From Oncomelania hupensis (Eukaryota > Mollusca > Gastropoda > Littorinimorpha > Pomatiopsidae), in assembly GCA_036898135.1 (NCBI GenBank), contig CM072513.1, positions 90,191,225 through 90,255,224 of the forward strand: a DNA stretch of 64,000 nt, given 5' to 3'. Under the pieces are notes generated by a model, which was not told where the DNA came from, did not search any database, and saw only the letters and a list, made by a program, of their open reading frames with translations. Each line of letters begins with the position of its first letter. The stretch's first letter is position 1. Below, one piece after another: positions 1-64,000 of this stretch. The position numbers and the translations under genes were made by a program.

Positions 1-911
1 AAAGGCACGGCAGCTGCAGTGAAGTGCCATCTCGCAGGACCCAAACGCGAGGGAACAAGCCAGTTTCCACTAAACAGACCAACTTGACGCTAGCCGAGTG
101 TCAGAGCTCTATCAAGCATAGGCTGTGTGTAGGCTTATGCCCTCAACAACCTCTGACCCTCAGGTTGGGGTCAGCGTCGCTTTTGGGCCGACTGCCTCTA
201 TAACCTTATTATCAGCCCGAAAGCGGCAATCGGTCTGTTATTTAACAAGGTCTAGATTATACAACTTCAGGGGATACAACGCGGGTGTGTAGGACACCAA
301 TGATATACGTTTCTCGCCTAAAGCGATGGAGCTGGAGTGTATTGACAGAATCATCAATATTATCCTTAGTTGATGCTGTCCTCCAGAGCAAGAGAGAATG
401 ATAAAAAAGGTGTATCCCCCCCCCCTTTTCTGTCTGTACTGTCAATGGTTTGAATCTGTGGATTTGTGCCATAAATACAGATGGTTGTTTTGCCGTGTTC
501 TCAGCTCGTCAATGTATCAGCTGGGCTCGCTGAAAATCAAGAGACCGATTTTCCAAAGCGTAAGAAGACACCTGAATGAAGTCTTCAGGAAAAAAACATC
601 TTCATGCGAAAACTATACCCACAGTTCGGCTGGTCGTAACTGAGATTGGAAAGGAAACTGAAATTTTTGAAGGAGAATTCATTGCTTAAAATAGTTGTTA
701 AATCTATAGTCGCAGTCTTGGTAGTTTTGAACAAGGTAAAAATACGACCTTGTAGCTGAGGAAGACAATGGCGGTAGCATTCGGGGCCAAACTCTCGGGT
801 GCAAATAAAAGTCAAGATAAAAGCATTCCTTCTTTAGGAGCCTATAATAGATCTACTCCATACGGGGAACGGGACATGCTATTAACCCTTTCAACAACAA
901 TCTTTACCAAC
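1..911. other. XDH intron 12 and beyond, no recognised gene
   Basis: No further xanthine dehydrogenase exon could be found left of the donor at 911, so the gene must continue beyond base 1. The stretch holds ordinary non-coding sequence with a C11 run near 416-426. Short open frames on both strands show no family resemblance. Confidence 0.6.
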
Positions 912-1766
912 CTGCTTAGAGAATGGGATGGAAACGGACAGCAGGATCTCTGTAGGCTTCAAGGAGGTTCTCCGATAGCCAGTGAAGAAGCTGGAATCCA
1001 TCACAACATCACGAACATCGCCTTCTGAAATAACAGGGTTGGATTGGATGAGAGGTCTTCTAGTTTGTGCAAGCACGCATTCCATGGCACGGGTTTTAAA
1101 GATCCTGAGGCTCATGTGCCAGACGGGTGAGTGCCGGCTACACCAGCAAGCACTAGGTCCCTCCCTTCTCTCCCACATCGTTCAGGATTATGCCCAGTTG
1201 TCTGGGATGTCTGTGGAAGCACCTAGTGCAACAAGTGGGCGCCTTGGGCTGTCTGAGTTAGATCCTTTATCAGCCAGCGTCTTGAGCAGCTATATACAAA
1301 AACATTAGAACTAAGGAGCAAGTCTGAGAATGTCCCTTCAATGTCAGTGTTGGTCATGTCAGTCAGGTAGGTTGTCAATCCAGTCACCAGTCACTCAAGT
1401 TACCCTTCCAGTCAGTCAGGTTGTCCACCAGCCAAAGAGGTTCACGTTATTTTACCTGTGTTGATGACTCGCAAGACCGCCCCACAGGCCAAGAAAAGAG
1501 GGTTGAGATCAGAGATTGGGCTTGCAGTCATGATGTTGCCTCCCAAGCCCTGCGAACAGATAGGACAACGATTGAATCTTAGGTATAGTTTAACGCACTA
1601 GGTCTCCGATTATTTTATAATTCTTTGTTGGTATGTTGCTGGCTGTCTATTTATTTATTTATTTATTTATTTATATGTTTATTTATTTATTTATTTTTTT
1701 GTTCATTTATTTACTTATTTTATTTATTTATTTATTTATTTATTATTAGTAATACTCTTTTTATTC

Positions 1767-1801
<35 letters not shown>

Positions 1802-1835
1802 CTTCTTCTTCTTCTTATTATTATTATTATTAAAA

Positions 1836-1905
<70 letters not shown>

Positions 1906-3665
1906 GCAACATTTCGGATTTGGTCCCCTGCAAACCAGCGCAGCATCTCCACCACTGCTGCAAACACTCGAGTTTTATGTTCTGTAACATCAAACAGTTC
2001 CACCAATTAATCAATCGATCGATAAATCACTCAATCAATCCAAAGTCCTGAGCAGCTCTTGAGCTGAAAAGGCACTAAGTACACGACCTACTAAATCAAT
2101 GAATAAATATATAGACTAAATTACATTTTCTCCCACGCTGTGAAAAGGTCTCACTCACCAGGTAGATCGTCCATCGCTTTCTTCAGGACGTCGTTCAGGG
2201 TTGACAAAGTGATAGAAGCGCCGAATCGGAAACAGCTTTTTCCCTGCTGCACTACCAGTAGTTCAGGAACATGCGTGACCGCCACTATCACAGGATAGTT
2301 CTGCTTCTTGAATTTAGTCTCGATTCCTGAAAAAACAAAAGTCGGAAAACCACTGGAAATGATGCATAATGCAGTCTTGTATAGCGCGACGTTCAATGAC
2401 AAGAGACATGTTCAATAGGCATACAGAATAAGAACGATTGCGACCCCAAAGAGCAGATATGTTGTATTCTTCAGATAATGTTCCAAATCTGGAAAACAGA
2501 CAAACAATATTAGGTGTGAGATCTTTATTCTGTATAAATTTTGAAATTGGTACTAAACCTACGTTTAAACCATGTACGCTAAGCTGACGTCCAACACTAA
2601 CTAGCGCATTTCTCTTCTGACGTTTAGCACATAAAACGTAATCCACGTGCATCTGTGAAACCAATGATATATGATAGCCGTAAGATTCACCTATGTTGCC
2701 AGAGAGAATAAGATGTCTCTTAACATACAATACCTATTTCAGGGGCATAAGAATGATAAGACGTCTGTTAAGATACAATACCTATTTCTGTGTTGCCAAT
2801 GACGAACTTGCAGTTTGGATGAGTCCTCTTGATATTGAGCAGTTCTCTCAGTGACGTAGGTCTATACCACGTGACCCTTTCGTTCCTGAACTCCAAGGAC
2901 TGGCTGTGCAGTTGTATCCCTTCCGTCTGGGACAAATAGTTTAACATCATAGTGTTATAGATTACACAAAGATACATGCCTGTTGTGTAACATTTGTTAA
3001 CATTGAAGAAATTATAGGCAAATATCCATACGTCCTATGCCTACAGTTTATAACCAATGAATTATCCATGCACATGCTAGACCTAATACTATTACCAATA
3101 ATAAAACTGGATGATATACACGCGCTTTCCCCCCAAATTAACCCAACCAGATGAGGTGCTACAGAAGACTTCTGGGCATTTCCTATACTCATCACATCAC
3201 CAACAACGAAGTCCGACAGACAATCACACAAGCCATTGGACAACACGATGACATGCTCACAGTAGAGAAGAAACGGAAAATCCGTTGGTATGGCCACGTC
3301 ACCAGAGCATCAGGCCTTGCAAAGACCATCATGCAAGGCACGGTACAAGGAGGCAGAAAAAGAATGAGACAGAAAAAGAGGTGGGAGAACAACATTCGAG
3401 AATGGACTGGCTTGACACTGAGCGAAGCCATGAGGGTTGCTGAGGACAGAGAAAGATGGAGTACGCTTGTTAAACGATCATCTGTGGTGCCACAACGACT
3501 TTCGAGTTACGGGACAGGAAAGGATAGGAACCCAACGCTCAAAGCGTTGCGATCTGAAAACAACGTAAAACCCAGCTTACAAAGACCGTCGACCGCTGAC
3601 TGGCGTCTATGCTGCGTCGTTGCTTAATATACTAACGACGACCTGTCAGGGTGAAGGACTAAAAT

Positions 3666-3719
<54 letters not shown>

Positions 3720-4752
3720 GGGTGGATGACAACAGACAAACACACGGACAGAGGCAGGCACAAACACAGATATAGACCTTAAAAAAAAAAAAAAAAAAAA
3801 AGTCATCCATGAAATGCATCACCGTATTCTACTCCATAAACCAATTTCGTACACATGAATAGGTTTACCTTCAAGAAAGGTGGGAAAATGGGTTCCTGGG
3901 TCGGATCGTAGAGGGAGTGCTCCGGACTGTCGCCATTGTGTTGCCCATTTGAACCGTTCATTCCGTTAACGATGCCGTTTGTACCGTTGGTCCCGTTCGT
4001 TCCATTAGCAACGCCGTTCCTGTTCATACAGCAGTTATCTCCCATGCCGCACCCTCTCTAGTCCAGAAAGAAAGAAAGAAGAACATTAAGTTCCTTTACC
4101 GAGTTGTTGATTCCAACTATCAGTCTGCTGTTTAGCAAGTTGCTTCCCTTTGATCGTATGAAATTCCGTGGCTAGAGAGAGAGAGAGAGAGAGAGAGAGA
4201 GGGCGAGAGCGCGCATTACCATAGTAACCTTACCGCACCTATCTAAATGTACATTGTCGCATGATCTCTAAACGCTGGAGCCGGCCTCCATGTTGTTTGC
4301 ACCTTGTTCTGATGTGGCTATGGAATAAAATACTTCCTCAGTTAAACCTGAGGCAGTTCTGTTATGTTGTGGGTGTTTGATCTACCCAAACGCTGCCTAC
4401 ATCCGGTAACAATATGTAACCCAAACAGAACATTTCCGGTAGGGGGGCGAACTTTTGTCATTTAGGTACGAGACTTCACAGACCACCGTAGGTTTTCTTC
4501 GCGATCCGGTTACTCCGGTTTCTTTCCTCCTTTCAGTAATATTGGATGCAGTCTATTTTTTAAAAAATTCAAAGAATAAAATTTGATTTCCTTTCCGTCT
4601 AATAATAACGACTTGCCTTTTACACCACATGTTTGAGTGATGAATGTTGTGTTTGTTGTATGTAGGAATGTCTGTAACATGTGAGCGTATATGTTGGTTA
4701 CAGATCTCCGCGCTTGGAGTCTGATTTAGGACCAAGGCGCGCGTACAGCATC

Positions 4753-4816
<64 letters not shown>

Positions 4817-7540
4817 AACATTAAACTATATGTGCACTAAACTGCATAGCGAATTTAGTCTACTACTAGTTGGATGAGTCCTCTTGATGCCACTGATGAG
4901 GAGAAAGTGCAATTTGAGCGCATCGTAAAACACGCGTCCAGAGTTATCGGGTGCGAACTTCCATCTGTCGCCTCGATCTACAACACGCGCTTGGTCCGTA
5001 GAGCTAGAAACATCACAGCTGACCCCTCACACCCAGCCGGCCATCTGTTCGATCTCCTCCCGTCCGGCAGGCGCTTCAGAGCCCTCAAAACCAGAACAAA
5101 CCGTTTTAGATATTCTTTTTTTCCAGAGGCTGCTCTCGCTTTAAATTCCTTATAATGTTAAATTCATAATGCGATAACTGACGTCACGTCATAATCCACT
5201 GGCACCTACTTGTTTATTTTTACTATTTGTTGTTTGCGTGTGTATGTGTGCACGCTTGATCAGTATTTTATTAGCTGGTAAACGTGTGTTTGCATGTATG
5301 TTTTATGAATGTTACTGCCACATCGCAACATATTCCATGTGCATGTTTTATGTCAATTTGGCCAATAAACTTCGTTGAGTTTAGTTGAGTTAAAGGTCGT
5401 CATGCCTACACTGACGACAGTCTTAGTGACAGGCCTTTTGCACAGCTTTTGTTAACCATAAGAGAACTGACCTTGGTAAATGGTCTGTATCCGTCAATGA
5501 TGCCTCTATATCCAGTACAACGGCAAAGGTTTCCTGGACAGAAACAAGAAGTACAACAAAATTACTTCACAAAAGATTTAAAACACAGGCATGTGAGCAT
5601 ATCGGTATGTGAGCGGAAGTCTTTCACTATTAAAATAATAGTAGGTATAGACTCTTGCTCAAATTCTGCATGATACCATCGCCTTTGATTTAGAACTACC
5701 TACGAATACCAAATACTAAAACTTTATTATCTCAATGAGAAATTGAATTTACAAGTCGAGTTCATCATGGTCAAGCTTAAAATAATCATGTTCTTGATCT
5801 TACCGAGCAAACATGTCGTCAACGCCGAAAACCACTTTATCGGTACAACTTTCATCGAATGGCCGATACAAAGGGTCATATTCTGATGAGTGGCTTTGCA
5901 TTTTCCAGCATGGGCCTAAATATTTATCCTTTAATAGTCTGATGCTGTAACCCTAGGTCTAGTTTATGCACGGACTCATTCGCTCCGCACGGAATTTAAA
6001 GATCCTGACCCTCATGTCCTAGACGAGCGAGTGGCAGCCACATAAATACGCCCTGCAAGTATTAGGTCCTTTTTTTTTCTCTCCCCATTTTCCGCGGGCC
6101 CAGGACTGTGCTCAATTGTCCGAGGCGCCAGACGATGGGCTAAGGCAGCAAGTGCGCTCCTCGAGCGGCTTGAGACAGATCCTATATCAGGCCAGCGCCT
6201 GAGCTGGAAAAGCGCTTTATAGGAACGATAACATTTTTATTATTTTTTTTAAATCCGTACCATCAAAGGCCACCTCTAACTGCTGGGCGCTGGGTACGGG
6301 GTGGTTCCTTAGCAACGTGTACATTGACATGACGAAGCCAGGGGTGCAGAACCCGCACTGTGAACCGTGAGCTGCTGCCAGACGCTCCTGCAAACCGCAA
6401 CAACATAAAGCTGCATGATTTAAGCAACACAGTGTAACCTGCTACAATAGAAGAAGGGTATAGAAGTGAGCGCCTCGTCGGCTTGTGTTAGGTCCTGTAT
6501 CGACCAGCGCCTTAAGCAGTTCTTGAGCTGGAAAAGCACTATATAAGAACGACTAAATAAGAACAGTGAAGTTGTTTTTTTTAATTTTAAAAACTTAATC
6601 TTTATTATAAAGCGCTTTTCCAACTCCATAGCTGCTCAAGGAGCATGCCGATACACGATCACCCCCGTTGGCGAACTTGTTTTTTCCAACCTAGTTCCAG
6701 TCACTTTCCCGAAAAAGGCAATTACCGAAGTCGAACGAAGCTCTCGGAGTCGAGCGAAGCTATCCGATGTTTTACGAACGAATGCTGGCAGGACTACGTG
6801 AAACCACAGGCTGGGAATTCTCGTCTTTCGTAGGCCTCAATTACATACTATACTACGTACGTATTTAGGAGTTTACAAAGACAAAAGAAAAGACTTCAGA
6901 GCCTGTGGTGAGACATCCGTGCATAAAAATAGCCGCTGCTAGATCTAATTCTATTTCGATCTGCACAGCTTCAAGCTCAAGTCGAGATTTGCATTTTGAA
7001 GCAGTTAGTATTATTATTATTATTTTATGATGAATAATATACTGACACAATTAGTAATAAGGAGTAAAAGTAATACATAACACATTACGCACACATACAA
7101 CGATTTCACATCTATATCAACAATAAAACCATGACAAAACTTCAAAGCGCAATGGATACGTTGATGTCCCTTCAGCACAAGGCAAAGCAAGCTTATAATG
7201 GTCTCAAAAAACAGTGACACTTTTATTGCAAGCACCAAAGCAATTATTTATTTAACTAATATTATTCTTTTTAACTGATACAGTAAATTTTTTATATGTA
7301 TTTCAATGATATGTATTTTAATGAGAAACACGTATTAAAAAAATGTTGCGTGGCAGGCGGAAATTTCCATAAATCATCTGAAAACTTTGGTAAATCTATA
7401 AGAAAATATAACCAGTAACACCATCTGAATATTTCGGGTTACACCCAACTTCAGCCAAAACGAACAAAACGTCACTGACCATATTTACACCATTGAGCAC
7501 GCACAGCAGCACACTATTCTTTCTTTTTTTTAAAGTAGGA

Positions 7541-7615
<75 letters not shown>

Positions 7616-7661
7616 CCCAAACAAAACAAATAAATAAATTAAAGATTTAACTAAATAACAA

Positions 7662-7741
<80 letters not shown>

Positions 7742-9966
7742 GCGAAGTTGTGGTCTCGATTTTGTGGTCCTGATTCGGCTCTTTGCAGTCCGCTGGACTC
7801 TGTAAGCAATGAATAACTAATAAGCTTTTAATTTAACTCTGATCTCGAGATGTCTTGATTTTGTGGTTCTGATTCGGCTCCTTGCAGTCCGCTGGACCTT
7901 GTAAGCAATGAATAACTAACTATTAATGTAACTCTGATCTCGAGTTATAAAAAAAAAATTCGCTTAGCCTACTCGTCCTTCTCCGGAAATTTCAAGATTC
8001 GAATATTATAAAGTATAGGCCTAAATATTATTAATTAGAATAGATATAGTTTATACATTTATTTACGTATAAAACAAACAATACAGATCTAATAATTATA
8101 TTCAGCTAGTGAGCTTCTTCGCTGCGCGGAGACTGACTTATAATATAATAATGTAGATTAAGCCTATGTATACTGTATAACAGTGTCTACTTGGTTCTAG
8201 GCAGGAAATGGGCAATGCTATTATTAGCCTTTACTGCTGAGAACTAACAAAATGCAAATCAAGGAACGCAACTATTAAATATGGTCGATAATAATTGTCC
8301 TCATATTATGCTCATATTAACAAAGTATACCGTTGCGAAATGCTAAATCTGTGTAAATCGAACAGAATTAGAAGCAGCAGCGATCATTTTTAATGTCAGC
8401 TAGTCGTAGTCATGCAAGCATTATTTCGTAACACATCGGAGAGCTTCGTTCAACTTCGGTGATTGCCTTTTTGGGCGAATGACTGGAACTAGGTTGGAAA
8501 AAACAAGTTTGCCCCCCGTTGGGGTGCCAAGGGTTCCAGTATAAATAGTATCCCCACTTTCTGGAAATTTAGTGCTTTAAATTCCCACTGTCGCTGTCTT
8601 TCTCATTTGCTCTTTCTCATTCCTGCTCTGTTCTATCAATCTGCTATACTATCTTCTTCTTCACTAGACCAGTCATCTACCTTTTTTCTTGAAAACTCTT
8701 CCGGGGCGAGACTCTTTATTTGTGTATGAGGTCTGTTGGATCAGCTTGGGAGTATTGGACGCTTTCTGCCAGGTGGTCACTAGGGCTTCCTATGATATTA
8801 TTATTTAGCAATGTGGGCATTTTATATGTATGTGTTTTGTTGATAATTTATAATGATGTTTGTTTTCTATTTTGTTTTTGTAAACGGGGGTTCGATAAAT
8901 TAGAGTACAGCCTCAGCGTCCCCTGCGTGGGATGTCTTTATTGTAAAGTGACTGGCTGGTGAAGAGTATTCAGTTTTACCACTAGGGTTGTTTCAACAGA
9001 TCTTTTATGCGGATCAGGGGTTGTCCGGTCCTGATTTGGCTTGGAAGAGTCCGCTGGACCTAAAGCAATAATCATGTAATGTAATGTAATGTGATACAGG
9101 ATCTAACTCAAGTGAGCCAAGGCGCCCACTTGCAACCTTTGGGCGCATAGGCGGACGCCCGACGACTGAGCACAATCCTGGGGATGGGGGGAAGGGACCT
9201 AGTGCGCCCGGAGTGTATTTGTATAGCCGGCACTCGCCCCTCTAGAACATGAGCGTCAGGATCTTTAAAGTCCTTGCTATGGAATGCATGCGGGCACAGA
9301 CTAGGTCTCGGTTTATACTCTCATCCGTAGGAGTAGTTCAACGTCTACACCCACCATTGGCGACATGGCAGACAGGGATAACCGTTCCATGGAAGATGGA
9401 GAGGGACCTATCAGGGACCTATCTGCAATGTAGACCTATGTAATTAAAACAAAAAATGGGATGGTGAGGAGGTTAAGAAACAAAAATAATACGTCTGTTT
9501 ACGGTAACATAGAAAAAAAGATAGGGTCGGTAGATCGGCTTCTTTTCCTTTCTTTCTTTCACCACCTTGGGTGCAATATTTTTGTTTTTTTCAATTTTTT
9601 TTACCAGCCGATCCCAACAAAAGTTTAGAGTCCGGTCAAAAAATTAAGGTCGGTCGGCATACCGTAAACAGTTTTTTTTTGCCTAATAAAGATACCGTCA
9701 TAGATTTCGCTTCACGCTTTTCAGTCTTAACATAATTTTCATCCTACCTGGACAGGGTGAAGCCTGGTGTTGACGCTCCCGATGCCTTCCACAGTGGTCA
9801 CAGCAAGGCCATGCAAGGAGCACAGAGGTGCCAGGCAAGCATTCACACTGTAGTGGCTGAAATGAGTGAAAAGGATTTCGGAAAACGAACGAACATCAAT
9901 ATTTTGACAAGAGAGGAAGAAATCAGCATTACCTTCACCAAGCTGACCCCGACAAAAGAGAGGCCT

Positions 9967-10025
<59 letters not shown>

Positions 10026-10393
10026 CATACACACTTGGGTATTTATTTATTTAATCACTTTTAAATCGCGCTTTTCCAACTCAAGAGCCGTTCAAGGCGC
10101 AGTCTGATACAGGATCTAACTCAAACCGCCCGGGGCGCCCACTTGCAGCTTTTGGGCGCATAGTCTGACGCCCAGACGACTGAGCACAATCCGGCTACCG
10201 AGATTGGGGAGAAGGGATCTAGTGCGTCCTGGGTATATTTGTGTAGCCGGCACTCACACGTGTAGGACATGAGCACCGGGATTTCTAAAGTCCATGCGAT
10301 AGAATGCCTGCGCAGACTAGACCTCGGTTTATACTCTTATCCGAAGGATTACAGTAAAATAAAAACGTCTACCTTTATCTGAACACAAGTAAC

Positions 10394-10475
<82 letters not shown>

Positions 10476-12249
10476 GAGGCTATTACTCGATTTTTCATCA
10501 ATCGAACTTTAAGCTCGGCGATCTGAAGAGATCGCTATTACAGAAGTTGGAATATAAACCTATTTAATTTTTGACATTTTTAGATTAACTGTATCTAATA
10601 CCATCATTGAAGGGAGGGAGGAAACCGGAGAACCCAGAGAAAACACTCGGTGTCCTGAAAACTTGTACCTAAGTCAGGTAAATTCGTCCCACGCTGGGTT
10701 CGAAACCGCGACTTTCGACATAGGAAACCAGCTCACTATCAATTATGCTACAAGGCCACCCCGTTATAAGTTGGTAACGTTAGTAGATGTTAACGTTATA
10801 AGTTGGTAACGTTAGTAGCTGATAACGTTAGAAGTTGATAACGTTAGTAGATGTTAACGTTATAAGTTGGTAACGTTAGTAGCTGATAACGTTATAAGTT
10901 GATAACGTTAGTAGATGTTAACGTTATAAGTTGGTAACGTTAGTAGCTGATAACGTTAGAAGTTGATAACGTTAGTAGATGTTAACGTTAGAAGTTGGTA
11001 ACGTTCGTAGATGTTAACGTTAGAAGTTGGTAACGTTAGTAGCTGATAACTTTAGAAGTTGATAACGTTAGTAGATGTTAACGATAGAAGTTGTTGACGT
11101 TAGTAGATGTTAACGTTAGACGTTGATAACGTTAGTAGCTGATAACGTTAGAAGTTGATAACGTTAGTAGACGTTAACGTTAGAAGTTGATAACGTTAGT
11201 AGCTGATGATGTTAGAAGTTAATAACGTTAGAAGTTGATAACGTTAGTAGATGTTAGCGTTAGAAGTTGATAACGTTAGAAGTTGGTAACGTTAGTAGAT
11301 GTTAATGTTAGAAGTTGATAACGCTAGTAGCTGATAACGTTAAAAGTTGGTAACGTTAGTAGCTGATAACGTTAGAAGTTAATAACGTTAGAAGTTGATA
11401 ACGTTAGTAGATGTTAACGTTAAAAGTTGATAACGTTGGAAGTTGGTAACGTTAGTAGATGTTAATGTTAGAAGTTGATAACGTTAGTAGCTGATAACGT
11501 TAGAAGTTGATAACGTTAGTAGATGTTAACGTTTGAAGTTGGTAACGTTAGTAGGTGTTAACGTTAGAAATTGATAACGTTAGTAGCTGATAACATTAGA
11601 AGTTGATAACGTTAGTAGATGTTAACGTTAGAAGTTGATAACGTTAGACGTTGATAACGTTATAAGTTGATAACGTTATAAGTTGATAACGTTTTAAGTT
11701 GATAACGTTAGAAGATGATAACGCTAGAAGATGATAACGTTATAAGTTGATAACGTTAGAAGTTAATAACATTAGAAGATGACAAAGTTAGAGGATTATA
11801 AAGTTAGAAGATGATAACTTTTGAAGATGATAAAGTTTGAAGTTGATAACGTTAGAAGATGATAACTTTAGAAGATGATAACGTAGACGTTGATAACGTT
11901 AGAAGATGATAGGTAGTAGCTTGAATAACTCATTTCGTCTTCAATTTACCAGAGATTTCATAAAGGGATCCATTATAAAAAGTCTCTGACTTTACCAGTC
12001 TTGTGATCATGCCTTTTGTGTGGAAGACCAAGAAAAAGAAGTAGCAAAATGAAAATTTCAAATTGCATTGCATATTTTTTGGGGTGGTAAATCAACGCTA
12101 CACAATTCCGAGGTCCTAACATTATACAGTCATAAACTGGCTTCTGCGGCTTACCCGTCGACCAACATCTAGACGTGAATCCAGATCAAGAGTAGTCGAT
12201 GTCGACGATGACGACAACGATGGCGACGACAACGAAAAAGAGGATGATA

Positions 12250-12295
<46 letters not shown>

Positions 12296-12308
12296 CGATG
12301 ATGATGAC

Positions 12309-12370
<62 letters not shown>

Positions 12371-13709
12371 CGACCGCGACGATGATGATGATGATGACGA
12401 CGACGACCGCGACGATTTATAATGACTAACTTACCGTATGTTGTCGTCGCCTGGTCGATAGCTGGACACCATGACGGTACAGGCACCACAACCTCCTTCA
12501 CCACACCCCAGCTTTGTACCCGTAAGACGCACTGACCAATGAGTCAAGGTTCAAACCTCGGAAATTCCATCAAAGCTATGTTTACGAGGTTTTTGTTTGT
12601 TTGTGTGGTTTTTTTTTTAAATTCATTTTGTATTTTTGTTGTACATTTAGTTCTTATTTTATTATTATATTTGTATGCTTATATTTTGTTCGATTAATGA
12701 AGTATATTCATAGTATTATCAAGCCCACATGCTTCTGTGTCCAGACGACATATTTAATTTATGTTTCTCCGAATATTATTTACTTTCGACTCGGGCAACG
12801 TCTCGGGGATTTTCTCCGGGTACTCCGGTTTGCTCCCCCAGCAAAAACCTTTTTTTAAAACAACTAATATTAGGTAGGTTGGATTTGGGCACGCCACAGG
12901 CTGCGGCTACGCCTTTACCAGGGGTAGGCGGCCCAGAATTTCCCAATAAAAATGGACAATAAAGCGTCAAAAACATCAAAATCAAAATCAAATTAACTCC
13001 TGCAAAAACACTATTTTGAATCTGGCTAATGAGCAAAAGGATACTGTGACGTCGCATATACCACAGAAGCGTCATTTCCGGATCCGGGTTGCTCACCTCC
13101 ACCTGTGGGTAATTGAAAAATACTTTAGCATAATTTTATCGAAGTGGACTGAATGGAGAAATTTATCTGAATAATCAACAAGTCAGTCTGTCATGAAAAA
13201 AAAAGTATTAGATTAAGTACAAAACAACAGAAACAATGAGTATTTTGGCTCTTCCGTGTTATGCAAACGATGTTTACATGTTTAATGTAAGTATTCACTA
13301 TTATTATAGCTTTCTAATAGTCTTAGAGCGCTTCCCCAGCTTAAGATCTACTCAAGGCGTGGCCGATACAGGATCTAACTCAAGCAGCCCAAGGTGCCCA
13401 CTTGCTGAATAGGTGTATCGTCTGACGCCCAGACAACTGAGCATAATAGATCCTTTGCAATCACACTTATTTACCCACTAAGTCAATCCATGATTCATTG
13501 ATATTTATTATACAATACAATACAACTTTACTCTCCGATGCAAACCAGAAATTTGCCTTTGGTACACCATCCATGCATGCAACAACACAAATAAGGACCA
13601 AAACGTCACAAAGTTAAGATCTGCCCACATGCAACCATCATCATACACACATACATTAAAATTCTACGCACAGCACTAAAACGTAAAATGCCATCTTTAA
13701 CACACAGAC

Positions 13710-13766
<57 letters not shown>

Positions 13767-13829
13767 AATTAAAAAGTACATTACCTTTTTGCCATTCACG
13801 AAGAATACCAATGGATTGTCCACAGGCAT
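912..13829 (-). CDS. XDH: Xanthine dehydrogenase/oxidase, 5' twelve exons (3' part outside window)
   Basis: Molybdo-flavoenzyme that oxidises hypoxanthine to xanthine and xanthine to uric acid in cytosolic purine breakdown. Twelve exons were read: 13785-13829, 13045-13102, 12435-12531, 9748-9856, 6261-6387, 5472-5533, 3869-4057, 2782-2926, 2159-2326, 1905-1981, 1456-1549 and 912-1024. They total 1284 nt or 428 codons, every junction has GT/AG, and phases agree throughout. The start [15 protein letters not shown] matches the family N-terminus. Iron-sulphur ligands are in [13 protein letters not shown] and NACLAP (first 2Fe-2S), then CGFC and CRC (second). FAD-domain motifs are [36 protein letters not shown] and GYRRT. 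Exon 7 carries a short Asn-Gly-Thr repeat in the linker before [10 protein letters not shown]. The molybdopterin domain, which would separate XDH from aldehyde oxidase, is outside the window; [10 protein letters not shown] and the FAD motifs favour XDH. Introns hold LINEs, SINEs and long simple repeats. Confidence 0.93.
1026..1312 (-). repeat. Family B dispersed repeat in XDH intron 11
   Basis: About 280 bp related to the copies at 5955, 9090, 10038 and 13316. Shared landmarks are TACAGGATCTAACTCAA, GGGCGCCCACTTG, GACGCCCAGACGACTGAGCA and a terminal CAAGAGCTG/GCGCTTTTCCAACTC segment. It nearly fills intron 11, reaching within a few bases of the exon 12 acceptor. No coding capacity; probably a non-autonomous element. 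Confidence 0.75.
1650..1904. repeat. Compound microsatellite (TTTA)n-(GTT)n-(CTT)n-(ATT)n
   Basis: Runs of TTTA, then GTT, CTT and about 29 ATT units. The ATT block abuts the splice donor of XDH exon 10, read on the minus strand as GCG|GTAATAATAA, so the donor itself is built from repeat units. Confidence 0.95.
3149..3525 (+). mobile_element. LINE family L, 3' fragment in XDH intron 7
   Basis: Encodes the C-terminal tail of a non-LTR retrotransposon protein: [11 protein letters not shown], then a degraded [38 protein letters not shown] and [12 protein letters not shown]. It ends in ACGGGACAGGAAAGGATAGG, the decayed GGATA tail typical of this family here. It is 5' truncated and lies antisense to XDH. 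Confidence 0.9.
3669..3800. repeat. (GA)n array and A20 run, XDH intron 7
   Basis: A 46-bp GA tract at 3669-3714 and a run of about 20 A at 3781-3800. A second shorter GA tract lies at 4171-4201 in intron 6. Confidence 0.9.
4440..4815 (+). mobile_element. tRNA-derived SINE family S, with (ATT)n tail
   Basis: Lacks a clear tRNA head. The body matches other copies: TACTCCGGTTTCTTTCCTCC, ATTGGATGCAGTC, TTACACCACATGTTTGAG and TTGGTTACAGATCTCCGCGC, followed by GCATCC and an (ATT)n tail at 4756-4815. It lies in XDH intron 6. Confidence 0.8.
4870..5395 (+). mobile_element. Non-LTR retrotransposon C-terminal remnant (second LINE family)
   Basis: An open frame at 4874-5155 encodes 93 residues with [54 protein letters not shown] and [11 protein letters not shown]. 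This is the distal C-terminal segment of a widespread LINE reverse transcriptase type. It is followed by a short 3' UTR ending in CAATAAACTTCGTTGAG and TTGAG repeats. 5' truncated, in XDH intron 6. Confidence 0.8.
5955..6232 (-). repeat. Family B dispersed repeat
   Basis: Reverse-orientation copy with GGCGCCAGACGATGGG, AGATCCTATATCAGG and GCTGGAAAAGCGCTTTATA landmarks. It lies in XDH intron 5. Confidence 0.75.
6470..6650. repeat. Two head-to-head family B ends
   Basis: The minus-oriented end at about 6470-6555 (CAGTTCTTGAGCTGGAAAAG) faces a plus-oriented end at about 6588-6650 (AAAGCGCTTTTCCAACTC), giving a small imperfect hairpin in XDH intron 4. Confidence 0.65.
7541..7740. repeat. (AAT)n and (TAC)n arrays
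   Basis: About 24 AAT units at 7541-7612 and about 26 TAC units at 7661-7740 in XDH intron 4. Confidence 0.95.
7751..7917 (+). repeat. Two tandem family A 3'-end scraps
   Basis: The module TGTGGTCCTGATTCGGCTC, CAGTCCGCTGGAC and TGTAAGCAATGAATAACTAA occurs twice, about 105 bp apart. It matches the 3' end of the family A elements. Confidence 0.7.
8512..9083 (+). mobile_element. Family A retroelement, about 570 bp
   Basis: Contains AGTATCCCCACTTTCTGGAA, GTCCCCTGCGTGGGATGTC, TTGTAAAGTGACTGGC and CCGCTGGACCTAAAGCAATA, ending in a TGTAATG tail. It matches the copy at 20686-21384 (same strand) and the copy at 52425-52992 (opposite strand). No long open frame. The copy at 20686 has a long target duplication, so the family moves by retrotransposition. 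Confidence 0.8.
9090..9345 (+). repeat. Family B dispersed repeat
   Basis: Starts GATACAGGATCTAACTCAAG and ends near GGTCTCGGTTTATACTCTC. It abuts the 3' tail of the preceding family A copy. Confidence 0.75.
9969..10022. repeat. (AC)n microsatellite
   Basis: About 26 AC units in XDH intron 3, roughly 110 bp from exon 4. Confidence 0.95.
10038..10350 (+). repeat. Family B dispersed repeat, most complete copy
   Basis: Begins with a TATTTATTTATTTAATC head followed by TCGCGCTTTTCCAACTC and contains all family landmarks to CTCTTATCCGAAGGATTACAG. It serves as the reference for the other copies. Confidence 0.75.
10388..10762 (-). mobile_element. tRNA-derived SINE family S, full length
   Basis: Read on the minus strand it starts GGGGTGGCCTTGTAGCATAA, an A-box-like tRNA head. 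GGTTTCGAACCC (B-box-like) follows, then the body TGGGTTCTCCGGTTTCCTCC and GATCGCCGAGC, and a long (ATT)n tail seen on the plus strand as (AAT)n at 10393-10475. It is the most complete family S copy and shows the family to be a pol III SINE. In XDH intron 3. Confidence 0.88.
10770..11925. repeat. AACGTT minisatellite in XDH intron 3
   Basis: About 70 units of 15-17 bp, each centred on AACGTT with alternating spacers such as AGTAGATGTT, AGAAGTTGAT and AGTAGCTGAT. Adjacent units group into higher-order blocks of two to four. Divergence rises towards 11760-11925, where the array decays. The array has no conserved spacers of distinct sequence and no associated genes, so it is not a CRISPR. Confidence 0.95.
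12240..12418. repeat. (ATG)n array beside XDH exon 3
   Basis: Imperfect GAT/GAC trinucleotide array beginning just 17 bp beyond the exon 3 donor at 12434. It would be transcribed in intron 3 as an ATC/GTC tract. Confidence 0.95.
13316..13452 (+). repeat. Family B fragment in XDH intron 1
   Basis: GCGCTTCCCCAGCTTAAG, TACAGGATCTAACTCAAG and GACGCCCAGACAACTGAGCA are conserved; the 3' half is missing. Confidence 0.7.
13708..13766. repeat. (ATT)n just inside XDH intron 1
   Basis: About 20 ATT units starting 18 bp from the exon 1 donor, in the transcription direction. Confidence 0.95.
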
Positions 13830-14275
13830 TTTGCTGTAGTTTTAGGAAACCTGCCTTGTTATCTCCCCTGCTCTTGCGACGAGTGATCTCCCCTGCTCTT
13901 TGCCTTCTGCGTTCTCCTTTCTTCCTTCTTTCAATGGTGTAACTCCGATGCTGGAACAATGGTGGTGATGTTACCTTTCAGTCAAGCGAGGGCTGTCACG
14001 ATGGTATTGGTGACGACTGTTTAATACTGATGTTGAAGAGTCTTTATCTGTGACGGCTGCAGTCTGTAGAGTCAGCGAGGACTGCACAAATGTTGATGAT
14101 GACGACTGCGACGATAAAGTTGATTTGATGGATGCTTCTCCTTGTGATGACGACTACAGGTTTTGAATTCCTATTTTACTCAAAACTGATCTGGAAAACA
14201 ATGGGTCCGTTTATTACACTTGTAGATTTACGTTTTCAATGCCTGCAAATCAAAATAATCATTCAGCTACAAAGT
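13830..14275. other. 5' flank of XDH, no recognised promoter motif
   Basis: Sequence upstream of the XDH start codon. The start context on the minus strand is CAGCAAAATGCC, with A at -3. No TATA box could be assigned with confidence, and the transcription start is unknown. Confidence 0.4.
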
Positions 14276-14475
14276 ACGGGATGGTTGAAAAATAGCTCCC
14301 TATATTGCAAACTGTTTAGAACTTTTGTAAATAGTCTACATTTGCATGGAGCACAAGCATTATATCTCATAAAGTGTTAGAATCACAATAAATTTTGTTT
14401 TATTCAAATGCAGACTATTTACAAAAGTTACAAGTGATTTTCAATAGGGCGGCACTTTTCAACCACCCTGTAATA
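14276..14475. mobile_element. Fold-back MITE, family E (about 198 bp)
   Basis: Palindromic element. The left arm GGGATGGTTGAAAAATAGC, then ACTTTTGTAAATAGTCTACA, is the reverse complement of the right arm ending GCACTTTTCAACCACCCTG. It is flanked by TA on both sides, as expected for a Tc1/mariner-type target. Related ends are found at 56838-57222 and 63580-64000. No coding capacity. Confidence 0.85.
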
Positions 14476-14665
14476 GTAAGCATGGTTGAGGTTGTACAAT
14501 AGTATCCAACAGAATAAACTCGGAAGCCTGAATGTCAAATCTTTTCAGACTCTTCAAAGGGTAGACGACTTGTGATGAGAAATGTTCACCATGCAATCAG
14601 AGTCCTAAGTTATGTGTGAGTTGACAGGCATGGGATGGGAGTGAGGGGTTAAATCGACCAGTGAG

Positions 14666-14872
14666 GTGTTAAATCGACCAATAATGCATATCGTTGTTAT
14701 TGGCCAATGCCGTAACTTCTGGCAAGAGTACCTAGTGCGTTTCTTGACCTCTCGTAGTCGTTATGTTTCGGAGTGCTATTTTCAGGATCATATTCCTAGT
14801 CGGGCGATTGTTGGTTTGGGCGGCTTTGATTCTGAGAGGTTTGCCGTTACCTTTAACCTACTTTTGTTTTAG
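14666..14872 (+). other. Short unassigned open frame
   Basis: 68 codons beginning MLNRPIMHIVVIGQCRN and containing AIVGLGGFDSERF. The IVVIG and GLGG spacing recalls the first blocks of SGNH-hydrolase-like domains carried by some retroelements, but this is only a suggestion. It may be a scrap of the LINE that follows. Confidence 0.25.
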
Positions 14873-14899
14873 ATTTGCAATTCACTATATTTTGTTGTT

Positions 14900-15415
14900 G
14901 TTGTTGAAAGTTCCCACGAACTTCAGTTAGACATGACATATGAAGAGAGATTAAGGTATCTGGGCCTTCACTCTCTGAAAGGACGTAGGATCAGGGGTGA
15001 TTTAATTCAGACATTCAAAATAATTAATAATGTAGAGGATGTTAATACTAATACTTTTTTCTTACTTGATCAATCTAACAGAACTAGGAAGCGTGAAGGT
15101 AAAATTTTCATAAAATATTGTAGAACTAACCAACGAAAATTTTCATTTGCACATAGAGTAGCTAATTATTGGAATTCTTTACCAACAAATATTAAATTTG
15201 CACCATCTGTAAATAGTTTAAAAAACCACATAGACACTGATTCAAAATTTCAAAATTTATTCTATCAATATGACTAGAAAAGATTTCAAATTATGCATGC
15301 AAATCATATTGCTAACTATATATACCATAAACAATGAGGGGACGTCTTTATAAGCCGCGAGGCTTTAGGCAGCGATGCCTGTCCTACACTACTACTACTA
15401 CTACTACTACTAGAG
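14900..15415 (+). mobile_element. LINE C-terminal remnant (third LINE family)
   Basis: An open frame at 14933-15277 encodes 114 residues: MTYEERLRYLGLHSLKGRR, RGDLIQTFKIINN, FSFAHRVANYWNSLP and APSVNSLKNHID. This is the standard C-terminal segment of a LINE reverse transcriptase. A 3' UTR and a (CTA)n tail at 15386-15411 follow. Confidence 0.85.
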
Positions 15416-15898
15416 CGGGGCGAGGAAACTGTAAATTTGCACTATTGATGAAAACTCGGTGACTCAAACAATAATTGAACGGTCTGGTATGAGAGCGAAC
15501 AATGAAAAACGTCGCATTAATTACGCAGAAAGGAGGCGAAGCGGATATGCGTAGGCGTAGGTAAAGGGCTTCTGGTAAGGTTTAGGTGGTGAGGAAGAGA
15601 AGCATCAGGAACCCCTCTCTTCTCACAGGGACAGCTTCATGATGGCGGCGGACAGTTTTGTTGTTTAATTGGAAGCTTTCCCTGGAGACTCTAAAGCCAT
15701 ACTGTTTAAACCATTGGTGGTATAAAAAGCACAAATTATAGTCTTGTTGGTGGTGTTGTTGCTGCTGCAGCTGCTATTCCGGCTGCTTCTGCCATTGTTG
15801 TAATATAATAGAGTGTAGGTTACAGAGAGTGAAAGAACGAATGGCGGATAACACATAATCACGAACAAATAGAGAGGTAGGCCTACGATTAAGAGAGA

Positions 15899-15901
15899 AA
15901 T

Positions 15902-15966
<65 letters not shown>
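15899..15966. repeat. (GA)n microsatellite
   Basis: About 34 GA units. Sequence 15417-15898 on its left shows no recognisable gene. Confidence 0.95.
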
Positions 15967-15970
<4 letters not shown>

Positions 15971-16124
15971 TTGGAGGTGGTGAGGATGTTGGGGTTGGGG
16001 AGGATGGATGTGTGCGAAGTATTCAAGCTTACTTTCTGTTAATAGGCCTACCGCAATATATCATCTAACAGTCCTTATAGCTTCTCTATCCTCTATTTCG
16101 CAAACATGTTATTTTTTGTATTTG

Positions 16125-16302
<178 letters not shown>

Positions 16303-16436
16303 CAAACTGTGTAATCCAAACTATCTCGGTGAGCGAGTGTGCTACCAAATAAATCCGATCGGCACGCTCTCTTTAACTTCCCCTAACCCAATTCTTCCCC
16401 ACACACCTACGCCCCCCCCCCCCTCCCCATTTCCCA

Positions 16437-16443
<7 letters not shown>

Positions 16444-16511
<68 letters not shown>
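16444..16511. repeat. (CT)n microsatellite
   Basis: About 34 CT units, preceded by a C-rich stretch at 16410-16443. The region 16512-16960 holds no recognisable gene. Confidence 0.95.
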
Positions 16512-16515
<4 letters not shown>

Positions 16516-16966
16516 TCGCTTTCTCCCGTACAAATCGAAATCCACGAATCACCGATCGGGTGTTGAAGCGTTTTTAAGTGTGAGAAAACGGAGTAAGCTA
16601 TAACTATCGGTTTCCTCAACGCTGTTGAAACGGTCTGCGTTAATATAGAACTCGCATCGGCACAAGCGTTCTCGTTGAAACCGATCGCCGAGGATCCTGG
16701 TCCCGATCGTTGAACGGTATACGTCTCCCCTTATTATGGGCAGAGTGTGATTGTGGCTTTTTTTTGCTGACTATTGCATTAGTGTGTTGTATTGTAACAA
16801 GCAGAACAGGCGAGTGTGTTAAATTATAATTGTTCCCTTATGTAAGGCTATACTTTGGTAATGGAATACAATCACTGATTGAAATGAAATGCAATACATT
16901 GCGAAACTTATGTTAGCAAACTAAATATTACAAGCATGGTGTGCACGTTCCTTATTTTGACCCCTA

Positions 16967-17438
16967 TCCTATCCCGTAGCTCAAAGGTCGTTGGGGCACC
17001 ACAGATGATCGTTTAACCAGCGTACTCCATCTTTCTCTGTTTTCAGCAACCCTCATGGCTTCGCTCAGTGTCAATCCAGTCCATTCTCGAAAGTTGTCCT
17101 CCCACCTCTTTTTCGGTCTCCCTCTTCTTCTGCCTCCTTGCACCGTTCCTTGCAGGATAGTTTTTGCAAGGCCTGATGCTCTGGTGACGTGGCCATACCA
17201 TCGGAGTTTCCGTTTGTTCACGATTGTGAGCATGTCATCGCGTTGTCCAATGGTTTGTGTGATGGTCTGTTGGACTTCGTCGTTGGTGATGTGTTGGGTA
17301 TAGAAATTGCCCAGAAGTCTTCTGTAGCACCTCATCTCCATGCTTTGTATTCTTCGTTGTAGATCTGCTGTGAGGGTCCATGTTTCGCAAGCGTATAGGA
17401 AGATGGAGATGACAAGGGAACGCAGCAGCCTTACTAAC
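16967..17438 (-). mobile_element. LINE family L, 3' fragment
   Basis: Minus-strand open frame (16964-17341) with [45 protein letters not shown] and [16 protein letters not shown]. On the plus strand its 3' end reads CCTATCCTATCCCGTAGCTC, the GGATA-type tail. 5' truncated. Confidence 0.92.
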
Positions 17439-17455
17439 CCTGCAGGGGACCCACT

Positions 17456-17815
17456 ACTTAAAAGACCCCCAATTCGAAAACTTTGTTTACTTTTGGCAAA
17501 AACAGGTTTACCCTAAAATTCGCATTGTTATCCCATTACACAACGATAAAGTGGTCTTTCGTTGCTCAAACCAACCGCTAAACTTTGAACTTTACATTTG
17601 GGGTCTGACAGAGAGTGATTTCCCCTGATTAAATGTACTTCGAAGACCATAGTCGTGTGACCTTTGACCTATTTCTGAGTGAACAACGACGCTGATTGGT
17701 TCTGACTCCTACCGGCTTTCGTAGCTGCTATTTTTAGCTCCAGAATATTGGCTGGCTAGGGAACGGCTGTTGTTATTAATAGGCACACTGTGAATGTAAA
17801 AAGGATCTGTCGACT
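17456..17815 (+). repeat. Family G dispersed repeat, internally deleted
   Basis: Shares AACTTTGTTTACTTTTGGC, GTTTACCCTAAAATTCGCAT and GGCTTTCGTAGCTGCTATTT with copies at 44258-44820 (+) and 40495-41015 (-). No coding capacity seen. Confidence 0.75.
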
Positions 17816-17832
17816 TACATGTACGTAATGTA

Positions 17833-17992
17833 CTTTCCAGGTCCCCGAGGGTTTTCTCCGGGTACTCCGGTTACTTTCATCCCTTTAATAATGGTATTGG
17901 ATGCAGTCAGTCAAAACTCTCGAACGAACACACACTGGTTTCTTTTCCGCCTTGTACTCGCGATCTCACTACCTGTACCCCGTATGTCAAAG

Positions 17993-18044
<52 letters not shown>

Positions 18045-18311
18045 AATGATGAGGATGATGATGCGGATGATGATGAGGATGATGAAGATTATGTGCGTGT
18101 GTGTGTTGTGTATGTATGTGTGTGTGTGTGTTTGTTTCATATGACTAAGCGTGTATGTTGGTTACAGATCGCCGCAGTTTAAGCCTGATTACTTAAGGAA
18201 TATGGCGCGTAGGCTTATTATAGTATCTAGTTTCTTCTTCTTCTGCTTCTTCTTCTCCTCCTCCTCTTCCTTCTTCTTCTTCTTCTTCTTCTTCTTCTTC
18301 TTCTTCTTCTT

Positions 18312-18342
<31 letters not shown>
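17833..18342 (+). mobile_element. SINE family S with internal (GAT)n and (CTT)n tail
   Basis: Body motifs are GTTTTCTCCGGGTACTCCGG, ATTGGATGCAGTC and TGTTGGTTACAGATCGCCGC. A (GAT)n block at 17993-18045 and a GT-rich patch sit inside it. The tail is a (CTT)n array at 18228-18342 rather than (ATT)n. Confidence 0.8.
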
Positions 18343-18355
18343 TTATTATATAATA

Positions 18356-18507
18356 CCAATAGTGGCATTGGATGCAGTCAATCGAAATTTAAAAGACATA
18401 AAAAGAAAGACAAGATTGCTCTGCCGCCTTTTGTAATATTTCATCAGATCGCCGCGCTTTGAGTTCGATTTAAGTTTGATTGAAGAAAAAGCGCGTAATA
18501 GCATTCT

Positions 18508-18581
<74 letters not shown>
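18356..18581 (+). mobile_element. SINE family S, 5' truncated, (ATT)n tail
   Basis: Begins GGCATTGGATGCAGTCAATC, has CAGATCGCCGCGCTTTGAG and GCGCGTAATAGCATTC, then (ATT)n at 18509-18581. It lies head to tail with the preceding SINE. Confidence 0.8.
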
Positions 18582-18585
18582 AGGA

Positions 18586-19382
<797 letters not shown>

Positions 19383-19687
19383 TCTAATTTGGAAATATTA
19401 CACAAGGACTCAACTAAGTAGTTGCTAAATCCGTATAGTCAAACAAAATGTATAAGATCAGAGACAGATGTTTTGGAAACGAAAGAATGGTTTTAACTGC
19501 GGGGCACAAGTCTCATATGATACATTGCTTAACTTCGTAAGCGGGGTTGCTCTATGACGCAAGAAAACAACCATATCAATAGCGACGACAACAAAAATAA
19601 CCACGACGACAACAACAAGAACAGCCGCAATGAAAATCGCAGCAGCAAAAACAAACAATAAATAAAAAATACTGCAGCTGCTGCTGC

Positions 19688-19690
19688 TGT

Positions 19691-19731
<41 letters not shown>

Positions 19732-19732
19732 T

Positions 19733-19791
<59 letters not shown>
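19688..19791. repeat. (TAC)n microsatellite
   Basis: About 34 TAC units with one interruption. The following 19800-20230 is CAA-, CTT- and CAG-rich low-complexity sequence with no credible gene. Confidence 0.95.
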
Positions 19792-20361
19792 GTGCCGTCA
19801 CTGCTGATGCTATGTTGTGCTGCTATAAACACAACTATCATCACCATCAATTACAACAACAACAAAACCAAAACTATAATAATAGCAACACCAACAAGAA
19901 TTTCTGCAACAACAGCACTCAAACTGGCACAACGACAGCAGCAACAGCAACAATTGAAACGGATACAATTTATACAACTAATAGTAATCAATGCTTCTCC
20001 TTCTTCTTCTTCTTCTTGCTTAAACATATACAACTCGCTATCTACTACGAAAACAAAAAGACAACTACATTTTATTTTCGTTTGCCACACAATGTAGCCA
20101 ACGATCTTCTTCTTCTTCTTCTTTCAATCAAACTCAGCCACAACAGCTTACCTTTTTCCTATGTAAGTCAGAAACAAGATTTTCCGACGCAAAGCACTAC
20201 AACGAGCACACATTTAGAAACTCAGCTATGACCTTGGCTGTCAGTTACTGCCGAGTTAGCCGCTAAGGAAAAAAAACTAACTGGACCACGCAAAGCCTTC
20301 TTGACTACTAGCTTGGTAGAGTTTTGCTACCCCTGTACCCCCACCCCACCCACCCTCCAGC

Positions 20362-20365
<4 letters not shown>

Positions 20366-20392
<27 letters not shown>

Positions 20393-20643
20393 GCTCTCGC
20401 TCTCTGAATGGGATAAGCGGTCAATCCAGGATCAAGTACAAGTAGTCAGTAGTGTTAGATCCTAGTATTAGGGCGGCGGTAATAAAAGGAATGGGGAGGC
20501 GGCGGTGGTGGTGGTAGTAGGGAAGAGGGAGGGTTAGGTTGTGTTACACAAACAAACAAACAAAAACAAAACAAAACAAACAAACAAACAAACAAAAGAG
20601 AGAAAGAGAGAGAGAGAGAGCGAGAGAGAGAGAGAGAGAGAGA
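20366..20643. repeat. (CT)n, (CAAA)n and (GA)n tracts
   Basis: CT tract at 20366-20403, CAAA-rich stretch at 20545-20595 and GA tract at 20597-20643, abutting the LINE copy on the right. Confidence 0.9.
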
Positions 20644-20685
20644 TATCACATGGACATAAAAGTCCAAGGCCAATCCCTCAACACA

Positions 20686-21384
20686 CCCCTTGGGGTCATG
20701 AGCAATCTTGCCACTGTAGATTGTTCAAACCTATAAATGGAAAAGTGAAAGCCCCAGTTGAAAACCTGTCTTTCCTTTGTAGGCAAGACAGATTCACTGC
20801 GGCAACAGTACCCCCGTTGGAGTGCCGGGGGTTTTCAGTATAAATAGTATCCCCACTTTATGGAAATTTAGTGCTTTAAATTCCCACTGTCGCTGTCTTC
20901 CTCATTTACTCTTTCCCATTCCTGCTCTGTCCTATCACTCTGCTATACTATCTTCTTCTTCGCTAGATCAATGACCTACCTTTTTTCTTGAAAACTCTTC
21001 CTGGACAAGACTCATTGTTTGTGTATGAGGTCTGTTGGATCAGCTTGGGAGTGTTGGACGCTTTCTGCCGGGTGGTCACTGGGTCTTCCTATGATTGTAT
21101 TATTTAGCAATGTAGGCATTTTATATGTATGTGTTTTGTTGTAGTTTATAATGATGTTTGTATTCTATTTTGTTTTTGTAACCGGGGTTTCGAGTAGTTG
21201 GGGTAAAGCCTCAGCCGTCCCCTGCGTGGGATGTCTTTATTGTAAAGTGACTGGCCGGTGGAGGGCGTTCAATTTTCCCACTAGGGTTGTTTCAGCAGAT
21301 CTTTTATGCGGATCGGGGGTTGTCCGGTCCTGATTTGGCTCGGAAGAGTCCGCTGGACCTAAAGCAACAATCAATCAATCAATC
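20686..21384 (+). mobile_element. Family A retroelement with 14-bp target duplication
   Basis: AATCCCTCAACACA occurs at 20672-20685 and again at 21385-21398 around this 699-bp insertion in a LINE. The 3' end is CCGCTGGACCTAAAGCAACA plus a (CAAT)n tail. The length of the duplication and the simple tail indicate target-primed reverse transcription by a partner LINE. A short open frame at 21151-21333 has no known relatives. Confidence 0.85.
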
Positions 21385-21739
21385 AATCCCTCAACACAGT
21401 GCAGAGCTTCAACTATTTAGGAGCCATTATAACAGACAATGGGACCCTACAGGAAGTCCTCTCCAGGATCGAACAAACAGCTGCCCTGGCAAGGTTGAAG
21501 CCCATTTAGGAAAGACAAGACCATCAGTGTACAGATCTACAACGAAGAATACAAAGCATGGAGATGAGGTGCTACAGAAGACCTCTGGGCATTTCCTATA
21601 CCCAACACATCACCAACGACGAAATCCGACAGACCCATCACACAAGCCATTGGACAACACGATGGCCTGCTCACAGTGGTGAAGAAACAGACACTCAGAT
21701 GGTATGGCCACGTCACCAGATCATCAGGCCATAGATATA

Positions 21740-22117
21740 CAGGGTGTTCCAAAAGTCTTGGGCACATTTGAAGTCCCCATATCTCAATTACTATGAATGA
21801 TAGTAAGATAAAAGTTGTGCCATTTTAAAGCTAATTACATTAAGTTTTTTGTAAAGCTGTTGATTTTTTAAATTTCTTTTCAGACCCATTAATGGCGTTC
21901 ACTCAACCAGAAAATGCTGGGACGCGTTTGGCAAGAATGTGACTATCGGCTTGATGTGTGTCGTGTGACCAATGGTGCTCACATTGAACATCTTTGAACA
22001 TTCCATGTAAAAATTGAGATTACAAGCTTTCTGAATTTACCAAATACGTTTTTATATCCTTAATAGTTTCGGAAATATTCAATGTCAAAATGTGCCCAAG
22101 ACTTTTGGAACACCCTG
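21740..22117. mobile_element. Mariner-type MITE inside the P element's left end
   Basis: 378 bp with inverted ends CAGGGTGTTCCAAAAGTCTT / AAGACTTTTGGAACACCCTG and TA on both sides. A second copy in opposite orientation is at 37343-37718. No coding capacity. It separates the outermost bases of the P element's left repeat from the rest. Confidence 0.92.
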
Positions 22118-23374
22118 TATATAGACAGGATCGCTGACTAAACCTACGACCAAATATGTTTCGAAAACCGGAAGTACACGGACTTAGAAGGTCATTCACT
22201 TCCGCCACGTCGTGTGCATCATTCAAGATGCCTGGTTCATATTGCTGTATGCCTGGATGCAGTGTAAGTTCAGCAAGATGTTCAACACTCATATCTTTCC
22301 ACAACTTACCACAAGGAAAAGAAGATGCCGATTGGAGAGCTGCTCTGATTCACAGAATCAACCGCGCCGACACGCTTTTCAATCCAAAGCACGCGAAGAT
22401 CTGTTCACGACATTTTGAAGGGACGTGCTTCAAAACCGGTATGTACAAGTTTGGTTATAATAATATATTTGTACAAATCAACACACCAAAAAAGGGTGGG
22501 GGCAAGTAATAGTATAGAAACGGTGCCTGTCATTGAATAAATTAAGGGGGAACAAATCCAACAGCAGATCAGTAGCTCACTAGCTGAGAGTGAGTAGGCC
22601 TACAATCTCAATAAATAATAATTCATACACTCACAGTCACACTGTGACACTGTCATTGATTATGCAACTGTAGCTTTATTGTGATATCATGCTCAGTGGT
22701 AGTACTTAGAAATTCTATTTCTAATCTTGTTTAGGTTCCTGTTTGACTTTGACTGAATTTAAAATTTCAATAATCAGGGAATATTCAGTGATTCACAGCT
22801 AGGGTAGTGACATACGTCATATGTTACCATTGGTTGTAATCTTGATCTAACTGTATCATGTAAGTTATTTTATTTAGTCCAAATGTAAGGCACTGTACTA
22901 TTTCGTGTCCACCCTGTTACTTGTTTGTTCAACATTAATAGTATTAGTAGTACTTTACTTACACTCCAAGATCAGTAAAGATGGCCATTTGATTCAATAT
23001 TCATGCAAGTGCGAAGCAAAAATTATGACAATGTTATTCAGATAACAAGGTATAGAAATACCTCCATATTGTAAGCAATAGGCTTATGCCACAACTAAGA
23101 TTATATTTATATAAATGCATATATATGAGTTTTCAACATTTCTTTTATTGTCCTATTTCTAGGGTCTATTCACACTTTTCTGCTATCCTATGCACCAACG
23201 GGAATCCCCTCTATGAAAAATACTTCCGGTTTTTTTTCTCCGCGTGTTTTAGTGAGTTATTTCCAAATATTCAAGAATAATAACATGTGTCACTGGCCAC
23301 CTGTATCGTACCCTCACATATTTTTATTTTTTTTTTGCTGCAGTTTATTATCCCTTTCTATCGCCAGTGGCGCG

Positions 23375-23545
23375 ACTAAACCCTACCTACCTAACATTAT
23401 TTGTGAATTTTTTAAAAATATTCGGAAAAACATAACGCCCAGATGCTGGCTTGAACCCACACCTGTCAGGCGCCATTGGTTTCTGGCTTGTGGACAAGGC
23501 AAGTTAGTCCCGCCTTAGCCCACTTGGCCACAACGCTAGCCTAAC
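23375..23545 (-). mobile_element. tRNA-derived SINE in transposase intron
   Basis: On the minus strand GGCTAGCGTTGTGGCCAAGT and GGGCTAAGGC give an A-box-like head, and GTGTGGGTTCAAGCC gives a B-box-like segment. It differs from family S in the body. It lies in the intron between transposase exons 1 and 2. Confidence 0.65.
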
Positions 23546-24359
23546 ATAGTCAGTTACTTCGTGTTTTGTGAAGGTTGCGACGGCGAAGCTATGAAAAACT
23601 ACAAGAGTTTTCAGGTCCTGTTTCACTTTCTGTCGATGATCGACGCACCCCGAAGTAGCCACAAATACAGGCCTCTACGATTGTTTTTTGCATTCTTTCA
23701 CTGAGCATGTACTTCCTCCACCGTTTTTATATTTATTCCACTCGTTTTCTGGCTCTAACAATCGTCGTTTTCGGCAATTTGCCATATTTAAAAGTCACGC
23801 ATCAAGCTTTGATAAAAGCAAAACAAGCCAAACCGGAACTTGGTTTCATATAACCTCGTTTTAATTTATAATGGCGATACCCACGAGTTTTTATGAGAGG
23901 TGCCGGAAAGTTGTGAATGGGCAGGCGAAAACTTATCCCAGGAAGCCTGCCAACCAACCATGTGCAACAGAGGTCAATAGAGACCGTTAAGACTCCAGCA
24001 AGAAAAACCCCAGTGAGTAAAGTTGCTGAAACGCTATTTTTTTCCACTTCTTATTGTGTTTGGGGCTTCACCTGTACATTTCCTCCCTTGCAAAACCACT
24101 TCAGACACATTTTAAAACCCATTGTATGATTGTTTGTTTGCGTTTTTGTTCCTCGAAAGTAATATTAAAAATACCACTGATAGTGAAATGTACATGATAT
24201 AGCACGAACCTCCCAGTCCCACCCTCCTCCCTCCCAAAAAACAAAATGCATGACTATTACAATCAGACAGAAAAAAAAAGCATGACTATTACAATCAGAC
24301 AGAAAAAAAAAGTCATAAAAACTTTGCCTACTAATAGACACATCTCCTGTTTAGCATGT

Positions 24360-24800
24360 TTCAAAGCATCAAGTCCTGGGAATAATAATTGATGATGAAT
24401 TTAGGTGGCAAGGCCATATTGATGTTGTCTGTAAGAAGGTCTCACAAAACTTATTCTAGCTCAGTCACTATGTTGACACTAACGCTAGAAGAATTTTATG
24501 TTCATGCACATATATTATCTCATAATAGTAATAATCGTATTAATTATTCCTTAAGTATTTGGTGTGGTGCCTCAGAAATATTACTTTTTAGGAACTAAAA
24601 CCTACGGTGACCGTTCATTTTCTCTCTGTGCATCCACTGTTTGGAGTTCTCTACCTTCCGACCTCAGACACTGCCATCCAAGCCTCCTTCAAGCACGCAC
24701 TCAAAACCTATCTGTTCAGAAAATTTCTCAACTAACCACCCAGCGATCTGCTATCACACTCACACCCCATCTCCTAGTGTGCAAGCGTGCGTGGGTGTAT
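24360..24800 (+). mobile_element. LINE C-terminal fragment in transposase intron 2
   Basis: Encodes LGIIIDDEFRWQGHID-VCKKVSQN and NYSLSIWCGASEILL, then after a deletion TYGDRSFSLCASTVWSSLP and SDLRHC. These are segments of a LINE reverse transcriptase C-terminus. A GT-rich tail follows at 24784-24840, only about 25 bp before the acceptor of transposase exon 3. Confidence 0.8.
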
Positions 24801-27199
24801 ATATGTGTGAGTGTGTGTTTGTGTGTGTGTGTGGGTTTGTTGATTTGCTCTCCATTCTGTTACAGGTCAGTCGTACCCCACCTTCTGTTCCTGATTTTGT
24901 GTGTTACTACAACTTCGAAGAAATCAGACAGGACACCCTTAAGCTTGCTGCACCATGGTGTCTCTTAGAAAACAGCAAGGACCGGGTCCAAGTGGGGGTG
25001 ACGGAGGCCAGCCAAGTAAAGCTGAGGGTCATCATCTTCCCAGACTTTACTCTTCAGGTGATTGTGTTTGGATTTGAGGCATCTACTGCTCGGTCAAACA
25101 TTGAGTGTGTGTCTTTGAACAATTTCTTACTGGACTTACAGGAAAGACGATTGTGCCCTGGTGTCACTGAAGACAGCCTTCAGAAGTATGCGGATTTGCC
25201 GTCAGGAGACAATCCTGTGTATTTTAAGCATATTCTCAGTTATAGCCAAACCAGCAGCAATATCTCTTGTATATCTTGTGTTCGATCAAGGAGCTGTATT
25301 TTTGTTTTGAATGATATATCATCCATTACGTGTGTTCATTGTAAATATGCACATGGTCTCTTGTTAAAAAAAAACAGCAGCGAGCTTCACAAAGTGTGCT
25401 ACGCCCCATCAGCAAACATGAGCCATTGACTTCAGCATCCAAAGAAAATTTGTCGGCAGCACTAAAAACTGCTAGGAAACGCGAACGCGCGTTACAGGAA
25501 GAAGTTAAAAAGTTTACGCAGGAGTTGTCTGTGGCAAAGGAAACTGTGGAGGTTGAGAATTCTCTCCACAACAGCCTGAAAGATGTGGTGAGCAAAACAA
25601 CACTTGAGGAGCCATTGACAAAGTTGTTCTGGGCAGAACAGCTGAAAGCCTTCAACAAAAAAAATCGTGGCATGCGATGGCATCCACTGATAATAAGGCT
25701 TGCCATCTTAATTCACAGTCGTAGTCCTGCAGTATATGAGACTTTAAGACAGACGGGCATCCTGAAGCTGCCCGGAGAATCTACCCTGCGAGACTATACA
25801 AACGTTTTTGGGCCAAAGGATGGATTCAACAAACAAGCTCTGGAAGAACTTGTTCGACAAGCAAAGGACCTGAAAGATGAGGAGCGTTTTGTTGTTCTCC
25901 TACATGATGAAATGTCCATTCGAGCAGACCTTGTTTTTGACCAACGAATAAATCAGGTGGTGGGTTTCGTCAACCGGGACAAGTGGATCAATGACATAGG
26001 AAATAATCTTGCAACGCATGTTCTAGTTTTTTACGTTGTAGGCATCAACTCGAATATCAAGATGAGCCTCGGATTCTTCGGAACTTGCACAGCAACAGCA
26101 GGTGACATGTTTCCTCTACTGTGGAAGGCTGTCAAATATCTGGAGAACTACTGCAACCTGAAGGTCATAGCATCAACAAGCGACAAAGCTTCTTCAAACC
26201 AGAAACTGTGCAGCATGCACCAAAATGCCAGAATTGAAAACATATGCTACAAGGCGCTCAACATATGTCCTCCGAACAGGTTTCTGTATTTTATCTCAGA
26301 CCCTCCTCATTTGATCAAGACTGTTCGCAACAATATGAGCAACTCTGGATCTGGCAAGAAAACCAACCATCTGTGGTGCAACGGACATGAACTTCTGTGG
26401 CAACATGTGAGGAACTTGTACAATGTTGACTCTCAAACAGAACTGCGTCGCACCAAACTGACAGAGAGTCATGTGAATCTGACAAGTTCGTCAGTGATGA
26501 ATGTCAAGCTTGCAGCTCAAGTTTTCAGTAAATCTGTAGGAACGATGATGAGAATTCATGGTGGCGCGGATGCTGCAGAAACGGCAACATTTATTCTCTT
26601 AATGGACCGTTTCTTTGACTGTTTAAATGTACGGTCACAGGTGGAGGGGATGCAGAAGAGGAAAACAGACCTGAACCCATATACACATGAAGATGACACA
26701 AGGTTCACCTTTTTGCAGGAAGAGTTCCTTGGATATTTATTTATTTATTTAATCGTTCTTATATTTGCAGCTATGGAAGCAGAGTGTTGATGCCAGACCT
26801 GGACCCTTCACCCAGCAAGAGAGAAGTAAGATGTGCCTGACCCACCAGACTTTCAAAGGACTCTTCATGACTGTCAAGTCATTTTGTGAAGCCACGCAGT
26901 ACCTTTTGAGACATGGCGTTCCTCAAGTGCTCAGCAACGTGTTCTGCCAGGATCCCATGGAAGAGCATTTTGGTAGACACCGGGGCCTTGGACGTCGCTG
27001 TGACAACCCGAATAATGCTGGCCTTTGGCTACCAAGAAATCAGGATCCGGATTCAGCGTAGTCTTGCTCTGCAGCTACAGCCGAAAGGAAACATTGAGTG
27101 GAGGCCTGCACTGGTGATCATGTCAACAAGTCCACTAAAAAAAATTCAGAGGAGGCAATGATGCGAATAAATTGATTATGGGTAGACATGTAACTGAAT

Positions 27200-29180
27200 C
27201 AGTGCATGGTTCAGTATAATTATTTTGCCTACAAAAAGGTACTACAACTGTACTGTAAGTGTAACCTGTGTGTCATATACTTTAATTAGTCTTACACATC
27301 AACAAATATCCAACATCAAAATACTGCTTAAGAAGACAATATATATAGTCTATACAGGATTCGATTTTGGGCAGCGGCCCGCGTCAATTGACGCATCATA
27401 TCTGAAAGTGACGCACTGTACGGCGTAGTTGTAGGTCAGTTGACGCATTGTTCCACGATATCGGTGCGTCCAACTTTCGTGTCGTTTTCCTTAGCCACCT
27501 ACCTTTTGTTTCCGATCGATCTCTGGGAATGAAAGCATCGTCTGCTATAACAAGGGAAGTAATTCTACCCGCAGTAGTCCGATCCCCTGACTGTGATTGG
27601 ATTAAGCAGAATACATTTAATCCAACGTTGGTTCTTCTTCTTTCTTGGGTCATAAACTAACAGGTACTTCAATAGAATATTTTGTTTATTTATTTGTTTG
27701 TTTATTTATTTTATTTGTTTCGCCTATGCTTAAAAAATGCATTTATAAATATTAATGTTATTATTTGAACAATAATTATAAGTATTGAGCACATTGTTAA
27801 ATTTTTGACGTTGCGCCCACTTGGATATTAGGGGTCCATTGATTTCAGGGTCGAGGGGGCAATTGGCCCATACAATTTTTTAACTTGGTTGAACCATATA
27901 TATATATTGAGTGGATAACGTTTTCGTGATTAGTGTTTTATTTAGGATTTATATATCAAGCGATGAACTTGCATGATTCGGTATATTTTGAATGCTGAAA
28001 GCAGTGATCATGTTGGCTAAGGGACTGAACCCTCTTTAGTTTATATTTGATTTTGTGACAGTGAATTAATTTTAAATGTCAATATTATACACACACACAT
28101 ATTATGTTGTATATCATTATGACTCACATGTTTCTCGAGATCACTGCAGGGTTTTTTGGTTGCCCTTTGCTCTGTTAGTCAATGTATATGCTGGAACGTT
28201 ACACATACAGTTCAGTTGTAATAGTTATTTGAAGGCGATTAAATTAAAAGTCCTTAATCGCTTGATTTTGATTATCACTGTGTTGCTATTATCACTGTGC
28301 TGCTAGTACTATAAGTATTTAAGTCAAATTGTTTTTATTACTTATTAGTACAGTTATTATTTATTGTTATTATTATCTTTATCAAGGTTACTATGCTGAT
28401 AGTGATTGAATGTTGCAGTTGTGGCAATGTAGCAGAGCTTATGTGTGGGCGGTGGCGATGGGGATGTTTGCCACTTGTAACTGTAAGGAAAAAACCAAAT
28501 AAAGATATAAAAATACAGCCACACCTTAGATACTTTGGCTGGTCTCTGTTTTTATTCTTAAAAGATCGCACCTGGGATATAAGTCAAAACAAAGTAAGAA
28601 CTAGGCCAACACTGTGATATAAGCATTCAACTGTGCCGTGGGCACATTATTACAGTATGGTGTTAAAGATGAGCATGCAGGTCACTTTTAAAGATGGTGT
28701 GGTGTTTGAGTACACAATTTTTGCGTGGCTGCGAATTGTATTATACTGTTGTACATGGCTCAAAACCATTTTCTGGCGATACTTGCTCATTGGGACAGTA
28801 TTCTTGTTCGATGTTCGGCATCTAATAGTATTTCACTCACACTAGTTAATCATCAAGTACAAATCATTTCTGAATTCACTAAGCTCATGAAAAGATTTTA
28901 GTAAACTGTACATAGATTTTGACGCCAAATGTAAATATAAGAGGAAGGAAAGAATGAGATGGCAAAAGAGTTCAGTTGAATTTATTGTTTTAATTCTGTG
29001 AAACATTGTAAGCCATTTGTTTGCACCTTTTGTGTTTCTGTGTGAGTGCACGTGATGATATACTGAATACCAAGAGAGTAATTAACATAGCATTGTGATT
29101 GTGCTTTATTTTCAGTAATATTATTCACACAAATGAAGACAAATAATAAAACATGAATTGGTAAGATTTATTTTGTCGCC
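27200..29180. other. Gene-free centre of the P-type transposon
   Basis: About 2 kb of AT-rich sequence between the 3' ends of the two converging genes. No open frame resembling a known protein and no strong repeat was found. Confidence 0.6.
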
Positions 29181-29181
29181 T

Positions 29182-31788
29182 TTACACTTTTCCAGTGTCA
29201 CTGGGTCGCAACCTCTTCCTCATGCTCTTTTCCTTCCAGCCTCGCTGCACTTTATCCATCATTACCTTGAGCTTGTGATGAACTCTGATTTTGAAAAAAA
29301 GCATGACAGCATTTTCAAACACATCTTCTTGCACTTTTAAAGAGATGTCAAAATTGTACATGGTGTCAAAAAAGCACACTGGCACTGACTCACTGCTTAA
29401 ACACAGGTGAAAAAAACTCCTTGTCACTAGCTTGCACATTGACAGAGCCTGCTCCACCCACAGCCTCGCGAAAAATGTCCTCCATGTCAAGGAACATTTG
29501 AAGAATGTTGTCCTTGACAAATGTCAGTCCACCTCTGTTCATGGCAGTGGTCATGTCAGTGGAACTTGAAGCTTCTCCACTCTCGAATGAGTCGCTGAAG
29601 CACAACGCATCTATACATTTGAACTTTTCCTCCCTGTAAGGATTTTTCTTCAGTGCCCAAACGCGCTTCTTAAGCTTTTTTTATCACACTACCAGCAACA
29701 TAGCCGATTATATCTTTTTCTTTGTCACTGACTTCAAACGGTTGCCTTGCATTTTGACGCTGGCATCCATACGCCATTTCAACTAACTTTTCAAATAGCT
29801 TCAAGCTAATCATGGCTGTAGCATGGGCAGACTGTGTTAGTTCTGTAACACTTTCATGATTTGCACAGTATGTTTCATAGTACTTGGTGAACGCCTTCTC
29901 CTTGGCAGCATTGCGCAGTTTCCCTCGTGGTCCAAGGCTATCATTGAACACTTGCAGGCTGTCTTATGCAGTTTCCCTCGTGGTCCAAGGCAATCATTGA
30001 ACACTTGCAGCCTGTCTTGAAGAACAGCACCTGCAAAACAGACATACGTATGTACATGTATACACTCAATAAATCAAATGGATATAAATTATATGTTATT
30101 GCTCAGAGCTGGCATGTATATGGGTATACCTATACCTGAGAAAAATTAATCTCACTTACCTTGTAAAAAACAAGTAAATTTTTTTTTCAATCAAACTACA
30201 CATAAAAATATATACAGGCCTCATCAATTAATTTTTTTCAAAAATTTAATCGCCCAGAGAAAATGTTACTAGCGCATAGTTTTTGCAGATACATCATAAT
30301 GTATATTCCTGTTTGTGTTTTTAATGTTATTTCACTAATTGGTTTTAAAATAATATTTTGCTGACTACACATGTGGGGCTGTTGTTTAGGCGTAGGCTTA
30401 CGAGTTACATAAAAAAGAAGAAAAAAAAAACATGCCCAACGGATTAGTGACTTTTAAAATTTACTAGTCAGGCACATTTTTTGCTCGCCTGGGGCAATCG
30501 GGCGAGTGGATTTGGCGAGCCCTGATATATAAAAAGCCAGTTTGGCAAATTACACTGAGAGAGCTTTCAGTAAGTGAAGTACATCTTTAATGATAGCACT
30601 ACTCCATCTATTATTAATAATTATATTACTGAAAACGTACATTCCAAGGTCTTGACGAGGGAACGCAGCTCAGTCGTCAGGCATTCATCTTCAGCGATCT
30701 CACTGCAAACCTCTTCCAAAAGCAGAATTGTCACCTGTAGATATTTCAAAAAACATGTAGACACCCTAACAGATCATGCATTGGGAGTGTATTATTTGGA
30801 AAATATATTGCGTTTGAAAACAAAACACTATATTTATATAATATATTAACAGACTAGCACAAAATGTAAAAGGAGACCTGCTAATTTGTGCTATAAATCT
30901 GCTATCTCCAAGGGGTATTCTGTAAGATTCTTATTAATTAAGCATCATGCATCATACGTTCCTACAGCAGGAAAAAAAGAACGCAGGTGCAGTTGTAAGA
31001 ACTAAAATTCACACACAAAAACAAACTAATTCATTCCTTGAAGTATACCATTAAAGTGTGTAAGGATTCATTTCTCACCTTTGGGAAAACTGGAAATTGG
31101 GGATGAGATCCTTGTGGCTGTGATGGGGTTTCATCAACAAACAATGTTGAGCTAGCTTCCTGAAACAAATTAATCAGTTGATAATGAAAACAGTTGTGTT
31201 GTGTTAAGCAGTGCACTGTTGCATTAAATAAATGATCACCAATGAACTGCACAATAAAAAGTCTTGCTCTCTTCATTCAATGTTTTGTGTTTTTGTAACA
31301 CTAAACTTCTAAATAATCAATTTAAAAACAAAAAGTGCAAGAGCTCTCCTCTTCTTTGAACAGCTACATCAGTAGACTACTATGAAACACTCAATCAGCC
31401 CACAATGACACACTAATACAACGTGCAATGCAACGTGTTTCATACTGTAAGTAAAAGTGAACTGGAAAATTTACCACAACTTTTTCATTTTAATTAAATC
31501 TTATAACTTCAAGAACTGACAATCTTTTACGCAAGTTACGCCAATAAAGAAAAGGAACAATTTTTTTTCTGATCGACTGATACAGTGATGGCGGCCGATC
31601 AAAATACACAAGCATGAATCGATCGCTTCACTCTGTGCTCCCATAGGCATAAAGTTATAAAATACATGTGTTTAAGTATGTCATTAATTGTATACATCTA
31701 CATAAACCATAGTTCGTTTGGGACTGGTCATTTTTTCACTCACCTCTGCTACTGCAATCACCTCTGAGAATTCTGCTGTCTCCATCAT
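29182..31788 (-). pseudogene. Second P-transposon gene, unknown function, frame-broken
   Basis: A spliced gene starting 122 bp inside the right end. Exons are 31744-31788 (MMETAEFSEVIAVAE), 31079-31159 (EASSTLFVDETPSQPQ and QFPVFPK) and 30641-30734 (VTILLLEEVCSEIAEDE), then a long last exon from about 30045 to 29182. GT/AG and phases fit for the first three introns. The last exon encodes KEKAFTKYYETYCANHES, KDIIGYVAGSVIKK, STDMTTAMNRGGLTFVKD and a basic end with FFKIRVHHKLKVMMDK. Frame breaks are a 53-bp tandem duplication (29915-30020), a 7-base T run at 29676-29682 and a 7-base A run at 29410-29416 (plus strand). The GYVAG-VIKK and NRGGL spacing recalls C-terminal parts of P- and hAT-like transposases, so it may be an accessory transposition protein; this is inference. 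I do not recognise the family. Confidence 0.75.
29915..30020. repeat. 53-bp tandem duplication in the accessory gene
   Basis: CAGTTTCCCTCGTGGTCCAA through GAACACTTGCAG is present twice with a period of 53 bp. As 53 is not a multiple of three it shifts the reading frame of the minus-strand gene. Confidence 0.88.
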
Positions 31789-32120
31789 GTTGAAAACATA
31801 CAACCGGAAGTAATCGCGCTTCGAAATGACGCGCATTAGCCACGACGCAAGTTCAATACACAGACAAAGAGCATGACCCCGCTCTGTCAGCGATCCTGTC
31901 TATATATATGATCAGGCCTTGCAAAGACCATCCTGCAAGGCACAATGCAAGGAGGTAGAAGAAGAGGGAGACCTAAAAAGAGGTGGGAGGACAACTTTCG
32001 AGAATGGACTGGTTTGACACTGAGCGAAGCCATGAGGGTTGATGAGGACAGAAAAAGATGTAGTACGCTGGTTAAACGATCATCTGTGGTGCCCCAACGA
32101 CCTCCGAGTTACGGGATATG

Positions 32121-32125
<5 letters not shown>

Positions 32126-32172
<47 letters not shown>

Positions 32173-32608
32173 TAGACGCATGGGTAACGCAACAGACACG
32201 GAGAAGAAAAAAATTGAAAAATTACAACACAAATTTTGTGACAAACACTCGTTATTTGACAAACTGTGTCTCACATAAACAGTAAAATATATTAAGCTTA
32301 TAAGGTTACTTTTAACTCAACAAGTCTTCACGTTTTTTCACGTAAACATCGCTACAACTCTTGTGATAATCGTATTATATGACTTTGTAATAATAAAAAA
32401 AATGAGGGTACGTCAACAATACTACAAAAAGTGCATTCCATTTTCCACAGATGGACAGAAAGTACATGTCTTTAGAACAACACTGTATCTTTTATTTATC
32501 TCAAGTCTATATTGCCTAGACGTAACTTTACAAAAATATTTTTGAACTTATTTATAGTAATATCTGTCAACTATTTATCAGACTGCAATAGTGATTTAAA
32601 GAGGAGAG

Positions 32609-32666
<58 letters not shown>

Positions 32667-32675
32667 TGAGAGAGA
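32126..32675. repeat. Two (GA)n tracts
   Basis: GA tracts at 32126-32168, replacing the LINE tail, and at 32603-32675. The sequence between them is non-coding. Confidence 0.93.
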
Positions 32676-32939
32676 GAGTGTGTATTCAGTACCTAACATT
32701 TGCTAGTTAATACATAATGTGACATGCATACTAATCTGAAATTGATGTGCAAACTTGTTGGCTGTGAAATCCCATTACTTACGTCATTACTAGCCATGCA
32801 CATGATTGTGATTATCTATTACAGTGTGCGTGTATTAAGGCTAAATGACTTAAGTGCTTTACAATAAGAAATCCGTCGGGCATCGCCTTACGAGATAACA
32901 CAGGTTAAAGTCGACTATTAGTGAAAAAAATATCATGGT

Positions 32940-32987
32940 AAATTTAATATAAATAAATAATACTACTTCTACTACTACTACTACAAC

Positions 32988-33018
<31 letters not shown>

Positions 33019-33173
33019 CATAATCATAATTATCATAATTATCATTATCATCATCATAGACATAATACTGAACACGCTTATCCCCCAAATCACCAATCAG
33101 GCTCAAAGCGCGGCGATCTGTACCAACTTACACGCTACAGTTATGTTACGCACACTCTCACAATCATATACAC

Positions 33174-33245
<72 letters not shown>
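32940..33245 (-). mobile_element. SINE family S 3' end with AAT/ATT arrays
   Basis: TCAGGCTCAAAGCGCGGCGA at 33099-33118 is the complement of the SINE 3' region. (AAT)n tracts lie at 32985-33015 and an (ATT)n array at 33172-33244. Confidence 0.65.
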
Positions 33246-33687
33246 AATCACTATGTCTACTCACAGTTTTGAAGACGTTTCCTGTTCCACTTTGAATGAC
33301 CTGACTTCTCGCTTCACAGACGTATTTCAAAGAACGACCGCATTATTGTATTTCTTACGAAATCCACAAATCTAGATGGCGAATAGGTAAAGTATAGGGG
33401 CGCAATCCCAATATAGTGCTATTTTCTACTAAATAGGCCTAGTGGTCAAACTGTCAAATGTAGTGTTGATGAACCATACGCAAAATCGCGCACACCATTT
33501 CTCTCACTTTCGACTCGATTGTGAATGTCCAAATTACTTTTATTTGAAATTTGAAGTCGCGTTATAGTTGGCAACTGTTGCGGGTTTAGCAATTTACAGT
33601 TCGTGAGGATGCACTTGTTAACTGAATTATTCAAAATTAATAGTAAAACCTAAAGGTCATCAACACTGGTGAATCTCGCTAGTCCTA

Positions 33688-33868
33688 TCCTATCCTATCC
33701 TTACCCGTAACTCGGAAGTTGTTGGGGCACCACAGATGATCGTTCAACCAGCGTACTCCATCTTTCCCTGTCCTCAGCAACCCTGATGGCTTCGCTCAGT
33801 GTCAAGCCAGTCCATTCTCGAATGTTGTCCTCCCACCTCTTTTTCGGTCTCCCTCTTCTTCTACCTCC
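33688..33868 (-). mobile_element. LINE family L, 3' end only
   Basis: CCTATCCTATCCTTACCCGT tail, then the complement of [20 protein letters not shown]. Cut off at 33868 by AATCCTGTG and a GA array. Confidence 0.88.
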
Positions 33869-33893
33869 CGCTAATCCTGTGTAATAATGAAAG

Positions 33894-33896
<3 letters not shown>

Positions 33897-33989
<93 letters not shown>
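33897..33989. repeat. (GA)n microsatellite, about 46 units
   Basis: Pure GA tract of about 93 bp. Confidence 0.97.
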
Positions 33990-33992
<3 letters not shown>

Positions 33993-34132
33993 TAAGGAGA
34001 GAGACAGACAGATTGAAGAGGCGGGGAGAGGTGAAGCAGACCAACCGGCAGACAAATAGATGGACAGAAAGAGAAAACACACGCTGCAGACCAATCACTC
34101 CAGTTTACCTAGCTGTAAGAGGATACCGGGTT

Positions 34133-34796
<664 letters not shown>

Positions 34797-34825
34797 TGTT
34801 GCGGTTTTACTACTACTTTGGTTGC

Positions 34826-35760
34826 GGATGACATTGATGGATTGGCTGGAGAGGAACAAGAACTTGAACATCTGGTACAGAGGCTTGACACCACCTCCAG
34901 AGCTTATGGAATGGAAATAAGTGCAGAGAAGACCAAAATGATGACCAACAACACCAATGGCATCAACACGGACATCAAAGTCCAAGGCCAATCCCTCAAC
35001 ACACTGCATAGCTTCAAATATTTGGGAGCCATTGTGTCAGACAATGGGTCCCGACAGGAAGTCCTCTCCAGGATCGCACAAAGAACTGCTGCCCTGACAA
35101 GGTTGAAGCCCATTTGGAAAGACAGGACCATCAGTCTACATTCCAAAGTAAGACTGCTGCGCTCCCTTGTCATCTCCATCTTCCTATATGCTTGCGAAGC
35201 ACGGACCCTACGGAGCAGCCTGAACAAGAACAACAGCAAGAAGGCCTACCAGACTGTGAAGCGGCTGACAAGTGTCAAACAGCCCAAAGTCTCCACGATC
35301 CAAAGCAAGTCTGGCATATGCCTTACAGAAGAACAAGAAGTCTTGGACAGATGGACCGAGTACTGCTCTGACCTTTACAACCATACACCAAATGGAGACC
35401 CATCAGTTCTAGCATGTCCCGAGAACATAGAAGAAGAAGAAATCCTCCCAATTCTCCGGGAAGAAGTTGAGGCAGCAGTGCAATCGCTAAAGAAAGGGAA
35501 GTCAGCGGGAGTGGACAACATACCCGCGGAACTGCTACAAGCAGGAGGAGAAGCGATGATTGATGCCCTCACCATTATCTGTAACAAGATTTGGCAGAGT
35601 GGGGAGTGGCCTATACCATGGACCCAGTCGCTTGTCATCACTCTTCCCAAAAAAGGTAACCTTCAGGAGTGTGAAAATTACCGCACCATCAGCCTCATCA
35701 GCCATCCCAGCAAGGTCCTCCTGAAAATAATACTCAACAGGTTGAAACCCCAAGCTGAAC
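34826..35760 (+). mobile_element. LINE family L with reverse-transcriptase halves in swapped order
   Basis: A 347-codon frame (34818-35861) starts with VADDIDGLAGEEQELEHLVQ, the RT catalytic motif region (normally FADDID). It continues through GMEISAEKTK and LKPIWKDRTISLHSKVRLLR to LYACEARTL. At about 35211 it joins in frame to sequence normally upstream of it: SLNKNNSKKAYQTVK, WTEYCSDLYN, KKGKSAGVDNIPAELLQAGG, QSLVITLPKKGNLQECENYR and ISLISHPSKVLLKIILNRLK. The palm C-half thus precedes the fingers/N-half. The last 30 codons are unrelated sequence. It cannot be an active RT in this order. Confidence 0.88.
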
Positions 35761-36235
35761 AAGTTTTGTTGGTACGCGGTTTGGGAATAAAACGTTTGAT
35801 TGACCGATTCCTTTTCGCCAAACCTTTTATCTATGACGCTTCGGCTGTACGATACTGCTAACCGCTATGCTATCGGGGATCCACGTTCTTCTGGCTATCG
35901 CGAATCCATTGTACTTGGTAAGTGCCCCTGTGACTATTCACATGATTTGGAATTGAAGGCTCCCGAAGACGAAAATGTAACCCTCGAGTATGAAGACCTG
36001 AGCGTGATGTTGAATTGAAGGGGCGAGAAAGTGAGGATCAAAAGTTACAAAGATAAACAACCCTTGACAATAAATTATTGTTCTAGGCATGGTTTTGAAT
36101 TGGAGGGGCTGGATGGCCTAACCCTCGACCATAACGACCTTAAAACACGCTTTCGAATTGCAAGAGGCAGAAAATGACAACTGAAAAAAGAATCCATAAA
36201 CAGCAATGTTCTAGACATGATTCTAAATGTCTAAT

Positions 36236-36490
36236 TATTCCTATCTTATCCTATCCTATCCCGTAACTCGAAAGTCGTTGGGGCACCACAGATGATCGTT
36301 TAACCAGCGTACTCCATCTTTCTCTTTCCTCAGCAACCCTCATGGCTTCGCTCAGTGTCAAGCCAGTTCACTCTCTCTTTTTCTGTCTCCCTCTTCTTCT
36401 GCTTCCTTGCACCGTGCCTTGCAGGATGGTTTTTGCCAGGCCTGATGCTCTGGGGACGTGGCCATACCATCGGAGTTTCCGTTTCTTCTA
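36236..36490 (-). mobile_element. LINE family L, 3' end
   Basis: CCTATCTTATCCTATCCTAT tail followed by complement of the [16 protein letters not shown] region, ending near CGGAGTTTCCGTTTCTTC. A small deletion removes part of KKRWEDNIR. Confidence 0.88.
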
Positions 36491-36554
36491 ATTATTGTTT
36501 GCAGCTAAATGTTACTTGTGTTTTTCAGTAATATTGTGCCGTTCTTGCTCCCCT

Positions 36555-36720
36555 ATGTATACATACATACATACATACATACATACATACATACATACAT
36601 ACATACACACATACATGCATACATACATACATACATACATACACACATACATGCATACATACATAAACACATATATACATCAATCTATCCGTACATCCAT
36701 CCATGCATCCATCCATACCT
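36555..36720. repeat. (ATAC)n array, left flank of fold-back element
   Basis: Imperfect ACAT/ATAC tetranucleotide array, grading into ATCC-type units at 36690-36717. It is the reverse complement of the larger array at 37815-38545. Confidence 0.95.
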
Positions 36721-36724
36721 ACAT

Positions 36725-37815
36725 TAACTTATAGAGATAATGCTGCGCATGATGTTAATCTGTATCATTTCAATTATTTTAGTTTTAAAGAATTAGGACA
36801 GTTGACTAATTATAAAATGTGGATTTGTTTAGTATTTCTTCACTTGTGGATTTGATGCCTAGGGAGAGTTGCAACGTTGCTTGGAGATTTGTGAAATAAT
36901 GAAATGAAAAACTGTTTGTCTTATTTAATATTTTGGTGATTCATCATTTGTATCGGTGCTTAGTGAAATTGAGTGAGTGACGACTCTTTATAGGATTCAG
37001 AATTTTTAGTAGCCGATTAGAAAATGACTATAAAATGTAAGCACTATGAATTGTTTTTTATGCGACAGGGTTCGGGCTGAGGGGGTGAAAAGAATAAAGA
37101 TTAATTCAACACTTTCAATACTTTGTTCTTCATTGATTCACGCACAGGTGACAGTAACACGCCTGGAACACAACATTTACCAAAACACACAATTTCACTA
37201 AGCTCCGATACTAATAATGAATTATCACAATATTGAATAAGAAACATTTTTTAAATTTTATTATTTCACAAATCTCCAAGCAACACTGCAACTCTCCCTA
37301 GGCATCGAATCCACAACAAATACTACACCCATCAACATTATACAGGGTGTTCCAAAAGTCTTGGGCACATTTTGACATTGAATATTTCCGAAACTATTAA
37401 GGATATAAAAACGCATCTGGTAAATTCAGAAAGCTTGTAATCTAAATCTTTACATGGAATGTTCAAAGATGTTCAATGTGAGCACCATTGGTCACACGAC
37501 AAACGTCAAGCCGATAGTCAAATTCTTGCCAAACGCGTCCCAGCATTTTCTGGTTGAGTGAACGCCATTAATGGGTCTGAAAAGAACTTAAAAAATCAAC
37601 AGCTTTACAAAAAACTTAATGTAATTAGCTTAAAATGGCACAACTTTTATCTTACTACCATTCATAGTAATTGAGATATGGGAATTTCAAATGTGCCCAA
37701 GACTTTTGGAACACCCTTTATAATTATTCAACTGTCCTAGTTCTAAAAAAAAAACAACTAAAATAAATGAAGCGATACAGATTAACGTCACGCGCAGCAT
37801 TATTTCTATAAGTTA
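36725..37815. mobile_element. Long-inverted-repeat (fold-back) element
   Basis: The left arm, 36725 to about 36990, and right arm, about 37165-37815, are reverse complements with moderate divergence. The ends read TTAACTTATAGAGATAATGC and its near complement. Internal pairs include TCTCCAAGCAAC/GTTGCTTGGAGA and CACTAAGC/GCTTAGTG. The right arm is enlarged by the 376-bp MITE at 37343-37718. Without it the element is about 715 bp. No coding capacity. Confidence 0.88.
37343..37718. mobile_element. Mariner-type MITE, second copy
   Basis: Reverse-oriented relative of 21740-22117, flanked by TA at 37341-37342 and 37719-37720. The right terminus reads CACCCTT rather than CACCCTG. Confidence 0.92.
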
Positions 37816-38545
37816 ATATGTGTATGTTTGGATGGATGGATGTATCTGTGTATGTATTTATGTATGTATTTATGTGTATGTGTATATATATGTATGTATG
37901 TATGTGTACGTGTATATATGCATGTATGTGTGTATGTATGCATGTATGTGTTTATGTATGTATATATATGTATGTATATGTTTATGTGTGTATGTATATA
38001 TGTGTGTATGTATATATGTGTGTATGTATTTATGTGTGTATGTATGTAGGTATGTGTGTATGTATGTATGTATGTATGTATGTATTCATGTATGGATGGG
38101 TGGATTTATGTATGTATGTGTATATATGGATTTATGGATGAATGGATGGATGAACGGATGTACGTATGTATGGATGGATGGATGGCTGTATGTATGTATG
38201 TATGGATGTGTGTTTATATATGTATGTATTATGTGTGTATGAATGTATGTATGTATATGTGGATGCATTGATGTATGTGATTATGTATGTATGGATGGAT
38301 GGATGCATATATGTATGTATGTATATATGTATGCGTTTATGTATATATGTACAGTATGTATATGTGTGAATGTATAGATGTATGTATGTCTGTATGTGTG
38401 TATGTATGTATAGTTGGATGAATGTGTGTAAATATGGATGGATGGATGGATGGATGGATGGAGGTGTGTATGGATGTATATATGCATGTATGGATGGATG
38501 GATGGATGGATGTGTGTGTATGTATGTATGTATGTATGTGTGCGT
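37815..38545. repeat. (ATGT)n / (ATGG)n array, right flank of fold-back element
   Basis: About 730 bp of TATG with blocks of GGAT and GTGTATG. Long open frames in it are repeat artefacts rich in Met, Tyr, Val and Cys. Confidence 0.95.
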
Positions 38546-38589
38546 GCGTGATTGCGTGCGTTCTCATTTTCCAATATTCATATATATCC

Positions 38590-39870
38590 TCCTATCTGTC
38601 GGACAGATTATTAGTGTATCGATGTCAAGGGGTACTTTCCCCTGAGACTTCTTTTCTGTGGAGTTCCAAAGGGTTCTGCCCTTGGGTCCATTCCGTTCGC
38701 TTAGTATATTCGGCAATTGTCTAATCTCATCCACAACTTGTCCATTGATCATCCCTTCCTCGCTGATGATTCGGAATTATATTCCAAAATTCCAGTTGAT
38801 TGTGATGCTGCTGTTGCAGCTGTCAGGGATGTCGGGCAATCTCTGTCTTGGAAACAAGAGGTGAATAAATGCAAGCAAGTTGAAGCTAAGTGAACAGACT
38901 TTGCTGTGCGGGCCGCGAATAAGAATTAGACAGTTTTGTCCCTGCCAGTCCCTGCAGGTCGGTGGGGCTGACATTCGGTTATCCCCTTTTGTAAAAATTC
39001 TTGGCCCTGTGCTTGACTGTGACCTTTCACTTGAACAACATGTTTTGCCTGTAGTGAGCTTCTGGTTTGTTTCTTTTATGTGAGAGCTCTTGGTAAAATC
39101 AATTCTTCTTTGACCCATAGTGCAGCAAACACTCTTTGTGTCTCTTTGGTCTTGTCAAGACTTGACTATTGCAACAACCTTCTTGCCGGTCTTCCTAAAA
39201 CCTGATGAATTTGCGCAGAATTCCGCAGCCCGATTGGTCACAAAAACTCGCAAATCAAACCATATTACCCCTATCCTTTTCGCAGCTCCATTGGCTTCCT
39301 GTCCGCAAACGCATTAAAAACAAAACACTTTCAGTTGCCTATTGTGCAGTTAAAGAGCCCACTCCAGAATACCTGTCCGAACTTCTAAATGTGTAGACTA
39401 TGAACCATCTCGCAGCCTCCGCTCAGCTTCTTAGTCTCTCCTCGTTGTCACTGGACCCAAGCAGTTTATATTAAGATCTATGACCAGAGGTCTTTCAAAT
39501 ACATTGCACCGATCTGGTGGAATGCTCTTCCAGAGGGCATAAAGAGGGCAGACTGTGGACGCATTTCGCAGAAATTTGTAAACACATTTCTTTTCCTATT
39601 ACTAATCTTACCTGATCTCACACCTCATTTGCAAAAGTCACTGTGTGAAAGATTGCATAAGTGTTATTTGTCTGGTCTGCTTGCTAGAATGTGTTGAGCG
39701 ATAGTGCAGAAGTAAAAGTGTTATGTTAAGTTTTATACCCTTACCCCGCCTCTGTGTGTGTGTATGCGTGTGTGCGTGTGTGTTTCCACCTCCCTCCCAC
39801 CAGCGCTGCACAATGCCCGTCGGCGCGGATATATTAATGCGCTTTACACATCATTCATTCATTTATTCAT
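38590..39870 (+). mobile_element. LINE reverse transcriptase C-half, degenerate (fourth LINE family)
   Basis: Across broken frames it encodes GVPKGSALGSIPFAYYIRQL, FLADDSELYSKIP (RT catalytic DD), TLCVSLVLSRLDYCNNLLAG, NSAARLVTKTRKSNHITPI and LHWLPVRKRI. A 3' UTR follows with CGGATATATTAATGCGC and a (CATT)n tail. Many stops; inactive. Confidence 0.88.
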
Positions 39871-40490
39871 AAATATATTGAATAGAAATCAACATACTAC
39901 ATTATGAATCTAATACATCTTTGCCAAGCATGCGCCAAGAATATAGTACTTAAAATTACTCATAAATTATTACAAACATCTTTATCACTAAAAGTTTCTT
40001 AAATTTCATTTAAAAAAATCAGCTCATTACATACATCATTAATACTACTAACAACATAACATTACACAATTACCCTGGCTGCTGCAATCAACAGTTCACG
40101 CTGTGTTGCGTCTACTATCTTAAAATGATGATTACACAGCCCTATAGCTATGCCTATGCCAAGTTGCACAATTGAATAAGATGCATCGTCAAGAGACAGC
40201 AGCCGTTTACCAAAAGATAGATCTAGCATGCTGTAGGCATTTGCGGAATTAAAACTGTACTGTATTTTGGAAATGCTCTGACAGTTCACGTGTATGTGTA
40301 CACAGAAAAGTTAAATTACTTAGGAATCACTTTGAGCAGTTTAGTTGCGCAAGGTCAAGGTCACATGGGTAGGCAATAGTTCAAAATGCCGACCGCGTTG
40401 ATTTGGGTTTGTGCAGTACAGGATCTATGTGTAAATCAGACGTTAAACGTTAAATGGATATAAAACCAATTAAGAAAGAAGGGATGGTAC
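39871..40490. other. No recognised gene or repeat
   Basis: AT-rich sequence. A 75-codon minus-strand open frame at 40062-40289 shows no family resemblance. Confidence 0.5.
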
Positions 40491-40494
40491 GATG

Positions 40495-41015
40495 ATGCGT
40501 TAGATTTAAAGTGACCCACTTTGACCACGCCTCCTTGACAGATCCTGTTAACATTTACAGTGAGTATTGCCCCACTAAAAAAATAAGCTTATACCACCTA
40601 AAATGAATACATTCCGTAGCTTTTTGTAGTGAGACTATTAATAGCAATGGCTAGTCAACTTTCTGGTGCCAAAAATAGCATCTACCAAAGGCGGTTAGAG
40701 ACAGAACCCATGAAAACAATGGCTCGTAAGGTTTTCCGTTTTAGGATGACAGAATAGACTCTAAGCTACCCCAGACACCAAAGACGCACACTTCAAACCG
40801 CATGGTTCACTCAGAACTAGGGTCAAAAGTCACACGGCTGTACCGTTAAAAAAAGGGAAATAACTCCATGTCAGAACCGAAATTTAAAAATTCAAACTTT
40901 AGCAGTTGGTTTAAACAATAAAATCCAACTGTATCATTATTTAATGTAATAACAATGCGAATTTTAGGGCAAACCCTTTTTGGCCCAAAGTAAACAAAGC
41001 CTTTTAATACAGCCA
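40495..41015 (-). repeat. Family G dispersed repeat
   Basis: Complement of the 44258 copy: AATGCGAATTTTAGGGCAAA, CCCAAAGTAAACAAAGCC, ATCTACCAAAGGCGG and CACTTTGACCACGCCTCC are shared. Confidence 0.78.
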
Positions 41016-41306
41016 TACTTACATGCATACGACAAAGTCCAGGGGAAATTGTTCACCATTCATTATAGCCGAAATTTGTTGTAGCCGTGGTCGACCGTTA
41101 GTGGCTGAATTGTGTGTTTGTATTCGTTATATACGTCGTGTCTCTAAAATGAGTCTTTGATGTCAGATTTACAGCCCAGTACATGTGAAACTGTATATTC
41201 GCCATGCCATTGCAATACGATTGGTTTTAGAAGGTTTTGGCCAGGTCATGACACATGAAGGTGATCGATTCCATGTGCAATGTAACTGTTGTCATTTAGC
41301 TGAATA

Positions 41307-41308
<2 letters not shown>

Positions 41309-41360
<52 letters not shown>

Positions 41361-41930
41361 GTTACACTCGTTGTTTTGTTTTTTTATCAGTTGATTCAGC
41401 ACCGATGCTTGAAACCTTATAAGTGTAACTCAGATTCGTTTATCCACGCAGCCTGCTCACTCAACAACAAGGCAGAAGTCGTCGTATGTAGTTTTCCAAC
41501 TTTATTCAGCGAACATCAACAACTGCATACAATCGCTCTTTCCACTTTCAACTTTTCACTTTACAATCCTCTTTTGAAACAGTGCGGCACATATATAGTC
41601 TCTCTACATTCCAGACAAAATTTAGAACACTCCAGCGTGACGCATCACAACCAATCAAATCAACCTTCGTCATCACTGTCTCACGTCATATAACCATAGT
41701 TAGAATGGAAGCGTCTCTAGTTACCACTAGAATTATCCACACGCTTCGATCGATAGTAAACAACCAACTCTAGAAAATTCTCAAATAATATCGACCTACC
41801 TAAAATTATCAACGTTATACAAAGCTTCTTCTAACAACAACGCAAAATCAAATCAAAGGTAAATACACTCTATTATTGCATGCTTTGCAAAATAAGACGA
41901 TCAGATCTATCGCGCGCGTCACAAACGTAA

Positions 41931-42018
<88 letters not shown>

Positions 42019-42077
42019 CCGACCGACTGACAGACAGACAGACAGAGGCAGAGAGAACGAGAAGAAGAGAAAAAGAG

Positions 42078-42143
<66 letters not shown>
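41309..42143. repeat. (GT)n and (GA)n tracts
   Basis: GT tract at 41309-41356, then a contiguous GT (41935-41970), GA (41971-42015) and, after a short GACA-rich gap, GA (42079-42143). The region between 41360 and 41934 has no recognised gene. Confidence 0.93.
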
Positions 42144-42147
<4 letters not shown>

Positions 42148-42707
42148 CGAAGTCGAAACCTTTAATAGGATAATAGCATTAGGTCCTATGGACCTGTCTT
42201 ACAGCTAGTCCTTAATAACATTGTAAAATAAAAAATAAAAGTTCGGAGCAAACAAAATAATTAACATAAAATTGATTTGAAACTAACACAAACCTTTAAG
42301 AATGGTAAGAATTAAAAAAATTACTAAGAAAATTAATGTACCGAAATACACATACTCCCTCCCCCCTCCCTCCAATACCCATTCCCTACCCCCACTCTCA
42401 TCACCCCCTCCACCACAACCACACAAATAAACAAGCTAATTCACACATTAACAAATTAAACTGTCGCAAGATAGGAAGGAACAAAATGTATACAATCATC
42501 TTAAATATTAGGAGCAAGGGAAAATAGAAATTTGTGGAGTCTAATTTCAAACAATGTTAATGATTTACTTTCCTTGATCTCCTGTGGTAGAGCCACATAC
42601 TTGGACCAGAATATGACAGAGATGTTTAAAATATGTCTAAGCGTGGCTGTGGCAAGGTTAAATTATGTCTGAAAACTGAATAACGAGATGAAGGTTTACT
42701 AACAATT

Positions 42708-42819
<112 letters not shown>

Positions 42820-43640
42820 GAATATGCCAGGTTATTCTAATATGCAAATTGAAAAAATTCACTTTTCTTTCTTTTCTTTCAAACAAAAACTATGGTGTTA
42901 CACCGACCTCAAGGAAATATGCTCAACAGACGATAAGATCTTGAGGAGAAACTTAAAATCAGCTCCAAGAATGTTAAAGAGACGGCCTATAAGACCTTTG
43001 TCCGGCCAGTACTAGAGAACGCTTCAACAGTTTGGGATCCACACACTCAGCAGAATACAGACAACATTGAAGCCATCCAGCGGAGAGCAACACATTGCGC
43101 TGAGGCGCTATCGTAACTCCCCAAACTTGAATGGTCCTGTTGTTGTTGTTGTTGAGTAGATTTCCGTCCCCGGACACATGAGCGTAAAGGGGACGAGGTG
43201 TTGATTGTCAGTAGGAGTAGTTTGCCTATTCGGCCGTGATGAAGAAGACAATGAAGAACGTTGCGTAAGTCGCTGGTTGATGATGTTTGACTAGTAGTTC
43301 TTGTTAAAGTGCCAACTCGCTGGCAGTAGGGGGTGGCCGAAGAATCGCTCGACGTAGAATGAATGGTCCTCTCTTGGAGACCGACGTCGTATTGCCCCGC
43401 CTGGCCATGCTGTACCGCATCCGCAACGACCTCATCTGTGTCGACCGCGTCAAGAAATAAACTCCCACTGCCCACCCTGCGACGACGTCGAGGACATAAC
43501 CAACAGTTCCGATATCTTCAATGTAGAACCCAGTAGATTAACAATTCCTTTTCTGCCCAAGACTACCACGGAGTGGAACGATCTACCAACAAGAAGTCGT
43601 GGAGGCTAGTATTATAGTCGCTTTGGTGTCCATGATCCTC
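42820..43640 (+). mobile_element. LINE C-terminal remnant interrupted by a 220-bp repeat
   Basis: Frames read YKTFVRPVLENASTVWDPHT in part, then QQNTDNIEAIQRRATH, and after an interruption LGDRR-IAPP and FLPKTTTEWNDLPTRS, as in LINE reverse-transcriptase C-termini. The interruption at about 43137-43355 carries GTCCCCGGACACATGAGCGT (family D), also seen at 47100 and 59385. Confidence 0.75.
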
Positions 43641-43734
43641 TAAAGCCACTGAATTGAGAACTCAATCCCGTACCCCATCCACCCCTCCATCCCCATCCTC
43701 TCCCAACTATTATGCCCCCTCAACAGAAAATCTT

Positions 43735-44019
43735 CTCTCTCTCTTTCTCTCTCTTTCTCTCTCTCTCTCTCTCCCTTTTCTCTCTCCCTCCCTCTCTCTC
43801 TTTATCTCCCTCAATTTCTTGTGTGATAGGATTAAATTTGTGGCACGTTCAAGAAGCAGTACTCGGTACGACGATTGCTGTTGCTGAACAAAAGAAGGAG
43901 AAGAAGAAGGAGAAGGAGGAGGAGAAGAAGGAGGAGGAGGAGGAGGAGAAGAAGAAGAAGAAGAAGAAGAAGAAGAAGAAGAAGAAGAAGAAGAAGAAGA
44001 AGAAGAAGAAGAAGAAGAA
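43735..44019. repeat. (CT)n and (GAA)n tracts
   Basis: CT-rich tract at 43735-43805, and GAA/GGA tract at 43890-44019 of about 43 units. Confidence 0.95.
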
Positions 44020-44257
44020 ATAATGCATGATTATTTACTTGGAAAGTAAATTTAGTTCCCAATCAAAACTCCATCTTCGCCAACATTTCCAAGTTGGATT
44101 TAGACATCGACTGAAACTGCATTAACCCTTTTGCAGCTTAAAACACATTTCCAAAGCTATATCACCCTCGATCTCTCAGTTCTGCAATTTGGTGAGTGAA
44201 CAATTCGCGCCAGCTGTTGCGTCGTTGGTCACGGGATCAATCCCCAAAACTATAATT

Positions 44258-44820
44258 TGGGTTCCCTTTTATTAAAAGCCTTCAATTCGAAGGCTATGTT
44301 TACTTTTGGCGAAAACGGGTTTACCCTAAAATTCGCATTGTTAACACATTACACAATGATACAGTGGGCATTGTTATCACATTACACAATGATACAGTGG
44401 ACTTTCCTTGCTCAAACCAACCGCTACAGTTGGAATTTTCTATTTCGGTTCTGAGAGGGAGTGATTCCAACAATATTAACGGTCAGCCAATACCATAGTC
44501 CTGTGACTTTTTACCATAATTCGGAGTGAACCACTCGGTTTGAAATGAGCGTCTTTGGTGTCTGGAGTGGGGTAGGGTCTATGTTATCAACCTAAAACGA
44601 AAAACCCTTACGAGCAATTGTTTTGACGGGTTCTCTCTTACCGGCTTTGGTAGACGCTATTTTTAGTTCAAGAATGTAGGCAAGCCCTAGCTATTAATAG
44701 GCACATTTAAAAAAAATAACTATACTTTCGAAATTTATTTTTTCCAGCTTTTTTCATTGGGGAAACACTCATTGTGAACGTTAAAAGGATCTGTCGTGGA
44801 GGCGTGATCAAAGTGGGTCT
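44258..44820 (+). repeat. Family G dispersed repeat, longest copy
   Basis: About 560 bp. CATTGTTAACACATTACACA and CATTGTTATCACATTACACA mark a 33-bp internal tandem duplication at about 44335-44402. Ends in GATCTGTCGTGGAGGCGTGA and TCAAAGTGGGTC. Confidence 0.78.
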
Positions 44821-44861
44821 CTTTAATTTATCATTATTTATTGCGGTTATTATTGTCAATC

Positions 44862-46170
44862 CTATCCTATCCCGTAACTCGAAGGTCGTTGTGGTACACA
44901 GATGATCGTTTAACCCGCGTACTCCACCTTTATCTGTCCTCAGCAACCATCACGGCCTCGCTCAGTGTGAAGCCAGCCTATTCTCGAATTATGTCCTCCC
45001 ACGTCTTTTTCTGTTTCCCTCTTCTTCTGTCTCTTTGCAGAGACATTGGGCTGTTTAACACTTGTCAGCCGCTTCACAGTCTGGATAAGCCTTCTTGCTT
45101 TTGTTCTTGGTCAGACTGTTCTCTATTTTCTGGCATTGCCCTTCGATCCAGTTCTCCTTTGCTGTGCACATGCCTTTTCGGATGACATTGTTGATTTTTC
45201 GGTAGGCATCAGCTCCCTGTGAGGCGTTATTTTTCTTTTTCATCTCTCTTCGTTTATCACACAGGTCCAAAAGTTCAGGTGTGATTCACGTTTTCTTTCT
45301 TTGGGCGGTGCTTGCCAAGGACCTCAGTGGCGGCATCTGTCACAGCTGAGCTGAAGGTGGTGGTCATGGTGTTGACATCTACTCAAAGATAATGGATGGT
45401 CATCCATTATCTTTGATCTACTTCACCAGCCCCGAAATGAGCAGTGGTGCACTCTTCCCTCCAATTGTAGCTTTAAATATCTCTGCCACCTAGCAACCTC
45501 TGGGTCTTGCAGTTTGTTCAGGTCGAACTTCAAGTGGAGCCGGAAGGACATCATAACGAGATCGTGGTCACTTCCGACGTATGCTCCTGGAAAAATGCGT
45601 ATCCTGCCAATTGTTGATGCTTGATCTGCAGCGTGTCTTGACCATGATGTAGTCAATCTGGTTGTGGTGCTCCCCGCTGGGACTGTGCCATGTCTATCGT
45701 CTGGATTTTTTGTGGAGACCAAGCGTGTTTGCCATTATCAGATTGTTTATCTGGCAGACTCCAAGAGTCAAAGACAAATGTCATTTGTCTCATCGTTGCA
45801 GTGGGATCCTCCCAGTTGTGGTGCGCATCTTGGCCAACCTTGGCATTCCAGCCACCTTCCACTATGACTATGTCCTTCTTCGGCACTTGGTCAAGGACAG
45901 CCTGTAGATGTTCATAGAAATCCTCCACTTCGCTGTCGTCATAGTCTGATGTTGGGGCATAGGCTAGGATGATGCTGAGTGATGTTGAAAGGGGCTGCTT
46001 TCAGACGGATAGTAATGAGTCTACTGGAGACTGGGCGGCTACCCATGACTGTGGCTAGAATATCTCTGTGCACCAAGAAACCAACGCCGTGTTCGTGCCT
46101 GTCATCTCTCCCGCTGGAAGAAAGCTTGTAGCCTTTGTCGGCCGTTGTTTCACCTAGACCTTTCCAGGCC
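44862..46170 (-). mobile_element. LINE family L with endonuclease region, RT deleted
   Basis: On the minus strand, 45653-45928 encodes part of an APE-type endonuclease: MEDFYEHLQAVLDQVPKKDI and GGWNAKVGQD. A frame-shifted GSDHDLVMMSFRLHLKFDL follows. At 45055-45270 is the linker CDKRREMKKKN, AKENWIEGQCQKIENSL and KSKKAYPDCEAAD. It then jumps directly to KKTWEDIIREWAGFTLSEAV and the GGATA tail near 44862. The reverse-transcriptase domain is missing. This copy shows that family L has the APE-endonuclease plus RT layout. Confidence 0.88.
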
Positions 46171-46190
46171 TAGAAGATTATTGTCAGTAC

Positions 46191-46192
<2 letters not shown>

Positions 46193-46281
<89 letters not shown>

Positions 46282-46341
46282 ACGTTAGAACAATCAACAT
46301 CTTAATCTAACATACACACAAATAGTTCATAAAGTTAATAA

Positions 46342-46410
<69 letters not shown>

Positions 46411-46458
46411 TAATAATAATAACAATAATACTATTACTACTACTACTACTACTACTAC

Positions 46459-46504
<46 letters not shown>

Positions 46505-46515
46505 TAATAATAATT
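46193..46515. repeat. (ATT)n, (AAT)n and (TAC)n arrays
   Basis: ATT at 46193-46280, AAT at 46347-46430, TAC at 46431-46459 and AAT again to 46515. The TAC block sits between two AAT blocks. Confidence 0.95.
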
Positions 46516-46585
46516 TTGAAAATTGAGACTCTCCCACACACACAATTTTATATTTATAAATGTTGTTAATTAATTGCATATTTAG

Positions 46586-47787
46586 TTAATTTTTAATATA
46601 TTTCAAAAGTTGTCTTTTGAATGATGTAAATTCAGATACTGGGCGGCAGAGATCTTCAGGAAATGTATTCCACAAAGTGGAACCAGAATACGCTAGACTA
46701 GTTTGGAAAAGATCAATTCTTGGAATAGGAACATTTAACTTGAGGGAGGATCGCGCAGTTTTGTTTGAAAAACTAGAAGAAAGGTAGGAAGGTGCATTGC
46801 CAGAAAGGATCTTGTGCATGAAAACCCCTTTATTAAATTTTAATCTGTCGGCAAGAGGTATAATATATTCAGCTCTTTATAGTAATCAACAAATACTTTT
46901 TTTTGGTTTAAGGACAACTTGTTTAATTGCACATTTGTGAATTTTAAGTAAAGGCTTCATGGCATTGGCACTAGCACAATCCCAAATAGTAGAGAAATAA
47001 CCAATAAATGGTTGAACATGACCGGAATAGAATATAGTTTACGAGAATGTAAATTTAATTGAAATGTTTAATTCTTGAAAGTTCAGTTCAGTAAATAGAT
47101 TAACGTCCCCGGACACAATGCGTATAGGGGACAAACTCGAAAGTTGGTAGGTCCTTTTAGAAATAGTTTTATTAATGTTTAAAATATGTTGCATCCAAGA
47201 CCAAGAAGATTAATTATGACTTTGAACTTCTTCAACTATTTTATTGCAAATTTTCAATGGAAGAAGTTTCAGAAATACATTAATTTTATCTTTTCTGTCT
47301 TGTTGTAAGTAGCATAGATTTTGTGTTATTTGGATTGAGTGCCATGTGATTGAATTCAGTCCATTCTTGTACGTAGTTCTTTAGCCCCGTTTTGTAATGA
47401 GGATGATAAATTAAATTACTCAAATCTGTATTTTGAGAGTATAATTGTAATTTGCACATACGAAGGTCATGGTCGATTACGTCAAAAGCTTTTGCAAAGT
47501 CAACGAATAATGTTCCAGAAAATATTTTGCTCATTAATATTATTATTTAACCGTTTTTCTATCATAGATGTAACAGCTGTGTGACAAGAATGCATAGCTC
47601 TGAAACCAGATTGACTTTCATGAAGCAGGTTGTTTTCCGTAAATGATTAAAAATATGATTATTTATGTTCTTTTCAAGTGGCTTTAGAGAGTGAAGGTCG
47701 TCAGTGTGTGGTAACAATTTGTTAAAATTTAGACTTTGAAGTAATGTAATCCCTAACATGAACTCAAACCAGATATAATTTTTTACG

Positions 47788-47790
<3 letters not shown>
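46586..47790 (-). mobile_element. LINE reverse transcriptase remnant (fifth LINE family)
   Basis: On the minus strand the RT block SGTLFVDFAKAFDVIDHDLR (47460-47534) carries one catalytic Asp. It is followed by a deletion of the YADD region, and later by MHKILSGNAPSYLSSSF, NVPIPRIDLFQTSLAYSGST and LWNTFPEDL. A family D motif (GTCCCCGGACACAATGCGTA) sits at about 47105. Many stops; inactive. Confidence 0.85.

Positions 47791-47875
<85 letters not shown>
47791..47875. repeat. (GA)n upstream of ChaC2
   Basis: About 42 GA units, ending some 230 bp before the ChaC2 start codon. Confidence 0.97.
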
Positions 47876-47878
<3 letters not shown>

Positions 47879-47985
47879 GCGCTGTCACAGGCGCTTGTAT
47901 CAGGACACGCGAGCGCCTATGCCTGTGACGCGTCTCCCTTTGGTTATCTATAATAATTCCTGATACAAGCGCCTGTGGGCGCTGT
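47876..47985. mobile_element. Small fold-back element, family F, upstream of ChaC2
   Basis: CAGGCGCTTGTATCAGG (47888-47904) and CCTGATACAAGCGCCTG (47959-47975) are perfect inverted arms around ACACGCGAGCGCCTATGCC and CTCCCTTTGGTTATC. The core recurs in reverse at 59115-59182. It lies 120-225 bp before the ChaC2 start. Confidence 0.8.
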
Positions 47986-48103
47986 GTAAGCCTCTGCCAC
48001 AAAGCTTATTCTTCTTCGGCCTTGAATTTGAGTTGTCGCCCTTTTGTTTTCCGTCATGGCTGCTACGTTTCGTTTGGCCTGACTACACTAATTTTAGGGG
48101 AAG

Positions 48104-48455
48104 ATGTGGGTGTTTGGCTACGGCTCCTTGATATGGAAAGTAGATTTTCCATTTGAGCAAAAACTCGTCGGCTTCATCAAGGGATTTTCCAGGCGATTCT
48201 GGCAGGGGAGTGAAGATCATCGCGGAGTTCCTGGAAAGGTGACGCAGCAGTTATTTTCATCAAAATTGAAAATATGCTTCTTTCTAGCCGGCTTTTAGTA
48301 ACCTCAGCCTTATCCATATGACCCCCTTTTGCTGGTGTTTAACGCTAAAACTCTGAATGGGAAACTGTAAATAAATGTAGCTTTGTTTGGCCTATAGTAT
48401 AGTGATAGTGGGTAATACTTGTGATCACATAGATTTCGCAGTTCGCGTTCGGCCA

Positions 48456-48548
<93 letters not shown>

Positions 48549-49812
48549 TACGTCGTTGACAAACAGGGAGGGGATGAGTGAGATGAAGGTCGTCAGTGTG
48601 TGATAATGATTTATTAAAATGTGGACTTTGAAGTTATGTAATCCATAACATGAACTCAAAACAGATACCTGTTTTTACGTGGAGTGATACAATTTACTGT
48701 TCGTTCTTACGGTTGTTGATTGGATTGTGAAAAGATTATAATTGTCAATGCATGGCCATGGGTATTGATAATATGGTATAGTTAATGGAGATGGTATTGT
48801 TCTTGGTGTTGTTGTTGGAGACAGTGGTGGAAGTGCATCTGTGTGTGTGAGAGAGAGACAATAGATTTTTCTTCATTAAATAGGTAGCGTACTCCTCACA
48901 TAATCATAATTAAATAATTATGATACTTTTTTGTAGTGGTTTGGGCACACGCTAGCAATGTTTCATATCAAGTAACGTTGGGATGGGTTAATACTTGGAT
49001 GGGTGACCATACCTGGCAGGCAACAACCAAACCAACAACAAAAACAAAACAACAACAAAAATTAAACAAGGGCACAACACCTCCCCTTTTTCTCCCCCCA
49101 CCCCTCCCCCCCCCAAACTCTTTTCCAGTCCACCCAGCTCTGAATTGATACGTGGATCTGTGTAGAACCAGGGAAGGTAAAGCAGCGAGGGAGAGGAGAT
49201 AGGCACCGCCCTCATTAAGCTGAACTAGAGAAAAGGGATGTCCCAAACGTTTCTTTCTCCTCAATGATAAAAAGGTTACGGGATAAGATTTTTTTGGTTA
49301 AACCTTTGTAATACTAATATATTACATTTATTTTATTTTATCATTGATATATTTTTATGCAGCCTGGAAGAGTGGTGACACTGGTGCCGTCAAACAACCC
49401 AGAGGAGCGTGTATGGGGCGTGGCCTACAAGATCAGGGAGGGGGATGTCAGTTACGTCAGCTCTCATCTGGACTATAGAGAGAAAGGTGGCTATCAAGTT
49501 CGAGAAGTCATTTTCAACCCTGACCCTCCGCACCCGGAATTTGGCACCATTCGCCTGAAAGTGTACGTAGGAGGGGAGAACAATCCATATTATCTGGGAC
49601 CCGCGCCGCTCAAGGAAATGGCCCACCAGATCTACCATTCCGAGGGACCGAGTGGACCCAACATGGAATATTTGTTGAACTTGGCTCAAGCCCTTCGCAG
49701 CATCGCGCCCCATGCTGAAGACCGCCATCTCTTTGCCTTAGAGGACGAAGTCAAGTCTATTATAGAGTCCAAGTCTCAATGTGCACATTTCTGTGAAAAA
49801 TTTACCACTTGA
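48104..49812 (+). CDS. CHAC2: Glutathione-specific gamma-glutamylcyclotransferase, ChaC2 type
   Basis: Cytosolic enzyme that cleaves reduced glutathione to 5-oxoproline and Cys-Gly, giving slow glutathione turnover. Two exons, 48104-48238 and 49363-49812, join in phase 0 (GTGACG donor, TTTTTATGCAG acceptor) to give 194 residues; family members are about 180-190. Motifs: N-terminal [16 protein letters not shown] with the substrate-binding YGSL loop, [20 protein letters not shown] across the junction, [16 protein letters not shown] with the catalytic Glu, [24 protein letters not shown] and [10 protein letters not shown]. The start was chosen because the family begins exactly at [11 protein letters not shown]. 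The ChaC2 rather than ChaC1 assignment rests on the short N-terminus and overall similarity. The intron holds a long (TA)n tract and a LINE scrap. Confidence 0.95.
48461..48546. repeat. (TA)n in the ChaC2 intron
   Basis: About 43 TA units. Confidence 0.97.
48580..48690 (-). mobile_element. LINE scrap in ChaC2 intron
   Basis: AAGGTCGTCAGTGTGTGATA to CGTGGAGTG matches 47690-47790 of the fifth LINE family, in the same orientation. Confidence 0.75.
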
Positions 49813-50650
49813 TGCATTCTAGTTCTATAAATGATCTGATACTCAGGGGTAAACATTTTTGTCAAAAGGTGACAACTTAACACACATATCGATATGTACA
49901 AGAAATAAGAAGATTGGCTGTCCCCATCTAAATGCCGTAATACATGCATTTTGATAATTCTCATTCTTTATGGGGACAAAAGTATTCATCTAAATTCAGA
50001 TTCTCCCTTTATTTTGGGGACTGCTGGGCGACACCAATCACGCAGAGATACAGTTATTTGCCCTTTCCTGCTTTGGTATAAGTATCTTTTCTTTGTTCAG
50101 CGAAACATCCGATCATTGAGAATCAAAATCTCTGCACACGTAACTTACGTATTAACTTTCCTGTTTGCATCTCATTAAACAAGCACACCAGTTATTAGGA
50201 TTATTTCCAAGCAATATTTGTATAAATATTATATATTTTTTCAGTATGTGATGAATCGTCAGGTCTGTGGTCTGTGCTCCGATATGATTTAAAATTATTT
50301 ATAAATTAATAGAAGATTTAATGCGTTCTCATACATGTATACAATATAACATTTTTTAAAGAAGATCTATTGCGTAATCTCTTGAGGATTTTTTCCCACA
50401 AAAAAAGGTCGATAAAGAAATATTTATTTTAAAAATATAATTTTCTATTTGTCTTTTTACTGTGTTGTGTATATATTTCAAGAAAAATCTCATATTATGC
50501 AGAAAGTGTTTGAATGAATTTTATGACTCTGATAATTAATACGAGTTTCCGAAGTGCATGTGTTTACATATATGTATGTTTGTGTATATACATGAATGTG
50601 TGTAGGTGTGTTTGCGCACACATGAGAGGTTAGTTAATTAATTACTCATT
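49813..50650. other. ChaC2 3' flank, no recognised gene
   Basis: AT-rich 3' region. AATAAA-like sequences are frequent and none can be picked as the polyadenylation signal. Confidence 0.5.
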
Positions 50651-50654
50651 GTTT

Positions 50655-50836
50655 ATAGTGCCCAGTGGACTGCAAAGAGCCGAATCAGGACCACAACTTG
50701 GTTGAAAGAGGACTCGCCCCTGATCTGTATAAAAGATCTGCAATAATCCTAATGATTACACTGAAGGCACTCCACCCACAGGTCACTTTACAATAAAGGA
50801 TGCTGTACTCTAAATTATTGAACCCCAGTTTAAAAA

Positions 50837-50922
<86 letters not shown>

Positions 50923-51062
50923 CATCCTTATAAAACATTAACAAAATGCATAAATATAAAATGCCTAAATTGCTAAATAATAATACCATAGAATCCCCCC
51001 CGTGGGGCTGCTGGGGGTTTCAGTACTTAAGTATCCCCACTTTCTGGAAATTTAGTGCAAGT
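50655..51062. mobile_element. Rearranged family A copy with (TA)n inside
   Basis: 50655-50835 matches the family A 3' part on the minus strand (TGCAAAGAGCCGAATCAGGA, CAGGTCACTTTACAATAAAG). 50996-51062 matches the 5' part on the plus strand (AGTATCCCCACTTTCTGGAA). An A run and about 33 TA units at 50854-50920 lie between. The halves are thus in opposite orientation. Confidence 0.7.
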
Positions 51063-51679
51063 AATAAAGGTACGTGGTTCGGCTGTCTTCCAAAAAAGGT
51101 CACGTGGTGCATTACCACAGGCCAACGAGTTCGATTTTTTTCCCAAATGTTGTTTTTATGTATTTCCGGACCGTGAAACATTACGTATCCGCAGTTTCCA
51201 TAGGGTTTGCAGAGTTTTTCAAATTTCCAGAATTTGCTTTTAATATTATTCGCTTGTTGTTTTCCTTCTGCTATTTATTTATTTGCTTTTTCATTTATAT
51301 TTTATAAATTTAAAAAATTTTCGTTTCTGAATTGAATATAATATACATATATCTCTTTTGGTTGTCTTGTTTGAAAAGATCTAAGGAATATCATACCTGT
51401 CAAGTGCTACGGATTTTTGCGTAGCGCTACGCATTTTAAACATTTTCCCATTGCTACGGCGTATCACAAAGCTGCTACGCAATTTTTCAAAAGTGACGAT
51501 AATATTTTTTAACTAAGGGGGTTTTCGCGCGAAAATAGTCTGTTCCGGTCGAGTCCGGTTTAAAGACACTTAGTAAAAGCACCGCACTTCCGCAACACGT
51601 GTTCGTTCAGAACTTCAGTCTACGATCAGTCTTTGTCTCCCTTGTGTTTTTATGATTTCCTAGCTTATTTTGTGTCTGT

Positions 51680-51686
<7 letters not shown>

Positions 51687-51755
<69 letters not shown>

Positions 51756-51765
51756 TATATAGATA
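51687..51765. repeat. (TA)n microsatellite
   Basis: About 36 TA units. The flanks 51063-51680 and 51770-52420 contain no recognised gene. Confidence 0.95.
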
Positions 51766-52424
51766 TAATTATTTTATTTTATTATTTTTATTTTTTTGCA
51801 TTTTCACTTTTATTTTGAAAAACGTACATGAAAATGTTTATAATGATAATGGTAATAGCTAAAGTGTTGTGCATTAACAAGATTTTACAATAAATTTGTA
51901 AACACATTGGATGTGTGTGTTTATATTGGATGCAGAAGTTTCCAGTTTTGTTGCGAATCGCGTGATTCACATTAGTGCTACACCAAACCTCCATTTGCTA
52001 TGGTTTTTCTGTTAAATTGCTACACCACAACCCGAAAACCCCTTGACAGGTATGGAATATATTGCGCAAGTCAAGAAGTGTTTGTTATAAACCTTTGACA
52101 ATTAATGAGAAGCATTCATTTCAAAGCATTCATTCAAAGAGTATGAACTTGTATTAAACTAAAAAGATTATTATTATTATATGTTGTTTGTTGGTTGGTA
52201 GTACAGTTCTTATGTAGAGAAAGAAAGAGAGAGTGTGTGTGTATGTGTGTGCCAGTGTTGTGATGTATGTGTGTAGCTATAATTACTGTCTTATCAGTAA
52301 AGCAACAGACATTACACTAATTAATTAAAAAAAGAGCTGACAATTTACTCCATAAAACATCACAGAGGTATGAATAAGGAAATACAAACTATTATGCAAT
52401 CTTGGTTTTTTTTTCATTACATTA

Positions 52425-52992
52425 CATGACTATTGCTTTAGGTCCAGCGGACTCTTCCCAGCCAAATCAGGACCGGATAACCCCTGATCCTCATAAAAGA
52501 GCTGCTGAAACAACCCTAGTGGTAAAACTGAAAGCTCTCCACCAGCCATTCACTTTACAATAAAGACATCCCACGCAGGGGACGCTGAGGCTATACAGTA
52601 TACTCTAATTTATCGAACCCCTGTTTACAAAAACAAAATAGAATACAAACATCATTATACAATATCAATAAAACACATACATATAAAATGCCTACATTGC
52701 TAAATAATAACATCATAGGAAGCCCTAGTGACCACCTGGCAGAAAGCGTCCAATATTCCCAAGCTGATCCAACAAACCTCACACACAAATAATGAGTCTT
52801 GTCGCGGAAGAGTTTTCAAGAAAAAAGATAGGTGACTGGTCTAGCGAAGAAGAAGATAGTATAGCAGATTGATAGAACAGAGCAGGAATCAGAAAGAGCA
52901 AATAAGAAAGACATCGACAGTGGGAATTTAAAGCACTAAATTTCCAGAAAGTGGGGATACTATTTATATCGAAACCCCCGGCACCCCAAGTT
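52425..52992 (-). mobile_element. Family A retroelement, minus strand
   Basis: CATTACATTACATGACTATTGC to CCCCGGCACCCC. It carries the complement of all family landmarks, including GACATCCCACGCAGGGGAC and CCAGAAAGTGGGGATACT. Confidence 0.8.
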
Positions 52993-53071
52993 TTTTTTTT
53001 GTCATGGGTCATGCTCGGTAATTTTAAACTTATTAATGAACCACACACACAATCTTTCTTGTTCCATTTTA

Positions 53072-53097
53072 CCACACACACACACACACACACACAC
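53072..53097. repeat. (CA)n tract
   Basis: A 26-bp CA run, then CGCACGCATGCACACC. Confidence 0.9.
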
Positions 53098-53669
53098 GCA
53101 CGCATGCACACCATGCACACTAGTGACAGCCCTAGCACACACACACCCTACCCTGTATTACATTGTCAAATAAACAAAATCACCAAAGAAACTAGTTATA
53201 AATACAAACACCGTTCAAACTCCCAATAACATTTTAAACAAAAATGCTTAAAATCTATTGCTAGCATTCAGATGATACAACAATGTAAGATTCAACCCTA
53301 ACAGCAGAAGCGCAATATTGTAATATTATAATTCAACATAAACAAATGTTCTGTACAAGCAAACACAAAGTCCCCACTTGTAGAATTCTCAAATCAACCT
53401 TTTAACTGTTGTCTCATTCCATTCAGCTATTTTTTTTGTATACATTTGCAGTTGTCGTTATTGTTTTTCAGTTGGATGATGGGTGGTAGCGATACTGCAC
53501 AAAGAATTCAAGGCAAGACAGAACTAGAAGGGCAAAGCCAATGTGACTCACATGCTCCTTGTGGAACTTACAATATTTAACATGAAAATGACTGTCCTGA
53601 AAAGAAAAAAAAAACACACAAATGAAACAGTGGCATTAAAATGCAAATACTGATATTGATCTTTCCATG

Positions 53670-54280
53670 CTCTTGACCTTGAGATGACCTTGACCTCCGG
53701 CTCCAAATACACTCATGTAATATCAAAACTACAGTAAAACTTGTATTATGCACACAAAACAGTGAACTTGGGATGATGACCTTCAGTGACCTTGACCTTG
53801 TGATGACCTTGCCTTTCATGTGACCTCTCATGCTCATGTATGCTCAAATAATCCAATGTTGTTGCATACTATGCGTTTAATAGAGCCATTCCACTGTATG
53901 ATGACCTATTTTTTTATGTTTTTACAAAGCCTAAAATGACCTTAACCTTCAAGATCAACGCAAAAACAGAACATAAATGAAAGATCAATCTATCATCTCT
54001 AAATAAAACAAGTTTGATCTTTATATTTCTCATAGTTTAGGGTCAAGATCACTTCAAAGTATCGATCTATACTAACTGAATTTGGACAGCTCCAGTGACC
54101 TTGACCTTGGAGTGAGGTTGACTAAATGTGCATAGGAAGTATGTCTCATTGATATCAATCATGCATCAAAGAATCATGTTCAATATTACAGTAATAAGTT
54201 AGAAAAAAAAAAGTGACATTTTGTGAAAAGTTGTCATGTTTTGACTAATATATTTGTTGACCCTGTGACCTTGACCTTGA
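53670..54280. promoter_or_regulatory. Cluster of TGACCTTGACCT motifs
   Basis: Exact TGACCTTGACCT at 53685, 53787, 54096 and 54266, plus half motifs TGACCTTGAG (53674), TGACCTTCAG (53776), TGACCTTGCC (53804) and TGACCTTAACCTT (53934). Read on the other strand each is AGGTCAAGGTCA, a tandem nuclear-receptor half-site of the ERR/SF-1 extended type. Whether this is a regulatory cluster or the remnant of a repeat family cannot be decided from the sequence. Confidence 0.45.
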
Positions 54281-54799
54281 AGTGAAGTAATTCATTCACT
54301 GATCATTTATGAGATCCCATGGATATACACCATCTTAACAAGTTGTTTGTGACAGTTGAAATAGGTTCTAGATATTAATCCACTTGCAAGTTTTGCACGT
54401 CCAGACGGATGACAGTAGACAGATGTACAGAGGGACAATTTTTTGTTTTTTAATGTCTTTTTTGGACTATTTTGGATTCATCTCGCACAGATTTGCACAA
54501 ATCTTGAAAATTGTTGTGGGGGGAATACATGGAATTGCACGCACAGCAATGGCGAGTCAAAAAGTCTTTAATATTGTAACAGTCTGGCAATTCATTTTGA
54601 TAAAAATAATAGGTCCTGGTACAGCATGCAAGACTCAGCAAAGGTTCATATAATTCGTTTTGACAGTATTCTCACCTAGTTTTTGTAATTGAATAATTAT
54701 TGTTCACTTGTGTGCACATCAAATCCACTAATGGCTACATTTGATGTGCGTCATGAACTGTACATTTTAGCCCAAGAAAAAGCGCAATATTAAAAAGTA

Positions 54800-54846
<47 letters not shown>

Positions 54847-54849
54847 CAT

Positions 54850-55288
54850 CCATCTTCTTATACGCTTGCAAAACATGGACCCTTACAGCAGACCTACAAC
54901 GAAGAATACAAAGCATGGAGATGAGGTGCTACAGAAGACTTCTGGGCATTTCCTATACCCCGCACATCACCAACGACGAAGTCCGACAGATCATCACACA
55001 AGCCATTGGACAACACAATGACCTGCTTACAGTGGTGAAAAAACGGAAACTCTGATGGTATGGCCATGTCACCAGATCATGAGGTCTTGCAAAGACCATC
55101 CTGCAAGGCACAGTGCAAGGAGGTAGAAGAAGAGGGAGACCGAAAAAGAGGTGGGAGGACAACATTCGAGAATGGACTGGTTTGACACTGAGCGATGCCA
55201 TCAGGGTTGCCGAGGACAGGGAAAGATGGCGTACGCTTGTTAAACGGTCATCTGTGGTGCCCCTATGACCTCAGAGTTACGGGATAGG
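54850..55288 (+). mobile_element. LINE family L, 3' fragment, frame-broken
   Basis: From CATCTTCTTATACGCTTGCA, through ATGAGGTGCTACAGAAGACT, to CGGGATAGGATAGGATTACT. Stops interrupt the frame at 55054 and 55080. Confidence 0.9.
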
Positions 55289-55365
55289 ATAGGATTACTA
55301 TTATTATTATTAAAATTATTATTATTAAAATTATTTATACTATACTGCAAAATATACATTGAGTG

Positions 55366-55730
55366 GCCTAATAGAGCAATTGGTTATGGCATCAGTTTTC
55401 TATGCTGAAAGCTGAAGATTTGAATACCACAAGGGTGCAAACTTGTAGTGACTTGGATACGAGACTTTTCAGATCATAGAGGGTTTTCTCCAGGTACTCC
55501 GGCTTCCTACCTCCTTTCAATAATGGTATCGGATGCAGTCAATCTAACAAATAATCACATATGACTAACAGCGACTGGCCTTTACACCGCATGTTTGAGT
55601 GATGATGAATGCGTGTTTGTTGTGTATGTGTGTAATACCTCAGTGTGTGTGTTGGTTACAGATCGCTGCACTTTGAGGCTGATTGAGGAATAAGACCAGT
55701 AGGGCATCCAATATTAGGATAATATTACAA
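55366..55730 (+). mobile_element. SINE family S with tRNA-like head
   Basis: GTGGCCTAATAGAGCAATTG starts a tRNA-like head with GAAGATTTGAATACC as B-box region. TTTTCTCCAGGTACTCCGGC, ATCGGATGCAGTCAATC and TTACAGATCGCTGCACTTTG form the body, and GGGCATCCAATATTAGGATA the end. It stops within 15 bp of the NAA80 stop codon, so it supplies that gene's 3' flank. Confidence 0.82.
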
Positions 55731-55740
55731 TTAAAATGGA

Positions 55741-57867
55741 TCACAAAGCTTTAGTCATCCATGTTGTTGAGTTTGGGTCCATTCGTATCACATGGCGACT
55801 AAGTCCATCCGAGGTAGCCTTTGCTTTAGATGGTGGAGGAGGTGGTGGTGGTGGTAGTGGTAGACCCATTGGAGGAGGAGGAGAAAGGGATGGGGGCATT
55901 GAAGCTGACTGTGATGGAGAAGTTGCTACAGATGTTGCAGCTTCAGCTACAGCTCCTGATGATGATGCTGATGGTGTGGAGGATGCTCCTGTTGAGTCTC
56001 TTACAGCATTTGTGTTGCTGTTGTTGTTTGTATTGACCCCACCATCTGTTCTTGCTGGTAGTGAAACTGCTTCACTCCCTAACAGCTTCTGTAACTGGAA
56101 CATGAACAACACAGAATTGCAACGGGGACACTGTAATAATGATTTGATTTTACAGCAGACATTTGATCTGCACAAAAAAAGATAAATAAAATTAATATGT
56201 ATGAAATATTAAAAAGAAAGAAATAACACCACCAATTATTTGAAAATATTTTGTAGAGTTATCATCGTTATTATTATAATAATACAAATTGAACTTACAA
56301 ACTCATCTGTTACACGACCAGAGTTGGCACCAAGACTGGTAACAGGGCCACACTCTGTGTAGCCCAGTCTTGAGTAGAAACCCTGCTTGTCATGAGTGCT
56401 GAGGTACGCTGTCTGAAATCCCAACCTGGGAAACCACCACACAAGAAGATAAATAGAAAACATACAGCAAATGGTTTTCTTATTTTACATTGCACTCAAA
56501 GAGCTGCTCAAGGTGCTGGCTGCATGCAACAGGGATACCACTTCAGCAGCCCAAGAGGTCAACTTGCTGTTTGAAGAGCCACTTTCAAATTCCTGGATGA
56601 ACGAGTCATTCTGAGCGATCTGTGTTAACGCATGTTTTAGTTGATAGCCTATCTCCTGCACTTTCAACAGAATAACTGAGTTCTTTAATGTGCTGCTGAG
56701 GTCACAATCTGAGGAGATGGAAAGGTGAGAGGCTGGGTTGGGGATGGAGAGGTTGGCAGGGGAGGGGAAGGTGACGGGAGGTCTTTGTCCCCGTCCAGAA
56801 TTAAATCCACTATGCTTCAAGTCAGGTGTTGAGTTCTACAAGGTGGTTGAAATGTACCTTCCTATTGAACATTTCTTATAACTTTTGTAAATAGCACTGC
56901 ATTGGCATGACACAAAATGCACTGCGATCCTTACAATGGCAGCATGATCTCTGGTATCATCTCGCATTGATAAGAGCAGCCAAGACATAATCCCTGACAC
57001 TGCATGAGCAAGCTCAAAAAACATAAAACATAAAAACGACATGTAAGACCAAGTGTCATGCAATGGGCCATTATGCTCTTCACTGTGGGATGAAATCAGA
57101 GACACCAATTCAATTCTATCATTGTCAAAATCGCAATACATGTTGTTTCATTCAAATGTAGGACTGTTTACAAACGTTATAAGCAAATGCCAATTGGGAG
57201 TTAATTTGCAACTACCCTGGGGTACTGACTTGGGCCCCTCTAATTAATCAGTCAGTTGTTACTAATAGTTGAAAATTGGGGAAATCAGCTTTCCACAAAA
57301 CTGATGATGATGATGATAATGATAATGATGATGATGATGATTAAACTGATAATAATGATGATGATAATGCTGATGACGATGCTGCTGCTGATGATGATGG
57401 TAATCATCGTCATCATTGTTTACTACAAAGCAGAAAATATTACTTTACTGTTTCGCAAAGTCCTCAGTTGCATTCATCAGCTTCCGTCCCAGTCCTGTGC
57501 CTCTCAGATCATCTCGAATTATTACTATAACACAAAATGTACAAACTAAATAAAAATAAAGTAATGATAGAATTAAAAACAATATTAAACATAATTTTAA
57601 AATACAGACATCTTAAGTACAGTAAATATATGTGGATGCAGTAAATTATGCAAGTGAATAACCTATAATGCAGTTTTACAAACCTGATTCAAAAAGACAA
57701 GCCTTCTGTTTGCCTTGTACTAACACAACCTGACTGTAGCCGACAATCTCTTGGTTGTCCGTACGTCGAAAGGCAAGGCAACAAGGCAGTTGATCACATG
57801 ATTTGCTTAGACTATGCTCTCTGAAAATAATAAATCAATCAAGTTTAAGAAGAAGAAGAAGAAGAAG

Positions 57868-57943
<76 letters not shown>

Positions 57944-57948
57944 AAGTT

Positions 57949-58041
<93 letters not shown>

Positions 58042-58557
58042 AACAAATTAATCAAATGGTCACAGTGAGTAATAGAACAAAAACAATCATTCTTTGCTAC
58101 ATTCCATTATGTATTAATATTGTTACATTATGATGTTATTGTTATAAAGATATTTTGTTATACTTATTATTATTATTGTTCAAGCCAAAGGCCAGGGGCA
58201 AGATGTAAAAAAGCACATCCATTGCTTACTCTTTTACCCTTGTTAAATAAAATTGTTGGCTTATCTTATGCATGATCTATCTTCACCATTGATTTTGACC
58301 GATTTTACAGAAATAAACGCCCTTAGGTTTTATAATAATGATACGATCTGCCCTATCCTATACAAAATGCCCCAAAATGGCGTGGTTGACAACCAATATA
58401 AATAAATGATTCAAACGAACAACACTCACCTAGCAGCTTTGCTTCTCGGCCATTCAGCGTTTAGTATGGTTGTACAATCGTCTGTGTGGTGTTTATTTTT
58501 GTGGAGTGGAACTAGTTCAAACTCCAAGTTGCATGATCTATACCTGGAAGAATACAT
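55741..58557 (-). CDS. NAA80: N-alpha-acetyltransferase 80 (actin N-terminal acetyltransferase)
   Basis: GNAT-fold enzyme that acetylates the processed N-terminus of actin in the cytosol. Exons 58430-58557, 57684-57820, 57449-57524, 56299-56425 and 55741-56130 give 858 nt, 285 residues plus stop, with consistent phases and GT/AG borders; vertebrate NAA80 is of similar length. Recognisable blocks are TILNAEWPRSKAAR near the N-terminus, SLSKSCDQLPCCLAFR, the acetyl-CoA loop RDDLRGTGLGRKLMNATEDF, YLSTHDKQGFYSRLGY (motif B), a Ser/Ala/Thr-rich linker, then PPPPMGLPLPPPPPPPP and a conserved tail RMDPNSTTWMTKAL. In the human enzyme the polyproline segment binds profilin. The start at 58557 is the first Met with an upstream in-frame stop; an acceptor-like CTTCCAG 11 bp inside leaves a little doubt about the first four residues. 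Confidence 0.93.
56485..56840 (-). other. Open frame in NAA80 intron 4, possible exon
   Basis: From an acceptor-like TTGTAG just above 56840 there is an uninterrupted minus-strand frame of 118 codons. It contains LKHSGFNSGRGQRPP, PSPANLSIPNPASHLSI and a helical-looking stretch LKVQEIGYQLKHALTQIA. Composition is protein-like, but no family was recognised and splicing to NAA80 was not needed for a complete enzyme. It may be an alternative terminal exon, a retrocopy fragment or chance. Confidence 0.3.
56838..57222. mobile_element. Family E MITE in NAA80 intron 3-4
   Basis: Left end AAGGTGGTTGAAATGTACC plus ATAACTTTTGTAAATAGC; right end TTCATTCAAATG-like segment, ACAAACGTTATAAGC and CAACTACCCTG. 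Ends match the 14276 and 63580 copies; the centre is different. Confidence 0.7.
57303..57418. repeat. Imperfect (GAT)n in NAA80 intron
   Basis: GAT units with AAT and GCT variants, about 30 bp beyond the donor side of exon 3. Confidence 0.9.
57846..58038. repeat. Duplicated (AAG)n-(GA)n block in NAA80 intron 1
   Basis: The module ATCAAGTTTAAGAAGAAG with a GA tract occurs twice, at 57838-57940 and 57942-58038. It is a tandem duplication of about 100 bp located 25 bp from exon 2. Confidence 0.9.
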
Positions 58558-58853
58558 TTTACAAAGAATCAGCGAATAAATGTTTCACTGTGCATGAAAG
58601 CAACCGTAACAATGTTTTGTCGGCCATTGTGCCAAGGGAAATCAATAACGTAAACTTACAAGAGATTAAATCCAAGAGTTTTCTCCCTCCCTTTCTTCAG
58701 TTCTCGCAAAGCCTTGATTCAACCATGGACCAACATTTTGAGTCCATGATTCAACCAAAGAGCTACAATATACACGGTATAATACACAAATAACCTACAT
58801 GAACACTACAACATAACAATTAGGCATGTTCTAAATAACAATCAAAAAATTAT

Positions 58854-58856
<3 letters not shown>

Positions 58857-58939
<83 letters not shown>
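58857..58939. repeat. (CT)n microsatellite
   Basis: About 41 CT units some 300 bp upstream of the NAA80 start. Confidence 0.97.
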
Positions 58940-58941
<2 letters not shown>

Positions 58942-59048
58942 GTACGCACGCACAAGCATAATCGTCATTGTCATCGTCATCATCCTCATCATCTTATTGC
59001 TAAATACTGCAACATGGATACTCATACCAGGGCTTATCTCTGATTCAA

Positions 59049-59182
59049 TATCTGATTATCTATAATCTGATTATCTATAATCTGATTATCTATAATCTAT
59101 ATCTGATTATCTATAATAGATAACCAAAGGGAGACGCATCACAGGCATAGGCGCTCGCGTGTCCAGATACAAGCGCCTGTGG
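59049..59182. repeat. TCTGATTATCTATAA tandem repeat and family F scrap
   Basis: Four to five units of about 17 bp at 59049-59116, then AGATAACCAAAGGGAGACGC to AAGCGCCTGTGG. The latter is the complement of the fold-back element upstream of ChaC2. Confidence 0.85.
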
Positions 59183-59364
59183 ATTCAACTAGTAGGTCCG
59201 AAGCACAGGCGCATTAACCAAGAAGACTGGACTATAAGAAATAAGATACGTAATACAGCGCTACCCGTCAGCAATCGGGGATCCACACAATTTTTGCTGA
59301 GGGTCCGCTCTTCGTGGTCAATGCGGCTGTGGTACAAAGGCTAGTAAATAATACGAAAAGAAGG

Positions 59365-59415
59365 TAAATAGTTCACCCGTCCCCTATACGCTTAATGTGT
59401 CCGGGGACGTAAATT
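59365..59415. repeat. Family D motif
   Basis: CCGTCCCCTATACGCTTAAT and GTGTCCGGGGACGTAAATTT. Reverse-oriented relatives lie at about 43155 and 47105. Confidence 0.6.
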
Positions 59416-59579
59416 TTACTGAAAAAAAAAAGAAGAAGGGTAAGAAGGGTGGGGGAGGGGGTTCAGAAGAACGGGTACATAATAATTAATAATCAAAAGA
59501 GGCATATGCAATGCACTGCAGAAAGAATTAGAGTCAGCAAACAAACTTAATTTTAATACTGAACGTATGGCAAGATCAC

Positions 59580-59581
59580 AG

Positions 59582-59626
<45 letters not shown>

Positions 59627-59900
59627 GTCGTCGTCGTCGTCATCATTGTCGTCGTCGTCGTGCATCATCATCTACATCACTATATCATCATCTACATCAC
59701 CATCATGATCGATCGTCATTGTCGCCGTCATTATCATCAACATCATCATCATCATCATTATCTTGTCGTCGTCGTCATCATCATCTTCATCACGTAACAT
59801 CGTCGTTGTCGTCATCATCATCACCATCATCATCACCATCATCATCATCACCACCATCATCACCATCATCATCATCATCATTATCATCTCACTGTTACCA
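59580..59900. repeat. Degenerate (ATC)n / (GTC)n array
   Basis: About 320 bp of ATC units with blocks of GTC and ACC. Long open frames across it are repeat artefacts. Confidence 0.93.
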
Positions 59901-60594
59901 ACACTATTAATACAGGCTATAATTAACATCAACACCTCAAATACCACTGTCGTCACCCTATACATAATCTTCCTCTTTCTCCTCCTTCACATCATCACCA
60001 CTAGCCCCTACTCCTATTATCATCACCCCTTTAAATCGACTTCAACACTACAAACACACAGCCATATCTGCATTAGCCTGCTGAGGCATACACCGTACAT
60101 GGAGCAAGTAGAAAATATTCCAGCAGGCTCGGCCGCGCTGTGTGATTTTTGGCGCTGCCCAAAAGCGAAATGTTAGGTGGCTACATCGAAAGAACGCGCG
60201 TTCTTTTGGCTACAGGTAGGTACTTCACCCCGGAACATCACAGTAGGCTACACATGTGGACCTATAACTGCTCCACAGAGTTTGTATAATAACATACAGT
60301 CTCCTATATTATGCTGTCGCGTCGGGGACTTTAATTTTATTAACTGTAACTGTATAATAACATTATATACTACTCACAATAATACAAGGGCCACTTGGAC
60401 ATATGGGTCTCTCTTTAAATCAGAAACACGAATTCAATTTATTAGTTCATCATATTTTATTGCAATCATTTCTGCATCAATAACAAAAAAGATTTTAGAC
60501 ATCAGTCGCTTAAAATTCGAGTAAATTCAATTTAACTGGACATACCCTTCATTTACAAAATCAAAACTTTAGAAACCAAAAATCTATAGAGTCA

Positions 60595-61929
60595 GTATCG
60601 GGTGTGGCCACCGTTAGCATCAATGCAGTCTTGGCATCGTTGTCTCATGGACCGTATCAGGTTATGGAGGATGTTTCCTGGGATGGCCAACCACTCTTGC
60701 TGGAGAACTTGGGCCAGAACTTCAAGGTTAGCTCCTGGAGGGAGGTTTGCCCGTGTGTGTCGACCCAAGACATCCCACAGATGTTCTATGGGGTTCAAAT
60801 CGGGTGATCGAGCCGGCCAATCCATCCTTATGACGTGCTGTTGCTGCAGGAAGTCATTGACGATACGCGCTCGGTGGGATCTGGCATTATCGTCCTGTAG
60901 TATGGCACCTTCCCCAATGGCCCGCAGAGCTGGGAGAACCCTAGGTTGTAGGACGTCATCCCTGTAGCCAATACCGTTTAAGTTGCCATGAATTTGGAGC
61001 AGGGGTGTTCTGAAGTTTAATGCGAAGCCACCCCACATCATGACAGATCCACCACCAAAGCGGTCATGCTCGCGCACCGTCGCATCAGCAAAACCGCTGC
61101 CTAAAACATTTCGCGGACGCCTGGGAAAAAATACACATTCACTCTTTGACGCATCGTTTGAAAGAAGAAGAAGAGAACTGCCCAGCTGCAGCTTTAATCA
61201 GTCTGCAGTGAGCACGCTAGTAACAATGTGTGTGTGTATTTGTATAAACAAACTGCGAGAACTGCGCTCTACAAATTTGTGAGCTGATTTAACACCATTT
61301 ACAATTAGTAATCTAAATGTCCTTTGTAACTGGCGTTTTGATCGCAGCGTACGCATGCGCCTCTATACACTTAAGGGTGTAAGCGCTGGGTAATCTGGGG
61401 GTGCAGCTCTGGCAAAACGCGTGGACGCCTCCAAACATTCACTCGACGGTCGTTGAAAGACAAGGAGAACCGAGACTCGTCTGTAAAAAGCACCCTTGAC
61501 CAATGTTGCCTAGTCCACACCAAATGACGCCGAGCCCAGGCCAAACGCGCTGCACGGTGAGCTGGGGTGAGCAAAGGCCGTACTGCTGGTCGTCTTGATA
61601 GCAGGTTTGCCTCGTGTAGACGGTTGCGAATTGTCTGGTCGCTGAGGAATATTGCTGGCTGCGTGAAGCTGTCTTCTGATGGTGTTTGCTGTAGCGGACC
61701 TCATCCTCAGAGCTGACAGGGTGATAAAATGGTCTTGTCTTGCAGTGGTAACGCCGTCCACCTTCTTGGTTCTTGGACGCTTCCAGTGTTGTTAAAGCGC
61801 TCCCGCAGCCTTTGGACAACGGAGTGGGACACTCCCAGGCCTGCCAAGTTCTCTCACCCCACCCCTTCCTGAAGCCATGCAATAGCTCTGCCTCTATCCG
61901 CATCAGTCAATCGTCGCCTTGGGGGCATG
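60595..61929 (-). pseudogene. Tc1 transposase, DD34E, broken
   Basis: Start MPPRRRLTDADRGRAIAWLQ at 61929. The N-terminal helix-turn-helix part has stops and frame changes at 61750-61860. The catalytic part reads FTDESRFSL (first Asp), then after an insertion EHDRFGGGSVMMWGGFAL, LQDDNARSHRARI (second Asp) and PDLNPIEHLWD (Glu). 34 residues separate the second Asp from the Glu. The C-terminal half (60592-61077) is one clean frame. Confidence 0.93.
61123..61422. mobile_element. 300-bp insertion in the Tc1 transposase
   Basis: GGACGCCT is present at 61115-61122 and 61423-61430. Removing one copy plus the 300 bp between them restores a continuous NVWRR...RPRNVLG reading. An 8-bp duplication fits hAT- or P-type insertion, but no clear inverted ends are visible. 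Confidence 0.7.
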
Positions 61930-62284
61930 GTTAGAAAAGCAGCAAAAGCGCTGCCATTTATACCCAGAAAAAAGCGCCGATTGTTGAACTGAACTCAAAA
62001 AATGCAAGCTTTCGCGTGCAAATCACTTTTTAATGTTGAAAATTTTGCTTTATTAGCAAGACAACAGTAAATTAGGGTCATTTTTTGTAAAAATTGGGTT
62101 TGTTTTTCAACTCAGTGCAGAAAGTTCAAAACTCACACATGTGATTACTTGTCAGAATAAGATTGTCTTGAATGTTACTGTACAGGATAAGTTTTGAAAT
62201 AAGCAATATAAGCGATATTATTGATAGCAGCAAACAATAATTACACTAAATGAAATATGAGAGTGGCCCTTCAATTATTTTGAG

Positions 62285-62355
62285 TAGTATAGATTGATGC
62301 GCCCGAGGCAAAACTTGGGCGCCAAAGCAGTTCTTGAACAGGAACAGCGTAATAT
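62285..62355. repeat. Family B end
   Basis: GATGCGCCCGAGGCAAAACT and GGGCGCCAAAGCAGTTCTTG resemble the 3' end of reverse-oriented family B copies. Confidence 0.5.
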
Positions 62356-62774
62356 AGGCCTATAAACAATAAATCTATAATGTGCTAAATTCGACTGATA
62401 ATACAACCCACACTATTTTGTCTATCGGAACTGTGCTGGCATCCAGCATCAAGATAAAGAGCCAAAGCTTGCAAACGAAAGGGCGCGCTTGTGGCGTATC
62501 ACAGAGGTAGAAGCGAACTGTGCTGTTGTTGTAGCTGCTGCAAGTAGTCACAGCCAGCTTCGCTCATACTTCGCTCCACCCCATTGCAAAGAAATGCCTC
62601 TTTGCCCGCTAGTGCCAAGAAACATCTCTCGGCTCTCTAGTGTAGAACGTCGGCTCTGACTCAACCAGTCTCTCACAGGAAAAGTAGGACATTGGAGAAA
62701 AGTTGTGCATGTGTGAAGAAATGTGTTTCTGTTGTGATACCAATCGTTTGGTGTAGGTTAGAAACTAAGGAAAC

Positions 62775-62779
<5 letters not shown>

Positions 62780-62848
<69 letters not shown>
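62780..62848. repeat. (GA)n microsatellite
   Basis: About 34 GA units. 62356-62779 and 62850-63575 contain no recognised gene. Confidence 0.95.
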
Positions 62849-62851
<3 letters not shown>

Positions 62852-63579
62852 GGTCAAGTTGATTCTGCGATGACACGAGTGAGAGCGACAAGGAAACAGA
62901 TGATAACGTCAGTAGAGTTTGGCATAGATGTGACTCAGCCAGAGAGAGGAGGAGGAGAAGAAGATACAAACTATAGATTTATTTCGGTGAAAAGATTCTT
63001 ATTGGTTTTAGGCTGTGAGTGAAAGAGCGTATTAACTAGAATTAAAGTCTATACTGAAGAAGTGAATCGAAAATATTCAATGATTATAGGTCGAGTCTAC
63101 AAGTTTGGAATGCAAATAATATACTGAAACTGCATTAAGTGATAGCATGTGGGCATGGTTTTATTTGAAACTCCAAAAAAAAAAGAGAAACAAAACTTTG
63201 CGGACATCCCATCCATGGCGCTCGCTACTTCAGAGTTCAACTTTGACAGGATTGTCTCGCGTCCCAATTACACTCATTGTTCAAGTGTTTAGAGTTGTAA
63301 TTTAGTCCATTTGCAGCGAAAGCTTCCATAGGGAAGAAGAAAATAATGCAACACCCTGTAAACTTGTAATAAATGCAGACTTTAGTCTTTAAAAATTGTG
63401 TTAGAATAATATTTATTAACCCATGTACAGATCTAGTATCTTCCGTAATTACCATACAAAACCTGTACATGAAACAAAAACATGGCGGCTTCTTTGGATA
63501 TGTTTTTATTTATTTATTTATTTTAAAGTTAGCTGATAAAAAGCTGCGGCAATACCCATCTTTCCTTTTTTTGAACAGG

Positions 63580-64000
63580 TGGTTGAAAAGTACCTCCATA
63601 TTGAAAATCGCTTGTAACTTTTGTAAACACTATTGCATTTCCATGAAACAAACTATTTTGTAATCCTTATAGTAGGAGAATTTAAGTGCTGGTTTTTGAT
63701 TAGATCTTACAGTGACCAGAGCTGCTCATTATGGTACGTCGCCTAACACTACGTGAGCGGGTTCAGCTGACATAATAATCATCAGAAGACGTAAGATCAA
63801 ACTGTAGGCGACGGACTAATGAATATGGTCACTGCTGATCACAATATTTGCTGCTCTGGTCATTGTGAGATTAAATCAGAGTCAGTAGTAAAATTTAACT
63901 ATAGTAAGGATCCCAATACGTTTCGTTTCATTCAAATACAGTTCTATTTAAAAAAACGTTAAAAGCCATTTTCAATAGGGAGCTACTTTTCAACCTCCCT
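63580..64000. mobile_element. Family E element, running to the window end
   Basis: Left end GGTGGTTGAAAAGTACCTCC then CTTGTAACTTTTGTAAACA. Right end AAAGCCATTTTCAATAGGGA and CTACTTTTCAACCTCCCT at the last base. The ends are inverted repeats of each other; the last few bases may lie outside. The 330-bp centre has no coding capacity. Confidence 0.8.

Follow-up and report, generated by a model that had tools for sequence, protein, structure and literature searches.

The DNA examined here, a stretch of 64,000 nucleotides from Oncomelania hupensis (GCA_036898135.1, contig CM072513.1, positions 90,191,225 to 90,255,224 of the forward strand; hereafter the window, whose positions are used throughout), carries a damaged two-gene transposon of the P superfamily, probably one with a split transposase. 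While the first gene encodes the catalytic protein, the second gene, which faces it from the other end, would supply the C-terminal domain (CTD) as a separate protein. The element contains the following features.

21731..31910, no strand: P-superfamily element of 10,180 bp, nested insertions included; three further copies elsewhere
21723..21730, no strand: left target-site duplication ATCAGGCC, 7 or 8 bp; empty-site paralogues in the window
21740..22117, no strand: MITE with long inverted repeats, 378 bp, at a TA in the left end; foreign to the element
22118..22138, plus strand: left terminal inverted repeat, separated by the MITE from its outer bases at 21731-21739
22166..22176, plus strand: 11-bp AACCGGAAGTA; other copy at 31802-31812
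22228..22438, plus strand: first exon of gene 1, which holds the start codon and the THAP domain; its end is a GT donor read by eye
24866..27161, plus strand: gene 1 main exon, RNase H with GTP-binding insertion; its start is an AG acceptor read by eye
27166..27171, plus strand: poly(A) signal AATAAA of gene 1
29167..29172, minus strand: poly(A) signal AATAAA of gene 2
29182..30030, minus strand: gene 2 exon 4, CTD-like protein with YVAGSVIKKL, NRGGL, and FFKIR motifs
30641..30734, minus strand: gene 2 exon 3, 94 nt
31079..31159, minus strand: gene 2 exon 2, 81 nt
31744..31788, minus strand: gene 2 exon 1, 45 nt, start codon
31886..31910, minus strand: right terminal inverted repeat
31911..31918, no strand: right target-site duplication ATCAGGCC

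Short terminal inverted repeats and a target duplication of 7-8 bp fit the P superfamily, and the second insertion, L013, agrees. The sequence TATATAGACAGGATCGCTGAC is found exactly at 22118-22138 and inverted at 31886-31906, and the two ends agree over 24 bp once the nested MITE and one TA are removed, which leaves an element of 9,800 bp. The MITE has a second copy (96%) at 37339-37722. The 16-bp end motif named in an earlier, sequence-only reading of this DNA occurs at three sites with up to three mismatches (two of them exact), compared with 0.30 expected. Uninterrupted copies of the host repeat within the window, such as that within 18910-18960, contain ATCAGGCC only once, and these empty copies confirm the target duplication. 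Its length had been given as 8 bp; the duplication stands, but 7 and 8 bp are indistinguishable in the window copy (ATCAGGC(C)), and given the ends of copies L013 and L014 (CATAGATA...), a length of 7 bp suits both insertions.

Gene 1 combines a THAP domain (PF05485, E 4.1e-9) with the P-type catalytic core, in which RNase H is split by a GTP-binding insertion (PF21787, 7.5e-30; PF21788, 2.8e-18), and it matches 6p5a_A with an E value of 4.8e-16. With the MITE removed, its ATG at 22228 lies 117 bp inside the left end, in keeping with the distance of about 100 bp proposed earlier. The main exon contains LLHDEM (25897), STSDKAS (26173), and DPMEEHFGR (26951), and the catalytic D, D, and E are fully conserved across a 15-sequence alignment of relatives. 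Gene 1 is broken in the window copy: between 24857 and 27152, its alignment with relatives goes through three changes of reading frame.

The gene 1 protein ends in ...SPLKKIQRRQ, followed by a stop. Of 223 relatives found, 120 were listed; all 52 of these that reach the catalytic-glutamate motif stop 55-85 residues from the start of the motif (about 70), the other 68, without the motif by pattern, being left out of the count. Likewise, in 30 of 30 genomic loci, drawn from 62 matches of which the other 32 came without loci, the stop falls 66-88 residues from the motif. Among the relatives examined, the transposases of the gene 1 clade lack the CTD of the Drosophila P transposase. This element thus departs from one-gene P and THAP9 proteins, whose catalytic chain includes the CTD; its CTD homologue lies on the opposite strand.

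This second gene has its ATG at 31788, and the right end is 122 bp away, as previously proposed. The gene runs through four exons on the strand opposite gene 1, with three introns that are all GT-AG and consistent in phase. Taken with the ends and the duplication, the two gene models bear out the earlier description of a P-superfamily transposon with two converging genes. Gene 2 is broken in the window copy by a 53-bp tandem duplication (29915-30018) and two more frame breaks. The damaged state of the window copy, as well as the apparent identity of gene 2 with the CTD that gene 1 lacks, goes beyond what the sequence-only reading had described.

Judged by profile and motif comparison, gene 2 qualifies as a homologue of the CTD of the Drosophila P transposase. 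Comparing the gene 2 family with insect P CTDs, hhalign gave a probability of 95.2% and an E value of 2.6e-8 (89% and 2.3e-6 with fewer sequences). Gene 2 contains three CTD motifs in colinear order, and the corresponding three blocks scored 113; the highest score was 70 among 20,000 shuffles and 57 among 637 pieces taken from relatives without a CTD. When the window was searched with a profile of four database proteins that contained no gene 2 letters, unmended gene 2 pieces ranked 1-3 among 1628 window ORFs (E 4.2e-7, 1.8e-6, and 0.0047; next window ORF 0.85). The same profile matched the insect CTD P0123 at 3.5e-5.

Gene 2 could be a genuine partner with no kinship to the P CTD, the likeness having arisen by convergence of helical proteins; we consider this very improbable, even though several searches point that way. 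A first protein search with gene 2 returned no significant match among 1153 candidates. A Pfam scan of the whole gene 2 read-through assigned no family, and shorter stretches matched PF12596 only below the cut-off (E 0.018-0.053). With a profile of insect CTDs only, the best match among window ORFs lay elsewhere (E 0.38) and a gene 2 piece came second (E 1.6); this profile also scored P0127 and P0121 no higher than CTD-less transposases. The insect-only profile misses gene 2, and the link between gene 2 and the CTD thus depends on profiles from both sides. In addition, the model of P0127 (pLDDT 59), a stand-alone gene 2 relative, had no P-transposase match in the PDB, and an insect CTD control model matched 6p5a_B (E 6.3e-8). 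Against convergence stand the three colinear motifs, the hhalign value, the block test, and the precomputed annotation of the stand-alone relatives P0127 and P0130 as THAP9_C (PF22824), although the local PF22824 model reported neither protein. The role of gene 2 may exceed that of a CTD, as no part of the Drosophila CTD has been matched to the roughly 90 exon 4 residues that precede the CTD motif or to the 73 codons of exons 1-3.

Three further copies with the same ends (L013, L014, and L015), representing two insertion events, contain both genes. The loss of the minus-strand gene from such copies, raised by the sequence-only reading as an objection, is not what they show. L013 and L014, a single insertion that was later duplicated, contain the entire gene inside the ends, and L015 retains exons 3-4, the expected place of exons 1-2 reading N. 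The main exon of gene 2 (exon 4) is open in all three, and that of gene 1 in one of the three (L013). A fourth site, L016, consists of a 27-bp end alone with neither gene. The second gene appears to encode what is the last part of the Drosophila P transposase, and an internal inversion in the window copy could have flipped the final exon of a normal fused gene. This is the least credible account of those weighed here: gene 1 closes with a conserved end and a stop that belong to it, a separate start codon, introns, and poly(A) signal equip gene 2, and the same layout is present in other copies and families, which refutes an inversion private to the window copy.

To what extent the pair recurs was assessed in transposase families defined as clusters at 80% protein identity. 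A CTD gene lies downstream on the opposite strand in 17 of the 18 families sampled; in the remaining one, L032, it is absent within ~10 kb downstream, and in L039 the gene 2 relative is located ~7 kb away from the transposase. Among the families sampled, the lowest score for a CTD gene on the same strand was E 0.12; no upstream match was found in 1.5-kb flanks, and a control of 7086 reversed ORFs gave 0 matches at E 0.5. Element ends were sought in five other families and none were found; for families other than that of the window, what is established is adjacency and orientation rather than common element boundaries.

Across 10 of the 18 families, the distances of gene 1 and gene 2 correlate (r 0.766; 0 of 10,000 permutations). 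Three of the ten gene 2 pieces are partial (L024, L029, and L036), with 61 as the fewest aligned residues; left out were L038 and L044, which offered gene 2 fragments only, and L023, L032, L034, L039, L040, and L042, for which no gene 2 sequence entered this comparison. Agreement between the two gene trees is partial, and one node of the gene 2 tree is weak. Comparing L024 with L031, gene 2 (142 codons) has a pS of 0.78 and a pN of 0.19, and gene 1 likewise has 0.78 and 0.20. Both proteins are constrained, and dN/dS of the minus-strand gene is below 1, the mark of purifying selection that the sequence-only reading had asked for. Stand-alone relatives in other animals (P0127 and P0130, genomic context unknown) could suggest that the transposon captured gene 2 as a passenger, either from the host or as a piece of some other element. 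However, among the families sampled, the pair and its orientation recur at only 44-67% transposase identity with correlated divergence, and gene 2 starts close to the right end in the window and is enclosed by the element ends in both L013 and L014, which makes a passenger highly unlikely. Our somewhat less firm leaning, held at a little better than even, is that an entire animal lineage of P-superfamily transposons is obligately two-component, its catalytic transposase never carrying a CTD and a convergent second gene supplying one in trans at the ends.

We infer that the gene 2 protein is a subunit acting in trans, with a physical complex, DNA contacts, and a need for it in transposition. 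Gene 1 would provide the catalytic subunit, with the THAP domain for DNA binding and RNase H with its GTP-binding insertion, and gene 2 the CTD homologue that Drosophila P and THAP9-type proteins carry in-chain. Both proteins would assemble on the element ends, where the gene 2 protein may dock on the RNase H and GTP-binding domains and hold transposon and target DNA like the fused CTD. If so, both proteins would be required for transposition, and the two proteins of one element would have to meet before DNA cutting. Alternatively, gene 2 may encode a regulator, for example a CTD-derived repressor or silencing antagonist, with gene 1 transposing alone. The claim that P elements encode only one protein proved loose, since, according to PMC7776569, alternative splicing in Drosophila P yields a truncated 66-kDa form and P elements use their transposase gene to produce a shortened repressor as well. 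The additional N-terminal region of gene 2 and the one family without a nearby gene 2 would also suit a regulator. We nevertheless regard it as unlikely, because gene 1 and the relatives examined have no CTD, and because in 17 of 18 families the absent domain is provided by gene 2, which is under constraint like that of gene 1. In the Drosophila P complex, the CTD contacts transposon and target DNA, as PMC7776569 describes along with the role of linker and CTD.

The proposed split transposase differs from each known system that it resembles. It shares with the Drosophila P element (87-kDa transposase, 6p5a) the THAP domain, RNase H with GTP-binding insertion, acidic catalytic motifs, short inverted repeats, a short target duplication, and an element-encoded CTD homologue; however, Drosophila P has all domains in one gene and chain, whereas the CTD homologue here is a separate opposite-strand gene. 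P elements are textbook transposons, and their transposase is a structural model regarded as a single chain. THAP9 genes and zebrafish P-like transposons have the same catalytic architecture, and THAP9_C is annotated on stand-alone gene 2 relatives, but THAP9 proteins carry the CTD in one chain, according to PMC10983969. Galileo and related elements belong to the same superfamily with 7-bp target duplications, as fits the copies here (PMC2775673), but have unusually long inverted repeats (PMC3688188); the portions of both papers at hand contain no mention of a second gene that we could find.

A literature search of open-access PMC, with Repbase reports and subscription papers lying outside its scope, found no description of a P element that is split or has two genes. 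RAG2, to our knowledge, is not a split-off piece of a RAG1-type transposase. In RAG-like transposons, the transposase family is different, but RAG1-like catalytic and RAG2-like partner genes similarly converge in one DNA transposon, as described in PMC7204232, and the split proposed here would add a second case of converging partner genes. Moreover, it would explain the truncated look of database P transposases from many invertebrates. A natural split at the linker that joins the catalytic core to the CTD, across many families, would offer a ready two-part enzyme to probe CTD function, and supply of the second protein would be a natural means to regulate transposition. Because the Pfam models tried failed to reach gene 2, the second gene may well escape annotation. 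Finally, the 11-bp AACCGGAAGTA is common to both promoter-proximal ends and is possibly a promoter or transposase site.

The element at 21731-31910 carries two converging genes. TATATAGACAGGATCGCTGAC is exact at both of its ends (22118-22138 and 31886-31906), and the ends match over 24 bp if a nested MITE and one TA are discounted, which agrees with the matching ends described in the sequence-only reading. ATCAGGCC flanks the element on either side. A host repeat with uninterrupted copies in the window (18741-19136 and others) holds the target site once, and the insertion of the element is therefore directly visible. The target duplication claimed in that reading is present on both sides; its length may be the proposed 8 bp, and it is 7 bp (ATCAGGC) if the ends are taken as in two further copies, L013 and L014, where CATAGATA opens both ends and a 7-bp repeat, GTCTGAG, flanks them. 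The MITE that interrupts the left end is 378 bp long (21740-22117), with identical inverted ends at TA sites, and has a second copy in the window (37339-37722, 96% identical). The host repeat, which on visual inspection resembles a LINE reverse transcriptase 3' end, has many window copies (3149-3529, 16963-17435, 18673-19199, 33686-33868, 36242-36489, 44859-45039, and 54849-55343), and a tandem array at 10762-11911 comprises 36 copies of a 32-bp unit.

The exons of the two genes are as follows.

Start 22228, plus strand, gene 1 THAP exon (PF05485, E 4.1e-9)
Farther downstream, possibly after an intervening exon, plus strand, gene 1 large exon, RNase H with GTP-binding insertion (PF21787, 7.5e-30; PF21788, 2.8e-18)
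31744-31788, minus strand, gene 2 exon 1, ATG at 31788
31079-31159, minus strand, gene 2 exon 2
30641-30734, minus strand, gene 2 exon 3
30030-29182, minus strand, gene 2 exon 4

Both the THAP transposase gene near the left end and the spliced minus-strand gene had been proposed beforehand, and both were recovered. The nearest solved protein to gene 1 is the Drosophila P transposase (6p5a_A, E 4.8e-16), and its best-scoring named relatives, among 120 listed of 223, are from the gastropods Biomphalaria, Littorina, and Batillaria. Gene 1 has three frame changes along its tblastn matches to relatives, so the window copy is broken. Its first intron contains 750 bp (23169-23918) that are not in the copies L013, L014, and L015 and are thus probably an insertion private to the window copy; 27173-27445 is missing in L013 and L014 and present in L015. 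The four exons of gene 2 join at GT-AG borders in consistent phase, and AATAAA lies beyond the last of them at 29172. A 53-bp tandem duplication (29915-30018) and two frame changes disrupt exon 4 in the window copy, whereas in the other copies the exon is open, stop to stop, for 278 (L013), 288 (L014), and 278 (L015) codons. L013 and L014 retain exons 1 to 3 together with the splice sites, and L015 retains exon 3; exons 1 and 2 were not found in L015, where the corresponding stretch reads N. The mended window read-through equals the natural L013-L015 reading, save single residues and a short segment at the final frame break.

The Drosophila P transposase is described as having six domains, the last an all-helical C-terminal domain (CTD) on a flexible, disordered linker; this CTD touches both transposon and target DNA and lies between RNase H and the GTP-binding domain of another subunit (PMC7776569). 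The PDB entry lists this CTD as its own chain, 6p5a_B. Among the 120 listed relatives of gene 1 (of 223), 52 extend as far as the glutamate motif; every one of these 52 stops 55 to 85 residues from the motif start, mostly with SPLKK-type tails. At least 62 places in this genome match the relative P0001; in each of the 30 loci examined, a stop follows 66 to 88 residues from the motif. In the window family, gene 1 ends in SPLKKIQRRQ, like the CTD-less relatives. As judged from these reading frames, the CTD is absent from the gene 1 relatives examined. A 3981-bp database contig filed under a Nitrosopumilus MAG (L001) also encodes an animal-type CTD-less P transposase, together with what looks like a retroelement integrase; contamination is probable.

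Sequence comparison identifies gene 2 as a homologue of the CTD missing from gene 1. The Drosophila CTD contains YIAGYVIKKL, HGGL...LECIF, and FKIR...K, and gene 2 has the corresponding motifs YVAGSVIKKL, NRGGL...MEDIF, and FFKIR...K in the same order. In gene 2 these blocks together score 113, against maxima of 70 among 20,000 shuffles and of 57 both in 637 pieces of CTD-less relatives and in 4218 six-frame window chunks. Searching protein databases with an alignment of gene 2 and the Drosophila CTD returned 12 proteins: a gene 2 relative, P0121 (66% identity across 54% of the query, E 3.7e-44); the stand-alone CTD-like proteins P0127 (E 1.9e-8), P0129 (2.0e-4), and P0130 from Pinctada imbricata (3.3e-3); and insect-type P CTDs plus weak ones. 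Precomputed annotation places THAP9_C (PF22824) on P0127, P0130, and P0132, whereas the local model lists P0132 only (E 7.1e-9). P0128 (149 aa) joins a THAP domain straight to a P CTD, like the product of an internally deleted P element. As the search profile held both families, a profile without gene 2 letters is the more independent test. Built from P0127, P0129, P0130, and P0132 alone, it ranked three unmended gene 2 pieces 1 to 3 of 1628 window ORFs and found the insect CTD P0123 at E 3.5e-5. The reverse test is weaker: an insect-CTD-only profile scored P0131 (1.3e-4), P0130 (0.0016), and P0132 (0.0042), and less well P0127 (0.21), P0129 (0.25), and P0121 (0.86, no better than CTD-less transposases, which score from 0.37), and failed to find gene 2 in the window (best piece E 1.6). 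In hhalign, gene 2 proteins of nine families with P0127 and P0130 matched insect CTDs with 95.2% probability (E 2.6e-8). Pfam models on gene 2 below cut-off or silent, and a structure comparison in which P0127 had no match and an insect CTD control matched, count against CTD homology.

The 30 transposase loci, clustered at 80%, form 18 families with representatives 44 to 67% identical to one another. CTD profiles were run against 1.5-kb downstream flanks of all 30 loci, 4 kb more for 15 families, and a second downstream piece for L039 and L032.

CTD-like frames detected with CTD profiles
L019/L020, L036/L037, L038, L044: opposite strand, 1.5-kb flanks
Window family: opposite strand
L021, L022, L024, again L020: opposite strand
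L029, L031, L035, L045: opposite strand
L023, L034, L039, L040, L042: opposite strand

In 17 of the 18 families, then, a CTD-like frame was found downstream (3') of the transposase and on the other strand. By fetched coordinates it lies some 0.9 to 5.3 kb away from the transposase match (about 7 kb in L039); it is broken in L029 and L034. Evidence for L038 and L044 is weaker because the flank holds fragments only, with E-values, which refer throughout to small frame sets (60 to 3723), of 3.6e-14 and 3.2e-10 by the family profile and 0.0035 and 0.0015 by a profile without letters from this genome. The lowest same-strand score was E 0.12, no upstream frame in the 1.5-kb flanks fell below E 1, and none of 7086 reversed frames fell below E 0.5. 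For L032, no CTD-like frame was found to about 10 kb downstream; its family (L032, L058, L063) is the single one with an open transposase and no CTD gene found inside that distance, and could be a copy with the gene lost or a solo catalytic gene.

Exact matches to the end motif number eight across the 1.45-Gb genome: the window pair, two more pairs on the same contig, and single ends on contigs C2 and C6. With up to two mismatches it gave 11 matches, and the reversed pattern 3. The two pairs and the C2 site (L013, L014, and L015) are 95.8 to 97.6% identical to the window element in aligned blocks spanning both genes. Presence of the minus-strand gene in other same-ended copies was a suggested check, and these three carry it (in L015 the stretch of exons 1 and 2 reads N); the C6 site is a bare end. 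L013 and L014 have common flanks and are one insertion, duplicated; there are therefore three independent gene 2-bearing insertions (window, L013/L014, and L015). The main exon of gene 1 is open in L013, and a single frame break interrupts it in L014 and likewise in L015. Two copies on contig C3 (G000:C3:61614683-61623332 and 61978756-61987409) have the same flanks but are oppositely oriented, some 364 kb from each other, which suggests an inverted segmental duplication.

Purifying selection on the minus-strand gene, a suggested check, found support. Exon 4 of gene 2 differs between L013 and L015 by 4 silent and 3 replacement changes (dN/dS 0.19), and the main exon of gene 1 by 5 silent and 3 replacement changes (dN/dS 0.17), small numbers in either case. 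Between L024 and L031, pS was 0.78 and pN 0.19 for gene 2 (142 codons), and 0.78 and 0.20 for gene 1 (752 codons); silent sites are saturated and replacements few in both genes. Replacements are commoner in the broken window copy (0.53 and 0.91), which fits a gene pair that has been inactivated, and L036 and L037 differ by too few changes to be informative (1 and 4, equal rates). Distance matrices of the two proteins over ten families correlate (r 0.766; 0 of 10,000 permutations), and the trees agree partly, grouping L024 with L031 and L021, and L035 with L036, with a weak node in the gene 2 tree.

The simplest account is a transposase divided at the linker: gene 1 would supply the THAP, catalytic, and GTP domains, and gene 2 the CTD together with an N-terminal region of its own, which might dock the gene 2 protein. 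The main rival is that gene 2 encodes a regulator. Both start codons lie a short way in from the inverted repeats, and each has a CCGGAAG-type box upstream of it; the 11-bp AACCGGAAGTA shared by the two ends could act in expression or binding. By core, THAP domain, and ends, the element belongs to the P superfamily, and by architecture it is not a canonical P element. The open-access papers searched gave no account of a split P transposase. The nearest layout analogue is the RAG-like transposon, with convergent RAG1-like and RAG2-like genes (PMC7204232).
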